From Mycobacterium adipatum (GTDB lineage Bacteria; Actinomycetota; Actinomycetes; Mycobacteriales; Mycobacteriaceae): a stretch of 64,000 nt of DNA. The stretch is from assembly GCF_001644575.1 (NCBI RefSeq), contig NZ_CP015596.1, positions 2,604,001-2,668,000 of the forward strand. The letters run 5' to 3'. The number at the start of each line of letters is the position of its first letter. Within the stretch, counting starts at the first letter, position 1. Below, one piece after another: positions 1 through 64,000 of this stretch. The position numbers and the translations under genes are program-made. The notes under the pieces were generated by a model. That model worked only from the letters and a program-made list of their open reading frames with translations, had not been told where the DNA came from and did no database searches.

Positions 1-2
1 CC

Positions 3-329
3 CGTGAGCTGTCCGAGGCGCTCAAACGGCGATGCCTGTTCCTGCACATCGACTTCCCCGATCCCGAACTGGAGCGGCGCATCCTGCTGTCCCGGGTTCC
101 CGAGCTGCCCGAGCGAATCGCCTCGGAGCTGGTGCGGATCATCGGGGTGCTGCGCGGGATGCAGCTCAAGAAGGTGCCGTCGGTGGCCGAGACCATCGAC
201 TGGGGTCGCACCGTATTGGCTCTCGGCATGGACACCATCGACGACGAACTGATCGCGGCGACCCTCGGTGTGGTGCTCAAGCATCAGTCCGATCAGGTCA
301 AGGCGGCCGGTGAGCTCAGGCTGAACTGA
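3..329 (+). CDS. MoxR-family AAA+ ATPase, C-terminal end (partial)
   Basis: Open reading frame entering from the left edge; the last 108 residues are present and end in TGA. The visible part (RELSEALKRRCLF, then the helical lid) matches the sensor-2 and lid region of MoxR-type AAA+ ATPases, in which the Arg after ELSEAL(K)RRC contacts nucleotide. The Walker A and B motifs lie outside the window. The stop overlaps the start of the next gene (TGATG), and that gene encodes a von Willebrand A protein. MoxR ATPases typically work with VWA partners as chaperone-like complexes that activate or insert metal into target enzymes; the target here is unknown. The pair corresponds to Rv2426c/Rv2425c by gene order. 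Confidence 0.85.
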   Translation, partial: RELSEALKRRCLFLHIDFPDPELERRILLSRVPELPERIASELVRIIGVLRGMQLKKVPSVAETIDWGRTVLALGMDTIDDELIAATLGVVLKHQSDQVKAAGELRLN

Positions 330-1774
330 TGGCATCCCGCCGGATCCGCCCGCCGCAGCCGCTGGCCCCCAACGGAATTCCTGGACACCTGGTGGAGTTC
401 GTGGAGGCGCTGCGCGGGGTGGGTATCGCGGTGGGACCGTCGGAGACGGTGGATGCCGGCCGGGTGATGACCGTGCTCGGGCTCGGAGACCGGGAGGCGT
501 TGCGCGAAGGCCTGGCCTGCGCGGTGCTGCGGCGTGCCGACCACCGCGACACCTATGACGCCATGTTCGACCTGTGGTGGCCGGCGGCCTACGGAGCGCG
601 GACCGTGCTGGAGGACGAGCCCGATCCCGAGGCCGAACCGGCGCGGCTGCCGCCCGAGGACATCGAGGCGATGCGCGCGGCGCTGATCGAGATGCTGGGC
701 CCCGACGGTGATCTGGAGAATTTCGACGATCGGCTCGCGGCCATGATCGCGCGGATTGTGGAGGCCTACGGCCGGTACAACTCCAGCCGCGGTCCGTCCT
801 ACTCGTCATATCAGGCCCTCAAGGCGATGGCGCTGGACGAGTTGGAGGGTCGGCTGTTGGCCGGTTTGCTGGCGCCCTACGGCGAGGAACCTACCCCGAC
901 ACAGGAAGAGATCGCCAAGGCGATGGCCGCGCAGCGGGTTTCCCAGCTGCGCCGGATGGTGGAGGCCGAGACCAAGCGCCGCACAGCCGAACAGCTCGGC
1001 CGCGACCACGTGCAGATGTATGGGATCCCGCAGCTGGCCGAAAACGTCGAATTTCTGCGTGCTTCCGGTGAACAGCTGCGTCAGATGCGAAAGACCGTGC
1101 AGCCGTTGGCCAGGACGCTGGCGACCCGGCTGGCGGCCAAGCGCCGCCGCGCGGCCAACGGGCAGATCGACATGCGCAAGACGCTGCGCAAGTCGATGTC
1201 CACCGGGGGTGTGCCGATCGAGGTGGTGCTCAAGAAGCCGCATCCGGCGCGGCCCGAGCTGGTGGTGCTCTGCGATGTGTCGGGCTCGGTGGCCGGGTTC
1301 AGCCACTTCACCCTGATGCTGGTCTCGGCGTTGCGCCAGCAGTTCTCCCGGGTGCGGGTCTTCGCCTTCATCGACACCACCGATGAGGTGACCCACATGT
1401 TCGGTCCGGAGGCCGACCTCGCGGTCGCGGTGCAGCGGATCACCCGGGAAGCCGGCGTCTACACCCGCGACGGGCACTCCGATTACGGGCACGCGTTCGT
1501 ATCGTTCGCACAGAACTTCCCCAATGTGTTGTCGCCGCGTTCGTCGCTGCTGATTCTCGGCGACGCGCGCAACAACTACCGCAACCCCGAGACCGAACTG
1601 CTGACCCGGATGGTGAACGCCAGCCGGCACGCGCACTGGCTCAACCCGGAGCCCAAGCACCTGTGGGGCAGCGGCGACTCCGCCGTCCCGCGCTACACCG
1701 ACCTGATTCCGATGCACGAGTGCCGGTCGGCCAAGCAACTCGGCGCGGTGATCGACGCCCTGCTGCCGGTCTGA
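329..1774 (+). CDS. VWA domain (CoxE-like) protein
   Basis: A 481-residue protein without signal peptide or membrane segments. The N-terminal two thirds is helical and charged. The C-terminal part is a von Willebrand factor A domain with the MIDAS motif DVSGS near residue 315, followed by a hydrophobic helix. This organisation is that of the CoxE-like VWA partners of MoxR ATPases, and the gene is translationally coupled to one by an overlapping stop/start. By family knowledge the VWA protein binds a metal-coordinated ligand and recruits the substrate of the ATPase. The substrate cannot be read from the sequence. The ATG at 329 is chosen because of the overlap. Confidence 0.85.
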   Translation: MASRRIRPPQPLAPNGIPGHLVEFVEALRGVGIAVGPSETVDAGRVMTVLGLGDREALREGLACAVLRRADHRDTYDAMFDLWWPAAYGARTVLEDEPDPEAEPARLPPEDIEAMRAALIEMLGPDGDLENFDDRLAAMIARIVEAYGRYNSSRGPSYSSYQALKAMALDELEGRLLAGLLAPYGEEPTPTQEEIAKAMAAQRVSQLRRMVEAETKRRTAEQLGRDHVQMYGIPQLAENVEFLRASGEQLRQMRKTVQPLARTLATRLAAKRRRAANGQIDMRKTLRKSMSTGGVPIEVVLKKPHPARPELVVLCDVSGSVAGFSHFTLMLVSALRQQFSRVRVFAFIDTTDEVTHMFGPEADLAVAVQRITREAGVYTRDGHSDYGHAFVSFAQNFPNVLSPRSSLLILGDARNNYRNPETELLTRMVNASRHAHWLNPEPKHLWGSGDSAVPRYTDLIPMHECRSAKQLGAVIDALLPV

Positions 1775-1825
1775 GCCCCTCGGCACGTTCGAGCGCCCCG
1801 GAACCCTGCCGTAAGCTGGCTCTTC

Positions 1826-2452
1826 GTGGCAGCACGGCGCAGGTTGGGAGTGATGGGCGGGACGTTCGATCCCGTGCATCACGGCCACCTGGTCGCCGCC
1901 AGCGAGGTCGCCGATCAGTTCGATCTCGACGAGGTGGTCTTCGTCCCGACCGGACAACCGTGGCAGAAGCGTGACCGCCACGTCACCGCCGCCGAGGACC
2001 GCTACCTGATGACGGTCATCGCCACCGCGGCCAACCCGCGATTCTCGGTGAGCCGGGTCGACATCGACCGTGGCGGCGCCACCTACACCACGGATACGCT
2101 GCGCGATCTCGCTCACCAGAACCCGGACACCGACCTGTATTTCATCACCGGTGCCGACGCGCTGGCCTCGATCCTGTCCTGGCAGAACTGGGAGGAGCTG
2201 TTCTCCCTCGCTCGTTTCGTCGGGGTGAGCAGGCCCGGTTACGAGCTCGACGGTGAGCACATCGCCGCGGCCATGCAGGAACTCCCCGAGGACGCGCTGA
2301 CCTTGGTCGAGGTGCCCGCGTTGGCCATCTCGTCGAGTGACTGCCGACTGCGCGCCCAGCAGTCCCGACCCATCTGGTACCTGGTGCCCGACGGTGTCGT
2401 GCAGTACGTGTCCAAACGCAACCTGTACACCGCAACGGAGGCCCGTTCATGA
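1826..2452 (+). CDS. nadD: Nicotinate-nucleotide adenylyltransferase
   Basis: Predicted to adenylate nicotinate mononucleotide with ATP to give deamido-NAD, the step before NAD synthetase. The 208-residue protein has the nucleotidyltransferase signature [11 protein letters not shown] at residues 11-21 and the C-terminal ISSSDCRLR segment, equivalent to the (S/T)xxxR ATP-binding motif. The start is GTG at 1826; an ATG at 1850 would remove residues before the first beta strand and is less likely. The gene heads a tightly overlapping set (nadD-rsfS-gpgP-octT-degV), and its end overlaps the rsfS start by 4 nt. The grouping matches Rv2421c-Rv2417c. Confidence 0.93.
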
Positions 2453-2835
2453 CCGCCACCCCCGAAGCCGTCGAGATGGCAGGAGTCGCGGCGCGTGCCG
2501 CCGCAGCCAAGCTCGGCAACGACGTTCTGGTCATCGACGTATCCGACCAGTTGGTCATCACCGACTGCTTCGTGATCGCCTCGGCGTCCAACGAGCGCCA
2601 GGTCAACGCGATCGTCGACGAGATCGAGGACAAGATGCGGGCCGCGGGGCACAAGCCGGCCCGCCGCGAGGGAACCCGGGAAGGGCGCTGGACGCTGCTG
2701 GACTATGTCGACATCGTGGTGCACGTCCAGCACGCCGACGAGCGTGAGTTCTACGCCCTGGAGCGGTTGTGGCGGGACTGCCCGGTGGTCCCGGTGGATC
2801 TGGGTGACGGTGACGAGCCGCGGGATGCCACGTGA
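2449..2835 (+). CDS. rsfS: Ribosomal silencing factor RsfS
   Basis: A 128-residue protein of the DUF143/Iojap family. The conserved stretch [20 protein letters not shown] and the later [16 protein letters not shown] segment are visible. Members bind ribosomal protein L14 (uL14) on the 50S subunit, block subunit joining and save energy in stationary phase. The ATG overlaps the last codon of nadD (ATGA) and the end overlaps the gpgP start, so the three genes are translationally coupled. The length is normal for the family. Confidence 0.93.
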
Positions 2836-3488
2836 GTGTGCGCCGGCTGGTGCTGTTGCGGCACGGGCAGACCGAGTGGAACGCCGGAAGCCGGATGCAG
2901 GGCCAGCTGGACACCGATCTGACCGAACTTGGGCGCGAGCAGGCCGGTGCGGCCGCCGAGGTGCTGGCCAAACGCCAACCCCTGGTCATCGTGTCATCGG
3001 ACCTGCGGCGCGCCCTGGACACCGCCACCGCGCTGGGCGAGCGCTCCGGTGTGCATGTCTCGGTCGATGAGCGGCTGCGCGAGACCCACCTGGGCGACTG
3101 GCAGGGCCTGACCCATCTGGAGGTCGATGATGCGGCACCGGGTGCCCGGCTGGCCTGGCGTGACGACGCCCGGTGGGCGCCGCACGGCGGGGAGAGCCGG
3201 GTGGACGTCGCGGACCGCAGCGTCCCGCTGGTCACCGAGCTCATTGCCGCCCAGTCGGATTGGGGCAGGGATGAGCCCGATCGTCCGGTGGTGCTGGTGG
3301 CCCATGGCGGGCTGATCGCCGCGTTGACCGCGGCGCTGCTGAACCTGCCGGTGGACAACTGGCCGGCCCTTGGCGGTATGGGCAATGCCAGCTGGGCGCA
3401 GCTCTCCGGGCACGATGTCGGGGACGAGATCAAATGGCGGCTCGACGTGTGGAACGCCTCGGCGCAGGTGGCCAACGATGTCCTCTGA
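2832..3488 (+). CDS. gpgP: Glucosyl-3-phosphoglycerate phosphatase (histidine phosphatase superfamily)
   Basis: A 218-residue phosphoglycerate-mutase-like protein. The phosphohistidine motif LRHGQTEWN is near residues 9-17 and the second catalytic His lies in AHGGLIAA near residue 158. Its position next to octT and the close fit to Rv2419c identify it as the phosphatase that dephosphorylates glucosyl-3-phosphoglycerate to glucosylglycerate in methylglucose lipopolysaccharide (MGLP) synthesis. Other phosphatase activities in this superfamily cannot be excluded from sequence. The start is GTG, overlapping the rsfS stop by 4 nt; the 3' end overlaps octT by 11 nt. Confidence 0.85.
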
Positions 3489-4218
3489 GCGCCGCACCCT
3501 GCTCGTCTTCTGCGACTCACTGTCCTACTACGGGCCGACCGGCGGTCTGCCCGCCGATGACCCCCGGATCTGGCCGAATCTCGTTGCCGAACAACTCGGT
3601 TGGGATGTCGAGTTGATCGGGCGGATTGGCTGGACGTGCCGCGACGTGTGGTGGGCGGCGACCCAGGATCCGCGTTCCTGGGCGGCGCTGCCGCGGGCCG
3701 GGGCGGTGATCTTCGCGACCTGCGGGATGGATTCGCTGCCTTCGCCGCTGCCGACGGCGTTGCGTGAACTCATCCGCTACGTGCGACCCCCGTTCCTGCG
3801 GCGCTGGGCCCGCGACGGTTATGGCTGGTTGCAGCCTCGGCTCTCGCCGGTCGCGCGCCCGGCGCTGCCTCCGCATCTCACCGTCGAGTATTTGGAAATG
3901 ACGAGGGCTGCACTGGATTTCAACCGTCCCGGACTTCCCGTGGTGGCGACCATTCCGTCGGTGCACATCGCCGAGACCTATGGCAAGTCCCATCGGTGGC
4001 GCGACCCGATCGTCAAGGCGATCACCGGCTGGGCCGACGAGCACCGGGTGCCCGTCGTCGATCTGAAGGCCGCCGTCGGTGACGAGGTCATGAGCGGGCG
4101 CGGTAACCCCGACGGTATTCACTGGAACTTCGAAGCGCACGCCGCGGTCGCCGATCTGATGCTCAAGGGTCTCGCCGAAGCCGGTGCCTACCAACCGGAT
4201 ACCTCTGGACGGTCATGA
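3478..4218 (+). CDS. octT: Diglucosylglycerate octanoyltransferase (SGNH fold)
   Basis: A 246-residue protein homologous by context and length to Rv2418c/OctT, which transfers octanoate to diglucosylglycerate early in MGLP synthesis. The GDSL-like block [10 protein letters not shown] near residues 11-20 carries the presumed catalytic Ser, and [10 protein letters not shown] near the C-terminus holds the Asp/His pair typical of SGNH hydrolases and transferases. The start chosen is the ATG inside the gpgP end; a longer upstream frame exists but would overlap gpgP by more than 100 nt. The stop overlaps the degV start. Confidence 0.85.
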
Positions 4219-5051
4219 CGGTCCAGGTGGTGACCGACTCGTCGTCACGGTTGAGCGACGATGAGCGCAAACGTTGGTCGATCCGCCAGGTGCCATTGCA
4301 CGTCCTGGTCGACGATCTCGATTTGCGCGACGGTGTCGACGACATCCCCAACGACGTGTTCGAGCGCAGCCAGGTGACGACCGCCGGCGCCTCACCGGCC
4401 GATCTGGCGCAGGCCTACCGGGAGGCGCTGGCCGCCAGCGATGGTGACGGCGTCGTCGCGGTGCACCTGTCGGCAGCGCTGTCCAGCACGTTCAGCTCCG
4501 CCGCGGCCGCTGCCCGGGAGTTCGGTTCGGCTGTGCGCGTGGTGAACACCCGATCTGCCGCGATGGGTGTCGGGGCTGTCGCGCTGGCCGCGGCCCGCGC
4601 CGCCGAGACCGGCGCCGAGCTCGACGCCGTCGAGGCCGTGGCGCGCGCCGCCGTCCCACGCGGGCACGTGTTCATCGTCGTGCACCGCCTGGACAACCTG
4701 CGCCGCAGCGGGCGCATCGGGACCGCCGCGTCCTGGTTGGCCACCGCGCTGTCGGTGAAGCCGCTGTTGCGGCTGGACGTCGACGGCCGGTTGGTGCTGG
4801 CCCAGCGAGTGCGTACAGTGTCCAAAGCCCATGCCGCCATGGTGGATTCGATCGCCGAGGTGGTGGGGGAGCGGTCGGCGTCGATCACGGTGCATCACGT
4901 GGACAACCACGACGCGGCCGCCGAACTGGGTGCTGCGCTGACCACCCGGCTACCGCAGCTGGAGTCGCTGACGGTCCGCGATATGGGTGCGGTGTTGGCC
5001 GTCCATGTGGGTGCCGGTGCGGTGGGGGCGTGCGTCAGCCTCGCCGAGTGA
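4215..5051 (+). CDS. DegV family fatty-acid-binding protein
   Basis: A 278-residue DegV protein. The N-terminal [12 protein letters not shown] motif and the following [11 protein letters not shown] segment form the fatty-acid head-group site in solved DegV structures. In Firmicutes DegV-fold proteins act as FakB, presenting fatty acids to a FakA kinase. No fakA-like gene is seen here, and the mycobacterial role (Rv2417c family) is not established. Coupling to octT, an octanoyl transferase, makes an acyl-handling role plausible, but this is inference. The gene ends one base before a convergent gene. Confidence 0.88.
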
Positions 5052-5052
5052 T

Positions 5053-6096
5053 TCAGCCGGCGAAGCGACCGGTGATCGGCGGCAGGTCCTTGAGGGTGGC
5101 GATGCCGGGTGCGGCGGCCACCACCGCGGGCACGGCGTTGGTGACCGGCATCGCGGTGTAGATCATGCCCAGCCCCATGAAACCCGGTTCGGTCCAGTCC
5201 TTGGGTGGCAGGCAGTGCAAGACGGTGCGCATATTGGGCGTGCCGAACACCTGGATGACATGACCGTGCTCGAGGGGTTTGGGCGGCGTGACGTGCTCAC
5301 CCATCGTCCAGTTGAACCCGACGCTGACGACATTGCGCTCGCCGACCCAGCCACGGTGATAGCCGAGCACGCTGCCCACGGTGCCCTCGGGGATCGTCAT
5401 GAAACCGAGGTCGGAGTCGCCGGTGGCGGCGGTGAAGGTGACATCGAACGTCATCCGGTCCAATGTGGCGCCGATCGCGTCGGCCATCATCGCTGCGGAT
5501 TCGGCGAACACCTCGCTTTCGCGGCGCACGCTCTCGGCCAGTCCCGGAGTGTCGGGATCCTGTGAGAAGCCCATGGCTGTCTGGGTTTCCGCGGATTCGT
5601 AGGTCGAGCAATCCACCGACTCGGTGATCCGGATCTCGTCGACCCGTTCGCAGGAGCCGGACAGCACCATGGCGACCATATTCGTCATCCCCGGATGAGC
5701 TCCGCTGCCGAAAATGGTGGAATTGCCGGCCGCGCAGGCGGTTCTGATGCGGTGGAGGTCCTCGGGCGATTGCTTGCCGCCGGTGATCCAGGCGGCACTC
5801 GAGCAGACGTTGACGCCGGCCTCCAGCAGGGCAACCAGTTCGTCGATGCTGGGCCACAGCGGGTTGTAACAGCATGCGTCCGGCTTGAGGGCGATCAGTG
5901 CGTCGATGTCATTGGTCGCCGCAATACCGGTCGGCGTGGGCCAGCCGGCGAGCTCGGCGGCATCGACGCCGACCTTGTCGGCGCCGTGGGCGTACACCCC
6001 GACGAGTTCCATATCGTCGCGGCCGATGATGGCGTGCAGGGAGCGGGTACCGATGTTTCCGGTGGTCCACTGGATGACGCGGAGGGGATCGCTCAT
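5053..6096 (-). CDS. NAD(P)H-dependent amine-dehydrogenase / dihydrodipicolinate-reductase-like protein
   Basis: A 347-residue protein with an N-terminal Rossmann motif (WTTGNIGTRSLHAI, residues 10-23) and the overall layout of the family annotated as dihydrodipicolinate-reductase-like or 2,4-diaminopentanoate-dehydrogenase-like. Mycobacteria carry several such paralogues (Rv0926c type) with no firmly assigned substrate. It is transcribed divergently from a TetR regulator, with 88 nt between the start codons containing a 16-nt near-perfect palindrome, so it is likely a target of that regulator. Oxidoreductase class is confident; the substrate is unknown. Confidence 0.78.
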   Translation of the reverse strand: MSDPLRVIQWTTGNIGTRSLHAIIGRDDMELVGVYAHGADKVGVDAAELAGWPTPTGIAATNDIDALIALKPDACCYNPLWPSIDELVALLEAGVNVCSSAAWITGGKQSPEDLHRIRTACAAGNSTIFGSGAHPGMTNMVAMVLSGSCERVDEIRITESVDCSTYESAETQTAMGFSQDPDTPGLAESVRRESEVFAESAAMMADAIGATLDRMTFDVTFTAATGDSDLGFMTIPEGTVGSVLGYHRGWVGERNVVSVGFNWTMGEHVTPPKPLEHGHVIQVFGTPNMRTVLHCLPPKDWTEPGFMGLGMIYTAMPVTNAVPAVVAAAPGIATLKDLPPITGRFAG

Positions 6097-6127
6097 GGCT
6101 GAACACTATTCGAAAGATGTGCATCGG

Positions 6128-6143
6128 TGTAACCCGGGTCACA
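6128..6143. promoter_or_regulatory. Candidate TetR operator palindrome
   Basis: TGTAACCCGGGTCACA is a 16-nt inverted repeat with 7 of 8 positions symmetric. It lies in the 88-nt space between the divergent dehydrogenase-like gene and the TetR gene, 32 nt from the first and 42 nt from the second start codon. Position and symmetry fit an autoregulated TetR operator; no binding data are available. Confidence 0.5.
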
Positions 6144-6184
6144 ATTCGACCGGCACGGCGGTCGTTGAGATTACGATACGAAAC

Positions 6185-6865
6185 GTGCCGTACTTGAACA
6201 GTGCTGACGGTGGCGAGCGTCGTGGAGGCCGCCCCCGAGACAGCGGGCGGGAGAGCGAGATACTCGGTATCGCCTACGCGCTGCTGGCCGAGGTCGGCTA
6301 TGACGGTGTCACCTTCGAGGAGGTGGCGCGCCGCGCCGGTGCCTCCAAGGCGACCCTGTACCGGCGCTGGAAGTCCAAGCGCGAGATGGTGACTGCCGCA
6401 TTGGCGGCCAACCCTGCACGTCGGGAGGGCGCGGGAGAGATCGACACCGGCAGTCTGCGGGGGGACCTGTTGGCGCTGTGTCGGCGGCTCATCACCACCA
6501 TGCGCTCGACGGACGGGCAGACCGCGCTGCTGTTGCTGCAGGCCGGCCTGGAGGATCCGGCGCTCTGCCAGGAGATCGAACGGACCGCCGGGCCCACCGG
6601 GGCGCGACTGCCCGCGACCGTCGTCGCCGCCGCCGTGCGGCGCGGCGAACTGCCGCACGCCGTCGACCCGTTCGCCTTCGAAGAGGTCGCCGGGGCGGTG
6701 CTGCTGCTGCGGCGGATGAACGGACTGGACACCGACGAGGCCTATCTGGAGGCGCTGGTCGACTCGATTCTGCTGCCCGCCCTGCGCGCGTCGCCCCCGG
6801 CCAAGGCTGCACTGCCCGCCGGCATCTTCTCCGGACATCCCGATCACGCAAAGGAAACCCCGTGA
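6185..6865 (+). CDS. TetR/AcrR family transcriptional regulator
   Basis: A 226-residue regulator with a typical N-terminal helix-turn-helix (TFEEVARRAGASKATLYRRW, about residues 45-64) and a helical ligand-binding C-terminal domain (TetR_C type, with LLLLQAGLEDP). The start is the GTG at 6185, which leaves a short basic leader before the HTH; longer upstream frames run through the divergent promoter. The stop overlaps the GTG of the downstream hydrolase (GTGA), so the two are co-translated. It probably represses itself, the hydrolase and the divergent dehydrogenase-like gene. The ligand is unknown. Confidence 0.88.
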   Translation: MPYLNSADGGERRGGRPRDSGRESEILGIAYALLAEVGYDGVTFEEVARRAGASKATLYRRWKSKREMVTAALAANPARREGAGEIDTGSLRGDLLALCRRLITTMRSTDGQTALLLLQAGLEDPALCQEIERTAGPTGARLPATVVAAAVRRGELPHAVDPFAFEEVAGAVLLLRRMNGLDTDEAYLEALVDSILLPALRASPPAKAALPAGIFSGHPDHAKETP

Positions 6866-7749
6866 CCACCATGACCATCGACGGATTCAGCTACTCCACC
6901 CAGGCAGGTGAGGGTGGCGTCGAGATCAACGTCGGCATCGCCGGCACCGGTCCGCCAGTCGTTCTGCTGCACGGCTTCCCGCAAACGCACTACATGTGGC
7001 GGCGGGTGGCCCGGGTGCTGGCCGACGATTTCACGGTCATCGTTGTCGATCTGCGCGGGTACGGCGGAAGTGGAAAGCCGACCGTGGCCGGCCCGCAGAC
7101 CTACTCCAAGCGGACCATGGCGCGCGACATCGCGAAGGTCGCAGCAGCGTTGGGACACCATCGGTTCGGTGTGGTGGGACATGACCGTGGCGCGCTCGTC
7201 GCGGTTCGCGCCGGACTCGATCAGCCCGAGGTGGTGCAGTATGTCGGGATCCTCGACGTGTTGCCGACCCTGGACACCTGGGATGTGCTCCACGGTGTGA
7301 ATGCCAAGGTGGCCTGGCATCTCTACCTGATGGCGCAACCGGTCGGCCTGCCCGAGAAGATGATCAAGGCGGTGGCCGCGGAGTTCTTCGCGTCCTTCCT
7401 GGACGCCTGGGACACCGACGGATCCACCTTCGCCCCCGCGGTTCGTGCCCACTACATCGACAGCTCGGTGGCGGCCGTGGACTCCATCGTCGCCGACTAC
7501 CGGGCGACCGCAGGGATCGACCTGGACATGGATCGCGCCGATCGTGACGCCGGCAGGCAATTGCCGATGCCGGTCGGTGTCATCTCGCAGGACTGGGGTA
7601 CGCAACTGGGCTTCGACCCCGCGGCGATCTGGGCGGCATGGGCGCCGGACTTCAGCTACGAGCCCATCGATGCCGGCCATTTCATGGCCGAGGAGAAGCC
7701 TGCCGAGATTGCCCGGTTCATCCGGGGACTCGCGGCGCGCTGCCGCTGA
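6862..7749 (+). CDS. Alpha/beta hydrolase, epoxide hydrolase / haloacetate dehalogenase type
   Basis: A 295-residue alpha/beta hydrolase. The oxyanion motif HGFP is at residues 37-40. The nucleophile elbow GHDRGA has Asp108 rather than Ser, and the catalytic His is His273 in DAGHFMAEEKP. An Asp nucleophile is typical of epoxide hydrolases and haloalkane/haloacetate dehalogenases rather than esterases. The start is a GTG overlapping the TetR stop. Which of the two chemistries applies, and on what substrate, cannot be decided from sequence. Confidence 0.82.
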   Translation: MTTMTIDGFSYSTQAGEGGVEINVGIAGTGPPVVLLHGFPQTHYMWRRVARVLADDFTVIVVDLRGYGGSGKPTVAGPQTYSKRTMARDIAKVAAALGHHRFGVVGHDRGALVAVRAGLDQPEVVQYVGILDVLPTLDTWDVLHGVNAKVAWHLYLMAQPVGLPEKMIKAVAAEFFASFLDAWDTDGSTFAPAVRAHYIDSSVAAVDSIVADYRATAGIDLDMDRADRDAGRQLPMPVGVISQDWGTQLGFDPAAIWAAWAPDFSYEPIDAGHFMAEEKPAEIARFIRGLAARCR

Positions 7750-7778
7750 CCACCGTTGTCGCCCACTAAACTGCCGGT

Positions 7779-8180
7779 ATGGCTGTGGATTCCGCGTCGG
7801 TGAGCCGCTGGTTCGACGACTATGTCGAGGTGTTCGCCGCGGCGGTCCGCGGTGAGCGCCCCGTCTCGGAGCTGTTGGACTGTTACGCCGTGCCGCTGAC
7901 GCTCACCACCGATGAGGGCGCCGTCAGCCTGTCGACCCGTGACCAGCTCGCCGCCGTCATCGGTGGCCAGGTCGACGGGTTGCGCGCGCAGCGCTATCAC
8001 CACACCACGTTGTCGACCGCGGAGGTCACGGTGCTCAACGGGTCATCGGCGCTGTACCGCGGATCGTTCGTGCGCCACGATGTCGACGGTGCCGAACTGG
8101 GCCGGGTCGCGGTGACCTACCTGCTGGTCGACGGACCCGGCAGCGCGCGGATCGCGGTGCTCGCCTCGCACGGGAACTGA
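7779..8180 (+). CDS. NTF2-like (SnoaL-type) small protein, function unknown
   Basis: A 133-residue soluble protein. The helical first third, followed by alternating strands with YRGSFVRHDVDG and RVAVTYLLVDG, suggests an NTF2-like cone fold. No catalytic residues stand out. It lies 29 nt after the alpha/beta hydrolase and may belong to the same transcript. It ends one base before the stop of the convergent sugar-kinase gene. I do not recognise a named family member, so no function is assigned. Confidence 0.65.
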   Translation: MAVDSASVSRWFDDYVEVFAAAVRGERPVSELLDCYAVPLTLTTDEGAVSLSTRDQLAAVIGGQVDGLRAQRYHHTTLSTAEVTVLNGSSALYRGSFVRHDVDGAELGRVAVTYLLVDGPGSARIAVLASHGN

Positions 8181-8181
8181 C

Positions 8182-9174
8182 TCAGTCGCCCGCGCCGTCC
8201 GGTCCATCGCGGGCGGCGGTGAGGCGGGCTATCGCCTCGGCCCGCAGTGCGGACCCGGTGCGCTTGGCCGCGTAGAGGGCTGCGCCCAGCGCGGGATCGA
8301 GCAGGGGGTGCCTGAGTTGGTAGCCGGCGGCGAGGCCATCCAGGGACCGGCGAAAGAGGGTGCGGAATCCGTTGTCGGCGAACATGCCGCCCGAGTACGA
8401 CACCGGTACCGTCTCGTGCGTCGTGAACCCGAGCAGGGTGCGGGTGGTGTCGATCAGGACGAGGAGTTCGTCGACGGCCGCCGAGAGGATGCCGGCCGCG
8501 ACGACGTCACCGGCACCGGCCGCCCGGCAGATTGTGGTCGCCAGCGCGGCGATGGACTTCCGGTCGCCGGACCACCTGTCCACGATGAGGCTGACGGCAT
8601 CGAGGTCCTCGGCGATGCCGAGGCGATCTCTGATCAGCGCATGCAGCGGGCCGCGGGGGACTCTGCCGTCGCTCATCCGGCTGAAGGCGTTGAGTCCCCG
8701 TGTGGCAACCCAATAGGCGGAGCCCTCATCACCGAACAGCTCGCCCCACCCGCCGACGCGTCGGCCGACACCCAGGCGTTCGCCGTAGGTCATCGATCCG
8801 GTGCCGCTGATGACGTTGATGCCATCGGAGCCCGCCAGCGAGCCGGCCCAACCGCACACCATGTCGTTGTCGCAGATGTAGCGGTGGTGGCCGAGGACGA
8901 GAGCGGGTATCTGTGCGAGTCGCGCGGTGTCCTGGCTGGCCTCGCCATAGCCGGGCAGACCGAAGAATGCCGCGTCGATGCCGGATCGTTCGATCCCGGA
9001 CAATGTGCAGATATCCGTAATGCCCTGTGCAAGAACGTGTTCTACGCGCTGAAAGCCATCGTTGAAGTAGTAGGAGGAACCGGCGACGGTGCGGGCCAGG
9101 ATGTCACCCGTATCGTCGATGAGGACGAATGCCGTCTTCGTCCCACCGCCGTCGACGCCGAGATAGCAGGGCAT
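8182..9174 (-). CDS. BadF/BadG-family amino-sugar kinase (N-acetylhexosamine kinase-like)
   Basis: A 330-residue ASKHA-fold kinase. The N-terminal phosphate-1 motif LGVDGGGTKTAFVLID (residues 5-20) and the GTGSMTYG phosphate-2 motif match the BadF/BadG/BcrA/BcrD family, which includes N-acetylglucosamine kinases. As last gene of the kbaY-kbaZ-agaS-kinase operon it most likely phosphorylates the imported amino sugar at C6. GalNAc or galactosamine is favoured over GlcNAc because the neighbours are AgaS- and tagatose-bisphosphate-aldolase-like. This substrate choice is inference. Three nucleotides separate it from the SIS gene. Confidence 0.8.
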   Translation of the reverse strand: MPCYLGVDGGGTKTAFVLIDDTGDILARTVAGSSYYFNDGFQRVEHVLAQGITDICTLSGIERSGIDAAFFGLPGYGEASQDTARLAQIPALVLGHHRYICDNDMVCGWAGSLAGSDGINVISGTGSMTYGERLGVGRRVGGWGELFGDEGSAYWVATRGLNAFSRMSDGRVPRGPLHALIRDRLGIAEDLDAVSLIVDRWSGDRKSIAALATTICRAAGAGDVVAAGILSAAVDELLVLIDTTRTLLGFTTHETVPVSYSGGMFADNGFRTLFRRSLDGLAAGYQLRHPLLDPALGAALYAAKRTGSALRAEAIARLTAARDGPDGAGD

Positions 9175-9177
9175 CGC

Positions 9178-10305
9178 TCAATTGTGCATCGGATAGATGG
9201 TGACACCCTTGACGACGCGGCTGACTTCGCCGGACGGGAACGGGTTGTCGGGGGTTTTCCCGTACTCCAAGGAGGCGAACAGTGCCAGGCACTGTGCGAA
9301 GACGAGATAGGGCAATGCGACCATCGAGTCGTCGAGCCCGTCGAGACCCGGGATGACGATCGCCGGTCCGTGCGACTCGGGGATGGCCGTGGTGCTCAGC
9401 ACCGTCAGCGCGTCCGCGCCCAGCTGGGCGCGAATCTCGGCGATGATGTCGAGATCGTAGCGCCGCGTATGGGGGTCGGTGGAGGCGAACACCACGACGA
9501 GAGTGTCGGCGTCGAGCACCGATTTCGGCCCGTGCCGAAATCCCAGCGGGGAGTCGAAGTACGTCACCACTTCGCCCGCGGTCAGTTCCAGCAGTTTGAG
9601 TGCCGACTCGCGGGCGAGCCCCTGCAGCGGGCCGCTACCGAGGTAGACGAATCGCTGTTTCTTGCTGATGGCCAGGTTGCGGATCTGGGCTTTGCGATCC
9701 AGCACGTACTGGGCTGCTCGGGCCAGCGCTTGCGCGTCGGCGGCGTCGGTGGGTCCCAGCAACACCAGGCACGCCAACAGCATCGAGGTGAGGCTCGAGG
9801 TCATGGCGAAACCGGTGTCGTTGGTCCGTTCGGGCATCTGGACCACCAGTGAGCGAGACCGCCCGGCGTGGCCACGCGACAGCGCGCCATCGGGGTCGCA
9901 GGTCACCACCAGGTGCCACACCTCCTCGATCAGCGCGTCGGCGAGATCGGTGGTGGCCAGGCTTTCGGGGCTGTTTCCCGACCGCCCGAACGACACCAGC
10001 AGGGTGGGCGTCGTGCGGTCGAGGTGGTCGTGCGGTCGCGCGACGATGTCGGTGGTGGCGATGGCCTCGACGCGGTGGCCGAGCGTGCGACGCAACGCGG
10101 GTGCGGCGATTTCGCCGATGAACGCCGAACTGCCGGCGCCGGTGAGGACGATCCGTAGTCCATCGCGCTGCAGCACCGGGGCGAGGAATTCACCGGCGTG
10201 CGCGCCGACGGTGGCGGCGACCTCGCGCCAGGCCTCGGGTTGCTGCCCGATCTCCAGAACCGTGGCGCCGCCGTCTGCTTGGTCGGGGATGTGCTGATCA
10301 GGCAT
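9178..10305 (-). CDS. agaS: AgaS-like SIS-domain sugar isomerase/deaminase
   Basis: A 375-residue protein with two SIS domains. GAGSSAFIGEIAAPAL and VSFGRSGNSPES in the first domain are the phosphosugar-binding Ser-rich loops, and YLGSGPLQGLARESALKL starts the second. It fits the AgaS group (galactosamine-6-phosphate deaminase/isomerase forming tagatose 6-phosphate) rather than GlmS, because there is no glutaminase domain. The start is the ATG at 10305, which overlaps the kbaZ-like stop by 8 nt; an upstream in-frame ATG would overlap by 80 nt. The operon context with a two-part tagatose-bisphosphate aldolase supports the assignment. Confidence 0.8.
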   Translation of the reverse strand: MPDQHIPDQADGGATVLEIGQQPEAWREVAATVGAHAGEFLAPVLQRDGLRIVLTGAGSSAFIGEIAAPALRRTLGHRVEAIATTDIVARPHDHLDRTTPTLLVSFGRSGNSPESLATTDLADALIEEVWHLVVTCDPDGALSRGHAGRSRSLVVQMPERTNDTGFAMTSSLTSMLLACLVLLGPTDAADAQALARAAQYVLDRKAQIRNLAISKKQRFVYLGSGPLQGLARESALKLLELTAGEVVTYFDSPLGFRHGPKSVLDADTLVVVFASTDPHTRRYDLDIIAEIRAQLGADALTVLSTTAIPESHGPAIVIPGLDGLDDSMVALPYLVFAQCLALFASLEYGKTPDNPFPSGEVSRVVKGVTIYPMHN

Positions 10306-11641
10306 GGGGTGCTCCGGTGTTGTCGGTGAGAAGAGTGGGGTGTGGATGGCAGGCGCGGGCGTAGGGCCGCAACGCATCCCGAATCCGATCGATCACGAGA
10401 GCCTCTGCGCCGGCAGGGATTTCGCCGGCGCGGAGGCGTTCGTATTGGGCCGGAAGGAACTGGTTGATCAACGGCAGTGGGATGCCGGTGGCGTCCAGGT
10501 TGCTCAGCAGGGTGCGCCGCGCGGCGTCCACCTCGGGGTGGGCCCAGTAGTAGCGGAGCCGGTCGCTGTAGCTGTACCGACGCGCGGTGCGCTGAGTCTG
10601 TGGGTCGCCCGCGTAGTAGCCCGCCCACTGGGCGGGCTCGGCGAGCATCCGTTGCTCGACGACCTCGATGAGGTTCGACCGGCGCGCTGCGGGCAGGAGT
10701 TCCTCTTCGATGAGGGCCAGTCCGAACAGTGCCTCGCGCATCGCGAATGTCAGACCGGGACCGACCTTGAGGATCGCCCAGTGATCGCGGACCAGTTCCC
10801 GCAGTTGTGCCGGACGCTGGTAGTCGGTGGAATGCGCCTCGAACACCAGATTGGGCTCCTCGTCGAGGACACGACGCAACTGCGTGGTGGCATCGTGGCA
10901 GTAGTCCACGACGTTGAGATGGTCGAACTCCACCCCGGGCTGAACGACCAGCGCGATGACACGCGGCCATACGTGCCCGAGCCCGGCGTCGGCGAAGGCT
11001 TCGCGATGCACGGCGATGGTGGTCCGCGCCCGGTCCGCGGGCGTGGGCATCAGTCGGCCCAGCGTCTCGTGCGCCCCACCGGGTACCGGTACCTCCGTGC
11101 CGATCACATAGACGGGCGCCTCGGCGTGGTGGTGTCCCGCGGTGTCCTCGGCCACGCGCAGCAGGCGGGCTGCCCGGTCGGCCACCACCTGGTCGGACAG
11201 CACCGGCCGATCGTCGGCGCAGGACATGCTGCAGTCGAGGTGGATCTTGGTGTAGCCGGCCGCGACGTAGGCGGCGACGAGCGTCTCGGCGTGGGCCATG
11301 GCCACCTCGGCGGGTTCGCGTTGCCACCGGTTGGGGCCGAGATGGTCACCACCGAGAACGACGCGACGACGGGGAAACCCGGCCTCGTCGGCGATCCCGA
11401 GGACCAGGTCGCGGAAGTCGGCTGGCCGCAAACCGGTGTAGCCGCCGAACTGGTCGACCTGGTTGGAGGTGGCCTCGACCAACACGTGGGTGCCGTCGGC
11501 GGCGGCTTGGTCGATGGCCGCCCGCACCACGGTGGGGTGAGCCGAGCACACCGAATACACGCCGACCGCGTGCCCGGCTTTGTGCTCGCCGATGGTCTGG
11601 GTCAGATACGTGCCGGCCACCGCCGGGGTGGTGCTGTTCAC
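10298..11641 (-). CDS. kbaZ: D-tagatose-1,6-bisphosphate aldolase, non-catalytic subunit (KbaZ/GatZ/AgaZ)
   Basis: A 447-residue protein of the KbaZ/GatZ family. The N-terminal segment with GVYSVCSAHPTVVRAAI, the GGYTG block and LGGDHLGPNRWQ near residue 97 are characteristic. In enterobacteria this subunit is needed for full activity and stability of the class II aldolase KbaY/GatY. The catalytic partner is encoded directly upstream, overlapping by 4 nt. Some KbaZ-like proteins have been proposed to act as kinases for tagatose 6-phosphate; that could matter here because no separate kinase is present in the window. Confidence 0.87.
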   Translation of the reverse strand: MNSTTPAVAGTYLTQTIGEHKAGHAVGVYSVCSAHPTVVRAAIDQAAADGTHVLVEATSNQVDQFGGYTGLRPADFRDLVLGIADEAGFPRRRVVLGGDHLGPNRWQREPAEVAMAHAETLVAAYVAAGYTKIHLDCSMSCADDRPVLSDQVVADRAARLLRVAEDTAGHHHAEAPVYVIGTEVPVPGGAHETLGRLMPTPADRARTTIAVHREAFADAGLGHVWPRVIALVVQPGVEFDHLNVVDYCHDATTQLRRVLDEEPNLVFEAHSTDYQRPAQLRELVRDHWAILKVGPGLTFAMREALFGLALIEEELLPAARRSNLIEVVEQRMLAEPAQWAGYYAGDPQTQRTARRYSYSDRLRYYWAHPEVDAARRTLLSNLDATGIPLPLINQFLPAQYERLRAGEIPAGAEALVIDRIRDALRPYARACHPHPTLLTDNTGAPHA

Positions 11642-12519
11642 CGGGGTTCTGTCCGTACTGCGGCCGCGGTGGCAGCGCGCTGGAGGACACCACAGAGATC
11701 GCCGACCGCGGCGGCGACCGCGTCGCGCCCGGCGGCGAGCTGCGGCCGCGGATCGACGGTGTCGGTCTGGACGGCGAGTACCCGGCGCACCGCGCCGGTG
11801 TAGGCGATGTTGAGCGCGGTCCCGACGTTGATCTTGCGGATCCCCGCACCGACCGCCAGGCCGAGTTGATCGTCGGGCACGCCAGAGGAACCATGCAGCA
11901 CCAGTGGAACATCAACGCGCGCAGCGAGTTCACCGATCAAAGCGATATCGAGGCTGGCATCACGCGTGGTCATGGCGTGTGAGCTGCCCACCGCGACGGC
12001 CAGACCGTCGATTTCGGTTTCGGTCGAGAAGGCTTCGGCTTCGGCCGGGTCGGTGCGGGCACCCGGGGTGTGCGCCCCGTTCTTCCCGCCGACCTCGCCC
12101 AGTTCGGCCTCGACCCACAGCCCGGCGTCGTGGGCCTGACGGACATGGAACCGGGTTCGTTCGACATTCTCGCGGTAGGGAAGATGGGCGGCGTCGACCA
12201 TGAGGGACGTGACCCCGAGCCCAGCGGCGGTGCTGATCGCCTCCGCGATCAGGTCGGCGTCCTGCAGATGATCGAGGTGCACGGCGATATCGATCGATGA
12301 CCGCCGGGCGATGTGCGCGCAGGCGGAGACCAGTGGCGCGAGGCTGCCATGAAATCGCACCGTGTTCTCACTCACCTGCATCAACACCGGGACGCCGGCG
12401 TACTCGGCACCCGCCGCGATGCCCACGGCATGCTCGATGCCAATCACGTTGAACGCCAGCACCGCAGTGCGTTCGGCGGCCGCCGCGCTCATCAGGGCGG
12501 CCGTGCTGGTAAGGCTCAC
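11638..12519 (-). CDS. kbaY: Class II tagatose/fructose-bisphosphate aldolase, catalytic subunit (KbaY/GatY-like)
   Basis: A 293-residue zinc aldolase. VHLDHLQDADLI carries the first metal His and catalytic Asp (about residues 79-90), DAAHLPY the equivalent of the KbaY loop, ELGEVGGKNGAH the Glu/Gly block and VLHGSSGVPD the second metal His. It would cleave tagatose 1,6-bisphosphate to dihydroxyacetone phosphate and glyceraldehyde 3-phosphate. The start is GTG at 12519, first gene of the leftward operon; the Shine-Dalgarno sequence is weak. The shared promoter module begins 35 nt upstream. Fructose bisphosphate as substrate cannot be excluded. Confidence 0.85.
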   Translation of the reverse strand: MSLTSTAALMSAAAAERTAVLAFNVIGIEHAVGIAAGAEYAGVPVLMQVSENTVRFHGSLAPLVSACAHIARRSSIDIAVHLDHLQDADLIAEAISTAAGLGVTSLMVDAAHLPYRENVERTRFHVRQAHDAGLWVEAELGEVGGKNGAHTPGARTDPAEAEAFSTETEIDGLAVAVGSSHAMTTRDASLDIALIGELAARVDVPLVLHGSSGVPDDQLGLAVGAGIRKINVGTALNIAYTGAVRRVLAVQTDTVDPRPQLAAGRDAVAAAVGDLCGVLQRAATAAAVRTEPR

Positions 12520-12554
12520 GGTGCGCTCGACCGATGCGCTGAAGACGTGTGGAA

Positions 12555-12623
12555 CATGCGTCGATCATGAGAAGCTCACTCAAAGCGCGCAATGGAAAAC
12601 CGGGAAACGCTCAGTAAAAGTGA
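12555..12623 (-). promoter_or_regulatory. Promoter/operator module of the leftward sugar-catabolic operon
   Basis: Read toward kbaY, the module starts with TCACTTTTACTGAGCGTTTC (12623-12604), has a 29-nt spacer, then CTTCTCATGATCGACGCATG (12574-12555). The same two elements with the same 29-nt spacer lie in front of the GH4 operon at 13496-13564. The second element is identical over 20 of 20 nt, the first over 17 of 20. The first element sits on a CGnTCA...TGAGCG dyad and is the best candidate for the DeoR operator; the second probably spans the -10 region. The module also overlaps the likely promoter of deoR itself. Confidence 0.75.
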
Positions 12624-12645
12624 TCGTGGTGCAGGAGGGTCGTCG

Positions 12646-13431
12646 ATGTCGATCAAGCGGACGGACCGCATGCGCGAGGTGCTCGCGCTGTTGCGGGAGC
12701 GCGGTGAGCTCGCCTCGCGCGCATTGTGTCTGGAGTTGCAGGTGTCCCCGGCGACATTGCGACGTGATCTCGGTGTGCTTGAGGAGCAAGGACTTCTGGT
12801 CCGAACGCACGGCGGGGCGCGCGCGCTCGATTCGACCGGGAGCGAGATCCCGGTGCGCTTGCGCGATCACCGCACCATCGCGGTCAAGCGGCGGATCGCC
12901 CAGCGGGCGGCCGCACTGGTACCGGCCGGCCCGCAGGCGGTCGCCTTGACCGGTGGTGTCACCACCGGGGAGGTGGCCCGCTCACTCAAGGGCCGGCCGA
13001 AGATGACGATCGTGACCAATTCGCTGACCATTGCCGCCGATTGCGCCGTCGACGTGCAGATGAAGGTGATCGCGACCGGTGGTCTGGTCCGCCCGAACTC
13101 GCTGGAGGCAGTAGGACCCATGTCCGAGCATGCCTTCCAGGTGATCACCGTCGGCACGGCCATCCTCGGTGCCGACGGCATGTCGGCGGAAGTTGGCGCG
13201 ACGACCTTCGACGAGGCCGAGGCGCGTACCGCCATCGCCATGGCCGCCAATGCCCAGCAAGTGGTGGTCGCCGTGGACGGGTCGAAAATCGGCCGGGTGA
13301 CGTTCGCGAAGATGGTCGCGCCCAGTCAGATACACCATCTGGTCACCGATTCGACCGCAGACCCGCGTCAGCTCAAGGCGATCGCGGCCACGGGTGTCCG
13401 CGTCCATGTCGTCCACATCGGCGACGATTGA
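12646..13431 (+). CDS. DeoR-family sugar-operon regulator
   Basis: A 261-residue DeoR protein. An N-terminal winged helix-turn-helix (LASRALCLELQVSPATLRRD, about residues 22-41) is followed by RTHGGAR and a DeoR sensor domain with TNSLTIAADCA and AIAMAANAQQVVVAVDGSK, which bind a phosphorylated sugar in family members. The start is the ATG at 12646, with AGGAGGG 7 nt upstream; an earlier in-frame ATG lacks such a site. The gene sits between the two sugar operons that share a duplicated operator module, so it very likely represses both and itself. The inducer is probably a sugar phosphate from the pathway. Confidence 0.88.
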   Translation: MSIKRTDRMREVLALLRERGELASRALCLELQVSPATLRRDLGVLEEQGLLVRTHGGARALDSTGSEIPVRLRDHRTIAVKRRIAQRAAALVPAGPQAVALTGGVTTGEVARSLKGRPKMTIVTNSLTIAADCAVDVQMKVIATGGLVRPNSLEAVGPMSEHAFQVITVGTAILGADGMSAEVGATTFDEAEARTAIAMAANAQQVVVAVDGSKIGRVTFAKMVAPSQIHHLVTDSTADPRQLKAIAATGVRVHVVHIGDD

Positions 13432-13492
13432 GGAACCGGTCATCGCCGGCCACCCAACGTTCGCCGCAGGTCGCTTGCGGCCCATGAGCGGG

Positions 13493-13564
13493 CGCTCACT
13501 TTTCTTGAGCGATTCGGCGCTAGCTAGTGCAATATTCGCTCGTCCTTCTCATGATCGACGCATG
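13493..13564 (+). promoter_or_regulatory. Promoter/operator module of the GH4/ABC transporter operon
   Basis: CGCTCACTTTTCTTGAGCG (13493-13511) is a dyad with 6-bp perfect arms CGCTCA/TGAGCG. Twenty-nine nucleotides after the 13496-13515 element comes CTTCTCATGATCGACGCATG (13545-13564), a perfect copy, in the same orientation relative to the gene it controls, of the element in front of kbaY. The remaining leader to the GH4 start at 13683 is 118 nt. The duplication on both flanks of deoR argues for common control by that regulator. Confidence 0.75.
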
Positions 13565-13682
13565 CTCTTCATGTTCGTGCAGACGGCCCCGCGGCGGGCC
13601 ACGGGCCGGATATCCGAGCACTGACCACCGGTCCGACGCGTGTTCGCCTCGACCACCTACCCCGAGCCTGCTGGAGGCCACC

Positions 13683-14993
13683 TTGAAACCCACGATCGCC
13701 ATCGTCGGCGCGGGCAGTGCCGTCTTCACCCGTGAGTTGCTCGGTGACATCCTGTCGTTTCCCGAACTTCGGTCGGTGCGGGTGGTGTTGCACGACATCG
13801 ACGCCGAAAGGCTGCAGACGGCCGAAGCGATCGCACATGCCACCGCCCGCGCGGCCGGTGCCGACCCGGACGTGATCGCGGTCGCCGACCGGCGCAGGGC
13901 TCTCGAGGGCGCCGACTATGTCATCAACGTGATCCAGGTCGGAATGCACGACGCGACCGTCCGGGACTTCGAGATCCCGGCCCGGTACGGCGTCAACCAG
14001 ACCATCGGCGACACCATCGGTATCGGCGGTATCTTCCGCGGTTTGCGCACCTTCCCGGTGCTGGCCCAGATCGCCGAGGACATGGCGCAGGTCTGCCCGG
14101 ATGCCTGGCTGCTCAACTACACCAACCCGATGGCGATGAACATCAGCTATCTCGGTGCGATCGCGCCGGCACTCAAGGTGCTCGGTCTGTGTCACTCCGT
14201 GTACTGGACGATGGATGGACTGTGCGACCTGATCGACGTTCCGCTCGACGAGGTGTCGTGGTGGTCGGCCGGAGTCAACCATCAGGCGTGGGTGCTGCGC
14301 TGGGAACGATCCGGGCAGGATCTCTATCCGCTGCTGGACGCCCGGATCGCCGCGGACCCCGAACTGCGCAGGCGGGTCCGCGTCGACATGTACCGACGGC
14401 TGGGCTACTACCCGACCGAAACCAGCGAGCACTCAAGCGAATACGTACCGTGGTACCTGCGCCACCCCGGCGAGGTCGACCGGCTCCGGCTCGATATCGG
14501 CGAGTACGTCGGGATCAGCCAGCAGAACATGGTCGACTACGCCAGCGTGCGTGCCGAACTTCAGAACGCCGAAACCCTGGAGATCGATACCAGTTCCACC
14601 GAGTACGCGCCGCAGCTCATCCATGCACTGGAGACCGGAACCACCCGGGTGATCTCCGCCAACGTCATCAACGACGGGTTGATCACGAACCTACCCAACG
14701 GGGTGGCCGTCGAGGTGCCCACGGTCATCGACGCACTCGGCGCCCATCCCATGCAGGTCGGTGATCTTCCGGCACAGTGCGCCGCGCTGAACCGGTCCTT
14801 CCTGGGGCCGGTCGAGCTCACGGTCCGCGCGGCGCTCGACGGCGACCCGCGCCTGGTCCGGGCGGCGGCGATGGTCGACCCCAACACCGCGGCAACGCTG
14901 ACGGTCGACCAAATCTGGCACCTGTGCGACGAATTGGTCGCCGCCCACGGATCCCTGTTACCCGAACCGCTGCGCGCAGCGCTGCCCCTGTGA
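13683..14993 (+). CDS. Glycoside hydrolase family 4 (alpha-galactosidase-like, NAD/Mn-dependent)
   Basis: A 436-residue GH4 enzyme. The N-terminal NAD-binding fold (IAIVGAGSAVFTRELLGDI), the block VIQVGMHDATVRDFEIP, QTIGDTIGIGGIFRGLRT, NYTNPMA and the metal-binding GLCHSVY motif are all present. GH4 enzymes hydrolyse by a redox-elimination mechanism needing NAD and a divalent metal. The MelA-type motifs favour an alpha-galactosidase or related alpha-glycosidase. The start is taken as TTG at 13683 because GGAGG lies 5 nt upstream and the protein begins exactly at the Rossmann strand; no ATG fits. It is first gene of the ABC importer operon. Confidence 0.85.
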   Translation: MKPTIAIVGAGSAVFTRELLGDILSFPELRSVRVVLHDIDAERLQTAEAIAHATARAAGADPDVIAVADRRRALEGADYVINVIQVGMHDATVRDFEIPARYGVNQTIGDTIGIGGIFRGLRTFPVLAQIAEDMAQVCPDAWLLNYTNPMAMNISYLGAIAPALKVLGLCHSVYWTMDGLCDLIDVPLDEVSWWSAGVNHQAWVLRWERSGQDLYPLLDARIAADPELRRRVRVDMYRRLGYYPTETSEHSSEYVPWYLRHPGEVDRLRLDIGEYVGISQQNMVDYASVRAELQNAETLEIDTSSTEYAPQLIHALETGTTRVISANVINDGLITNLPNGVAVEVPTVIDALGAHPMQVGDLPAQCAALNRSFLGPVELTVRAALDGDPRLVRAAAMVDPNTAATLTVDQIWHLCDELVAAHGSLLPEPLRAALPL

Positions 14994-15010
14994 AAGAAGG
15001 AGTGTCACCG

Positions 15011-16297
15011 ATGATTCGTTCGTGTTTCAGTGTGGTGCTGGCTGCCGTGCTCGCCGTCCTGTTGGCCGCCTGCGGCGGCGGTGGGGGTGGCGACGGCGCC
15101 GGCGGTAAGACCGAGGTCGTGGTGTGGCACGGCTACGCCGACGCTCAGGGCGAGAACTTCACCGCCCTGATCGACCAGTACAACCGGGAGCATCCCGACG
15201 TCAACGTGACCCAGCTGGTCACCAACAGCGATCTGGTACTGCAGAAGGTCCTGACCGCGGTGCGGGGCGGCACCCCGCCCGACGTCGCGTACATGTTCGG
15301 TTCCTGGTCGCCGAACATCGCCGAGATACCCCAGGTCGTCGATATGAAAGACCATGTGTCGCAGACGGGCTGGGACTGGGATGACTTCTATCCGGCCGAG
15401 CGGGCGGCCGCGACCGTCGGCGACAAGGTGATCGGGGTGCCCGCACTCGTCGATAACCTGGCGATCGTGTACAACAAGACGCTGTTCGCCGACGCCGGTG
15501 TCGCACCGCCCACCCGCGAGTGGACGTGGGACGACTTCCGTTCGGCGGCAGCGAAATTGACCGACCCGGCCGAGGGTCGGTACGGCTTCGCGATCCCGGC
15601 CGACGCCAGCGAGGACACCGTGTGGCACTACCTGCCGATGCTCTGGGAGGCCGGCGGTGACATCCTCAACTCCGATAACACCAAGGCGGTGTTCAACTCC
15701 GAGGCCGGGGCGCGATCGCTGACCACATTGCAGCAGATGGCGGTCACCGACAAGTCGCTCTACCTCGACACCACGAACAGCAACGGCAGCAAGCTGATGA
15801 ACAGCGGCAAGGTCGCCATGATGGTCACCGGGCCGTGGGATCTGAGCACCTTCACCGATATCGACTACGGCGTCCAGATCCTGCCGACCTACGCCGGGTC
15901 GGACGGGGGCCACCAGACGATCTCCGGGCCGGACAACTGGGTGACCTTCGACAACGGTGACGCACGCAGGCAGGCCGCCGTCGACTTCGTCAAGTGGATC
16001 ACCGCGCCCGAGCAGGTGAAGACGACCTCGCTGGCCACCGGCGACCTGCCCACCCGCAGTTCGGTCGGCCACGACCGGGCGTTCGTCGACGAACTCGACA
16101 AGAAGATGCCCGGCACCGGGGTCTTCGTGGAGAACCTGGCCAACGTGCAGAAGGCCCGGCCCACGGTCGAGCAGTACCCGGCGATCTCCGAGGCGCTCGG
16201 TCAGGCGGTGGTCTCGGTGATGCTCGGAGAATCCGAACCGGCCCAGGCCCTAGACGCCGCGGCCGCGACCGCCGACGCCGCGCTCGCCGAGAAGTAG
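15011..16297 (+). CDS. Sugar ABC transporter substrate-binding lipoprotein
   Basis: A 428-residue extracytoplasmic binding protein of the CUT1 (MalE/UgpB-like) family. The signal peptide ends in the lipobox LLAAC with the modified Cys at residue 21, followed by a Gly-rich linker. The mature part begins VVVWHGYADAQGENF, typical of family 1 solute-binding proteins, and contains AMMVTGPWDLSTF. The ATG at 15011 has GAAGGAG 8 nt upstream, directly after the GH4 stop. It would deliver an oligosaccharide or glycoside to the two permeases that follow. Confidence 0.9.
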   Translation: MIRSCFSVVLAAVLAVLLAACGGGGGGDGAGGKTEVVVWHGYADAQGENFTALIDQYNREHPDVNVTQLVTNSDLVLQKVLTAVRGGTPPDVAYMFGSWSPNIAEIPQVVDMKDHVSQTGWDWDDFYPAERAAATVGDKVIGVPALVDNLAIVYNKTLFADAGVAPPTREWTWDDFRSAAAKLTDPAEGRYGFAIPADASEDTVWHYLPMLWEAGGDILNSDNTKAVFNSEAGARSLTTLQQMAVTDKSLYLDTTNSNGSKLMNSGKVAMMVTGPWDLSTFTDIDYGVQILPTYAGSDGGHQTISGPDNWVTFDNGDARRQAAVDFVKWITAPEQVKTTSLATGDLPTRSSVGHDRAFVDELDKKMPGTGVFVENLANVQKARPTVEQYPAISEALGQAVVSVMLGESEPAQALDAAAATADAALAEK

Positions 16298-16300
16298 ACG

Positions 16301-17221
16301 ATGGCAGCCGGGCCTGACACGGTCGCGCACCGCTCGGTGCGGAAGCGCTTTCTGAGCGCCGACAACGCGGCCGGCTGGACGCTGGTGAGCCCGGGCGCCA
16401 TCCTGATCGTCCTGTTCGGAGTGCTGCCGGTGGTGATGTCGCTCAAACTGTCCTTCCAGCAGTCAGACCTGCTGTCGCCGAAGACGCCGTGGGTGGGTAC
16501 CGACAACTACGAGCGGCTGTTCGACGACCCGCAGTTCGTCGACGCGATCAAGAACACCATCGTCTACACCGTGCTGTACGTACCCGGCACGATGGTGGTG
16601 GGTCTGCTGGTGGCTGCGGCGTTGAACCGGTCGATCAGGTTCATCTCGGTGTACCGGACCGCGGCCTACGTCACCATGGCGGTATCGACGATCTCCCAGG
16701 GCATCATCTTCCTCTGGCTGACCGACCGCGACTACGGTCTGGTGAACGCGGCGCTCGGAGTCGTGGGCATCGCACCGCAGCCCTTCCTGTCTTCACCCTC
16801 ACAGGCGCTGCTGGTCATCGTCGCGATGACCATCTGGGGCTGGACAGGTTTCACGGTGATCGTGTATTTGGCGGCGCTGCAGGGTGTTCCGGCTGAGCTG
16901 CACGAGGCCGCCGCGATCGACGGGGCCAGCGCCTTCACGCGGTTCCGGACCATCACGGTGCCGCTGCTGGGCCCGGCGAACCTGTTCCTGCTGATCTGGC
17001 TGACCATCAATGCCCTGCAACTGTTCGACGAGGTGTACCAGACCACCAGGGGCGGGCCACTCAAGGCCACCACGGTGATCGTGTACTACCTGTGGAACCG
17101 GGCGTTCGTGCAATTCGACGCCGGCTACGCCGCGGCGATGGCCTACACGCTGTTCGCGGTCATCGTGGTGATCACCGCGCTGCAGTTCCGGCTCGCCCGA
17201 CGACACGTGCACTACTCATGA
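16301..17221 (+). CDS. Sugar ABC transporter permease (MalF/UgpA type)
   Basis: A 306-residue inner-membrane permease with six predicted hydrophobic segments and the EAA loop ELHEAAAIDGASAFTRFRTI near residue 200, which docks to the ATPase. It starts 3 nt after the binding-protein gene. The N-terminal segment lacks the long periplasmic insertion of E. coli MalF, so UgpA/LacF-like architecture fits best. It forms a heterodimer with the product of the next gene. Confidence 0.9.
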   Translation: MAAGPDTVAHRSVRKRFLSADNAAGWTLVSPGAILIVLFGVLPVVMSLKLSFQQSDLLSPKTPWVGTDNYERLFDDPQFVDAIKNTIVYTVLYVPGTMVVGLLVAAALNRSIRFISVYRTAAYVTMAVSTISQGIIFLWLTDRDYGLVNAALGVVGIAPQPFLSSPSQALLVIVAMTIWGWTGFTVIVYLAALQGVPAELHEAAAIDGASAFTRFRTITVPLLGPANLFLLIWLTINALQLFDEVYQTTRGGPLKATTVIVYYLWNRAFVQFDAGYAAAMAYTLFAVIVVITALQFRLARRHVHYS

Positions 17222-17249
17222 CCGCCCCGACCATGCACGCCCCATCGGA

Positions 17250-18179
17250 GTGCCCATGACCCACACCGCAATTCCGGCCGTCAGCACCGCGTCCGGCGAC
17301 CCGCAGCCGACCCACACCGCCGCCGCACCCGTGCGCCGCCGAGTCCGGCTGCCGTTCAGCCCGTGGCATCTCGTGTTGATCCCGACGTCGTTTCTGCTCG
17401 TCGTCCCGCTGCTGTGGATGCTGGTCACCTCGCTACAGACCCCCGGCGAAGCCAACAAGTTCCCGCCCGATCTGGTGCCTGAGCATCCGCGCTGGCAGAA
17501 CTATCCCGATGCCTGGGATGCCGCTCCGTTCGGGCATTTCTTCCTCAACAGCCTGACCGTCACCACGGTCGTGCTGATCAGCAATCTGTTGGTGTGCAGC
17601 CTGGCCGGCTACGCCTTCGCGCGGATCCGCTTCCTCGGTCGCGGCGCCTTGTTCGTCGTGCTGATGGCCACCCTGATGGTTCCGTTCCAGGTGACGATGA
17701 TCCCGGTGTTCCTGATCGTCAAATGGTTCGGCGACCATATCTGGGAGGGCTTGGGTATCGACCACATCGGTGCGCTGATGCTGCCCAACTTGGCGACCGC
17801 ATTCGGAATCTTCTTCCTGCGCCAGTTCTTTCAGACCGTGCCGGTGGAGCTGGAGGAGGCGGCCCGGGTGGACGGCACATCGCGGATCGGGGTGATGTTC
17901 AAGATCATCCTGCCGCTGTCGATGCCCGCACTGTCGACGTTGGCCGCACTCACGGTGCTGACGTCGTGGAATGACTTTCTGTGGCCACTGATCGTCATCA
18001 CCTCGACCGACACCATGACCGTTCCGCTCGGGATGAGCTATTTCCAGGGCGCGCACACCACCCAGTGGCCGCTGTTGATGGCGGCCAATGTGATGAGCCT
18101 GTTGCCGATGCTGCTGGTGTTCATGGTGGCCCAGCGCTACTTCGTGCAGTCGGTGGCCAGCACCGGGTTGAAGGGATGA
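17250..18179 (+). CDS. Sugar ABC transporter permease (MalG/UgpE type)
   Basis: A 309-residue permease with six membrane segments and the EAA loop ELEEAARVDGTSRIGVMFKI. The N-terminus carries an unusually long Pro/Arg-containing cytoplasmic stretch (about 40 residues) before the first membrane helix. The start is GTG 17250 or, two codons later, ATG 17256; both are in frame and the choice is open. It is part of the GH4-SBP-permease-permease-ATPase operon. Confidence 0.9.
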   Translation: MPMTHTAIPAVSTASGDPQPTHTAAAPVRRRVRLPFSPWHLVLIPTSFLLVVPLLWMLVTSLQTPGEANKFPPDLVPEHPRWQNYPDAWDAAPFGHFFLNSLTVTTVVLISNLLVCSLAGYAFARIRFLGRGALFVVLMATLMVPFQVTMIPVFLIVKWFGDHIWEGLGIDHIGALMLPNLATAFGIFFLRQFFQTVPVELEEAARVDGTSRIGVMFKIILPLSMPALSTLAALTVLTSWNDFLWPLIVITSTDTMTVPLGMSYFQGAHTTQWPLLMAANVMSLLPMLLVFMVAQRYFVQSVASTGLKG

Positions 18180-18210
18180 GCATGAGATCAGCGACACGAG
18201 AGGTGAAGCG

Positions 18211-19359
18211 GTGGCAGAAGTAGAGTTCCGCGACGTCACCCGCAGCTACGAAGGCGGCGTGGCCGCGCTCAAGGGGCTCAACCTGACGATCGGCGACGGG
18301 GAGTTCCTCATCCTGGTCGGGCCGTCGGGCTGCGGCAAGAGCACCGCACTGCGCCTGCTGGCGGGTCTGGACGAGCCGACCTCCGGCGAGATCCGGATCG
18401 GCGGCCAATCGGTCAACGGAGTGCCGCCGGGCCGCCGCGATATCGCGATGGTGTTCCAGAACTACGCGCTGTACCCCCACATGACGGTGTACCGCAACCT
18501 GGCCTACGGGCTACGGCAGCGCCGTACCCCGAAAGCGGAGACCGATCGGCGGGTGCGTGAGACCGCCGAGCTGCTGCAGATCACCGAACTGCTCAACCGT
18601 AAGCCCGGCCAACTATCGGGTGGGCAACGCCAGCGGGTCGCCATGGGGCGCGCGCTGGTGCGTCAACCGCGGGCGTTCCTGCTCGACGAACCGTTGTCGA
18701 ACCTGGATGCGAAACTGCGCAACCAGGTGCGCGGCGACCTCAAGCGACTGCACCGGGAGGTGCCGGTCACCTCCATCTACGTCACGCACGACCAGGTGGA
18801 AGCGATGACCCTCGGCGACCGGCTGTGCGTGATGTCGGCCGGGGAGGTGCAACAGATCGGCACCACCGACGACATCTACAACCGGCCGGCCAACACATTC
18901 GTGGCGGCATTCATGGGCAGTCCGCCGATGAACCTGATCCCCGGCATGGTCCGAGACGGTGTGCTGCACATCGGCGATGTCGCGGTGAGCATCCCGGTGG
19001 CGCTGCCGACCGGTCCGGTGACCGTCGGGGCTCGGCCGGAACACCTGCAACTGGCCGGCGGTGACATCGAGGGTGCGTTGCCCGCACGGGTGGACTTCGT
19101 CGAACCGCTGGGCAGTCATGCCCTGGTCACGGCTCTGGTGAACGCGCCCACCGTGGGCGCCCCGCCGACGGTGGGCGAGCACCGGGTCATCGTGCACGCA
19201 CCGGCGGGAACGGACTTGGCCTCGGGCGCACACATCGGCATCATGCTGCCGCGCCGGCGCACCTACTTCTTCGACGCAGAGTCTGGAAAGGCAATCCCCG
19301 AGCGTCCGTCGGCACGGTCGAACGGCGCGGCGGTCACCGACACCCGAGTGAACTCGTGA
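18211..19359 (+). CDS. Sugar ABC transporter ATP-binding protein (MsmK/UgpC type)
   Basis: A 382-residue ATPase. Walker A GPSGCGKST, signature [15 protein letters not shown], Walker B FLLDEPLSNLD and the switch His in YVTHDQ are intact, followed by a C-terminal TOBE/OB regulatory region from about residue 240. MsmK/UgpC-type subunits energise CUT1 sugar importers. The GTG start at 18211 is preceded by a purine-rich GAGAGGTGAAG. It closes the rightward operon, so uptake and the first hydrolysis step are encoded together. Confidence 0.9.
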   Translation: MAEVEFRDVTRSYEGGVAALKGLNLTIGDGEFLILVGPSGCGKSTALRLLAGLDEPTSGEIRIGGQSVNGVPPGRRDIAMVFQNYALYPHMTVYRNLAYGLRQRRTPKAETDRRVRETAELLQITELLNRKPGQLSGGQRQRVAMGRALVRQPRAFLLDEPLSNLDAKLRNQVRGDLKRLHREVPVTSIYVTHDQVEAMTLGDRLCVMSAGEVQQIGTTDDIYNRPANTFVAAFMGSPPMNLIPGMVRDGVLHIGDVAVSIPVALPTGPVTVGARPEHLQLAGGDIEGALPARVDFVEPLGSHALVTALVNAPTVGAPPTVGEHRVIVHAPAGTDLASGAHIGIMLPRRRTYFFDAESGKAIPERPSARSNGAAVTDTRVNS

Positions 19360-19496
19360 CGTGCCGCGCCCCGATACCGACCACCACCGGAATCGACTCT
19401 TCGGCTTCATCCCCAATGCCGGATCCGTCCACAACCTGACCCGTCACGAGCCGCGGACGATGCCGGTAGGTCGGTTCGGGTGCCTACGGTCGGCTC

Positions 19497-20318
19497 ATGG
19501 ACACCGAATCGCCCGCGCAGCGCCTGACGCGTCGCATCGGGACCGATCGTGACGCGATAACCGAAGCGCCAGAGGAAGAATCGGATACCGTACTGGCCCG
19601 GTGGCTGCCCGAGCACGACAGCCGCTCCGCGCCGGACTGGCTCGCTACGCTGCGAGCAGACCCGGGCCGGGCCGGCGTCATCGCGCTGCTCGGGGTGGGG
19701 ATCATCGCCGTGCTGGTGACGGTCTTCACCGTGGTCCGGGATTCCCCAGCGCCGGTTTCGGCGGCGAATCTCCCCGCCGTGCAGATGGTTTCCGGCGCTC
19801 CCAGCGCCCCAGCCGGCGCCACCCCCGGGCCACCGGACGGGCCCGTGGTGGTCAGCGTCGTCGGCCTGGTCAACACACCCGGGTTGGTGACCCTGGCGGT
19901 GGGGGACCGGATCGCCGACGCGCTGGAGGCGGCCGGCGGCGCGGTGGATGGCGCCGACCTGGTCGGGTTGAACCTGGCTCGGCCGGTGGTCGACGGCGAA
20001 CAGATCATTGTCGGGCTGGCCGCACCGCCGGGATCGCCGTCACCGATGGGCAGTTCGGTGAGTTCGGCCACCCCACCCGGGCAACCATCGGCGGTGCAGG
20101 GGACGGACGCAACGGGCACACCGGCGGGACCGGTGGACCTGAACACCGCGACCGCCGAACAGCTCGACGCGTTGCCCGGGGTCGGCCCGGTTACCGCCGC
20201 GGCGATCATCGCGTGGCGTGCGGCCAACGGCCAGTTCACCAGCGTCGAGCAGTTGAGCGAGGTGGACGGTATCGGTCCGGCGCGACTGGACAAGCTGCGT
20301 GACCTGGTCGATGTGTGA
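19497..20318 (+). CDS. comEA: ComEA-like DNA-binding protein
   Basis: A 273-residue protein. It has a charged N-terminal cytoplasmic part, a single membrane anchor (IALLGVGIIAVLVTVFTVV, about residues 61-79) and a Pro/Ala-rich linker. An SLBB-like segment (VVVSVVGLVNTPGLVTLAVG) and a C-terminal helix-hairpin-helix pair beginning VDLNTATAEQLDALPGVGP follow. ComEA proteins bind double-stranded DNA outside the membrane and pass it to ComEC. The start ATG follows a 137-nt gap after the sugar operon in which I see no gene. The stop overlaps the comEC start by 4 nt. Confidence 0.9.
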   Translation: MDTESPAQRLTRRIGTDRDAITEAPEEESDTVLARWLPEHDSRSAPDWLATLRADPGRAGVIALLGVGIIAVLVTVFTVVRDSPAPVSAANLPAVQMVSGAPSAPAGATPGPPDGPVVVSVVGLVNTPGLVTLAVGDRIADALEAAGGAVDGADLVGLNLARPVVDGEQIIVGLAAPPGSPSPMGSSVSSATPPGQPSAVQGTDATGTPAGPVDLNTATAEQLDALPGVGPVTAAAIIAWRAANGQFTSVEQLSEVDGIGPARLDKLRDLVDV

Positions 20319-21829
20319 ATGCCGAAGAGCGCCAGGTCGATATCCGCCTGGTGCCGGCGGCGATGGCCAGCTGGTTGGTGACCGCCGCCGGGATCCTCTG
20401 GTCACCGTGGGTAGTGGCCGCGGCCGTCGCCGGGTGCACGGCGGCGGCCGCGATGGCGGGACGATGGTGTGCCGGTCGCGGGATCCGGCTCGGATCGGCG
20501 GGTGTGGCCGCGGTCGCGGTGATCGGTACGGCGTTCGGCCTGGCGATCGCAATGCGCGCACACGACGCCCGACACCATCCGATCATCGCGCGGCACGGCA
20601 GCACCGCCATCGTCGGCGTGGTGGCGACCGAGTCTCCGCGGTCATTGGGACAGGGGCGCATCATGTTCCGGGCCGGGCTGCGCGACCTGGATGGCGCCGC
20701 AATGTCCGGCATGGTGCTGGTCTTCGCGCCGGTGGCCGACTTCGCCGAACTGAGCGTGGGCCGCCCGGCCACCTTTCGGGCGCGCATCGGGCGTCCCTTG
20801 CGTCCCGATCTGAGCGTCGCCGTGCTCACCGCGATCGGTGAACCGACGCTCGGTGCCGTCCCGGCGGTGCGCCGGCTGTCCGGGCAGATTCGCACCGGCT
20901 TCGCGGAGGCCGCGCGGGAGGTGTTGCCCGCCGATCAGTCCGCGATGCTGCCCGCGTTGGTGCTCGGCGATATGTCGGCGGTCACGGCGACGACGGCGGA
21001 CGATTTCAGGATCGCCGGCCTGACTCATCTCACCGCCGTCTCGGGTGCCAATGTCACCATCGTGTGCGGCGCCGCACTGTTGTCCGCGGCGGTGGTGGGG
21101 CCGCGGTGGGCGGCGATGCTCGCCCTGGCGGTGCTGATCGCGTTCGTCATCGTGGTGGAGCCGTCGGCGAGCGTGCTGCGCGCCGCGGTGATGGGCGCAA
21201 TCGCACTGCTGGCGGTGCTGACACACCGTCGCCGGCAGGCGATCCCGGTGCTCTCGGCGAGTGTCGTCGCCCTGATGACGGTGGCACCGCAATTGGCCGT
21301 CGATGCCGGGTTCGCGTTGTCGGTGGTCGCGACCGCGGCGCTGGTGGTGATCGCACCGGGCTGGACGGCCCGGCTGGTGGAACGCGGCTGGCCCAAACCG
21401 GTGGCCGCCGCGGTGAGCATTGCGCTGGCCGCCCAGCTTGTCACCGCCCCGCTGATCGCCGGGATCTCGGGGCGATTCGGGATGCTTGCCGTGCTGGCCA
21501 ACCTGCTCGTCGCCGGTGTCATCGCGCCGATCACGGTGATCGGCACCGCCGCGGCGGCGCTGTCGGCGTTCCTGCCGGCAGCGGCCGGGATCCTGATCCG
21601 GTTCACCGGGCCGGAACTGTGGTGGGTGCTGACGGTGGCGGACGGTATCGCGGCGGTGCCCGGCGCCTCGATCGCGATCCCGTCCGGCACCGCCGGCATG
21701 GCGCTCGTCGCGGCGGTGACGGTCGGGCTGATCTGGAGTTGGCGCCGGCCGTGGGGCCGCAGGGTGTGCGCCGGCGCTGCCTGTTGTCTGTTGGCCTGGA
21801 CCCTGTCCGGCATTGTCGGCGCGACGTGA
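20315..21829 (+). CDS. comEC: ComEC/Rec2-related membrane protein
   Basis: A 504-residue polytopic protein with the ComEC/Rec2 competence domain. The core motif LTHLTAVSGANVTIVCG near residues 237-253 is clear, and roughly ten membrane segments follow. It ends with membrane segments and has no C-terminal metallo-beta-lactamase domain, unlike Bacillus ComEC (about 770 residues). The short form is what I recall for the M. tuberculosis homologue too. It would form a channel for single-stranded DNA, but natural competence is not well established in mycobacteria. The GTG start overlaps the comEA stop. Confidence 0.88.
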   Translation: MNAEERQVDIRLVPAAMASWLVTAAGILWSPWVVAAAVAGCTAAAAMAGRWCAGRGIRLGSAGVAAVAVIGTAFGLAIAMRAHDARHHPIIARHGSTAIVGVVATESPRSLGQGRIMFRAGLRDLDGAAMSGMVLVFAPVADFAELSVGRPATFRARIGRPLRPDLSVAVLTAIGEPTLGAVPAVRRLSGQIRTGFAEAAREVLPADQSAMLPALVLGDMSAVTATTADDFRIAGLTHLTAVSGANVTIVCGAALLSAAVVGPRWAAMLALAVLIAFVIVVEPSASVLRAAVMGAIALLAVLTHRRRQAIPVLSASVVALMTVAPQLAVDAGFALSVVATAALVVIAPGWTARLVERGWPKPVAAAVSIALAAQLVTAPLIAGISGRFGMLAVLANLLVAGVIAPITVIGTAAAALSAFLPAAAGILIRFTGPELWWVLTVADGIAAVPGASIAIPSGTAGMALVAAVTVGLIWSWRRPWGRRVCAGAACCLLAWTLSGIVGAT

Positions 21830-21841
21830 AACGATCGTGGC

Positions 21842-22804
21842 GTGACGGACACCGCGGAATTGCACCTGGTCCTCGGCGATGAGGAACTGCTTGTCGAGCG
21901 TGCGGTGGCCGGTGTGCTCAAGGCCGCACGCAAGAAGGCCGGATCGGTCGATGTCCCGGTGGACCGGTTGCGCGCCGGCGAGGTCAGCACCAGCGAACTC
22001 GCCGAGCTGTTGAGCCCGTCGCTGTTCGCCGATGAGCGCGTCGTCGTGCTGGAAGCCGCCGGTGAGGCCGGCAAGGATGCCGCCGCCCTCATCGTCAGTT
22101 CGGCGGCGGACCTGCCGCCGGGAACGCAGCTGGTGGTGGTGCATTCCGGCGGGGGGCGCGCCAAGGCGATGGCCGATCAGCTCAAGAAGCTCGGCGCGCA
22201 GGTGCACGCCTGCGCGAAGATCGCCAAGGCGGGTGAGCGGGCGGACTTCGTGCGTCGCGAGTTCCGGGCGTTGAAGGTCAAGGTGGACGATGACACCGTT
22301 TCCGCCATCCTCGACGCGGTCGGGTCCGACATCCGCGAATTGGCGGCGGTGTGCTCGCAGCTCGTTGCCGACACCGACGGCACCGTCGACGCCGCCGCGG
22401 TGCGCCAGTACCACCAGGGCAAGGCCGAGGTGAAGGGGTTCGACATCGCCGACAAGGCCGTCCTCGGTGATGTCCCCGGTGCGGCGGAGGCGTTGCGCTG
22501 GGCGATGCTCAGCGGGGAACCGCATGTGGTGCTCGCCGATGCGCTGGCCGAGGCGGTGCACACCATCGCCCGGGTGGGGCCCCTGCAGGGCGACCCATAT
22601 CGGCTGGCCGGGGAGCTGGGCATGCCGCCGTGGCGGGTACAGAAGGCACAGAAGCAGTCGCGGCGCTGGTCGCGCGATCGGGTGGCCGAAGCGCTGCGGG
22701 TGGTGGCGTCGCTGAATGCCGATGTCAAGGGCGCTGCGGCGGATGCGGACTACGCGCTGGAGGCCGCGGTGCGCAAGGTTGCCGAACTCGCCACCGACGG
22801 GTGA
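21842..22804 (+). CDS. holA: DNA polymerase III subunit delta
   Basis: A 320-residue clamp-loader subunit. The N-terminal segment [16 protein letters not shown] corresponds to the family's fLlyGeE(D)..L motif, and the C-terminal part has the conserved [20 protein letters not shown] helix. Delta opens the beta sliding clamp during loading. The start is GTG, 12 nt after the comEC stop. The order comEA-comEC-holA followed by convergent rpsT is widespread in Gram-positive bacteria. Confidence 0.92.
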
Positions 22805-22832
22805 CCTTCAGAAGAACCCGGACACGCAGAAA

Positions 22833-22865
22833 CCCGCGCGTGACCGGAGTCGGTCAGCGCGCGGG
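22833..22865. terminator. Stem-loop terminator between holA and rpsT
   Basis: CCCGCGCGTGACCG and CGGTCAGCGCGCGGG form a 14-bp stem with one bulged base and a GAGT loop. It lies 28 nt after the holA stop and 22 nt after the end of rpsT on the other strand, so it can serve both converging transcripts. There is no U-tract, as is common for mycobacterial hairpin terminators. Confidence 0.75.
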
Positions 22866-22887
22866 TGTGCGGGGTGAAAACAGAAAC

Positions 22888-23148
22888 TCAGAGCTTGTTG
22901 ACGGCGAGCGTCAGTGCGGACTTCTTGTTCGCGGCCTGGTTCTTGTGGATGACGCCGGCGCTGGCAGCCTTGTCCAGCTTGCGGTTGGTGACGACCAGCA
23001 GTTCGCCGGCCTTGTCCTTCTCACCGGCGTCGATGGCCTCGCGCAGCCCGCGCACAGCCGTCCGCAGCGACGACTTGACGGACTGGTTGCGCAGTCGACG
23101 GCGCTCGTTGGTCTTGATGCGCTTTTCCTGCGACTTGATGTTGGCCAC
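22888..23148 (-). CDS. rpsT: 30S ribosomal protein S20
   Basis: An 86-residue basic protein starting [20 protein letters not shown], the standard S20 N-terminus, and ending in the helical [20 protein letters not shown] segment. It binds 16S rRNA in the body of the small subunit. It is transcribed against holA and shares the terminator hairpin. The 150-nt region upstream, toward the divergent ATP-grasp gene, must hold both promoters; I could not assign clear boxes. Confidence 0.95.
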
Positions 23149-23301
23149 GCGTGTTGTTCCTTCGTAAAACGTCGGTTGGTATACGTCTGGACGCCCGGCT
23201 GATCGACCACGGCTGGGCAGCGGTTGTCCAGATTACCAGCGTGGGTGCCATTCCCCCAAAGCGGAGCGGCTGGCCTGCCGAAACGGCGGATTTACGGCAG
23301 C

Positions 23302-25053
23302 ATGGCACTGGTGAGCCTACGAACCCTGCCGAATGAAGCTGCCCGCACGTCGCGCTCAGGTTCGCGCGCGGTCAAACGCCAGGCCGGCATTTTCGACGGC
23401 TACGAGAATCTGGGCAGATATTCCGAGGCCTTCGATGAGATGTTCGACGCCGAAGGCAACGTCCGCGGACCCTACAAGGGGATTTTCGCTGAACTATCGC
23501 CGTCGGATGCGTCCGAACTCGAGGCGCGGTCCGAGGCCCTCGGCCGCGCCTTCATCGACCAGGGCATCACGTTCTCGCTGTCCGGCCAGGAACGCCCGTT
23601 CCCGCTCGATCTGGTCCCGCGTGTCATCTCCGCGGCCGAGTGGTCGCGGTTGGAGAAGGGCATCGCGCAACGGGTCAAGGCCCTGGAGCTCTACCTCGAC
23701 GACATCTACGGCGAGCAGGAGATCCTGCGCGACGGCGTGATCCCGCGCCGGCTGGTCACCTCGTGCGAGCACTTCCACCGCGAGGCGGTCGGCATCGTGC
23801 CGCCCAACGGGGTGCGCATCCACGTCGCGGGTATCGACCTGGTCCGCGACGCGCAGGGCACCTTCCGGGTGCTCGAGGACAACCTGCGTTCGCCGTCGGG
23901 GGTGTCCTACGTGATGGAGAACCGCCGCACCATGGCGCGGGTGTTCCCGAACCTGTTCGCCTCCCACCGGGTGCGGGCGGTGGGCGACTACTCCTCGCAT
24001 CTACTGCGCGCACTGCGCAAGGCGGCGGCCACCAACGAGGCCGATCCCACCGTCGTGGTGCTCACCCCCGGCGTCTACAACTCGGCCTACTTCGAACATT
24101 CGCTGCTGGCCCGGCAGATGGGGGTCGAACTCGTCGAGGGCCGCGATCTGTTCTGTCGCGACAACACGGTGTACATGCGCACCACCGAGGGGGAACGGCA
24201 GGTCGACGTCATCTACCGGCGCATCGACGACGAGTATCTGGATCCGATGCAGTTCCGGCCGGATTCGGTGCTCGGGGTCGCCGGGGTGCTCAACGCGGCA
24301 CGGGCCGGCAACGTGGTCATCTCCAGCGCCGTCGGCAACGGTGTCGGCGACGACAAGCTGGTGTACACCTATGTGCCGACCATCGTCGAGTACTACCTGG
24401 GCGAAAAGCCATTGCTGGCCAACGTCGACACCTTCCGCTGTTGGCTCGACGACGAGCGCGAAGAGGTGCTCGACCGGGTCGACGAACTGGTGATCAAACC
24501 GGTCGAAGGCAGCGGTGGGTACGGCATCGTGTTCGGTCCGGACGCCAACGAGAAGGAGCTCGCCACCATCAGCAAGAAGATCCGCGCCGACCCGCGGGGC
24601 TGGATCGCCCAACCGGTGGTGCAGCTTTCGACGGTGCCCACCCAGATCGACGATTGTCTGGCCCCGCGACATGTGGACCTGCGGCCGTTCGCGGTCAACG
24701 ACGGAGACGATGTCTGGGTGCTGCCCGGCGGGTTGACCCGGGTGGCGCTGCCGGAGGGTTCGTTGGTGGTGAACTCCAGCCAGGGCGGCGGATCCAAGGA
24801 CACCTGGGTGCTGGCCTCGCGCACCTCGGCCGCCGACCGTGAACTGGCCGCCGCCGAGGTGGTCCGCTCGCTGCCGGACGCCGCGAAACCGGGCAAACCG
24901 TCGGTGGCCGAGAAGGTCTCGCGCAACGGCAAGGCCGGCCGGGAGGTCAAGAGCGAGCAGACCCAACAGCAGCAGACCCGTGACGGCCGGGCGATGTCCG
25001 GCCAGAACGAACAGCAACAACAACAGCAGCAACAGCAGGTGGTGGTCGACTGA
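23302..25053 (+). CDS. Circularly permuted ATP-grasp protein (DUF404/DUF407) with Gln-rich tail
   Basis: A 583-residue protein of the circularly permuted ATP-grasp family (Rv2411c type). FDEMFDAEGNVRGPYKGI (about 39-56) is the usual N-terminal motif; GVRIHVAGIDLVRDAQGTFRVLEDN and KPVEGSGGYGIVFGP carry ATP- and metal-binding residues. The last 45 or so residues are a low-complexity tail rich in Lys, Gln and Arg ending in nine consecutive Gln and VVVD. The start at ATG 23302 is a guess between several; GTG 23311 is possible. It is coupled by TGATG to an alpha-E gene and then a transglutaminase-like gene. This trio is predicted to ligate and process peptides, but its product is unknown. Confidence 0.82.
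   Translation: MALVSLRTLPNEAARTSRSGSRAVKRQAGIFDGYENLGRYSEAFDEMFDAEGNVRGPYKGIFAELSPSDASELEARSEALGRAFIDQGITFSLSGQERPFPLDLVPRVISAAEWSRLEKGIAQRVKALELYLDDIYGEQEILRDGVIPRRLVTSCEHFHREAVGIVPPNGVRIHVAGIDLVRDAQGTFRVLEDNLRSPSGVSYVMENRRTMARVFPNLFASHRVRAVGDYSSHLLRALRKAAATNEADPTVVVLTPGVYNSAYFEHSLLARQMGVELVEGRDLFCRDNTVYMRTTEGERQVDVIYRRIDDEYLDPMQFRPDSVLGVAGVLNAARAGNVVISSAVGNGVGDDKLVYTYVPTIVEYYLGEKPLLANVDTFRCWLDDEREEVLDRVDELVIKPVEGSGGYGIVFGPDANEKELATISKKIRADPRGWIAQPVVQLSTVPTQIDDCLAPRHVDLRPFAVNDGDDVWVLPGGLTRVALPEGSLVVNSSQGGGSKDTWVLASRTSAADRELAAAEVVRSLPDAAKPGKPSVAEKVSRNGKAGREVKSEQTQQQQTRDGRAMSGQNEQQQQQQQQQVVVD
25012..25038 (+). repeat. CAR (CAA/CAG) triplet run coding polyglutamine
   Basis: Nine consecutive CAA/CAG codons at the 3' end of the ATP-grasp gene, five codons before its stop. 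A shorter QTQQQQ run lies about 45 nt upstream. Simple-sequence Gln coding is unusual in this GC-rich genome. Confidence 0.9.
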
Positions 25054-26030
25054 TGCTGGCACGTAACGCGGAATCGCTGTACTGGATTGGGCGCTATGTC
25101 GAGCGCGCCGACGACACCGCCCGCATCCTCGATGTGGTGGTGCACCAACTGCTGGAGGACTCCAGCGTCGACCCGGATCAGACATCGCGGGTGCTGCTGC
25201 AGGTGCTCGACATCGAGCCCCCGGAGCAGCAGTTGGATGTGTGGTCACTGACCGATCTCGTCGCCTTCGGCAAGGACACCAAGGGTGGCTGCTCGATCGT
25301 CGAGTCGATCACCGCGGCTCGCGAAAATGCCCGTGGCGCACGTGAAGTCACCTCGACAGAGATGTGGGAGTGTCTCAACACCACCTACAACGCGCTCGCC
25401 GAGCGCGAGCGTGCGGCGCGGCGACTCGGCCCGCACGAGTTCCTGGCCTACGTGGAGGGGCGGGCGGCGATGTTCGCCGGGTTGGCCGACTCGACGTTGT
25501 CGCGCGATGACGGTTACCGCTTCATGGTGCTGGGCCGGGCCATCGAACGCGTCGACATGACGGTGCGGATGTTGCTGTCGCGGGTCGGCGACAGCGGCTC
25601 CTCGCCGGCCTGGGTCACCGTGCTTCGTTCGGCCGGCGCGCACGACACCTACCTGCGTACCTATCGAGGCGTGCTGGACGCCAGCAGGGTGGTCGAATTC
25701 ATGCTGCTGGACCGGCTTTTCCCCAGATCGATCTACTACTCGCTGCGGCTGGCCGAACACAGTCTCGACGAACTGTTGCACCGCAGGCACAACCGGGTCG
25801 GGTCGACGGCCGAAGCGCAGCGGCTACTCGGCCGGGCCCGCAGCGAGCTGGAGTTTCTGCCGCCCGGCGCGCTGCTGGAATCACTGGAAGACCAGCTCGC
25901 GGCGTTGCAGCAGACATGTGTCGAAGTGGGCGACGCCTTGGCGTTGCAGTACTTCCACTCCGCACCGTGGGTGGCGTGGACCGACGCGGGGCGTGCGGGT
26001 GGCACGGTCATCGAAGAAGGGGAAATCTGA
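25053..26030 (+). CDS. Alpha-E domain protein (DUF403)
   Basis: A 325-residue all-helical protein starting LARNAESLYWIGRYVERADDTARIL, the hallmark of the alpha-E family, with a second related segment RFMVLGRAIERVDMTVRML near residues 153-171. These proteins always accompany circularly permuted ATP-grasp enzymes and may act as scaffold or partner. Both junctions are TGATG overlaps, so the three proteins are made together. Corresponds to Rv2410c by context. Confidence 0.88.
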   Translation: MLARNAESLYWIGRYVERADDTARILDVVVHQLLEDSSVDPDQTSRVLLQVLDIEPPEQQLDVWSLTDLVAFGKDTKGGCSIVESITAARENARGAREVTSTEMWECLNTTYNALAERERAARRLGPHEFLAYVEGRAAMFAGLADSTLSRDDGYRFMVLGRAIERVDMTVRMLLSRVGDSGSSPAWVTVLRSAGAHDTYLRTYRGVLDASRVVEFMLLDRLFPRSIYYSLRLAEHSLDELLHRRHNRVGSTAEAQRLLGRARSELEFLPPGALLESLEDQLAALQQTCVEVGDALALQYFHSAPWVAWTDAGRAGGTVIEEGEI

Positions 26031-26869
26031 TGTGGCGCATGCGGGTTGTCCATGCAACGGGCTACGCCTACAAATCCCCGGTGACCGCCTCCTTCAACGA
26101 GGCCCGGCTGACGCCGCGATCGGATTCGCGTCAGAACGTGATCCTCAACCGGGTGGAGACCATCCCGGCCACCAGGCAGTACCGGTACGTGGATTACTGG
26201 GGCACCGCGGTGACCACCTTCGATCTGCACGCGCCGCACACTGAGCTGGAGGTGACCGCATCCTCGGTGGTCGAGACCGAGAAGCCCGGCGCGCCGGTAT
26301 CCACGGTGACATGGGCTGATCTGGGATCCGCGGCCGTCATCGACCGCTTCGACGAGCTGCTGACCCCGACGAGGTACACCCCGGCCAGCAAGCGCATCGA
26401 GCGCGTCGGCAAGCGCATCGCGAAATACCACGAGCCCCAAGAGGCCGTCATCGAGGCGGCGCGCTGGGTGCACGGCGAGCTCAACTACGTCCCCGGCACC
26501 ACCGGGGTGCACTCATCGGGTCTGGACGCCTTGCGCGAGGGTAAGGGCGTCTGCCAGGACTTCGCCCATCTGACGCTGATCCTGTTGCGCGGTATGGGGA
26601 TTCCGGCCCGCTACGTGTCGGGGTACCTGCATCCCAAGCGCACCGCGAAGGTCGGCGACACCATGGAGGGCCAGAGCCACGCCTGGATTCAGGCATGGAC
26701 GGGGGACTGGTGGCATTACGACCCCACCAACGACAAGGCCATCAACGAGCAGTACATCAGTGTCGGTGTGGGGCGGGACTACGCCGACGTCACACCGCTG
26801 AAGGGCATCTACTCCGGTGAGGGCTCCACCGATCTCGACGTGGTCGTGGAGATTACCCGGCTGGCCTGA
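26030..26869 (+). CDS. Transglutaminase-like cysteine peptidase-fold protein
   Basis: A 279-residue protein. The N-terminal beta region (MRVVHATGYAYKSPVTASFNEARL) is the bacterial transglutaminase N-domain. The core has catalytic Cys in GKGVCQDFAH (about residue 171), His in GQSHAWIQAW and Asp in WWHYDPTND, the complete Cys-His-Asp triad. Bacterial members linked to alpha-E and ATP-grasp genes are more likely peptidases or amidases than cross-linking enzymes. The start is ATG 26030, overlapping the alpha-E stop. Corresponds to Rv2409c. Confidence 0.88.
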   Translation: MWRMRVVHATGYAYKSPVTASFNEARLTPRSDSRQNVILNRVETIPATRQYRYVDYWGTAVTTFDLHAPHTELEVTASSVVETEKPGAPVSTVTWADLGSAAVIDRFDELLTPTRYTPASKRIERVGKRIAKYHEPQEAVIEAARWVHGELNYVPGTTGVHSSGLDALREGKGVCQDFAHLTLILLRGMGIPARYVSGYLHPKRTAKVGDTMEGQSHAWIQAWTGDWWHYDPTNDKAINEQYISVGVGRDYADVTPLKGIYSGEGSTDLDVVVEITRLA

Positions 26870-26882
26870 GCGACCGTGCTCG

Positions 26883-27488
26883 TCACGGCACCAGCGACCT
26901 GACACCGTCGAGAAGTCGGTTGGCGTCAGCCACGTCGCCGGTACGGGCGCGCGACAGCACGCCCAGCACGCCGGCTTGTAACGCGTCGGCGAACATCTCG
27001 GGGGATGCGGACGCGAACTCGCCGGCGTCGACTGCACGCCGAACCGCCGCGTGCAAGCTTCGCCGGAGCCGGTTGAGGTGTTGGTCGGTCAGCGCCTTCA
27101 CGCGTGGGTCGCCGTTGACGGGGTTCTGCATCGTCTCCACGACCAGGCATCCAGCCGGGCCCATCGGGCCGTGTAGCCACTGTGCGATGCCGTCGAAAAA
27201 GGCCCGCAGGTCGGCTACCCCGGCGACGCCCTCCTCCAGTGGGGTGAACAACGTCGACGCATGCGTGTCATAGCGCGCCAAGACGGCTTGGAGGATATCG
27301 GCCTTGTTTCCGAATGACCGGAACAGCGTCGAGGACGACAGTCCGGTGGCGGTCAGCATCTCCTCTTGTGTCGCACCGTCATAGCCCTTGCTCCAGAACA
27401 GAATCAAGAGTTGATCGAGTGCGTGCCCGCGATCAAACCGCGGGGGGCGTCCTGGCCGCCGTTTGCCGTCATCTGGAAGCGTTGACAT
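26883..27488 (-). CDS. TetR family transcriptional regulator
   Basis: A 201-residue regulator. The helix-turn-helix TQEEMLTATGLSSSTLFRSF (about residues 40-59) and a helical C-terminal domain resemble the TetR/YezE-like regulators. It is divergent from the thioredoxin-fold gene at 27563, with two inverted-repeat sites between them. An autoregulated repressor of that neighbour is the simplest reading. The ligand is unknown, though oxidative or electrophile stress would fit the neighbour. Confidence 0.85.
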   Translation of the reverse strand: MSTLPDDGKRRPGRPPRFDRGHALDQLLILFWSKGYDGATQEEMLTATGLSSSTLFRSFGNKADILQAVLARYDTHASTLFTPLEEGVAGVADLRAFFDGIAQWLHGPMGPAGCLVVETMQNPVNGDPRVKALTDQHLNRLRRSLHAAVRRAVDAGEFASASPEMFADALQAGVLGVLSRARTGDVADANRLLDGVRSLVP

Positions 27489-27494
27489 TTGGAG

Positions 27495-27546
27495 TGAGTG
27501 TACTCAATACTGGCGTGAGTTGGATATGGAGTCGGATGACTCAATA
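27495..27546. promoter_or_regulatory. Two candidate operator sites for the divergent TetR
   Basis: TGAGTGTACTCAATA (27495-27509) contains 5-bp arms TGAGT/ACTCA around GT. A second site at 27516-27546 has TGAGT, GAGTC and GACTCAATA, again ending in ACTCAATA. The repeated ACTCAATA (27502-27509 and 27539-27546) and the location between divergent starts suggest TetR binding. Confidence 0.5.
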
Positions 27547-27562
27547 TGGAAAGGGGTGCGAC

Positions 27563-28090
27563 GTGCTCAACGTCGGAGACGCGGTGGCGGCGCGGACGCT
27601 GACGACCATCGACGGTGTGGATGTGGTCGTTCCCGCACGCGATGCCGTTGTGCACCTTCAGTTCCGGCGTTTTGCGGGCTGCCCGATCTGTAGTCTGCAC
27701 ATGCGCGAGATGGCGCGTCGCCGTCAGGAGATCGCCGATGCCGGCATCCGCGAGGTTGTGCTGTTTCATTCCGACGCCGACCAGCTCCGCAGATACCAGG
27801 CTGACCTGCCGTTTGCGGTCGTCGCGGATCCGGATCGGAATGTGTACGCCGAGTTCGGCGTCGGATCATCGCTTAGCGCAGTGCTGCACCCCCGCGCCTT
27901 CGTGGCGGCAGCACGTGGAATTCGGCGGACCGGGCTCAAAGGTGCGCTCTCGCCGGGTGAGGATCACACGGGCAGGCCCGCCGATTTCCTCATCGGTACC
28001 GATGGCGTCATTCGAGCGTGCAAATACGGTGTACACGCCGACGATCAGTGGTCGGTCGACGAGCTGCTCGCGCACGTGACACCGGCTTGA
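27563..28090 (+). CDS. Peroxiredoxin-like (AhpC/TSA thioredoxin-fold) protein
   Basis: A 175-residue thioredoxin-fold protein. The active-site segment RRFAGCPICSLHMREM has a CxxC at about residues 38-41, positioned as in AhpC/TSA-type peroxiredoxin-like proteins. VLFHSDADQLRRYQADLPF and the PADFLIGTDGVI strand complete the fold. The GTG start at 27563 is chosen because AAAGGGG lies just upstream and because an earlier ATG (27536) would place coding sequence inside the putative operator. It likely reduces peroxides or disulfides under control of the divergent TetR. Confidence 0.78.
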   Translation: MLNVGDAVAARTLTTIDGVDVVVPARDAVVHLQFRRFAGCPICSLHMREMARRRQEIADAGIREVVLFHSDADQLRRYQADLPFAVVADPDRNVYAEFGVGSSLSAVLHPRAFVAAARGIRRTGLKGALSPGEDHTGRPADFLIGTDGVIRACKYGVHADDQWSVDELLAHVTPA

Positions 28091-28129
28091 CGTGAAGTGT
28101 GGGGTTCGTGTCGGAACGAATCCGACACA

Positions 28130-28987
28130 TCACGGTGATGTGGAGCAGACGCCGGGGTGAACGAGCACGCGGTGCAGGTCGTCACCGCATTCGATCTGGC
28201 GGTCGAACACCGTTGCCGCCAGCGCCCGCCAGTCGTCGTACTGGCCCCGCGCGGGGCTGGGCACATAGTGGGTGAGGATCAGGATGCCGACGCCGGCGCG
28301 GGCCGCGGTATCGGCCGCCTGTTCCACGGTGGAGTGATAGTCGCAGATGTCGCGGATCCGTTGCAGCGGTATCGCTTCGACCAGATCGTGACGGATCACG
28401 GTATGCACCAGGGCGCCTGCGCCCGCGGCGAGGGTGTCCAGGCCCTCGCAGGGCACGGTGTCGCCCGCCAACACCACCGATGCGCCATCGTGTTCGATGC
28501 GAAAGCCGATGGTCGGAGCCACGGGGCGGTGATCGGTCGGCGCGGCGACAATGCGGACGCCGTCGGCATCCCACACCACGCCCTCGGTGTACTCGTGCAC
28601 CTCGACGGCCGGCGGCCCGGTGAGATCGGCGTGGTGGGCGATGCGGTAGCCGATGTCGTGACCGAACGCCTTCAGCGTGGCGGCCACCACGTCGGCGGTC
28701 CCCGGCGGTCCGATGATCTGCAGCGGTGCGGGATCCGGGGTGAACGTGGTGATCCAGCGGGTGATGATCACATCGCCGAGATCGGCGATGTGATCACTGT
28801 GCAGATGCGTCAGCAGGAGTGCCGTCAGTGCGTTGGCGCCGGATCCCGCGGCGGCCAGTCGCTGTTGGACACCGCGCCCGCAGTCCACGAGGAAGGTCTG
28901 CTCGCCCGCGCGGATCAGCGTCGACGGGCCGGCCCGGTCGGGGTCGGGAATGGGGCTGCCGGTGCCCAGGAGCGTCACCTCGATCAT
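28130..28987 (-). CDS. Metallo-beta-lactamase fold hydrolase, RNase Z-like
   Basis: A 285-residue MBL-fold protein. The start [20 protein letters not shown] and the metal motif HLHSDHIAD (about residues 62-70), followed by later His ligands, match the RNase Z/arylsulfatase-like branch (Rv2407 type). Whether it matures tRNA 3' ends, as annotated for Rv2407, or acts on a small ester is not decidable from the sequence alone. It is divergent from the CBS gene with a 115-nt gap. Confidence 0.82.
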
Positions 28988-29102
28988 GGCTCACATGATC
29001 GCGCGAATCGGCGTGGGTTGCGCACAATCGGCCAAACGGGTGCCGATCCGACGTAGCCTTGAATGTGTTCGGGATCACATTCTGGATTGGGTGGAGGATG
29101 TC

Positions 29103-29531
29103 ATGCGTATCGCCGACGTGTTGAAAGCCAAGGGTGCCACCGTCGCGACGACCACCCCGGAGACGTCGGTCGCCGTCCTGCTCGCCGGTCTGGTCGACCG
29201 CAATATCGGTGCGATGGTGGTCGTCGGTCCGGGCGGGCCGGTAGGCATCGTGTCCGAACGCGATGTGGTGCACAAGCTGCACGATCTCGGTGCGGACCTG
29301 CTGAGCCGGCCTGTCAGCGAGATCATGACCACACACCTGGTCTTCTGCTCGCCGGAGGATTCGGTGGACAGCCTCAGCGCGGTGATGACCCACAACCGGG
29401 TTCGGCACATCCCCGTCCTGAAGGACGGTCGGCTGGCCGGCATCGTGAGCATCGGTGACGTGGTCAAGACCCGGATGCAGGAACTGGAATCCAGCCGAGA
29501 GCAGTTGCAGGCGTACATCACGCAAGGCTGA
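29103..29531 (+). CDS. Tandem CBS domain protein
   Basis: A 142-residue protein made of two CBS motifs (residues about 8-60 and 73-125) with GIVSERDVVHKL and GIVSIGDVVKTR as the repeat ends. Stand-alone CBS pairs bind adenine nucleotides and regulate partner proteins. It corresponds to Rv2406c. The ATG at 29103 has GGAGG upstream. The GNAT gene starts immediately after the stop, so the two are probably co-transcribed. Confidence 0.88.
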   Translation: MRIADVLKAKGATVATTTPETSVAVLLAGLVDRNIGAMVVVGPGGPVGIVSERDVVHKLHDLGADLLSRPVSEIMTTHLVFCSPEDSVDSLSAVMTHNRVRHIPVLKDGRLAGIVSIGDVVKTRMQELESSREQLQAYITQG

Positions 29532-30158
29532 ATGAGTGCCGTGAGCAACACCGACGACGTTGTGGTGCGCCCCGCCCGGCACGCCGACATCCCTGCGCTG
29601 TCGCACGCCTTGGGCCGTGCGTTCCTCGATGATCCGGTGATGGCGTGGCTGCTGCCGGACGCGCACGCGCGGCGGCGCAAACTGCACAAGCTGTTCGGCG
29701 CCCTGACCCGCCACCACCACCTCGCGCACGGCGGGGTGGAGGTCGCCTCGGTGGGTGCGACGATCGGTGCCGCGGCGCTGTGGGACCCGCCGGGCAAGTG
29801 GCGGCACACCACCGGCGAGGAGTTGCGTGCCGCGCCCAGCATGGTGCTGACGTTCGGCACCGCCGTGCGCCGCGGCATCCGGGTCACGGAGCTGATGAAA
29901 CGCGAACACCCCGAGGAGCCGCACTGGTATCTGGCGGTGATCGGCAGTGACCCGCAGGTGCGCGGCGCCGGACTCGGCCACGCCCTGATGCGCTCGCGGC
30001 TGGACCGGTGCGATGCCGAGTTCGCGCCGGCCTACCTGGAGTCGAGCAACCCCGAGAACATCGGCTATTACGAGCGGTTCGGTTTCGAAGTCACCGGGGA
30101 GATCGCACTTCCCGACGGCGGCCCGGTCATGTACCCGATGTGGCGGCACCCACGCTGA
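29532..30158 (+). CDS. GNAT family N-acetyltransferase
   Basis: A 208-residue acetyltransferase. The acetyl-CoA loop V-R-G-A-G-L-G is seen in SDPQVRGAGLGHALM near residue 144, followed by YLESSNPENIGYYERFGFEV, the usual C-terminal motif. The substrate is unknown. The start codon directly follows the CBS stop. Its stop lies only a few bases before the cobalamin riboswitch. Confidence 0.85.
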   Translation: MSAVSNTDDVVVRPARHADIPALSHALGRAFLDDPVMAWLLPDAHARRRKLHKLFGALTRHHHLAHGGVEVASVGATIGAAALWDPPGKWRHTTGEELRAAPSMVLTFGTAVRRGIRVTELMKREHPEEPHWYLAVIGSDPQVRGAGLGHALMRSRLDRCDAEFAPAYLESSNPENIGYYERFGFEVTGEIALPDGGPVMYPMWRHPR

Positions 30159-30164
30159 GTCGAT

Positions 30165-30320
30165 CGCGGTAGAGTGCGGATGCTGACCTGCAGGGGAATC
30201 CGGTGAGAACCCGGAGCTGACGCGCAACGGTATGAGGTGTGACCTCCAAGCCCGAATGCCTGCAGTCGGTTAACCGTCGACGGCTCCGCGCCTGGGCCCT
30301 GTACCGAAGGAAGTCACGCC
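30165..30320 (+). ncRNA. Cobalamin (AdoCbl) riboswitch leader
   Basis: The conserved core GGGAATCCGGTGAGAACCCG (30193-30212) and the B12-box segment AGCTGACGCGCAACGGTA (30214-30231) are present. AAGCCCGAATGCCTGCAG (30248-30265), the usual 3' side, follows. Downstream, the palindrome CGGTTAACCG (30267-30276) and GC-rich inverted repeats can form an expression platform before the GTG at 30321. It places the ABC importer under vitamin B12 repression. Exact borders are approximate. Confidence 0.93.
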
Positions 30321-31334
30321 GTGCGTGCGTTGATCCCCCTGCTCTTGTTGCTCGTGATCACATCCTGTGGCCGAACCGACCAACCCCCGCCGGCGGCGCC
30401 GTCCGTCGAGGATGCCGGCGCCACGCGCTACCCGCTGACGCTGCAGAACTGTGGCGTGACGGTCACCTTCGAGCGCGCGCCGCAGCGCGCCGTCTCGCTA
30501 TATCAGGCATCCACCGAGATCCTGCTCTCGCTCGGTCTGGCCGACCGCATGGTGGGCACCTCGACGTGGTTCGACCCGGTGCTGCCGGAACTGGCCGCCG
30601 ACAACGACCGGGTGCCCCGGCTCGCGGACAACGATCCGAGCGTGGAAGCGGTGCTCGACCGCGAGCCCGACATCGTCACCTCGGCCAGTGCGCATACGTT
30701 CACCCCGGCGGTCGTCGGGGATCGGGGCCGGCTCGCCGACCTCGGCATCCCCACCTACCAGTCCCCGTCGGTGTGCACCGACGCCGTCGTCGAAGGGGAG
30801 ACCGTCACGCGGACCGGCCCGTTGCAGATGGACACCCTGCTCCGTGAGATCACGGAACTGGCGCAGATTTTCGATGTGCAGGACCGTGGGGCCGCGTTGG
30901 TGAGCGCGCTGCAGCGCCGGTTGGCCGATGCTCCGGTGATCCCGCGACAAGACGCCACCGTCGCATTCTGGTTCTCCGGGTTGCGTACGCCCTACCTGGC
31001 CGGCTGCTGCTCGGCACCCGGTCTCTACGCCCGCGAGGTCGGCGCCATCAACGTCTTCGCCGATGCCGAGGAGGACTGGCCGGAGGTCAGCTGGGAGGCG
31101 CTGGCCGACCGCGACCCCGACGTGCTGGTGTTGGCGGACCTGAGCCGCAAACGGATCGACGGCGATGCGCTGGACACCAAAGTTGCGTTTCTGGAATCCA
31201 ATCCGGTGACCCGCGCCATGACGGCGGTACGGGAGAAACGGTATGTGGTGCTGACGGGCTCCGAGCTGGATCCCGGTATTCGGCAAGTCGGTGCCGTCGA
31301 GAAGCTGGCCGCGGGCTTCGGATCGATGAGATGA
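30321..31334 (+). CDS. Corrinoid/metal-chelate ABC transporter binding lipoprotein (first copy)
   Basis: A 337-residue periplasmic-binding protein of the BtuF/FhuD/TroA-like helical-backbone family. The signal peptide ends in the lipobox VITSC with Cys16. The mature protein has RAVSLYQASTEILLSLGLADRMVGT and LADRDPDVLVLADLS, typical of this family. The GTG start lies 8 nt after GAAGGAAG and directly follows a cobalamin riboswitch, so B12 or a precursor is the likely ligand. It overlaps a second, clearly related binding protein by 4 nt. Confidence 0.85.
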   Translation: MRALIPLLLLLVITSCGRTDQPPPAAPSVEDAGATRYPLTLQNCGVTVTFERAPQRAVSLYQASTEILLSLGLADRMVGTSTWFDPVLPELAADNDRVPRLADNDPSVEAVLDREPDIVTSASAHTFTPAVVGDRGRLADLGIPTYQSPSVCTDAVVEGETVTRTGPLQMDTLLREITELAQIFDVQDRGAALVSALQRRLADAPVIPRQDATVAFWFSGLRTPYLAGCCSAPGLYAREVGAINVFADAEEDWPEVSWEALADRDPDVLVLADLSRKRIDGDALDTKVAFLESNPVTRAMTAVREKRYVVLTGSELDPGIRQVGAVEKLAAGFGSMR

Positions 31335-32344
31335 TCGGGCAAAGTGTCCTGGCGGCCGTGCTGGCGGTGCTGGTCAGCGCCTGCGGGCAGGCCGACAGCC
31401 GGGCCGAAAAGACCGATGCGGCAGTGGGTTACCCGATCACCGTGGCGAACTGCGGCCGTGCGGTCGTCATCGATGCGCCGCCGAAGCGCGCGGTCTCGCT
31501 CAACCAGGGGTCCACCGAGATCCTGCTCTCGCTGGGCCTGGCCGACCGCATGGTCGGCACCGCGACCTGGACGGACCCGGTGCGGGAGAACCTCGCCGAG
31601 GCCAATGCCACGGTGCCGCAGCTGGCGGTCAACAAGCCCTCGCTGGAGAGTGTGCTGGACACCGAACCCGACTTCGTGTCCGCCTCGTTCGCGGGAACCC
31701 TGGGCCCGGGCGGTGTCGCCGACCGCGATCAGTTCGCATCGCTGGGGGTGCCGACCTACCTGGCGCCCAGCGATTGTGTGGGCAAGGTTTCGGTCAACGC
31801 CGACGGCGCCCGCACCGAACCGTTCACCATGGACGCCATCTACGGCGAGATCCGCGATCTGGCCCGCATATTCGACGTCGCCGAGCGCGGCGAGGAACTG
31901 ATCGACGATCTGGACCAACGCATGCAGGCCAGCCGGGTGGTGGCGGACGCCGATCTGGGGTACTGGTTCTCCGATATCCGCGCCCCGTACTTCGGTGGGT
32001 GCTGTGGGTCGCCGGGGGTGATCACCGACACCGTCGGGGCCCGCAACGTCTTCGTCGACACGACCGAGGAATGGCCGCAGGTCAGCTGGGAAGTGATCGC
32101 CGACCGCAACCCCGATGCGCTGGTGCTCGCCGACCTGAGCCGGCGCACCATCGACGGTGATGCGCTGGCCGCCAAGATCGCTTTCCTGGAATCGAATCCG
32201 GTGACCGCGCGGATGACCGCAGTGCAGGAGAAGCGCTACATCGTCGTCAACGGGGCCGACCTGAACCCGTCGATCCGGACCGTCGACGGCGCCGAGAAAG
32301 TCGCCGATGGGCTGCGCCGTTTCGGATTGACCGCCGGCCGTTGA
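31331..32344 (+). CDS. Corrinoid/metal-chelate ABC transporter binding lipoprotein (second copy)
   Basis: A 337-residue lipoprotein (lipobox LVSAC, Cys18), the same length as its upstream neighbour. Long shared segments include STEILLSLGLADRMVGT, AFLESNPVT and WPxVSWE. It arose by tandem duplication. Both copies keep a Cys-Cys pair (GCCSAPG in the first, GCCGSPG here) in the C-terminal lobe. The two could differ in ligand (for example cobalamin versus cobinamide) or have dosage value; this is inference. It is followed by a single permease and a single ATPase gene. Confidence 0.85.
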   Translation: MIGQSVLAAVLAVLVSACGQADSRAEKTDAAVGYPITVANCGRAVVIDAPPKRAVSLNQGSTEILLSLGLADRMVGTATWTDPVRENLAEANATVPQLAVNKPSLESVLDTEPDFVSASFAGTLGPGGVADRDQFASLGVPTYLAPSDCVGKVSVNADGARTEPFTMDAIYGEIRDLARIFDVAERGEELIDDLDQRMQASRVVADADLGYWFSDIRAPYFGGCCGSPGVITDTVGARNVFVDTTEEWPQVSWEVIADRNPDALVLADLSRRTIDGDALAAKIAFLESNPVTARMTAVQEKRYIVVNGADLNPSIRTVDGAEKVADGLRRFGLTAGR

Positions 32345-33366
32345 CCGTGCGTACCCGTTCGCTGCCGGTGCTGTGGGTGCTGGGGCTTGTGCTGCTCGTC
32401 GCCTCGGCGGCGGTGGCCATCACCATCGGTCCGGCCGCACTGTCGGTGCGCGACGTGTACGGGATCGTCGCCGAGCATCTGGGCGCCGGACCGTCGGGCA
32501 CCACCCGGATCCAGGACGGCATCGTGTGGCAGCTGCGGCTGCCGCGGGTGCTGCTGGCCGCCGTGTGCGGTGCGGGCCTGGCGCTGTGCGGGGCGATCCT
32601 GCAGTCCTTGCTACGTAACCCGCTGGCGGATCCATTCGTGCTCGGGGTGTCTTCGGGCGCCTCGACCGGGGCGGTGCTCATCGCGGTGCTCGGGGTGGGT
32701 GGCGGCGCGCTGACCCTGTCCGGTGGTGCGTTCCTCGGTGCGGTGCTGTCCTTCGGGGTGGTGTTGGGATTGGCCTATGCGGCCGGCGGTGGCACCGATC
32801 GGGTGGTGCTCGCGGGAGTGGCGGCGACACAATTGTTTTCGGCGCTCACCTCGTTCATCGTGTTGTCGTCGGCCGATGCCGAGCAGACCCGCGGGGTGCT
32901 GTTCTGGCTGCTCGGGTCGCTGGCCGGGGTCACCTGGAACGATGTCGCGGTGTGCGCCGCGGTCGTGGGCGCGGGGTTGGTGTGCTGCCTGGCCTACGCA
33001 CGGGCCCTGGACGCCTTCGCTTTCGGTGACGACGCCGCCGCCACCCTGGGGGTGTCCGTGCGCCAGGCCCGGATCGTGCTGTTGGTGATGACCGCACTCA
33101 TCACGGCGGCGCTGGTCAGCGCGGCCGGTGCGATCGGGTTCGTCGGGCTGGTGCTGCCGCATGCGGCACGCTTCGTGGTGGGGCCCGCACACGTGCGGCT
33201 GCTCCCGACGGTGGCCATCCTCGGGGCGGTGTTCATGGTGTGGGTCGACACCCTGGCCCGCACCCTGTTTGCGCCGCAAGAGCTGCCCACCGGCGTGGTC
33301 ACGGCTCTGCTGGGGGTCCCGGCGTTCGCGCTGATCCTGTTGCGGCGCCGAGGGATACCGACATGA
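32341..33366 (+). CDS. FecCD/BtuC-type ABC transporter permease
   Basis: A 341-residue, very hydrophobic permease of the FecCD family. Motifs include LRLPRVLLAAVCGAGLALCG, LLRNPLADPFVLGVSSGAS and AAGAIGFVGLVLPHAARF, which correspond to the conserved BtuC helices and the ATPase-contact loop. The start is TTG 32341, overlapping the previous stop, or GTG 32347; the coupling makes the first plausible. Given the upstream riboswitch, the complex is most likely a vitamin B12 importer (BtuCDF-like). Confidence 0.88.
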   Translation: MTVRTRSLPVLWVLGLVLLVASAAVAITIGPAALSVRDVYGIVAEHLGAGPSGTTRIQDGIVWQLRLPRVLLAAVCGAGLALCGAILQSLLRNPLADPFVLGVSSGASTGAVLIAVLGVGGGALTLSGGAFLGAVLSFGVVLGLAYAAGGGTDRVVLAGVAATQLFSALTSFIVLSSADAEQTRGVLFWLLGSLAGVTWNDVAVCAAVVGAGLVCCLAYARALDAFAFGDDAAATLGVSVRQARIVLLVMTALITAALVSAAGAIGFVGLVLPHAARFVVGPAHVRLLPTVAILGAVFMVWVDTLARTLFAPQELPTGVVTALLGVPAFALILLRRRGIPT

Positions 33367-34118
33367 GCCTGCTCGCCGACCAGGTCAGCTGGACGCGGTC
33401 CGGCCGGCTGGTGCTCGACGGTGTCACCGTCGAGCCGGATCCCGGCGCCACGGTGGGATTGCTCGGCCCGAACGGTTCCGGCAAGTCGTCACTGCTGAAA
33501 TTGCTGGCCGGCGTGGACCGGCCGAGCAGCGGGACGGTGCATCTCGACGGTGAACCGTTGACGCGGATGTCGCGGCGCCGGCTCGCCCGCCGGGTGGCGA
33601 TGGTCGCCCAGCACGCCGACACCGAACTGCACATCACCGTGCGTGAGGTGGTGCGGCTGGGCCGCATTCCCCACACCGGCATGATCGCCGCCGATACCGA
33701 CGGGTCGGCGGTGGTCGATGCCGCGCTGGCCGCCACCGGGCTGCAGGACCTGGCCGACCGGTACTGGCACATGCTCTCGGGCGGGGAGCGCCAGCGCGTG
33801 CAGATCGCCCGGGCGCTGGCCCAGGATCCGGACCACCTGCTGCTGGACGAGCCGACCAATCATCTCGACATCGCCCACCAACTGGAGATCCTGGCTCTGA
33901 TACGCACCGTGAACGTCACCACGGTGGTGGCGCTGCACGACCTGAACCTGGCCGCGATGTTCTGCGACCACGTGGTGGTGCTGTCCGGCGGTGCCATCGT
34001 GGCCGTCGGGACCCCCATCCAGGTGCTCACCGAGGACCTCATCGGCACCGTGTACGGCGTGCGGTGCCGGGTCGGCGTCGAGGACGGGGTTGCGCATGTG
34101 CGCTTCGCGCAACGGTAA
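33363..34118 (+). CDS. FecE/BtuD-type ABC transporter ATPase
   Basis: A 251-residue ATPase with Walker A LLGPNGSGKSSLL, signature LSGGERQRVQIARALAQ, Walker B LLLDEPTNHLD and the H-loop His in VALHDLNLA. It starts with an ATGA overlap on the permease stop. It closes the four-gene, riboswitch-controlled importer operon and is followed by a strong inverted repeat. Confidence 0.9.
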   Translation: MSLLADQVSWTRSGRLVLDGVTVEPDPGATVGLLGPNGSGKSSLLKLLAGVDRPSSGTVHLDGEPLTRMSRRRLARRVAMVAQHADTELHITVREVVRLGRIPHTGMIAADTDGSAVVDAALAATGLQDLADRYWHMLSGGERQRVQIARALAQDPDHLLLDEPTNHLDIAHQLEILALIRTVNVTTVVALHDLNLAAMFCDHVVVLSGGAIVAVGTPIQVLTEDLIGTVYGVRCRVGVEDGVAHVRFAQR

Positions 34119-34121
34119 TCG

Positions 34122-34180
34122 CGCGAGCGTGCGCAGACTTCGGCCGGGCGGCGTGTTGCCCGCCGACACGCACGCTCGCG
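34122..34180. terminator. Large inverted repeat / bidirectional terminator
   Basis: CGCGAGCGTGCG (34122-34133) and CGCACGCTCGCG (34169-34180) are perfect 12-bp inverted arms. Inside the loop GGGC and GCCC can form a smaller stem. It begins 4 nt after the importer ATPase stop and ends 10 nt before the stop of the converging PemK-like gene, so it can end both transcripts. There is no U-tract. Confidence 0.65.
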
Positions 34181-34189
34181 GAGCGCACG

Positions 34190-34771
34190 TCAGCTCCAGG
34201 AGAACTCGGCCCGTAGCCGGGTGGCGATGACCTCGAAGCGGTCACGGTCCAGGATCGCGCCTTCCCGGCGGATACCGTCCTCGGGCACGTCGAGCACCCG
34301 GTCCAGCCGCACCCAGGAGGGCCGGCCGTCGTAGTCCCAGTTGCCCGTTCCGATCCCGACCCAGGCGTCGTCGCGGGCGTGGTGTTCCTGGCTGGACAGC
34401 ATCAGCCCCAGCAGGGTGCGCTGGTCGCGGCCCACCACCAGGACCGGGCGGTCCTTACCGCGGGTCGGGTCGTCCTCGTAGACCACCCAGGTCCACACGA
34501 TCTCGCCCGGGTCGGCACGGCCGTCGAGGTTGGGTGCGTAGAAGATGCGCCGCGCCCGCTGCGCGGTGGGCACGCTGGCCCGCGTCACCGGGCGCCCGGT
34601 GGTGAGGGCGACGGGTGTGGGGGCGGCCTGCCCGGCGAGGGCTTCCATCCCGATCCGCAGGCCCTGCTGGATGACCCGCTCCGGCTTCGGAAGCTGGCGG
34701 ATGAACTTGGGGGCCTCGTTGAAGACGATGTTCTCGGCGAATTTCTGGAACGCCTTCCATTGCGACGCCAT
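34190..34771 (-). CDS. PemK/MazF-like domain protein (Rv2405 type)
   Basis: A 193-residue protein. The C-terminal part (about residues 75-190) contains [21 protein letters not shown] and [21 protein letters not shown], which resemble the PemK/MazF endoribonuclease fold. There is no small antitoxin gene beside it. The conserved position next to lepA across mycobacteria suggests a housekeeping role rather than a mobile toxin. Activity as a ribonuclease is therefore uncertain. The start is the ATG at 34771; a longer upstream frame would run into lepA. Confidence 0.72.
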
Positions 34772-34808
34772 AGCGGCCAAGCATAGCGAGAAAGGGTCCG
34801 GCCCGATT

Positions 34809-36716
<1,908 letters not shown>

Positions 36717-36747
36717 CTCCGGGCCCGCCATCGGTCACAATGACGCG

Positions 36748-37470
36748 GTGAACAGTGCCGCAGTCTCGCCGCGCCTGCGGTATGCCCGTCGTGCTCTCCT
36801 CGCCGCATCGATCGGCTGTGTGCTGCTGAGCGGCTGTTCTGCCACCGTGACCGGCCAGGCCGTCCGAGACAAGAATGCCGCGCCGGTCGACGCGCCGCCG
36901 TTGAAGGAGAGCCAGCTCGACGACGTGCTGCTGTCCATCGGCGATATCAACGACATCATGGGCTCGGACACCATGGAGGTCACCGGCGAACTCGACCAGA
37001 TGGTGGACCACTCCGGCGATGTGTCCGACCCGGACTGCCTCGGTTCGATCTTCGGCGCCGAACAGCCGGTCTACGGGGACAGCGGGTACACCGCGGTCCG
37101 CGACCAGGTTTCCCGCGAGCCCGATGACGACAACGCGCACTGGGTGGAACAGACCGCGGTGCTCTACCCGTCGGCGGACAAGGCGCAGCGGTTTTTCGAC
37201 AACGCCCGGTCCAGCTGGGACGCCTGCGCCGGCACGTCGATCGCCATCGACGACGGCACCGACAGCTACACCTGGCAGATCGAGGATCTGACCGCCACCG
37301 ACACGCTGCTCACCCAGATCACCACGCAGGACGATGCGGACGGCTGGGAATGCCAACACGCGCTTGCCCCGGTCACCAACGTTATCGTCGAGGTATGGGC
37401 GTGCAGCTACGGCGCCGGCGATGAGGCAGCCGATATCGCGGCGAAGATGGTCGACAACGCGGTCCGGTAG
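36748..37470 (+). CDS. lppR: Lipoprotein with PknH-like extracellular sensor domain
   Basis: A 240-residue lipoprotein. A basic N-region and hydrophobic stretch end in the lipobox LLSGC with Cys30. The mature part has the acidic, Trp- and Cys-containing pattern of the PknH extracellular (sensor) domain family, with four or more Cys likely forming disulfides. Position downstream of lepA matches Rv2403c (lppR), of similar length. The ligand is unknown. The GTG at 36748 is the first start after the lepA stop. Confidence 0.82.
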   Translation: MNSAAVSPRLRYARRALLAASIGCVLLSGCSATVTGQAVRDKNAAPVDAPPLKESQLDDVLLSIGDINDIMGSDTMEVTGELDQMVDHSGDVSDPDCLGSIFGAEQPVYGDSGYTAVRDQVSREPDDDNAHWVEQTAVLYPSADKAQRFFDNARSSWDACAGTSIAIDDGTDSYTWQIEDLTATDTLLTQITTQDDADGWECQHALAPVTNVIVEVWACSYGAGDEAADIAAKMVDNAVR

Positions 37471-37474
37471 GACT

Positions 37475-38032
37475 GTGAGCGAGGCTGATCGCATTCTCTG
37501 GGATCGGCGATACGCCGAACGCTCAGCCATGCTCACGCCTGCACTTCCCGCGGTGTTCGCCGATTTCGAATCGGTGTTTCCGCGCACCGGTAAGGCCCTC
37601 GAACTTGCCTGCGGATCGGGTGCCGCGGCGGTGTGGTTGGCTATGCGCGGGTTGGATGTTCACGGTGTCGACGTCTCCGACGTGGCGATCGAACAGGCAC
37701 GATTGATCGCCCGACAGTCCGGTGTCGCGATGCGCTGCCGATTCGACTCCGTGGATCTCGATCTGGGTCTGCCCCCGGGTGATGCGGTCGATCTGCTGCT
37801 ATGCCACCGGTTCCGCGACCGCAGACTCGACGGCGCGGTCATCGGTCGATTGGCGCCGGGAGGGCTGCTGGCGATCTGTGCGCTCCGAGAGGTCGGTAGC
37901 GCGCCTGGTCGCTTTCGCGTCCGGCCGGGCGAACTCCGCACCGCGTTTGCCGCACTCGAGGTGGTCGCGGCGGGAGCGAGTGACAAGCAGGAGTGGTTGC
38001 TTGCCCGGGCCTCTCCGGCCACAGCGACGTGA
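37475..38032 (+). CDS. Class I SAM-dependent methyltransferase
   Basis: A 185-residue methyltransferase. Motif I LELACGSGAAAVWLAMRG, then VHGVDVSDVAIEQAR, give the SAM-binding Rossmann fold. The family resembles small TehB/thiopurine-type enzymes; no substrate motif is clear. It starts 4 nt after the lppR-like stop (GTG 37475). It precedes a permease and mini-thioredoxin that often relate to metalloid handling. Linking it functionally to that pair is inference. Confidence 0.78.
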   Translation: MSEADRILWDRRYAERSAMLTPALPAVFADFESVFPRTGKALELACGSGAAAVWLAMRGLDVHGVDVSDVAIEQARLIARQSGVAMRCRFDSVDLDLGLPPGDAVDLLLCHRFRDRRLDGAVIGRLAPGGLLAICALREVGSAPGRFRVRPGELRTAFAALEVVAAGASDKQEWLLARASPATAT

Positions 38033-38123
38033 AAGAACCGGGGCGAAAGCCACCTAGCTCAATGATGTGCTGCGGCTTCGATATTGCCCGCCGGCGACTC
38101 TCTTCGTCACCTACTGTGAACAG

Positions 38124-39188
38124 GTGAGTCCTGCCCATCGTGGAGTCGCCGACGCCGACCCCGGTGGCGTGTCGGGGCGCACGCGGACTCTGGGGCTTCT
38201 GCTGGTCGCTGCCGTCATGTGGGTTGCCGCTTACACCCTGAACGAATACATCTGGGATGCGACGGTCCGATGGCTGAGCCTCGACCTCGAGACCCGAGCC
38301 GTCGGCGCAGTGCATTTCTTCCTGTACGACACGGTGAAGATCCTCCTGCTGCTCACCGGTCTGATGTTCGTGGTCGGGATGCTGCGCGCGAGCCTCGACC
38401 TGGACAAGGCCAGGGACTATCTGCAGGGGCGTGGATTGTTCGTGGGCTTGGTGCTCGCGGTCTTCCTGGGTGTGGTGACGCCGTTCTGCTCGTGCAGTTC
38501 GATTCCGCTGTTCATCGGATTTGTCGCGGCGGGCATACCGCTGTCGATCACGCTGACCTTCCTCATTGCGTCCCCGCTGATAAGCGAGATCGCCGCGATC
38601 ATGATCGGAGGCCAGTTCGGCTGGCACATCGCTGCCGCCTATGTGGCGGCGGGCAGCGCGCTGGCCCTGGCGATCGGCTGGATCTTCTCCCGCTTCGACC
38701 TCGCTCGCTGGGTTGAGGCAAACGTCTTCACCACGAAGGTGGCGGCGTTGCGTGCCGACGGTCATGTGCCCGCACTGGCCGAGCGGGTCGGCGCCGCGGT
38801 CGACGAGACGAGGGAGATCTTCCGGAGCGTCTGGCTGTGGGTCCTGCTCGGGGTCGGCATCGGAGCCGTCATCCATGGCTGGGTTCCGGCGGATTTCTTC
38901 GTGCGCTTCGCCGGACCGGACAACCCCTTCGCGGTGGTGGTGGCGACACTGGCCGGAGTGCCGCTATATGTCAACGGTGCCGGCGTCGTGCCGATCGCAG
39001 AAGCGTTGTGGGCCAAGGGAATGTCACTGGGCACGGTGATGGCGTTCACGATGAGCACGATCGCCCTGTCGATCCCGCAGGCGGTGATGTTGCGCCGGGT
39101 ACTCAAGCCGCCGCTGTTGGCGATCTTCTTCGGCACAGTGGCCGGCGGAATCATGATCATCGGCTTCCTGTTCAACCTCATCGGCTGA
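38124..39188 (+). CDS. Permease of the YraQ/ArsP family (DUF318)
   Basis: A 354-residue membrane protein with about eight hydrophobic segments. The motif GVVTPFCSCSSIPLFIGF (about residues 117-134) carries the paired CSC cysteines typical of the ArsP/YraQ permease family, and GVPLYVNGAGVVPI is the second conserved block. ArsP members export trivalent organoarsenicals; other members have unknown cargo. GTG 38124 is the chosen start, but its Shine-Dalgarno sequence is weak and a longer start cannot be excluded. A thioredoxin-like gene follows 35 nt later. Confidence 0.82.
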   Translation: MSPAHRGVADADPGGVSGRTRTLGLLLVAAVMWVAAYTLNEYIWDATVRWLSLDLETRAVGAVHFFLYDTVKILLLLTGLMFVVGMLRASLDLDKARDYLQGRGLFVGLVLAVFLGVVTPFCSCSSIPLFIGFVAAGIPLSITLTFLIASPLISEIAAIMIGGQFGWHIAAAYVAAGSALALAIGWIFSRFDLARWVEANVFTTKVAALRADGHVPALAERVGAAVDETREIFRSVWLWVLLGVGIGAVIHGWVPADFFVRFAGPDNPFAVVVATLAGVPLYVNGAGVVPIAEALWAKGMSLGTVMAFTMSTIALSIPQAVMLRRVLKPPLLAIFFGTVAGGIMIIGFLFNLIG

Positions 39189-39223
39189 TGCTCCATCCAT
39201 TTTCAGAGAACGGAGTTGCTCTC

Positions 39224-39460
39224 ATGATCGTCAAAATTCTCGGACCCGGCTGCCGCAACTGTCACGCCCTTGAGGAGCGCACTCGTGAGGCGCTCACCCA
39301 GCTGGGCCTGCAGGCCGATATCGAGGCCGTCACCGACTACGCCGCGATCGCCGGCTATGGGGTCATGAAAACCCCCGGCCTGGTGGTCGACGACGAGGTC
39401 GTGGTGGCTGGAAAGGTGCCCAGCGTCAAGGACCTCACCCGGCTACTTGCCGCACGCTGA
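39224..39460 (+). CDS. Thioredoxin-like mini-redoxin (redox-active disulfide protein)
   Basis: A 78-residue thioredoxin-fold protein beginning MIVKILGPGCRNCHALEERT, with the active-site CRNC at residues 10-13 and the cis-Pro region KTPGLVVDDEVV. The length and motif fit the small family found next to YraQ/ArsP-type permeases. It may reduce a thiol-bound substrate of the permease. CGGAG lies 8 nt before the ATG. Confidence 0.85.
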   Translation: MIVKILGPGCRNCHALEERTREALTQLGLQADIEAVTDYAAIAGYGVMKTPGLVVDDEVVVAGKVPSVKDLTRLLAAR

Positions 39461-39524
39461 CACTGAGGCGGGGGGTAGGGCGACCGACCAGCGGTTCGCA
39501 CCCGGACCGTTGAGAGCCCAAGGG

Positions 39525-41525
39525 CTAAGCCGGCGCGTTCGCGGGCTGGAAGACCCCGGTGCTGTCGGCCTCATCCTCGGCCCGGATGACGTGCACGACC
39601 GCGTTGATCAATGCCAGGTGGGTGAACGCCTGCGGGAAGTTCCCCAGGTGCCGTCCGGTGCGCGGCTCGATCTCCTCGGCGTAGAGATGCAGCGGACTGG
39701 CGAAGGACAACAGTCGCTCGCACAACCGCTTGGCCCGGGCCACCTCGCCGATCTCGACGAGTGCGGACACCAGCCAGAACGAGCAGATGGTGAACGTGCC
39801 TTCCTCCCCGGACAGGCCGTCATCGGTCTCCTCGGTGCGGTACCGCAGCACCAGCCCGTCCTCGGTGAGTTCCTCGGCGATCGCCAGCACGGTGGCCCGG
39901 ATGCGCGGATCATCCGAGGGCAGGAACCGGGTGAGCACGGCGAGCAGCAGGGATGCGTCCAGTGCGTCGTCTCCGTAACGCTGGGTGAGCACGCCACGGG
40001 AGTCCACACCATGGGCCAGGATGTCGGCCTGGATCTCCTCGGCGATCGTGCTCCACTGCTGCGCGTAGCTCTTCTCACCCTGCAGATCGGCCAGCTTCGC
40101 TCCGCGGTCCAGTGCCACCCAGCACATGATCTTGCTGGAGGTGAAGTGCTGCGGCTCGCCGCGCACCTCCCAGATGCCGCGGTCGGGTTCGCGCCAGTGC
40201 TTGATGGCCTCCTCGACCTGATTCTTCAGGATCGGCCACAGCGCCTCGGGCATCTGCTCACGCGATTTGGCGTGCAGGTACACCGAATCCAGCATGGTGC
40301 CCCAGATATCGTGCTGCATCTGGTTGTACGCGCCGTTGCCGATGCGCACCGGCCGGGAGTTGTCATAGCCCGACAGATGGTGCAGTTCCTCCTCGACGAG
40401 GCTGCGTTCGCCGCCGACGCCGTACATCACCTGCAGGGGATGGCGTTCGCCGTTGGTGGCCCCGGACACGTCGGCGATGAAGGAGAAGAAGTCATCGGCC
40501 TCGCGGTCCAGGCCCAGGGTGTACAGACCCCACAGCGCGAAGGTGGAATCTCGGATCCACGAGTATCGGTAATCCCAGTTGCGTTCTCCCTGTGGGGTTT
40601 CCGGGAGCGATGTGCTGCTTGCCGCCAGCAACGCCCCGGTCGGGGAGTACACCAGCCCCTTCAGGGTCAGCGCGCTGCGTTGCAGATATGCCCGCCAGGG
40701 ATGGTCGGGAAAGTCACCGATGTTGATCCACTGGCGCCACGACTCGCTGGTCTTCCACATCTTGTCCGCGGCTTCCTCGAAATTCTGCGGCGCAGGGTGT
40801 TTCGACCAGCTGAGCGCGACGAACACCTTGTCACCCTCGGTGAGCCGGGTGCGCGCGCGGGCCTCGTGTCCCTCCAGGCCGATGCGCAGGTTGGTGGTCA
40901 GGCGCAGCGTCGGGTTTGCCTCGGGGTCCTTGCGGGCGCGGGCGATCGCCTCACCGTAGGCCGCCGACGAGTATTCCCACGTCGCGGGGCTGCGGCCGTA
41001 GTCGAAGTTCGGCTCGCAGCTCATCACCAACTCGACGGTGCCGCTGACGCAGCGCACGGTGCGCAGCAGGATGTGCTCGGCATCCCAGTCGGTGGGGGTG
41101 CGGCGATGGGTCCGCGAGCGGGTCTCGGTGTCGTGCCAGGGACCCATCACCAGCGCGTCCCGGACGATCATCCAGCCGGTATGGGTCTGCCAGGTGGTTT
41201 CCATGATGAGACTGCCGGGCAGGTAGCGCCGTGCCGAGGGCACCGAGACGCCGTACGGGCTCAGCTTGAAGTGACCGGCGCCACGGTCCAGGATGGCCCC
41301 GAAGACGCTCGGGGAATCCGGCCGCGGCACGCACAGCCACTCCACGGCTCCCGCCGAGGAGACCAGACAGGTGCTCTCGCAGTCGGACAGGAAGGCGTAA
41401 TCCGCGATGGGCGGGAACGGGTTTCGCAGGGCTCCGGACGGGGCGTACGCGATGGGAGCCGATGCCGTGAACGGTGTCGGCGACGGATCGTGCTCGGTGT
41501 GTTCCAGAACCATGACGCCCATCAT
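39525..41525 (-). CDS. treH: Glycoside hydrolase family 15 protein, probable trehalase
   Basis: A 666-residue GH15 protein (Rv2402 type). The N-terminal beta-sandwich begins IADYAFLSDCESTCLVSSAGAVEWLCVPRPD. The (alpha/alpha)6 barrel contains GERNWDYRYSWIRDSTFALWGL (about 316-337) and QMQHDIWGTMLDSVY. Mycobacterial GH15 proteins of this type hydrolyse trehalose and need phosphate and magnesium. The first in-frame ATG is at 41525, but an ATG four codons later (41513) is also possible. Glucoamylase activity is the alternative; context does not decide it. Confidence 0.85.
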   Translation of the reverse strand: MMGVMVLEHTEHDPSPTPFTASAPIAYAPSGALRNPFPPIADYAFLSDCESTCLVSSAGAVEWLCVPRPDSPSVFGAILDRGAGHFKLSPYGVSVPSARRYLPGSLIMETTWQTHTGWMIVRDALVMGPWHDTETRSRTHRRTPTDWDAEHILLRTVRCVSGTVELVMSCEPNFDYGRSPATWEYSSAAYGEAIARARKDPEANPTLRLTTNLRIGLEGHEARARTRLTEGDKVFVALSWSKHPAPQNFEEAADKMWKTSESWRQWINIGDFPDHPWRAYLQRSALTLKGLVYSPTGALLAASSTSLPETPQGERNWDYRYSWIRDSTFALWGLYTLGLDREADDFFSFIADVSGATNGERHPLQVMYGVGGERSLVEEELHHLSGYDNSRPVRIGNGAYNQMQHDIWGTMLDSVYLHAKSREQMPEALWPILKNQVEEAIKHWREPDRGIWEVRGEPQHFTSSKIMCWVALDRGAKLADLQGEKSYAQQWSTIAEEIQADILAHGVDSRGVLTQRYGDDALDASLLLAVLTRFLPSDDPRIRATVLAIAEELTEDGLVLRYRTEETDDGLSGEEGTFTICSFWLVSALVEIGEVARAKRLCERLLSFASPLHLYAEEIEPRTGRHLGNFPQAFTHLALINAVVHVIRAEDEADSTGVFQPANAPA

Positions 41526-41577
41526 GAGTGCATAATCGTTTGCCGTCTAGTTCGCGCGAGTTGTGGACGATTCCCGC

Positions 41578-42786
41578 TCAGCGCCGGGCAAACGCGGGTA
41601 TGTGCTCCGGCAGCGGCCCGATCGCGACGCCGTATCCGATGATCCTGCGCAGCAGCGGAACCCGGCCGACCACCTGCACCCCTCGTGGTGCCCGCGCGGG
41701 GGCGCCTTCGGCCACCGCGACCGCGATCACCCGGTTGTGCACGATCCGCTGCACACCCTGGACCACCACGGTGGGTAACCACCGGCGGATCTGGACGCGG
41801 CGCAACTGCCGTGGGGTCACGACGCCGGACCGCAGCGGTTCGGCGAGCAGGCGGGCCGTCGCGACGGCGTCGGCCACCGCCAGATTGATACCCACCCCGC
41901 CCACCGGGGACATCGCGTGCGCCGCGTCGCCGATGAACAACAAGCCGTCGGTGTACCAGTGCGCCAACCGATTCAACTGCACATCGAGCAGCTTGACCTC
42001 GTCGAAGGACGTGACGGAGCCGATCCGGTCGGCAATCCACGGCACGACCGCGGTGACGCGCCGGTGCAGCGACTCGATCCCCTCGGACCGAAGTTTCTCA
42101 TCGCTTCCCTTCGGGATCACGAACGCGCACTGGTAATAGTCACCGCGGTCGATCATGGCGACCATATGACCGGCGCCCATCGCCCCGGCCAGTCCCGCCG
42201 GGTCACCCGCGGTGCGCGGCACCCGGAACCACCAGACATCCATCGGTGTGCCGAAACGTTTGGGCGCAAAGGACATTGCTGCCCGCAGCGTCGAATCCCG
42301 GCCGTCGCAGGCGACCGTCAACGGTGCCTGCAGCTCGCGCTCGATGCCGTCCGCGTCGCGATAGCGAACCCCGGTCACCGTCGAACCGGTACGCAAGGGT
42401 TCGAGTACCTCGCAGTTGCGCAGCAGCGTGAAGGTCGGTTCCCCCTCGGCGGCCTGGGCGAGCAGTTCCAGGAAGTCCCATTGCGGGACCAGCGCGATGT
42501 GTCGGTGGTCGCCGGGCAGGTGACGCAGATCCACCTCGACCGGGACGCCCTGTACCGACAATCGCAGCGATTCGATCAGCCGATGCGGTATCGCGGCGAA
42601 GCGTTCACCGAGGCCGAGTTCGTCGAGCAGGCGCAGCGTGCTGGCATGCACGGTATCCCCGCGGAAATCGCGCAGGAAGTCGGCGTGCTTCTCCATCACG
42701 GTGACGGGCACACCCGCCCTGGCCAGCAGCAGCCCCAGCATCATTCCGGCCGGCCCGCCGCCGACGACTATGCATCCGGTCGACAT
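41578..42786 (-). CDS. FAD-dependent aromatic monooxygenase-like protein
   Basis: A 402-residue flavoprotein of the p-hydroxybenzoate hydroxylase fold. The dinucleotide motif VVGGGPAGMMLGLLLARAG is at residues 7-25, the DG motif in VACDGRDSTLR and the GD motif in FIGDAAHAMSPVGGVGINLA. The substrate is unknown. The start codon lies only 6 nt from the start of a small membrane-protein gene on the other strand, so their promoters must overlap the coding regions. Confidence 0.82.
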   Translation of the reverse strand: MSTGCIVVGGGPAGMMLGLLLARAGVPVTVMEKHADFLRDFRGDTVHASTLRLLDELGLGERFAAIPHRLIESLRLSVQGVPVEVDLRHLPGDHRHIALVPQWDFLELLAQAAEGEPTFTLLRNCEVLEPLRTGSTVTGVRYRDADGIERELQAPLTVACDGRDSTLRAAMSFAPKRFGTPMDVWWFRVPRTAGDPAGLAGAMGAGHMVAMIDRGDYYQCAFVIPKGSDEKLRSEGIESLHRRVTAVVPWIADRIGSVTSFDEVKLLDVQLNRLAHWYTDGLLFIGDAAHAMSPVGGVGINLAVADAVATARLLAEPLRSGVVTPRQLRRVQIRRWLPTVVVQGVQRIVHNRVIAVAVAEGAPARAPRGVQVVGRVPLLRRIIGYGVAIGPLPEHIPAFARR

Positions 42787-42792
42787 GGCTCC

Positions 42793-43026
42793 ATGGTGGC
42801 ACCGAATGCGGCCGCACTACTGTTGTTCGGTGTGGGTGGATTTCTGAGCTGGTGGGACGGCGTCGAGCTGTGGTTGTCCGGTCTCGGTTTCGTCGTTCAG
42901 ACCGCGATCGTGATGCCGGTGGTGCTGGTACTGGCCTACGGGATCGCCGTGCTCCTCGACGGCGCACTCGGCAACGGGATCCGGCTGCTGCGCCGGGCAT
43001 TGCACCGGGACCAGGAGCCCTCGTGA
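42793..43026 (+). CDS. Small two-helix membrane protein
   Basis: A 77-residue protein with two hydrophobic segments (about residues 5-20 and 32-57) and a basic C-terminus (RLLRRALHRDQEPS). No family is recognised with certainty; position next to subI matches the small membrane gene Rv2401A of M. tuberculosis. The start at 42793 is the first ATG after the divergent flavoprotein start. Its stop overlaps the following 28-residue ORF by 4 nt. Confidence 0.65.
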   Translation: MVAPNAAALLLFGVGGFLSWWDGVELWLSGLGFVVQTAIVMPVVLVLAYGIAVLLDGALGNGIRLLRRALHRDQEPS

Positions 43027-43109
43027 ACCGGATGCCGCGCTCGCGGGTGACGTTGGCGCTGGTCGCCCTGGTGGTGCTGGTGATCCTGATGTGGCTGTTG
43101 GCCCGCTGA
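43023..43109 (+). CDS. Tiny single-pass membrane peptide (28 aa)
   Basis: GTG at 43023 overlaps the previous stop (GTGA) and opens a 28-codon frame. The peptide has MNRMPRSR, a basic start, then an uninterrupted hydrophobic helix (VTLALVALVVLVILMWLLA) and a final Arg. The coupling and clean membrane-peptide pattern argue for a real microprotein. No function can be proposed. Confidence 0.5.
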   Translation: MNRMPRSRVTLALVALVVLVILMWLLAR

Positions 43110-43163
43110 ATCGATGCCCCGGCATGGGATGCCGCCGCACCGGGTCCGTGCCGCCGATTCTGG

Positions 43164-43169
43164 TACTCT
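43164..43169 (+). promoter_or_regulatory. Extended -10 box for a leaderless transcript
   Basis: TGGTACTCT (43161-43169) fits an extended -10 (TGn-TAnnnT). The hexamer ends 7 nt before the ATG of the cysteine leader ORF, so transcription would begin at or near its first base. Leaderless starts with this spacing are common in mycobacteria. Confidence 0.65.
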
Positions 43170-43176
43170 TCCGGCC

Positions 43177-43269
43177 ATGCACGCGGCGACCGGCAACAAG
43201 AGCGGCCATATCTTGGCCCTCATTGCCGTGGGTTTCTCCGCCGTTGCCGATGTCTGTTGTTGTCGCTGA
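43177..43269 (+). CDS. Poly-cysteine leader peptide of the sulfate transporter operon
   Basis: A 30-codon ORF, MHAATGNKSG then a hydrophobic stretch, ending DVCCCR before TGA. Three consecutive TGT codons at the end are strikingly non-random for this GC-rich genome. Such leaderless poly-Cys ORFs are known in mycobacteria as cysteine-responsive attenuators upstream of sulfur-assimilation operons. Ribosome stalling when Cys-tRNA is scarce would expose the Shine-Dalgarno sequence of subI, which is otherwise paired (see 43338-43386). The ORF ends 123 nt before the subI start. Confidence 0.85.
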   Translation: MHAATGNKSGHILALIAVGFSAVADVCCCR

Positions 43270-43337
43270 CCCCACACCCGTCTGCGGTTTGGCGTTGGTG
43301 AGCGGCAGGTGAACGCGTCGCGCTCCCGATCCATCTT

Positions 43338-43386
43338 CTTTTCCGTATGCACGGGATCTCTGTCCGTCATCCCCGCCCCGGAAAGG
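43338..43386 (+). promoter_or_regulatory. Potential hairpin hiding the subI Shine-Dalgarno sequence
   Basis: CTTTTCCG (43338-43345) can pair with CGGAAAGG (43379-43386) over all 8 positions, one of them a G-U pair. The right arm includes GGAAAGG, the Shine-Dalgarno sequence 6 nt before the subI ATG. This would shut translation unless upstream ribosome stalling changes the fold. Confidence 0.6.
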
Positions 43387-43392
43387 CCAACA

Positions 43393-44433
43393 ATGCCCAG
43401 TGTCCCCAAAACCGCCACAGCCCGAAGGTCCACCAAACGCGCGAGCGCACTCACCGCGCTCGCGCTGTCCACCACACTGCTCGCGGCGTGCGCCGGCGGA
43501 GCCAGCGATGTCGTCGGTGAGGGCAACGTCGCCGATGCCGACACGACGCTGACACTGGTGGCCTACGCGGTGCCGGAGCCCGGCTGGTCCAAGATCGCGC
43601 CGGCGTTCGCCGGCACCGAGGAAGGCAAGGGTGTCGGTGTCACCGCGTCCTACGGCGCCTCCGGTGACCAGTCCCGCGGCGTCGAGTCCGGTAAGCCGGC
43701 CGACGTCGTCAACTTCTCCGTCGAACCGGACATCACCCGGCTGGTCAAGGCCGGACTGGTCGACGAGGACTGGAACGCCGGTGCCCAAAAAGGTGTGCCG
43801 TTCGGGTCTGTGGTGACCTTCGCCGTCCGCGAGGGAAACCCGAAGAACATCCGTGACTGGGACGACTTGCTCAAGCCGGGCGTCGAGGTCATCACCCCCA
43901 GCCCGTTGAGTTCGGGTTCGGCCAAGTGGAACCTGCTGGCACCGTATGCGGCCAAGAGCAACGGCGGCCGGGACCATGCGGCCGGCATCGCCTACGTCCA
44001 GGAGTTGGTCAGCCAGCACGTCAAGCTGCGGCCGGGCTCGGGCCGGGAGGCCACCGACGTGTTCCGCCAAGGCACCGGTGACGTATTGCTGGCCTACGAG
44101 AACGAGGCCCTGCATTACGACCTGGAGCACGTGAACCCGCCGCAGACCTTCAAGATCGAAAACCCGGTAGCGGTGGTGAACACCAGCAAGCACCTCGACA
44201 AGGCCACCGAATTCGTGAACTTCCAGTACACGCCGGAGGCGCAGAAGGTGTGGGCCGAGGCCGGCTTCCGGCCCGTCGATCCCGCGGTCGCGGCGGAGTT
44301 CGCCGAGAAGTTCCCGGCCCCGGAGAAGTTGTGGACCATCACCGATCTGGGTGGCTGGTCCAAGGTCGATCCGCAGCTGTTCGACAAGGACAACGGTGAG
44401 ATCACCAAGATCTACAAGCAGGCCACCGGGTGA
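43393..44433 (+). CDS. subI: Sulfate-binding lipoprotein
   Basis: A 346-residue periplasmic sulfate-binding protein. The signal sequence ends in the lipobox LLAAC with Cys33. The mature part has LTLVAYAVPEPGWSKI, VTASYGASGDQSRGV and EVITPSPLSSGSAKWNLLAPY, typical of Sbp/CysP proteins. It delivers sulfate to CysTWA. The ATG at 43393 is chosen for its GGAAAGG site; an upstream in-frame GTG (43309) would add residues before the signal peptide. The stop overlaps cysT. Confidence 0.92.
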   Translation: MPSVPKTATARRSTKRASALTALALSTTLLAACAGGASDVVGEGNVADADTTLTLVAYAVPEPGWSKIAPAFAGTEEGKGVGVTASYGASGDQSRGVESGKPADVVNFSVEPDITRLVKAGLVDEDWNAGAQKGVPFGSVVTFAVREGNPKNIRDWDDLLKPGVEVITPSPLSSGSAKWNLLAPYAAKSNGGRDHAAGIAYVQELVSQHVKLRPGSGREATDVFRQGTGDVLLAYENEALHYDLEHVNPPQTFKIENPVAVVNTSKHLDKATEFVNFQYTPEAQKVWAEAGFRPVDPAVAAEFAEKFPAPEKLWTITDLGGWSKVDPQLFDKDNGEITKIYKQATG

Positions 44434-45266
44434 CGACCCAGGCCGATGCTCGCGCGGTGCGTCGATCACCGCGTCGACCCGGCGGCGCCACCCTGCAGGT
44501 CGGGGTGGCGGTGCTGTGGTTGTCCCTTATCGTGTTGCTGCCGCTGGCCGCGATCGTGTGGACATCGGCCGAAGGTGGGTGGGGCGCGTTCTGGTCGGCG
44601 GTCACCTCGCCCTCGGCGCTGGCGTCGTTCCGGGTGACGCTGACCATCTCGATCGGGGTGACCCTGGTCAACGTGGTCTTCGGACTGCTGATCGCCTGGG
44701 TTCTGGTTCGCGACGAGTTCCCGCTCAAGCGCGTCGTCGACGCGATCATCGACCTGCCGTTCGCGCTGCCGACGATTGTGGCCAGCCTGGTGCTGCTGTC
44801 GTTGTACGGTCCCGGCAGCCCGGTGGGCATCCATATCCAGCACACCGCGTGGGGTGTCGCGCTGGCGTTGGCGTTCGTGACGTTGCCGTTCGTGGTCCGC
44901 GCCGTCCAGCCCGTCCTGCTGGAACTCGACCGCGAGGTGGAGGAGGCCGCGGCCTCACTGGGCGCCAACAATCTCACGATCTTCCTCAGGGTCATCCTGC
45001 CCGCGCTGGCACCCGCGCTGCTCTCGGGTGCCGGGCTGGCGTTCTCCCGCGCCATCGGCGAGTTCGGGTCGATCGTGCTCATCGGTGGCGCCATCCCCGG
45101 CGAGACCGAGGTGTCCTCGCAGTGGATCCGCACGCTCATCGAGAATGACGACCGGGTCGGCGCGGCGGCCATCTCCATCGTGCTGTTGCTGATCTCGTTC
45201 GTGATGCTGTTCATCCTGCGCTACTTCGGCGCGCGGGCGGCCAAGCGGGAGGAGTCGGCTCGATGA
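44430..45266 (+). CDS. cysT: Sulfate ABC transporter permease CysT
   Basis: A 278-residue permease with six membrane segments and the EAA loop EVEEAAASLGANNLTIFLRV (about residues 170-189). It starts with GTG overlapping the subI stop and overlaps cysW by 4 nt. It forms the membrane channel with CysW. The operon order subI-cysT-cysW-cysA is the standard mycobacterial one. Confidence 0.92.
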   Translation: MTTQADARAVRRSPRRPGGATLQVGVAVLWLSLIVLLPLAAIVWTSAEGGWGAFWSAVTSPSALASFRVTLTISIGVTLVNVVFGLLIAWVLVRDEFPLKRVVDAIIDLPFALPTIVASLVLLSLYGPGSPVGIHIQHTAWGVALALAFVTLPFVVRAVQPVLLELDREVEEAAASLGANNLTIFLRVILPALAPALLSGAGLAFSRAIGEFGSIVLIGGAIPGETEVSSQWIRTLIENDDRVGAAAISIVLLLISFVMLFILRYFGARAAKREESAR

Positions 45267-46081
45267 CGCTGTCCCGCCCCGCGCAGCTCATCCTGCGACT
45301 GATCGCCGCGCTGTATGTCATCGCGCTGCTGGTGGTCCCGCTGGGGGCGATCCTGTGGCGCGCGCTCGCGCCCGGGGTGGGGGACTTCTTCGCCTCGATC
45401 TCCACCCCCGCCGCGCAGTCCGCCCTGCAGCTGTCGCTGCTGGTGGTCGCGATCGTGGTGCCGCTGAACGTCGTCTTCGGGGTGCCGACGGCCATCGTGC
45501 TGGCCCGGCGCAAGTTCCGCGGCAAGAACGCCCTGCAGGCGGCGATCGACCTGCCGTTCGCGGTGTCGCCGGTCGTCATCGGTGTCGCTCTGATCGTGCT
45601 GTGGGGCAGCGCCGGTCTGTTCGGGTTCGTGGAGAACAGCTGGGGTTTGAAGATCATCTTCGGCTTTCCCGGCATCGTGCTGGCCAGTCTGTTCGTGACG
45701 ATCCCGTTCGTGATCCGTGAGGTCGAGCCGGTGCTGCACGAGGTCGGCACCGATCAGGAGGAGGCGGCGGCCACCCTCGGTGCCAACTGGTGGCAGACGT
45801 TCTGGCGCATCACGTTGCCGTCCATCCGGTGGGGGCTGACCTACGGCGTGGTGCTGACCGTGGCCCGCACTCTCGGCGAGTTCGGTGCCGTGCTGATGGT
45901 GTCGTCCAATCTGCCCGGCCAGTCGCAGACGCTGACCCTGTTGGTGCACGACCGCTACACCCTCGGTAACCCCTACGGCGCCTACACGATCTCGGTGGTG
46001 TTGATGGCGGTCGCGCTAATCGTGTTGGTGGCGCAGATCGTGTTTGACGCCCAACGTTCGCGCGTCAAGACTGAGGACTGA
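45263..46081 (+). CDS. cysW: Sulfate ABC transporter permease CysW
   Basis: A 272-residue permease with the EAA loop [20 protein letters not shown] and the CysW-type C-terminal segment [12 protein letters not shown]. It overlaps cysT at its start and ends 14 nt before cysA, where AAGGAGAT serves as Shine-Dalgarno sequence. Confidence 0.92.
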
Positions 46082-46095
46082 AGGAGATATCGGAG

Positions 46096-47139
46096 ATGAC
46101 CGAAACTGCCATTGCGGTCAAGGGCGCGAACAAGCACTACGGCGAGTTCGCGGCCCTGGACAATATCGACTTCGTGGTGCCCAAGGGCTCGCTGACCGCT
46201 CTGCTGGGGCCCAGCGGCTCGGGAAAATCGACCCTGCTGCGCGCCATCGCCGGCCTCGATCAGCCCGATACCGGGTCGATCACCATCAACGGCCGCGATG
46301 TCACGGGGGTGCCGCCGCAGCAGCGTGGCATCGGCTTCGTGTTCCAGCATTACGCCGCGTTCAAACACCTCACGGTGCGCGATAACGTCGCGTTCGGTCT
46401 GTCCATCCGCAAGAAGCCCAAGAGCGAGATCAAGGAGAAGGTCGACAACCTGCTCGAGGTCGTCGGTCTGGCCGGTTTCCAGACCCGTTACCCCGCCCAG
46501 CTCTCCGGCGGGCAGCGCCAGCGCATGGCCCTGGCCCGGGCGCTGGCTGTCGATCCCGAGGTGCTACTGCTCGACGAGCCGTTCGGGGCGCTGGACGCCA
46601 AGGTGCGCGAGGATCTGCGGGCCTGGCTGCGCCGACTGCACGACGAGGTGCACGTCACCACGGTGCTGGTCACCCACGACCAGTCCGAGGCGCTCGATGT
46701 CGCCGACCGGATCGCGGTGCTCAACAAGGGCCGCATCGAGCAGGTCGGCTCACCGACCGAGGTCTACGACGAGCCGGCCAATCCGTTCGTCATGTCGTTT
46801 CTCGGCACGGTGTCGCTGCTGAACGGGAACCTGGTGCGCCCGCACGACATCCGCGTCGGCCGCAATCCCGATATGGCCATCGCCGCCGGCGACGGGACCG
46901 CCGAGTCGACCGGGGTCACCAGGGCCACCATCGACCGGGTCGTGACACTGGGCTTCGAGGTGCGCGTCGAACTGATCAGCTCGGTCAACGGCACCCCGTT
47001 CACCGCGCAGATCACCCGGGGTGACGCCGAAGCCCTGGGGCTACGCGCCGGCGACACCGTCTACGTACGGGCCACCCGGGTGCCGGCCATCGCCGGCGAA
47101 CGGCCGAACGCCGAGCCGCGCGCCGAGGCGCTCACCTAG
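46096..47139 (+). CDS. cysA: Sulfate ABC transporter ATPase CysA
   Basis: A 347-residue ATPase. Walker [14 protein letters not shown], signature [15 protein letters not shown], Walker [12 protein letters not shown] and H-loop VTHDQSEA are intact; a regulatory C-terminal domain follows from about residue 240. It drives sulfate (and thiosulfate) import. The stop TAG shares a CTAG palindrome with the stop of the convergent amidase gene. Confidence 0.93.
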
Positions 47140-48605
47140 AGCGGCGCCAGCCGGTCGGCCCACGGCGACGCCTCTTCGAGTTGCGCGGCGAGCCGGATCA
47201 ACAGGGCCTCCCCGGCCAACGGCGCCACGAATTGCACGCCCAGCGGCAGGCCGTCGTCGGTCCAGTGCATCGGCAGGCTGATCGCGGGGCGCCCGGTGAG
47301 GTTGGCCAGCTGCGTATAGGGCACCCAGCCGAGGTTCTTGTCGACCATGTCGTCGACGATCTTGGTGTGCCGCAACAGTTTTGCAGTGCGGGTCTTGAGC
47401 AGCACATCCGCGCCCCTGGCCAGCGCGGCCGGCAGCTCGAACTCGCCGATCCGGGGTGGCGGGGTGGCCAGAGTGGGGGTGAGCAGCAGATCGTAGGTTT
47501 GGAAGTAGGTGCTCAGCCTGCGGGTGTGTTCGTGGCGGCGCTGCACCGCGTCGACGTAGGCGACACTGCTGGTGGCCCGACCGAGGGCGGCCATGATCAG
47601 GGTGTCACGTTCGAAGGCGTCATCGCCGGCGCCGGACCGGCGTTTGGCCTCATCGACTTCGTAGGCGATGTACACGAACCAGGTGAGCAGGAACTCGCGT
47701 GCCAGCTCGGCGTCGTCGAACGGGGCGGTGGGGAGTTCCTCCACATGGTGGCCGAGATCGGTGAGCACCCGCACCGCATTCTCGACCGCGGCGTATGCCT
47801 CGCGGTGCGGTGTCGGGGTGATCGCCGAGGGCACCCGCACGCCGATCCGCAGCGTGCCGGGGTGCTGCCCGACGACGGATGCGTACGTCGCCGGCGCCGG
47901 CGCCGGCACATACGGCCCGAACGGCTCGCCGCCGGCGATGACGTCGAGCATGGCGGCGGTGTCGCGGACCGTGCGCGACACCACGCCCTGCACCGCGGCG
48001 CCGTGCATGAACTCGGACTGGCCGGGACCCATCGGCGTCACCCCGCGCCCGGGCTTGAGGCCGACGAGCCCGCAGCAGGCGGCCGGGATCCGGGTCGACC
48101 CGCCGCCGTCGTTGGCACCCGCACATGGCACGATGCCCGCGGCGACCGCGGCCGCCGAACCGCCCGAGGAGCCGCCGGGCGTGTGCGCGAGGTTCCACGG
48201 ATTGCGTGCGGGTCCCCAGAGTGCCGGTTCGGAGATGGCCTTCGCGCCGAACTCGGGCAGATTCGTCTTCCCGAAGATCACCAGACCGGCATCGATCCAG
48301 CGCTGTACCACGGTGGCGTGTTCGGTGGTTGCGACGTCTTTGAGTGCCCGCGATCCGCCGGAACTCGGCAGCCCGGCGTAGTCCTGGGCGAGGTCCTTGA
48401 TCAGGAAGGGCACGCCGGCGAACGGGCCGGTCAGGTCGTCGGTGGGAGCGGCCGGGACATCGCGGACGATGGCATTGATCTTCGGGTTCACCGCGGCGGC
48501 ACGTTCGGTGGCCAGCGTGAGCAACTCCGAGGCCCGTACCTGCTTGTCGGCCACCAGCTTCGCCAGGCCGGTCGCGTCATGGCTGCGGTACTCGTCGAAC
48601 CTCAT
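47136..48605 (-). CDS. Amidase (amidase-signature family)
   Basis: A 489-residue amidase. The Ser-cisSer-Lys triad is seen as Lys70 in LIKDLAQD, cis-Ser in [12 protein letters not shown] (about 146-147) and nucleophile Ser170 in [13 protein letters not shown]. This family hydrolyses acyl-amides or aryl-acid amides; the substrate is not predictable. It may also resemble GatA, but the length, sequence and lack of gatBC rule out a tRNA amidotransferase role. It is transcribed toward cysA. Confidence 0.88.
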
Positions 48606-48661
48606 GACGCCAGACTAGGGGAGGCTCCCGTCGGTGACGTGTGCTTGCCCGTTCCGGCCGG

Positions 48662-49375
48662 TCAGGCCGCGGCGGACAGCGCCAGCGCGGCGTCGAAACG
48701 GTCCAGTACCGTCTCGGCCACCAATCGGTGCGCACCGAGCGGTGCGGCCATGGGGATGCCTTGGGACACAGCGAAATCCGCGACCCGGTCGGTGATCTTG
48801 CCGTGTGCCAGAAACCACGGCGCGATGACGACGCGGTCGGCGCCGAGTCGGCGCAGTCGGTGCACCGCGGACGGCAGCGACGGTTTCGGTCCGGTGGCGA
48901 AGGCCGAGGTGACCCCGATCCACCGGGTGTCGACCGCGACGGCGGATGCCACCGTCGAGGTACGCGCATTCGCCTGTGCCCGCGACGAACCGACCGCGGT
49001 CACGATCACGCCGACATCCGAATCCTGTGCGGCCACACCGGCTTCGGCGATCCGGCGGCGCAACACCGCGATCAACTGATCATCCTCGCCGAGCACCTCG
49101 GCTTGCAGCGCCCGCACCCCGCTGGCGTCGATCATCGCCGGGATGTCACTGCGTGCGTGATAGGCGTCCGCCAACAACAGTGGCGTGACCACGGCGCGGT
49201 CGCCGATCTCACGCAACACGTCCACCAGGTTGGGCGTGCTCTGCTCGCAGAACGCGGGCAGCACGTCCAGTCCCGGCCGCAGCCTACGGATCGTCTCGGC
49301 CACCGCATGCGTGGTCGCCGCCGAGCGTGGATCGGCGCTGCCGTGCGCGGTGAGCACCAGGACCGGCGCGCTCAC
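48662..49375 (-). CDS. che1: Sirohydrochlorin ferrochelatase (CbiX family)
   Basis: A 237-residue two-domain chelatase. LTAHGSADPRSAATTHAVAE holds the first metal His, and PLLLADAYHARSDIPAM the second. The equivalent positions are repeated in the C-terminal half. Next to sirA and cysH it most likely inserts iron into sirohydrochlorin to make siroheme for sulfite reductase. The GTG start at 49375 is chosen because GAGG lies upstream and it leaves a 7-nt gap after the cysH stop; a longer frame overlaps cysH. Confidence 0.85.
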   Translation of the reverse strand: MSAPVLVLTAHGSADPRSAATTHAVAETIRRLRPGLDVLPAFCEQSTPNLVDVLREIGDRAVVTPLLLADAYHARSDIPAMIDASGVRALQAEVLGEDDQLIAVLRRRIAEAGVAAQDSDVGVIVTAVGSSRAQANARTSTVASAVAVDTRWIGVTSAFATGPKPSLPSAVHRLRRLGADRVVIAPWFLAHGKITDRVADFAVSQGIPMAAPLGAHRLVAETVLDRFDAALALSAAA

Positions 49376-49382
49376 CGCGACC

Positions 49383-50087
49383 TCACGATGCGTGCAGACC
49401 GCATTCCGTCTTCGCCTGGCCGGCCCACCGGCCACTGCGCGGGTCGGCACCCGCGATCGGCTTGCTGGTGCACGGTGCGCAACCGATCGACGGGTACCCC
49501 TCGTACACCAGCGGATTGACCAGGATGTCGTTGGCGTCGATATAGGCCTGCATGTCCTCGTCGCTCCACGCGGCGATGGGATTGATCTTCACCAGGCCGA
49601 ACGCGGCGTCCCAGCTGATCAGCGGTGCGTTGGCCCGGGTCGGCGCCTCGACACGGCGGATGCCGGTCACCCAGGCCGAGTACCCGCGCAGCGCCTTGCC
49701 CAGCGGCTCGACCTTGCGCATCCGGCAGCAGGCCGCGGCATCGCGGGCGAACAGGTCCTTGCCGTGCAGCTCATCCTGGCGGGCGACGCTGTTCTCGGGG
49801 GAGACGTTCACCACATGCACGTCGTAGACGGCCTCGACGGCGTCGCGGGTGCCGATGGTCTCCGCGAAGTGATACCCGGTGTCCAGGAACAGCACGTCGA
49901 CCCCGGGCCGCACCGTGGCGGCCATCTGTACCAGGACCGCGTCCTGCATGTTCGACGCCACGATGTAGTTATCGCCGAAGTTCTCGTCGGTCCAGCGCAG
50001 CAGGTCTTCGGCCGACGCATCGGCCAGCTCCGCCGCGCCACGTTCGGCCAGCGCCTTCAGGTCGAGCTCGGTCCTCGTGTCAGTCAT
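49383..50087 (-). CDS. cysH: Phosphoadenylyl/adenylyl-sulfate reductase
   Basis: A 234-residue APS reductase. The [4Fe-4S] cluster cysteines are seen in AACCRMRKVEPL and GCAPCTSKP, which place it in the iron-sulfur APS-reductase class rather than the PAPS class. Substrate motif LFLDTGYHFAET is present. It reduces APS to sulfite with thioredoxin. The C-terminal catalytic Cys is in ECGLH. It begins 2 nt after the sirA stop. Confidence 0.93.
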   Translation of the reverse strand: MTDTRTELDLKALAERGAAELADASAEDLLRWTDENFGDNYIVASNMQDAVLVQMAATVRPGVDVLFLDTGYHFAETIGTRDAVEAVYDVHVVNVSPENSVARQDELHGKDLFARDAAACCRMRKVEPLGKALRGYSAWVTGIRRVEAPTRANAPLISWDAAFGLVKINPIAAWSDEDMQAYIDANDILVNPLVYEGYPSIGCAPCTSKPIAGADPRSGRWAGQAKTECGLHAS

Positions 50088-50089
50088 CG

Positions 50090-51784
50090 TTACCTCAAAT
50101 CCGCGTCATCGGCGCGTACCGCCCACTGAGCGAAACGCTCGCCGTCCTCGCGTTGTTTCACGAAATTCCGGACAACCCGCTCGATGTAGTCACCGAGCTC
50201 GGTGGCGAGCACCTTGTGCTGGCGCAGCTTGCGGCCGAAGCCGCTGTCCAGGCCCAGGCTGCCGCCCAGGTGCACCTGGAAACCCTCTTCGGGCCCGTTG
50301 CCCTCGTCGACCATCTGGCCCTTGAAGCCGATATCGGCGACCTGGATGCGCGCGCACGAGTTCGGGCAGCCGTTGATGTTGATGGTGACCGGCACGTCGA
50401 GCTGGGCGTTGAGGTCCTCCAGCCGCTTCTCCAGCTCGGGGACCAGCACCTGGGAACGGCTGCGGGTCTCGGCGAAGCTGAGCTTGCAGAACTCGATGCC
50501 GGTGCAGGCCATCAGGTTGCGCCGCCAGTGCGACGGGGTGGACGGCAGGCCCAGCGCATCCAGGCCGGCGCGCAGCGCGTCGAGTTTCTCGTCGGGGACA
50601 TCGAGGATGATCAGCTTCTGGTACGGCGTGAACCGGATCCGGTCGCTGCCCACGGACTCGGCAAGGTCGGCCACCTTGGTCAAGATGGTGCCCGAGACGC
50701 GGCCCGCGATCGGCGAGACGCCGACGGCATTGAGACCGTTCTTGAGCTTCTGCACCCCGACATGGTCGATCGGTCGGGTCACCGGTGTGGGCGCCGGACC
50801 GTCGATGAGCGGCCGCTTCAGGTACTCGGTTTCCAGAACCTCGCGGAATTTTTGGACGCCCCAGTCCTTGATCAGGAACTTCAACCGCGCCTTGGACCGC
50901 AACCGGCGGTAACCGTAGTCGCGGAAGACGCTGACCACGCCCTCCCACACGTCGGGCACCTCGGCCAGCGGCACCCAGGCGCCGACCCGCTGGCCCAGCA
51001 TCGGGTTGGTGGACAGGCCGCCACCGACCCACAGGTCGAAGCCGGGCCCGTGCTCGGGGTGATTGACGCCGATGAACGCGACGTCGTTGACCTCGTGCAC
51101 GACATCCTGCAGACCGGAGATGGCGGTCTTGAACTTGCGCGGCAGGTTCGAATACTCCGGCTTGCCGACGTAGCGCTTGACGATTTCGTCGACCGCCGGG
51201 GTGCCGTCGATCACTTCGTCGAGCGACTCGCCGGCCAGCGGCGAGCCGAGCACCACCCGGGGGCAATCGCCGCACGCCTCGGTGGTCTGCAGGCCGACCT
51301 GGTCGAGCCGGCGCCAGATCTCGGGCATGTCCTTGACGTCGATCCAGTGGTACTGGATGTTCTGCCGGTCGGAGATATCGGCGGTGTCGCGCGCGAACTC
51401 GGTGGAGATCCCGCCGAGGGTGCGCAGCGCGGCGGCGGTCAGGGCGCCGCCGTCGCTGCGGACCCGCAGCATGAAGTACTCGTCTTCGAGCATGTCGGTG
51501 TTCTCGTCGCCGGTCCAGGTGCCGTCATAGCCGGGCTTGCGCTGGGTGTAGAGGCCCCACCAGCGGAAACGGCCGCGCAGGTCACCCTTGTCGATGGATT
51601 CGAAGCCACCGGCGGCGTAGATGTTCTCGATGCGCGTCCGCACGTTGAGCGGGTTGTCGTCCTTCTTGGACTGCTCGTTGGCGTTGAGCGGCTCGCGGTA
51701 GCCGAGCGCCCACTGGCCCTCGCCGCGGGGCCGCTTCACCGGCTTGGCCGGCTTGTCGGCGGGTTTTGACACGGTATCGGTCAT
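50090..51784 (-). CDS. sirA: Ferredoxin-dependent sulfite reductase
   Basis: A 564-residue siroheme/[4Fe-4S] sulfite reductase. The cluster cysteines appear as CTGIEFC and NGCPNSCAR, the C-x5-C and C-x3-C pairs. A Tyr-Cys pair near the siroheme is suggested by GDCPR. It reduces sulfite to sulfide for cysteine synthesis. The ATG follows AAGGAG at 9 nt, which lies in a hairpin (51793-51810). The operon sirA-cysH-che1 is preceded by a poly-Cys leader ORF, so its expression should respond to cysteine supply. Confidence 0.93.
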   Translation of the reverse strand: MTDTVSKPADKPAKPVKRPRGEGQWALGYREPLNANEQSKKDDNPLNVRTRIENIYAAGGFESIDKGDLRGRFRWWGLYTQRKPGYDGTWTGDENTDMLEDEYFMLRVRSDGGALTAAALRTLGGISTEFARDTADISDRQNIQYHWIDVKDMPEIWRRLDQVGLQTTEACGDCPRVVLGSPLAGESLDEVIDGTPAVDEIVKRYVGKPEYSNLPRKFKTAISGLQDVVHEVNDVAFIGVNHPEHGPGFDLWVGGGLSTNPMLGQRVGAWVPLAEVPDVWEGVVSVFRDYGYRRLRSKARLKFLIKDWGVQKFREVLETEYLKRPLIDGPAPTPVTRPIDHVGVQKLKNGLNAVGVSPIAGRVSGTILTKVADLAESVGSDRIRFTPYQKLIILDVPDEKLDALRAGLDALGLPSTPSHWRRNLMACTGIEFCKLSFAETRSRSQVLVPELEKRLEDLNAQLDVPVTININGCPNSCARIQVADIGFKGQMVDEGNGPEEGFQVHLGGSLGLDSGFGRKLRQHKVLATELGDYIERVVRNFVKQREDGERFAQWAVRADDADLR

Positions 51785-51792
51785 GTTGTCGG

Positions 51793-51810
51793 GCTCCTTG
51801 TCGGAGGAGC
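51793..51810 (-). promoter_or_regulatory. Hairpin hiding the sirA Shine-Dalgarno sequence
   Basis: On the coding strand GCTCCT (51810-51805) and AGGAGC (51798-51793) form a perfect 6-bp stem with a 6-nt loop. The right arm holds the AAGGAG of sirA. Further upstream GAATCGCGCGATTC (51818-51831) is a perfect 14-nt palindrome, and GCTGGCC/GGCCAGC (51839-51845 with 51863-51869) forms another stem, so alternative folds are possible. Confidence 0.65.
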
Positions 51811-51907
51811 GGCACGTGAATCGCGCGATTCGCCGGGGGCTGGCCGGCGGCGCAGATCCGGCGGCCAGCTCACTGTATTGGCGGGCAGATTCCGTAATCG
51901 ACGCAGG

Positions 51908-52003
51908 TCAGGACAGACAACAACAGCTGCAGATGCGCTTTAGGTCGACATGCCGCCGGACCACGAGCGCAATGCTGGTGGAGCTATCGACGGCGGCGGT
52001 CAC
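51908..52003 (-). CDS. Poly-cysteine leader peptide of the sirA operon
   Basis: A 31-codon ORF on the minus strand ending ICSCCCLS, with four Cys codons (TGC, then TGT TGT TGT) close to its TGA. GTG at 52003 is chosen because CAGAAT (52016-52011), preceded by TGG as an extended -10, ends exactly 7 nt before it. That is the same arrangement as the subI leader. An ATG three codons earlier (52012) would overlap this -10 box. The stop lies 123 nt before the sirA start, also as in the subI leader. No other gene lies in the 311-nt sirA-hemW gap. Confidence 0.82.
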   Translation of the reverse strand: MTAAVDSSTSIALVVRRHVDLKRICSCCCLS

Positions 52004-52095
52004 GTCCGCCATTCTGCCACGGCTGCGTCCACCTGCCCTAACCGGACCAGATTTGGGCTCAGGGTGAGCGCAACAGGGTCTGGGACAATGCGGTC

Positions 52096-53229
52096 ATGCG
52101 CAGTGACGGCCCCTTCGGCATCTACATCCACGTGCCGTTCTGCGCGACCCGCTGCGGATACTGCGACTTCAACACCTACACACCGGCCGAACTTGGGGGC
52201 GCCACCCCCGACGGCTGGCTGGCGGCCGTGCGGGTCGAGTTGGAGCTCGCTGCCCGCCGCGTCGGTGCCCGGCCGGTGGACACGGTGTTCGTCGGCGGGG
52301 GGACACCCACGATGCTCGGGGCTGACGGATTGGTGGCGGTGCTGGCGGCGGTGCAGGAGCGGTTCGAGCTGGCACCCGATGCCGAGGTGACCACCGAGGC
52401 CAACCCGGAGTCCAGCTCCCCGGAGCTGTTCGCCCGGTTACGCGCGGCCGGTTTCACCCGCATCTCGCTGGGCATGCAGTCGGCCGCCACGCACGTATTG
52501 AAGGTGCTCGACCGGGTGCATTCGGCGGGGCGGGCCCCGGCCGCCGCAATGGAGGCCCGCGCCGCAGGGTTCGAGCACGTCAACCTGGACCTGATCTACG
52601 GCACACCCGGCGAGACCGACGATGACCTGTTGCGGTCGATCGAGACCGCGCTGGGGGCCGGTATCGACCACATTTCGGCCTACGCACTGATCGTCGAGGA
52701 CGGGACCGCACTGGCCCGCCGGGTACGCCGGGGTGAACTTCCGGCACCCGACAACGACGTGCTGGCCGACCGCTACGAACTCCTGGACGCGCAGCTGTCG
52801 GCGGCCGGCCTGCACTGGTACGAGGTGTCCAACTGGAGCCGCCCCGGCGGCGAATGCCGGCACAACCTCGGCTACTGGGACGGCGGGCACTGGTGGGGTG
52901 CCGGTCCTGGTGCGCACAGCTTCCTCGGCGCGACACGCTGGTGGAACATCAAGCACCCCAACGCCTATGCCCAGGCGCTCGGCGAGGGCCGGCTGCCGGT
53001 GGCCGATTCCGAGGAGCTCGACGAGTCGGCCCGGCACATCGAGGACGTGATGCTGCGGATGCGGCTGCGCAGCGGCCTGCCGCGCGGCCTGCTCACTGCA
53101 CCCGAACGGCGCCGTGCCGATACCGCGCTCACCGACGGACTGCTGGTCGCCGCCGCGGACCGGCTGGTGCTCACCGACCGGGGCCGGTTGCTGGCCGATG
53201 CGGTGGTGCGTGACCTGCTCGACGACTGA
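52096..53229 (+). CDS. hemW: Heme chaperone HemW (radical SAM)
   Basis: A 377-residue radical-SAM protein with the cluster motif FCATRCGYC (Cys16, Cys20, Cys23). RHNLGYWDGGHWWGAGPGAHSF (His-Asn-x-x-Tyr-Trp) is characteristic of HemW rather than coproporphyrinogen dehydrogenase HemN. HemW binds heme and passes it to membrane targets. In M. tuberculosis the corresponding gene (Rv2388c) is annotated hemN. It converges on the PKS gene with a 2-nt gap. Confidence 0.88.
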   Translation: MRSDGPFGIYIHVPFCATRCGYCDFNTYTPAELGGATPDGWLAAVRVELELAARRVGARPVDTVFVGGGTPTMLGADGLVAVLAAVQERFELAPDAEVTTEANPESSSPELFARLRAAGFTRISLGMQSAATHVLKVLDRVHSAGRAPAAAMEARAAGFEHVNLDLIYGTPGETDDDLLRSIETALGAGIDHISAYALIVEDGTALARRVRRGELPAPDNDVLADRYELLDAQLSAAGLHWYEVSNWSRPGGECRHNLGYWDGGHWWGAGPGAHSFLGATRWWNIKHPNAYAQALGEGRLPVADSEELDESARHIEDVMLRMRLRSGLPRGLLTAPERRRADTALTDGLLVAAADRLVLTDRGRLLADAVVRDLLDD

Positions 53230-53231
53230 GC

Positions 53232-56200
53232 TCAGCCGCAGGACACGCCGACCTCCTCGGCCTGATCGGAACCCGAATGCTCTTGTGGTGTAAGCATTTC
53301 CACGATCTTGGCGGTGACCGCCGCCGCGGTCGGATGCTCCCACAACAGCGTCGGTGGCAGCGCGAGTCCGGTCTTGCGCTCCAGTTGCCGGCGCAGTGCG
53401 ACGGTCATGATCGAGTCGACGCCGATCTCGGCCAGCGGTAGCCGCGGGTCGACATCGTCACCGGGCAAACCGAGTTCGGCGGCCACGGTGGTGAGCACCA
53501 GCTCGGCCACCCACGTCGCGGTGTCCACATCGTCGCGCCCGAGCGGCAACTGCAGACCAGCCAGCCCGTCGGCGTCCTCGTCCTCGCTCGGGGCGATGTC
53601 GGCGAGCATCGGTACCGAGGCGGCGTCGGCGGTCACCGGCAGCACGACGATATGGGCCTGATCGGCCCGCACCGCCAGGTCCAGTGCGCGCATCGCGTCG
53701 TCGGCGCCCACCGTGCCCATCCCCAGCGCGGACAGCTGCGCCGCGACAAAGCTTGACGCCGAACCCATTCCGAGTCCGCGCCAGGCGGTCCAGGCCACCG
53801 CCGTGGTGCGGTCACCGAGGCTGCGGCGGTGCTGTGCGAAGCTGTCGAGGAACGCGTTCGCGCAGGCGTAGGCGCCCTGGCCGGGGAAGCCCGCCAGGTA
53901 TCCACAGGACGAGAACAGCACCAGCCAGTCCAGCTCGCCGGGCGGGAACACCTCATGCAGGGTGAGCGTGCCATCCACCTTGGGGCGCATGGCTTTTGCG
54001 AAATCCTCCGCGGTGCTGCCGGTCAGTAGCGCGCCGGCCTCCACGCCGGCGGCATGCACCACGCCGCGCACCGGCGGCAGGTCGGACAGGGTCGCGCGCA
54101 GCGCCTCGGCCGCACCGGGTGCGGCGATGTCGACGGCCGCCACCCGCACCGACACGCCGCGTTCCTCCAGCGACAGGATGGTGCGGATCGGCTCCTGGTC
54201 GGGGACCCAGGACGCCCGGTCGGCGAGACCGCTGCGGGACACCAGCACGATGCGCCGGGCCCCCAGATCGGCCAGTCGGGCGGCGACGCGCACACCCAGG
54301 GCGCCGGTGCCGCCGGTGATCAGATAGGTGCCTGCCGGCGAACAGGACAGGGTGGTTCGCCTGCTCGACTCGGCCGGGGCCAGGCGCGCGGTCAGGGCGA
54401 TATCGTCGCGGACCACGACGACACCATGACCGCCCAGTGATCCGAGCACGCCGACCGGCAGGCTGTCATCGGCGGTGTCCAGGACGCCGCCCCACAGCCC
54501 GGGGTGCTCGGCCGCCGCGACGCGGGACAGGCCCCACAGCGGTGAGCCGCCGATGTCGCTGCCCTCGTACACGCCCCGGGTCAGTGCCCACAGTTGCGCC
54601 GGTGCAGCACGTTCCAGCAGTACGGTGAGGCTCTCGTGCACCCGCAGGACGGTGTCGAGGGGAGCGTCGCCGGGGTGCGGAAGCACCAGGACGACCGCGC
54701 CGGCGCTCAGTGAAGCCGGGATCTCCTCGGCCGATCGGCACAACCGGTGGTCCACGTCAGCGGCGGCGAGATCCCGCATGCACCAGGCCAGTGTCTCGGC
54801 ATCGCCGCCGACCAGGATCACCTGCGCGGGTGTGGTGGCCTGCCACGGGGTCGGATGCCACTGCAGCTGTTGCATCATGCGGCTGACATCGTTGCCGCCG
54901 GGGTTCTCCAGCTGATCGAAGAACATGCCGTCGATCGCACCGACCACCGTGCCGTCGGCGTCGGCGATCGTGACATCGGCGACCGTGCTGCCGGTACCGC
55001 GGCGAATATGCAGGAATGCCACCGGGACCGGCGCGCCGCGCAGCGCCACCCGGTCGATGCGGGCGGGCATCCGCAACCGCAGCGGGCTGTCGAACACCGT
55101 CGAGGCCGCTGAGGTCGCGGCGTCCAGCAGACCGGCCCAGGTGTCCGGGGTGGTGCCGTCGGGTTCGACGCGCACCACGGCCAGCATCTCGCCGTCACCA
55201 CGGCGCAGTTCGGTGATCTCCCAAGGGAATCCCATGGCCGTCACGCCCAGCTCGGCGAGCGTGTCCACGACGTGTCCGGCGGCCTGCACCGTGCTGCAAC
55301 GGCGGCGCACCCCGGCGATGTCGATGGCCGGCAGCGGGGTCTGTGCGGCGGATGCGACGGCCGTGCAATGGGTGAGCCAGCCCCCGCCGTCGGCATCGGT
55401 GCCGGTCGCGGTGTCCTCGATCCGGGAGGCCAGCGCCAGCGCCCGGTCCTGCAGCACGACCTGCACCGACCGGGCCCGCCCCGGTGCCACCGGGGTGCGC
55501 AGCCGTACGTCAACGATTTCGCTGCCCGCAGCGGTGGCGATGTCGCTGCCCGCAGCGGTGGCGATCTCGCTGCCCGCAGCGGTGGCGATCTCGCCACCGG
55601 CGGCATTGAGGAACGTGTTGAGCAGCACTGCGGCCGGGATGATCTCGGTGCCTTGGACCGGGTGATCGCCCGGATAGGGCCGGGTGTCCATGTCGAGCTG
55701 GGTCTGCCACACCTTGGCAGGCACCGCGGCGGTCACCTCGAGGCGCCCCCCGAGCAGGGTGTTGGTCTGCGGGTCGTGCACCGCACCACCGCCCGGCGGT
55801 GCGGCGGGGGTGCGCCAGAACCGGCGATGCTGCCACTGGGTGCCGGGAAGATCGTGCGCCCAGCCGGTATGCGACGGGCCGAGCCGCACCGGTGCGCCGT
55901 GGCAGTGCAGTGCGGCCATCGTGGTGGTGACCGAGCGCACCTCCGGCATGTTGCGGCGGTGCAGCGGCAGCACCGCGTACTCGTCGAGACCGGCCGCGGT
56001 GAGGGTGTCGACGATGGAGTGGCTGACCACCGGGTGCGGGGCGATCTCCAGGAACAGCCGGTGCCCGTCCTCGGCGGCGGCGGTCACGGCTTCGGTGAAC
56101 CGGACCCGACCGCGCAGGTTGGCCACCCAGTAGTCGCCGTCCCGTGGGGCCGCCGACCGCGGGTCGGCCATGGCCGTGCTGTAGAGCGGAATGCGCGCAG

Positions 56201-58442
56201 GCCGCGGGGACAACGCGCCGGTGAGCCGGGCCAGTTCGCCGGTCAGGGCGTCCATTGCCGGGCTGTGGAACGCGACATCGGTGTTCACCGCGCGGGTCAC
56301 GATGCCCTGTGCCGACCATTCGGCGGCGATGGCCCGCACCGCGTCGGCGGTGCCGGAGATGACCGTCGATTCCGGCGCCGCGCTGATCGCGGCGACGACC
56401 TGGTGTTGGCCGGCCAGGCGTTGCTCGGCGTCGGCGAACGACAGCGCAACCAGCGCCATCGCTCCCGCGCCCTGCACGGAACGGAAACCGCGGGCCCGGT
56501 AGCAGGCGATCCGCGCGCCGTCGGCCAGATCGAAGACGCCGGCGATGACGCAGGCGGCGACCTCGCCGACGGAGTGCCCGATCACCGCGGCCGGCGCCGC
56601 ACCACGGGAGCGCAGCACCGCCGCCAGCCCGACCTGCATCGCGAAGGTCAGGGCCTGCACCTGATCGGTGCCGCCGTGCTCGCCGCCGGCCAGCGCCGCG
56701 CGGGCGGAGAAGCCGAGTTCGTCACCGAATACCGGGTCGATGGCATCGATGACGGCGGCGAATTCGGGTTCCTCGCGCAGCAGCTCGGCGCCCATGCCCA
56801 CCCAGTGCGAGCCGTGTCCGGAACACACCCAGACCGCCCCGGCACCGGCGCCGGGTACCACCGAGCCGGTGGCCACCGAGGAGTGCCGCTCACCGCCGGC
56901 CAACGCGTCCAGGCCGACGATGAGTTCCTTGTGATCCGCGGCGATGACGGCCGCGCGCACCGGCTCGTGGGACCGCCGCGACCACAGGGTGCCCGCGACA
57001 TCGGCCAGTGACTCGTGCGCGGACCGCAGATGGTCGCCGAGCGCCTCGGCGTTGGCCGACAGCCGCGACGGTGATCGGCCGGAGATCGGAACAACGTGAT
57101 ACGCCGAGGCTTTCGCTGCCTCGGTGGGTGCCGGCAGCGGCGCCTCTTCGAGCAGGACATGCGCGATGGTGCCGCCGTAGCCGTAGCTGCACACCGCGGC
57201 GCGGCGGGGCGCCTCGCCGCGCGGCCAACTTTCGGTTTCGGTGTTGACCCGCAGCCCGTTGGTGGCCCAGTCCACCGCGGTGGTGGGAGTCTGCACGCCG
57301 GCGGTCGGCGGGATCGCCTCGTGGTGCAGCGCCAGCGCGGCCTTGATCAGGCCGACCACTCCGGCGCCGCCCTCCAGGTGCCCGGTGTTCGGTTTGACCG
57401 AGCCGACCACGCAGGGCCGGTCCGCGCGGCCGGCGCCGTACACCGCGGACAACGCGGTCAGTTCGACGGGGTCACCGGTCGGGGTGCCGGTCCCGTGCGC
57501 CTCCACGAAATCGATGCCGGCCGGGTCGATACCGGCGGTGCGGCAGGTCATCCGGAACATCTGCTCCTGTGCCGCACCGTTGGGCGACATGATGCCGACG
57601 GTCCTGCCGTCCTGGGCGACGGCCCCGCCGCGCACGACGGCCAGCACCCGGTCGTGGTCGCGCTGCGCGTCGGCCAGCCGTTTGAGCACCACCACCGCGG
57701 CACCTTCACCGCGGCCGTAGCCGTCGGCGGACTCGTCGAAGGATTTGCACCGCCCGTCCGGGGCGGTGGCCCCGGCGACGTCCAGCACCCGGGTCAGGCC
57801 GGGTCCGATCAAGGCGCTGACGCCGCCGGCCAGGGCCAGCGCGGTCTCGCCGGCGCGCAGCAGCTGGCAGGCCTGATGCACGGCGACCAGGGAGGCCGCG
57901 CAGGCGGCGTCCAGCGCGACGCTGGGGCCACGCAGATCGAGCAGGTGGGAGACCCGGTTGGCGATACCGCACAGCGCGGTGCCGATCCCGGTCCAGGCCT
58001 CGATTCCGGGGAGGTCCTCCATGACGAGTTTGCCGTAGTCGTCGGAGTTCACGCCCATCAGCACCGCGGTGTCGCTGCCGGCCAGTGAACGCGGCGGCAC
58101 GCCGGCGTGTTCGAGGGCCTCCCAGCTGACTTCCAGGGCCAGCCGCTGCTGCGGGTCCATGAGTTCGGCCTCGCGCGGGGACACCCCGAAGAACTCGGCG
58201 TCGAAACCCGGCAGGTCGGAAAGGAAGCTGCCGCTGCGTGTGGTCGCCTTCAGGATCGCGGCATTGCGGGGGTCCCTGCGCAGATATGGTTCCCACCGAT
58301 CGGCGGGAACTTCACCGACGGCGCTGTCGCCGTCGAGCAGGAATCGCCAGAAGTCCGCCGGGGAGTTGACATCACCGGCGAGCCGGCATCCGATACCGAC
58401 GATGGCGATCGGTTCCAGGGTGGGTTCCTGGTTATGCGTCAC
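53232..58442 (-). CDS. Iterative type I PKS, 6-methylsalicylic acid synthase-like (KS-AT-DH-KR-ACP)
   Basis: A 1736-residue polyketide synthase. KS (about 10-430) has Cys181 in DAACAASL, His316 in EAHGTGT and His355 in KPNTGHLEG. AT (about 535-830) has Ser624 in GHSVGE and His726. A dehydratase/thiohydrolase-like region has His927 in DHPVQGTEIIP. KR begins near 1365 with LITGGTGALG and has Tyr in GAYACANAF. ACP Ser is near 1676 in GVDSIMT. No ER or thioesterase. Length, domain order and blocks such as MGVNSDDYGKLVMEDLP and AVCSYGYGGT recall fungal and bacterial 6-MSA synthases. It follows mbtA by 132 nt on the same strand, replacing mbtJ/mbtI. It probably supplies 6-methylsalicylate to MbtA. 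An MbtC-MbtD fusion is less likely because a DH is present. Confidence 0.83.
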   Translation of the reverse strand: MTHNQEPTLEPIAIVGIGCRLAGDVNSPADFWRFLLDGDSAVGEVPADRWEPYLRRDPRNAAILKATTRSGSFLSDLPGFDAEFFGVSPREAELMDPQQRLALEVSWEALEHAGVPPRSLAGSDTAVLMGVNSDDYGKLVMEDLPGIEAWTGIGTALCGIANRVSHLLDLRGPSVALDAACAASLVAVHQACQLLRAGETALALAGGVSALIGPGLTRVLDVAGATAPDGRCKSFDESADGYGRGEGAAVVVLKRLADAQRDHDRVLAVVRGGAVAQDGRTVGIMSPNGAAQEQMFRMTCRTAGIDPAGIDFVEAHGTGTPTGDPVELTALSAVYGAGRADRPCVVGSVKPNTGHLEGGAGVVGLIKAALALHHEAIPPTAGVQTPTTAVDWATNGLRVNTETESWPRGEAPRRAAVCSYGYGGTIAHVLLEEAPLPAPTEAAKASAYHVVPISGRSPSRLSANAEALGDHLRSAHESLADVAGTLWSRRSHEPVRAAVIAADHKELIVGLDALAGGERHSSVATGSVVPGAGAGAVWVCSGHGSHWVGMGAELLREEPEFAAVIDAIDPVFGDELGFSARAALAGGEHGGTDQVQALTFAMQVGLAAVLRSRGAAPAAVIGHSVGEVAACVIAGVFDLADGARIACYRARGFRSVQGAGAMALVALSFADAEQRLAGQHQVVAAISAAPESTVISGTADAVRAIAAEWSAQGIVTRAVNTDVAFHSPAMDALTGELARLTGALSPRPARIPLYSTAMADPRSAAPRDGDYWVANLRGRVRFTEAVTAAAEDGHRLFLEIAPHPVVSHSIVDTLTAAGLDEYAVLPLHRRNMPEVRSVTTTMAALHCHGAPVRLGPSHTGWAHDLPGTQWQHRRFWRTPAAPPGGGAVHDPQTNTLLGGRLEVTAAVPAKVWQTQLDMDTRPYPGDHPVQGTEIIPAAVLLNTFLNAAGGEIATAAGSEIATAAGSDIATAAGSEIVDVRLRTPVAPGRARSVQVVLQDRALALASRIEDTATGTDADGGGWLTHCTAVASAAQTPLPAIDIAGVRRRCSTVQAAGHVVDTLAELGVTAMGFPWEITELRRGDGEMLAVVRVEPDGTTPDTWAGLLDAATSAASTVFDSPLRLRMPARIDRVALRGAPVPVAFLHIRRGTGSTVADVTIADADGTVVGAIDGMFFDQLENPGGNDVSRMMQQLQWHPTPWQATTPAQVILVGGDAETLAWCMRDLAAADVDHRLCRSAEEIPASLSAGAVVLVLPHPGDAPLDTVLRVHESLTVLLERAAPAQLWALTRGVYEGSDIGGSPLWGLSRVAAAEHPGLWGGVLDTADDSLPVGVLGSLGGHGVVVVRDDIALTARLAPAESSRRTTLSCSPAGTYLITGGTGALGVRVAARLADLGARRIVLVSRSGLADRASWVPDQEPIRTILSLEERGVSVRVAAVDIAAPGAAEALRATLSDLPPVRGVVHAAGVEAGALLTGSTAEDFAKAMRPKVDGTLTLHEVFPPGELDWLVLFSSCGYLAGFPGQGAYACANAFLDSFAQHRRSLGDRTTAVAWTAWRGLGMGSASSFVAAQLSALGMGTVGADDAMRALDLAVRADQAHIVVLPVTADAASVPMLADIAPSEDEDADGLAGLQLPLGRDDVDTATWVAELVLTTVAAELGLPGDDVDPRLPLAEIGVDSIMTVALRRQLERKTGLALPPTLLWEHPTAAAVTAKIVEMLTPQEHSGSDQAEEVGVSCG
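55516..55587 (-). repeat. Three-copy 24-bp tandem repeat inside the PKS gene
   Basis: Units at 55516-55539, 55540-55563 and 55564-55587 are identical except for one base and encode (E/D)IATAAGS repeats at about residues 951-974. They lie shortly after the DH catalytic His motif, probably in a surface loop. The frame is kept, so copy number could change without truncating the protein. Confidence 0.9.
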
Positions 58443-58574
58443 GGCTGCGAATCCTCTTCACATGATCGGTGTTTACACAGATCGTGGCACGCGACGACGC
58501 TCGGTGGCGGGCTACCTGTTGTGCCTTCGGGCACACTGGTCGCTGAGATCGCAAGCGGATCAACGGATCAACGT

Positions 58575-60239
58575 TCACGACGACCCCAGCAGGGCGATGA
58601 TCTGCTTTTTGTCGACCTTGCCGACCGCGGTCTTGGGAAGCGACGGTAGCCCGGCCAGCATGTCCGGCTTGGCGTGCGAGGACACGCCGCGGCTGTCCAG
58701 GAAGCCGTGCAGCTCTGCCAGCGTCAGCTCCTTGCCGGAGAAAACGACTGCGGCACATATTTTTTCGCCGAGATACTCATCGGGAAGAGCCACCGCGGCC
58801 GCGGCGTAGATACCCGGATGAGCGAACAGGTGCTCTTCCAGGTCCGAAGCCGACACCGTCTCACCGCCCCGGTGGATGACGTCCTTGATGCGTCCGGTCA
58901 CCTCGACGTGGCCGGCCAGTGGGCCGTCGGCGAAGATCCGCACCCGGTCCCCGGAGCGGTAGTGGCCCTGGGCGCTGAACGAGCGCGCGTTGGCTTCCTC
59001 GGCGCGGTAGTACCCGTTGATGGTGTTGGGTCCCCGCACCAGCAGTTCGCCCTCTTCACCCGGGGCCACGGCATCGCCGTGCTCGTCGACCACGAGCATC
59101 TCGTCGTGCGGGGACATCGGACGGCCCTGGGTGTGCAACAGCACCTCAACCGGGTCACCCGGACGGGTGAAGTTCAGCATTCCCTCGGCCATCCCGAAGA
59201 TCTGGGACAGCCCCGGGGTGAGGTTGTCCAGGATGAACCTGGCCTCCTCGGCGGTCATCCGCGACCCACCCACCTGGACCACCCGCAGCGAGGTGGGCAG
59301 CACCGGCTCCCAGTCGCAGGCCTGCGCCCAGACCTTGGCCAGCGCGTTGACCAGGCCCGTCACCGTCACGTGGTGCTTGTCGATGAGGGCGAACGCGTTC
59401 TCCGGGCTCGGGTCGTCGGTGAACACCGTGGGGGCGCCGACGGTCATCGCGCCGAGCAGTCCGGGGCAGGCGAGCGGGAAGTTGTGCCCAGCCGGCAGCG
59501 CGACGAGGTAGGTGTCATCGCTGGTCATCCGGTACTCCCGGGCCGATGCAACGGCCGTGTAGACGTAGTCGTCGTGGGTCCGCGCGATCAGTTTGGGCAG
59601 CCCGGTGGTGCCACCGGAGACCAGCAGCAGCGCGGGTGCGGCCGGGTCGAACTGCCCGCGTACCGGCGCAGTCGCCGGCCCGTCGGCACCCGGATCGGTC
59701 AGCGCCGACCACGGGAGGTACCCACCCGGGTCGCCGTCGACGATCACGTGACGCAGCTGCGGGTGGTCTCGCTGCAGTTGGGCTGCCATCGCGCGAAAGT
59801 CGAAACCGGCTGCGGTATCGGTGATCACGAGACCGACCGCGCCGCTGATGCCGGCGAAGTGGCTCAGTTCGGCAGACCGGTGGCCCGACAGACACATCAC
59901 CGGCACCACGCCGGCGCGCAGCAGGCCGAAGAACGCGACGGCGAACTCGGTGGTGTTCGGTAGCTGCAGCAGCACCCGGTCGCCGGCCTGCAGTCCCCGT
60001 GCGGCCAACCGCGCGGCCACCCGGTCGGCGACGGCGTCCAGTTCGGCGAAGGTATAGCTGCGCTGCGCATCGACAATCGCGGTGACCTCGGGCCACCGGG
60101 CCGCCGCATTGCTGAGAATCGAGTCCAGTGGTTGCCCGGTCCAATAGCCCGCGTGCCGGTAGGTGGCGGCGCGATCGGCCGGGAAAGGGACAAAACCGTC
60201 GGTCAGATCGCCCTGTCCCTGCGAAAAACCCGTGCTCAT
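58575..60239 (-). CDS. mbtA: Aryl acid adenylating enzyme (salicyl/6-methylsalicyl-AMP ligase)
   Basis: A 554-residue stand-alone adenylation enzyme. A3 motif LVSGGTTGLPKLIARTH, A5 FGMAEGMLN, A7 YRSGDRVRI and A10 PKTAVGKVDKK are intact. In the aryl pocket HNFPLACPG (252-260) has Cys258, where 2,3-dihydroxybenzoate enzymes have Ser, favouring salicylate-type acids. It activates the aryl cap and loads it onto the N-terminal carrier of MbtB. It is divergent from mbtB across IdeR-like boxes and a TATATT -10. A 6-MSA-synthase-like PKS follows downstream. Confidence 0.9.
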   Translation of the reverse strand: MSTGFSQGQGDLTDGFVPFPADRAATYRHAGYWTGQPLDSILSNAAARWPEVTAIVDAQRSYTFAELDAVADRVAARLAARGLQAGDRVLLQLPNTTEFAVAFFGLLRAGVVPVMCLSGHRSAELSHFAGISGAVGLVITDTAAGFDFRAMAAQLQRDHPQLRHVIVDGDPGGYLPWSALTDPGADGPATAPVRGQFDPAAPALLLVSGGTTGLPKLIARTHDDYVYTAVASAREYRMTSDDTYLVALPAGHNFPLACPGLLGAMTVGAPTVFTDDPSPENAFALIDKHHVTVTGLVNALAKVWAQACDWEPVLPTSLRVVQVGGSRMTAEEARFILDNLTPGLSQIFGMAEGMLNFTRPGDPVEVLLHTQGRPMSPHDEMLVVDEHGDAVAPGEEGELLVRGPNTINGYYRAEEANARSFSAQGHYRSGDRVRIFADGPLAGHVEVTGRIKDVIHRGGETVSASDLEEHLFAHPGIYAAAAVALPDEYLGEKICAAVVFSGKELTLAELHGFLDSRGVSSHAKPDMLAGLPSLPKTAVGKVDKKQIIALLGSS

Positions 60240-60284
60240 GCTGGAGAAACCGTCCCTCTGGGTAGGTGCGTTGCCGATACGAAT

Positions 60285-60303
60285 ATAGGGTAGCCTCGCC
60301 CTA
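60285..60303 (-). promoter_or_regulatory. IdeR-like iron box 1
   Basis: Read toward mbtA, TAGGGCGAGGCTACCCTAT matches the IdeR consensus (TTAGGTTAGGCTAACCTAA) at 13 of 19 positions, including the AGGCTA core. It overlaps the probable mbtA -10 box TATATT (60282-60287). It predicts iron repression of mbtA and the downstream PKS. Confidence 0.75.
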
Positions 60304-60304
60304 G

Positions 60305-60323
60305 TTAGGGCAGCCTGTACTAA
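60305..60323. promoter_or_regulatory. IdeR-like iron box 2
   Basis: TTAGTACAGGCTGCCCTAA (minus strand) matches the IdeR consensus at 14 of 19 positions. One nucleotide separates it from box 1, and it ends 18 nt before the mbtB start, covering the likely mbtB promoter. Two adjacent dimer sites allow coordinated repression of both directions. Confidence 0.75.
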
Positions 60324-60341
60324 ATCTTCGGAGGAACCAGA

Positions 60342-63300
60342 GTGGGCGTCGCTGCGACGACATCAGACACCGTTCGCGCGGAGGTGGCAGAACTGCTCGG
60401 AATCGCGCCGGAGGAATTGGATCCGGGTGCCGACCTCATCGCCTCCGGCCTGGACTCCATCCGGATGATGTCGTTGTCCGGACGCTGGCGCAAACAGGGC
60501 ATCGAGGTCGGGTTCGCCGCGCTGGCCGCCACCCCCACGGTGCGGGCCTGGCAGGAACTGGTGGCCGAGCATGCACCCGCCGCACCCGTCGTCGACGTGG
60601 CCACCGCGCCCGATCACGATCCCGGCGCGCCCTTCTCGCTGGCTCCCATCGCGCACGCGATGTGGGTCGGCCGCCACGGTGAGCAGGAGCTCGGCGGTGT
60701 CGCCGCGCACCTCTACGTCGAATTCGACGGCACCGATGTCGACCCCGTTCGTTTGCAGGAAGCAGCCACCAAACTTGCTGTGCGCCATCCGATGTTGCGC
60801 CAGGAGATCCTCCCGGACGGCACCCAGCGGATCGGCGACCGCGGCTTGCCGGTGACCGTCTACGACCTGCGGGCGCTGGACGCCGTTGCCGCCGACGCGC
60901 GTCTCGAACGCATCCGTGACGACAAGTCGCATCAACTGATGGACAACGAGGTACTGCAGATCTCGTTGTCGCAGTTGCCCGGTGGTCGCACCCGCCTGCA
61001 CGTGGACATGGACATGCAGGCCGCCGATGCGGTGAGCTATCGCAACTTCATGGCCGATCTGGCGGCCTACTACCGCGGCGCCGATCTCCCCGAACTGGGC
61101 TACACCTACCGGGAGTACCGCGCCCGGCTGACCGCGGCCACCCCGCCGCCGTCGGAGGCCGACCGGCAATGGTGGGCGGAGCGCATCCCCGATCTTCCCG
61201 AACCGCCGGCGCTGCCGCTCGTCCCGCGCGGCGAGCAGCAGAACCCGTTGCGCAGCATCAGGTTATGGCACATCTTCGACGTACCGACCCGTGATGCGCT
61301 GTTCGCCGCGGCACATCGCCGGGGCATCACACCGGCGATGGCCGTGGCCGCGGCGTACGCCAACGCGCTGGCCCGCTGGTCCAGCGACGCACGCTTCCTG
61401 CTCAACCTGCCGATGTTCGGTCGCGAGCCCTATCATCCCGACGTCGACAAACTGGTGGGCTGCTTCACCTCCTCGCTGATGCTCGACATCGACCTGGCCG
61501 GCACCGGTTCGGCGGCCGCCCGAGCGCAGGCGGTGCAGGACGTCCTGCACGCCACCGCCGCGCACTCGTCGGTGTCCGGCCTGGACGTGCTGCGCGATAT
61601 GAGCAGGCACCGCGGTACCCAGACCCTGGCCACCATCGTCTACACCAGCGCGCTGGGGCTGGGGGACCTGTTCGCCGGCGACGTCACCGACCAGTTCGGT
61701 GAGCCGGTGTGGACCATCTCCCAGGGTCCGCAGGTGCTCATCGACGCCCAGGCCACACCGCTGGCCGACGGACTGATGATTAACTGGGACGTCCGCGTGC
61801 AGGCCTTCCCACCCGGGGTGCCGGAGGCGATGTTCGCCTACGAGATCGCCGAATTGGCCCGGCTGGCCGAGAGCGACGCGGCCTGGGATGAACCGGACCC
61901 GCCCGCGCTGTCGGCGGACGCCCGCGCCGTCCGCGACGCCGTCAACGCCACGACCGCGGCCCCCAGCGGTGAGAACCTGGTGGACGGCTTCTTCCGCAAC
62001 GCCGAGGCCGCTCCCGCGGCCACCGCGCTGATCGCGAGCACCGACACGCTGACCTACGGTGAACTGAAAGAACGAGTGCTTGCGGTGGCCGGCACGCTGC
62101 AGGCCGGCGGTGTCGGCTCCGGCGATATCGTCGCCGTGCTGGGACCCAAAGGCGCCCAGCAGATCCCCGCGTTGCTCGGCATACTCACCGCCGGGGCGGC
62201 CTACCTGCCGATCGGTGTCGATCAGCCCGTCGACCGGGCTGCACGCATGCTGGCTACCGCAGGGGTGACATTCGCGCTCGTCTGTGGCGACGACGTTCCC
62301 GACGTGCTGGCCACCGCCGGTGTCCCGTTCCGACGCATGGTCGATATCGGCACTGCCGTGACACCATTCGAACCCGTCACGGTGGCACCGAGCGACTTGG
62401 CCTATGTGCTGTTCACCTCCGGTTCCACCGGCGAGCCCAAGGGTGTGGAACTGACCCACGACGCGGTGCTCAACACCCTGGAATTTCTCTACCGGCACTT
62501 CCAGATCGGGCCCGAGGACCGGGAATTGGCGCTCTCGCACCTGGAATCGGACATGTCGGTACCCGATGTGTTCGGCATCCTGCGCGCCGGCGGCGCCATC
62601 GTCATGGTCGACGAGGACCAGCGGCGCGATCCGGACAGCTGGGCACGGTTGATCGCCCGACACAAGGTATCGGTGGTCAACTTCCTTCCCGGCTGGCTGC
62701 AGATGCTCACCGAGGTCCCCGGCGACCTCAGTTCGCTGCGGGTGGTGCTCACCGGCGGGGACTGGGTGCGGCCCGACCTGGTCCGGGCATTGCGTGCCCG
62801 CGCCCCCCGAATGCGGTTCGCCGGACTGGGCGGCGCGACCGAGACGGCGATCCACGGCACCATTTTCGAGATCGGGCCCGCCTCCGGCCCAGATCTGGGG
62901 ATTCCCGCGAATGCCCCTTCGGTGCCCTACGGTGTGCCGTTCCCCAACAACGCCTGCCGGGTGGTCAGCCCCACCGGCGAAGACAGCCCGGACTGGGTGC
63001 CCGGGGAACTCTGGTTCACCGGTCGTGGCATCGCCCGCGGCTATCGCGGCCGCCCGGACCTGACAGCCGAGAAATTCGTCGAGTACGAAGGCCGCACCTG
63101 GTACCGCACCGGGGACCTGGCCCGCTACTGGCCGGACGGCACCCTGGAGTTCATCGGCCGCGCCGACCACCGCGTCAAACTCAGCGGGTACCGCATCGAA
63201 CTCGGTGAGGTGGAAGCGGCGCTGGGCCGGGTGCCGGGTGTGGGCGCGGCCGTGGCCGCGGTGATTCCGGCCGGCGGCGAGCGGCCCGGTGGGTACGACC

Positions 63301-63851
63301 GCGACGTCCTTGGTGCGCTGGTCCGCATCGACGATGCCGGGGTGGACGCCGACGCGGTCCTCACCGCGATGGCCGGCCTGGTGCCGGCCCACATGATCCC
63401 GCAGGTCATCGTGACCACCGACCGGATCCCGTTCACCGTCGGCGGCAAGATCGACCGCAAGGCGGTGGCCGGGCGCCTGGCCGAGGCCGAACTGCCCGCC
63501 GGGCGCGGCTACCGCGCACCGTCCACCCCGCTGGAAACCGCACTCGCCCACATCATGTCCGGCCTGCTGGGTCGCGACACCATCGGCGTGGACGACGACT
63601 TCTTCGGTCTGGGCGGTGATTCGGTGATGGCCACGCACGTGGTGGCGCAGGTGCGTGACTGGCTCGACACACCCACCATCATGGTGCCCGACGTGTTCGC
63701 CACCAGGACGGTCGCCGCGCTGGCCGAACGCCTGATGGAGCGGGAATCCGAGGCGCAGCGCCTGGAACTGGTGGCCGAGCTGTACCTGGAGGTCGCCGCC
63801 ATGGACGATGCCGACGTGGTGTCCGAACTCGACACCGCGGGCCGCGCATGA
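60342..63851 (+). CDS. mbtB: Mycobactin NRPS MbtB (ArCP-Cy-A-PCP)
   Basis: A 1169-residue NRPS. The aryl carrier domain has Ser39 in GLDSIRMM. The heterocyclisation domain (about 95-500) has DMDMQAADAVS, the DxxxxDxxS motif. The adenylation domain (about 550-1060) has LFTSGSTGEPKG and YRTGDLARYW. The peptidyl carrier has Ser1094 in GGDSVMATH. It should couple the aryl acid to Ser/Thr and form the oxazoline ring. M. tuberculosis MbtB (about 1414 residues) has a C-terminal thioesterase; here that is a separate overlapping gene. The GTG has GGAGG 7 nt upstream. Confidence 0.9.
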   Translation: MGVAATTSDTVRAEVAELLGIAPEELDPGADLIASGLDSIRMMSLSGRWRKQGIEVGFAALAATPTVRAWQELVAEHAPAAPVVDVATAPDHDPGAPFSLAPIAHAMWVGRHGEQELGGVAAHLYVEFDGTDVDPVRLQEAATKLAVRHPMLRQEILPDGTQRIGDRGLPVTVYDLRALDAVAADARLERIRDDKSHQLMDNEVLQISLSQLPGGRTRLHVDMDMQAADAVSYRNFMADLAAYYRGADLPELGYTYREYRARLTAATPPPSEADRQWWAERIPDLPEPPALPLVPRGEQQNPLRSIRLWHIFDVPTRDALFAAAHRRGITPAMAVAAAYANALARWSSDARFLLNLPMFGREPYHPDVDKLVGCFTSSLMLDIDLAGTGSAAARAQAVQDVLHATAAHSSVSGLDVLRDMSRHRGTQTLATIVYTSALGLGDLFAGDVTDQFGEPVWTISQGPQVLIDAQATPLADGLMINWDVRVQAFPPGVPEAMFAYEIAELARLAESDAAWDEPDPPALSADARAVRDAVNATTAAPSGENLVDGFFRNAEAAPAATALIASTDTLTYGELKERVLAVAGTLQAGGVGSGDIVAVLGPKGAQQIPALLGILTAGAAYLPIGVDQPVDRAARMLATAGVTFALVCGDDVPDVLATAGVPFRRMVDIGTAVTPFEPVTVAPSDLAYVLFTSGSTGEPKGVELTHDAVLNTLEFLYRHFQIGPEDRELALSHLESDMSVPDVFGILRAGGAIVMVDEDQRRDPDSWARLIARHKVSVVNFLPGWLQMLTEVPGDLSSLRVVLTGGDWVRPDLVRALRARAPRMRFAGLGGATETAIHGTIFEIGPASGPDLGIPANAPSVPYGVPFPNNACRVVSPTGEDSPDWVPGELWFTGRGIARGYRGRPDLTAEKFVEYEGRTWYRTGDLARYWPDGTLEFIGRADHRVKLSGYRIELGEVEAALGRVPGVGAAVAAVIPAGGERPGGYDRDVLGALVRIDDAGVDADAVLTAMAGLVPAHMIPQVIVTTDRIPFTVGGKIDRKAVAGRLAEAELPAGRGYRAPSTPLETALAHIMSGLLGRDTIGVDDDFFGLGGDSVMATHVVAQVRDWLDTPTIMVPDVFATRTVAALAERLMERESEAQRLELVAELYLEVAAMDDADVVSELDTAGRA

Positions 63852-64000
63852 GCTCGTTTCAGCCCTGGATCAAGCGGTACTCGGGAGCCGGTGGCGGTGC
63901 CGCGCTGGTGTTCCCGCATGCCGGGGGTGCCGCCCTGGCCTACCGTGCCCTGGGCGCCGCGCTGGCCGCGGGCGGCTCCGACACCTACGTCATGCAGTAC
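63848..64000 (+). CDS. mbtT: Type II thioesterase MbtT-like, N-terminus (partial)
   Basis: Fifty-one codons from an ATG overlapping the mbtB stop (ATGA) to the window end. The start MSSFQPWIKRYSGAG and LVFPHAGGAALAYRALGAAL match the N-terminus of type II thioesterases; the catalytic Ser is outside the window. Such enzymes clear mis-primed carrier domains. In M. tuberculosis the domain is fused to MbtB. Confidence 0.8.
   Translation, partial: MSSFQPWIKRYSGAGGGAALVFPHAGGAALAYRALGAALAAGGSDTYVMQY

What the first reader, a model, noticed from the sequence alone, without database searches (positions are those of the whole stretch)
53232..60239. A 6-methylsalicylic acid synthase-like PKS sits in the mycobactin locus in place of mbtI/mbtJ
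Seen: a 1736-residue KS-AT-DH-KR-ACP protein without ER or thioesterase, on the same strand as mbtA and 132 nt behind it. Its KS blocks (for example MGVNSDDYGKLVMEDLP) and length resemble iterative 6-MSA synthases. No salicylate synthase gene lies in the window, and the region between hemW and mbtA, where M. tuberculosis has mbtI and mbtJ, holds only this PKS. Known from older siderophore chemistry, as I recall it: some fast growers, such as the source of mycobactin P, make mycobactins capped by 6-methylsalicylate. Inference: this is the genetic source of that cap, with MbtA loading 6-MSA onto MbtB and iron control through the shared IdeR boxes.
Basis: partly seen in the sequence, partly recalled or inferred. 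Interest (0 to 1): 0.9.

Follow-up and report, generated by a model that had tools for sequence, protein, structure and literature searches.

The report
Polyketide starter enzyme in mycobactin locus
Many environmental mycobacteria appear to build the iron-grabbing end of mycobactin with a polyketide enzyme of the 6-methylsalicylate type instead of the salicylate synthase known from the tubercle bacillus, which would explain a half-century-old observation about the chemistry of these siderophores.

Summary
In detail: an intact 1736-aa KS-AT-DH-KR-ACP polyketide synthase (53232-58442, -) fills the gap between hemW and mbtA, and the whole genome has no MbtI-type salicylate synthase. Of 396 same-genus genomes 125 carry this PKS, 210 MbtI, 20 both; of 315 with MbtA only one has neither. 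The PKS lies within 15 kb of mbtA in 117 of 117 genomes with both on one contig. M. aurum carries it, and so does a genome of the length I recall for M. phlei; both are recalled as makers of 6-methylsalicyl mycobactins. Two arrangements exist: convergent to mbtA with its own IdeR-like box (78 of 84), and the window's mbtA-PKS tandem without one (0 of 27), derived once on the tree. MbtA beside the PKS forms its own clade with substitutions in or near the aryl pocket. Fifteen loci hold mbtI and the PKS side by side, predicting mixed mycobactins. The chemistry is old and the enzyme class known; a 2009 tree already had four Mycobacterium PKSs of unknown function beside fungal 6-MSA synthases. The genus-wide starter switch was not seen in the open-access library searched.

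The parts
53232..58442 (-). 6-methylsalicylate-synthase-like iterative type I PKS, 1736 aa, GTG start
   Evidence: 11 of 11 catalytic residues invariant in 121 of 121 aligned sequences, the window's included
57294..58415 (-). KS domain (aa 10-383); Cys181, His316, His355
   Evidence: Pfam PF00109/PF02801, residues
55893..56834 (-). AT domain (aa 537-850); Ser624, His726 in an AFHSP motif (malonyl type by recalled motif rule)
   Evidence: PF00698
54897..55757 (-). DH or thioester-hydrolase-like domain (aa 896-1182); His927, Asp1107
   Evidence: PF21089 over cut-off, PF14765 weak; invariant in 121
53778..54332 (-). KR domain (aa 1371-1555); Ser1512, Tyr1525, Asn1529
   Evidence: PF08659
53310..53501 (-). 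ACP (aa 1648-1711); Ser1677
   Evidence: PF00550
58575..60239 (-). mbtA-like aryl-acid AMP ligase, 554 aa, of the PKS-associated MbtA clade (N298, R327, I347, M354)
58443..58574 (-). 132-nt mbtA-PKS gap without an IdeR-like box (best 9 of 19)
60285..60303 (+). IdeR-like box between mbtA and mbtB (3 mismatches)
60305..60323 (+). IdeR-like box between mbtA and mbtB (1 mismatch)
60342..63851 (+). mbtB-like NRPS, divergent from mbtA
52096..53229 (+). hemW, usual left boundary of the locus

Best explanation
The PKS is an iterative 6-methylsalicylate synthase that supplies the aryl cap of mycobactin in place of MbtI. Shown here: an intact enzyme, its fixed place beside mbtA, the complementary occurrence with MbtI, and IdeR-like boxes that follow its orientation. 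Inferred: the single module condenses acetyl-CoA with three malonyl-CoA, reducing once; cyclisation gives 6-methylsalicyl-ACP; the acid is freed by the DH/thioester-hydrolase-like domain; MbtA adenylates it and loads MbtB. In the window's lineage the gene appears to be read with mbtA from the IdeR-controlled mbtA-mbtB promoter region. In the more widespread convergent lineage it has its own IdeR-like box.
For: Architecture and 11 catalytic residues invariant in 121 of 121. No MbtI or PchB over cut-off in the genome. 396 genomes: PKS only 105, MbtI only 190, both 20, neither 81, Fisher p 8e-25 (genomes are related, so p is indicative). MbtA in 314 of the 315 with PKS or MbtI; MbtA without either in 1 (G355, 88% complete); none of the three in 80. 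PKS within 15 kb of mbtA in 117 of the 117 genomes with both on one contig, 112 within 6 kb. IdeR-like box (>=13 of 19) before the PKS in 78 of 84 convergent and 0 of 27 tandem loci; controls 6 of 595 shuffled, 0 of 476 intragenic. One orientation change on the PKS tree. MbtA of PKS loci separates from MbtI-only MbtA with support 0.995 and has fixed or near-fixed substitutions in or near the aryl pocket. The closest ligase structures after MbtA are CahJ, including 5wm4 with 6-methylsalicyl adenylate. Precedent: cahuitamycin C is capped by 6-MSA, proposed to come from a separate 6-MSAS via CahJ; the cahI deletion makes only this form and feeding 6-MSA raises it (PMC4757757, passages). M. aurum carries the PKS and no MbtI over cut-off; its mycobactin A is recalled as 6-methylsalicyl. 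[quoted passage not shown] that they are this PKS is a guess.
Against: No product was measured. The S. cahuitamycinicus PKS may not be the cahuitamycin one: that genome has no salicylate synthase over cut-off. CahJ, which binds 6-methylsalicyl adenylate, keeps the salicylate-type residues, so the MbtA substitutions are not required for 6-MSA and may partly be lineage marks; three of the seven separating columns (375, 445, 520) are not among the pocket positions I point to. PKS-type MbtA is one clade, so its association with the PKS is not independent in every genome. Six of the 84 convergent loci lack a box at this threshold.
Confidence: 0.87

Rival explanations
1. The PKS does cap mycobactin but with a different aryl acid, for example one from another starter unit or reduction pattern, so the siderophore is not the 6-methylsalicyl form.
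For: AT and KR specificity are only inferred from motifs; identity to the two full-length Streptomyces homologues is only 45-47%.
Against: 6-methylsalicyl is the non-salicyl cap recalled for classical mycobactins, including those of M. aurum and M. phlei; the module has what 6-MSA needs and Pfam shows no ER or methyltransferase domain.
Confidence: 0.07
2. The cap is still salicylate, made from isochorismate by an unrecognised lyase, and the PKS is a side activity or a later decoration.
For: The genome has an isochorismate synthase (TIGR00543 over cut-off).
Against: No PchB-type lyase over cut-off (best 26.9 of 73.35 bits); the isochorismate synthase has an ordinary role in menaquinone synthesis (recalled); PKS and MbtI substitute for each other across 396 genomes.
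Confidence: 0.05
3. The PKS belongs to another pathway and stands beside mbtA by chance.
For: It is not needed for a mycobactin locus: 190 of 396 genomes have MbtI and no such PKS.
Against: Adjacency in 117 of 117 genomes with both on one contig, own IdeR-like boxes in 78 of 84 convergent loci, and tracking with a distinct MbtA clade.
Confidence: 0.01

Closest known systems
M. tuberculosis mbt locus with MbtI salicylate synthase (gene order recalled)
   Same: Divergent mbtA and mbtB, MbtC/MbtD, hemW nearby, IdeR-like boxes
   Different: The hemW-mbtA slot holds an iterative PKS; no MbtI-type salicylate synthase in the genome
Cahuitamycin C pathway of Streptomyces gandocaensis (PMC4757757, passages)
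   Same: 6-MSAS of the same KS-AT-DH-KR-ACP layout feeding an aryl-AMP ligase of a siderophore NRPS; a salicylate synthase can coexist
   Different: There the 6-MSAS is genetically unlinked and works beside CahI; here it is in the locus, apparently under the locus's iron control, and usually (105 of 125 genomes) the only starter enzyme
Bacterial iterative 6-MSA synthases of antibiotic pathways (chlorothricin, maduropeptin, pactamycin moieties named in PMC2636887; enzyme names such as ChlB1 recalled)
   Same: Domain order, length, lack of TE (recalled)
   Different: There 6-MSA ends up in an antibiotic; here in a mycobactin
Four Mycobacterium PKSs of unknown function, sister to fungal 6-MSAS-type PKSs (PMC2636887, Results section)
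   Same: Same genus and 6-MSAS kinship; probably members of this family, but the accessions are only in a figure that is not held
   Different: No locus, siderophore link or function was given in what I saw; they were called modular
CahJ aryl-AMP ligase, PDB 5wm2-5wm7
   Same: MbtA is about 48% identical and matches its fold; 5wm4 holds 6-methylsalicyl adenylate
   Different: CahJ keeps the salicylate-type P/K/V/L residues; PKS-type MbtA has N/R/I/M there

Membership tests
Bacterial iterative type I 6-MSA synthase | Single module KS-AT-DH(TH)-KR-ACP, about 1700-1800 aa, no ER, no TE | tested here: met
Bacterial iterative type I 6-MSA synthase | Intact catalytic residues in all five domains | tested here: met
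Bacterial iterative type I 6-MSA synthase | KS clades with proven 6-MSA synthases | tested here: inconclusive
   26 mycobacterial KSs group with three Streptomyces ones, 0.987, but none is proven; the database that might hold proven ones was off. PMC2636887 puts four Mycobacterium PKSs beside fungal 6-MSAS, identity with this PKS not shown
Bacterial iterative type I 6-MSA synthase | Makes 6-methylsalicylic acid | not testable with these tools
   needs enzyme assay or mass spectrometry
Mycobactin biosynthetic locus | MbtA, MbtB, MbtC, MbtD together | tested here: met
   MbtA and MbtB-like in window; a KS-only PKS at MbtC's place, named by position, and MbtD over its cut-off just outside
Mycobactin biosynthetic locus | IdeR boxes in the mbtA-mbtB promoter region | tested here: met
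   2 matches in 64 kb, both there, 0.14 expected; recalled consensus
MbtI-type salicylate synthase (TIGR03494) | Family match over curated cut-off anywhere in the genome | tested here: not met
   best 175.6 of 325.15 bits; that gene is TrpE
MbtC/MbtD and other PKSs of the genome | KS clusters with them | tested here: not met
   (MbtD has no KS in the models hit; the MbtC-place KS was in the tree)

The most novel reading that the evidence does not exclude
Mycobactin biosynthesis in the genus split into two starter-unit systems. A 6-methylsalicylate synthase with its own IdeR box came to lie between hemW and mbtA, sometimes next to mbtI; MbtA's aryl pocket diverged with it; mbtI was lost, kept or left behind near hemW (5 changes on the PKS tree, direction not settled); and one inversion later put the PKS under the mbtA promoter. 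About a third of sampled species would thus make an acetate-derived, shikimate-independent siderophore cap, and about 5% carry genes for both caps. A further extension, at odds of about 0.4, is that the four Mycobacterium PKSs of unknown function found in 2009 as sister to fungal 6-MSA synthases are these enzymes, so that the fungal patulin-type synthases have a siderophore starter enzyme as nearest bacterial kin.
Probability: 0.8. Interest if true: 0.72.

Novelty: new variant of a known kind. Interest (0 to 1): 0.68.

Why it matters
It names a candidate gene for the methylated aryl cap of several classical mycobactins, whose acetate origin in M. phlei was described around 1970 (recalled) without a gene. 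If the reading is right, MbtI, pursued as an anti-tubercular target, is absent and not needed for mycobactin in about a quarter (105 of 396) of sampled species of the genus, which bears on the use of such environmental species as models and on the expected spectrum of MbtI inhibitors. It also gives a clean evolutionary case of a siderophore swapping its starter-unit chemistry while keeping iron control through a promoter change, and it offers a function for Mycobacterium PKSs that a 2009 tree left as unknown next to fungal 6-MSA synthases (PMC2636887; identity not shown).

Tried and rejected
Tried without result. A first genus-wide search with the whole PKS failed on the machine; it was replaced by aa 870-1370 as query, which separates this PKS from others: 125 genomes at E <= 2.5e-78 and 49 more between about 1e-20 and 4e-32, which I dropped as similarity of other PKSs. 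The large protein database was switched off, so no proven fungal or bacterial 6-MSA synthase entered the tree; among the rows shown, plasmid records and the PDB gave none with a product known to me as 6-MSA. ORFs in the hemW-PKS and PKS-mbtA gaps of relatives were clustered to look for further siderophore genes: among the 14 largest clusters shown, some of them antisense frames, only mbtI stood out, in 15 loci; by eye and recall others are sigma/anti-sigma, luciferase-like, HNH-repeat and FAD-oxidoreductase-like. A search for an own promoter or a terminator in and near the 132-nt gap gave nothing above shuffles; a hairpin there is seen by eye in close relatives and has no assigned role.

Considered and rejected: replacement of MbtC or MbtD by the PKS (genes at both places are present); the MbtA substitutions as proof of 6-MSA specificity (CahJ binds the 6-MSA adenylate without them).

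Weak points of my own steps: two of the three MbtI queries (from L028 and L031) were antisense ORFs; every hit used came from the L029 query, which bears out as the sense frame. The 16 MbtI-only MbtA sequences (of 190 such genomes) were taken from those nearest to the window's MbtA, because only such places were listed. Shuffles keep base composition only. In one search six tips of unknown orientation were allowed either state. The name M. phlei for G132 rests on a contig length of 5,349,645 that I recall for strain CCUG 21000; PMC9430659 (passages) gives 5.35 Mb. A genome paper tried by DOI was not held. The structures of mycobactins A, P and F are recalled from the older literature and found in no call.
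Full report
What is there. The ORF at 53232-58442 on the minus strand encodes 1736 aa with KS, AT, DH, KR and ACP and without ER or thioesterase. It stands 132 nt behind an MbtA-like aryl-AMP ligase (58575-60239, minus) and ends 2 nt from hemW (52096-53229, plus). The MbtB-like NRPS (60342-63851, plus) is divergent from mbtA, and the only two IdeR-like matches in the 64 kb window lie between them, at 60285-60303 and 60305-60323 (0.14 expected; consensus recalled). A KS-only PKS at MbtC's place and an MbtD over its cut-off follow just outside the window.

No other starter route is visible. In the whole genome (6.05 Mb, 100% complete) the salicylate synthase model TIGR03494 reaches at most 175.6 of 325.15 bits. 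The three chorismate-binding genes are TrpE, PabB and an isochorismate synthase, and no pchB-type lyase reaches its cut-off.

The enzyme looks functional and of the 6-MSAS kind. In a KS tree with 26 mycobacterial sequences, the KS groups with three Streptomyces PKSs (0.987) and not with the MbtC-place, Pks13-like or modular KSs of the genome; the mycobacterial sequences form one clade (1.000). With the aa 870-1370 query, a family-wide sample gave 15 of 301 genomes at E <= 1e-60, all in one of 31 genera, and a phylum-wide sample 3 of 396 at E <= 1e-40, all in one of 236 genera; more distant homologues would not show at these limits.

The same 396 genomes of the genus, G000 included, were searched for MbtI (210 of 396 over the cut-off), for this PKS (125 of 396 at E <= 2.5e-78; 49 weaker matches dropped) and for MbtA (315 of 396). 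PKS only 105, MbtI only 190, both 20, neither 81. Of the 315 with PKS or MbtI, 314 have MbtA; MbtA without either occurs once (G355, 88% complete), MbtI without MbtA once (G256), and 80 have none of the three. So a mycobactin starter enzyme, one or the other, is practically always present when MbtA is.

Synteny. In 117 of 117 genomes with PKS and MbtA on one contig the matched stretches lie within 15 kb, 112 within 6 kb; 88 are convergent, 29 tandem; in 7 more they lie on different contigs, and G075 has only a weak MbtA. Of 125 loci tabulated (119 unnamed, 6 from named records, 2 of these Streptomyces and 3 duplicates), 77 read hemW> PKS> mbtA< mbtB>, 22 read hemW> PKS< mbtA< mbtB> as in the window, and 26 lack one or more neighbours in the stretch held. 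Named carriers are M. aurum, M. frederiksbergense, M. chlorophenolicum and Mycobacterium sp. MBM, and none of these 4, nor of the 3 Streptomyces, has MbtI over the cut-off.

Iron control follows orientation. In the convergent arrangement the PKS cannot be read from the mbtA promoter, and there an IdeR-like 19-mer (>=13 of 19) lies before it in 78 of 84 loci. In the tandem arrangement none lies before it (0 of 27; the window's own best is 9 of 19). Before mbtA it is present in 109 of 111. Controls: 6 of 595 shuffled, 0 of 476 intragenic stretches. Eighty boxes with at least 12 matches on the PKS strand, 38 distinct, keep the palindromic core. On the full-length PKS tree, rooted on Streptomyces, orientation changes once, from convergent to tandem, and the 31 tandem tips (3 of them named duplicates) form one clade (0.94). 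I read this as one inversion from an ancestral, separately regulated gene to co-transcription with mbtA; in 6 of 27 fetched tandem loci the PKS start overlaps mbtA's stop codon (gap -1 counted without the stop).

Species with both genes. Of the 20 genomes with both, 15 have mbtI between hemW and the PKS in the same locus. Four (G031, G109, G163, G363) have mbtI about 2.3 kb from a hemW homologue elsewhere, with one gene between, while their PKS-mbtA stretch shows no hemW. The twentieth is G075, whose PKS frame and MbtA match are weak. On the PKS tree MbtI co-presence changes 5 times, with absence at the root by parsimony, so repeated loss is not shown. Such species should make mixed mycobactins; mycobactin F of M. 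fortuitum is recalled as such a mixture, but I could not name its genome here.

Literature. The library of open-access papers was searched for 6-methylsalicylate with mycobactin or Mycobacterium and for variants (listings with titles and abstract starts). No listed paper was seen to link a 6-MSA synthase gene to mycobactin; subscription journals are not held, and most listed papers were not opened. PMC4757757 (passages) gives the closest precedent, cahuitamycin C. [quoted passage not shown] accessions are in a figure not held. PMC10296737, PMC4810606, PMC9514802, PMC11684644 and PMC6262359 (passages) add nothing on the cap. That 6-methylsalicylate occurs in mycobactins P and A and is made from acetate in M. 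phlei is recalled from work of the 1960s and 1970s.

Verdict. The finding is real and its interpretation is most likely right. It is a new variant of a known kind: a known class of enzyme in a known pathway, but a starter-unit swap on a genus-wide scale, with regulation re-wired by what looks like one inversion. Not shown: the product, the release step, and MbtA's preference.

Noticed in passing
window 30321-34118: Consecutive same-strand ORFs; the first, 30321-31334, matches a siderophore-binding (EitA) and an F420-0 substrate-binding ABC model, both below cut-off, so a second iron-uptake system may lie about 20 kb from the mycobactin genes. The other ORFs were not scanned.
   Followed up: partly
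L111 (G020), L134 (G014), L168 (G230), L170 (G307), L125 (G375), L179 (G075): PKS reading frames of odd length (1123, 999, 1192, 1134, 1963, 949 aa). L134 and L170 are cut by the end of the stretch held; the rest may be frameshifts, fusions or assembly errors. G020 has no MbtI, so a truly broken gene there would predict loss of mycobactin.
   Followed up: no
L205-L208: In four tandem-type genomes mbtI stays near hemW while the PKS-mbtA cluster sits elsewhere without hemW in view, as if the cluster had moved or been replaced.
   Followed up: partly
window 58443-58574 and relatives L062-L069: The 132-nt mbtA-PKS gap holds a short inverted repeat (TGTGCC..GGCACA) kept by eye, with variation, in close relatives, with no T-run; role unknown.
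   Followed up: partly
plasmids NZ_CP011869 and NZ_CP013855: Pseudonocardia plasmids with an ant host entry carry a PKS 48.6% identical to aa 7-1134 of this one.
   Followed up: no
L025, L026: Streptomyces relatives: in L025 the PKS sits with an AMP ligase, a tryptophan halogenase and an O-methyltransferase, suggesting a halogenated aromatic product; the L026 PKS frame appears interrupted.
   Followed up: no
G355 and G256 (whole genomes): The only genome with MbtA but neither starter enzyme, and the only one with MbtI but no MbtA, among 396.
   Followed up: no
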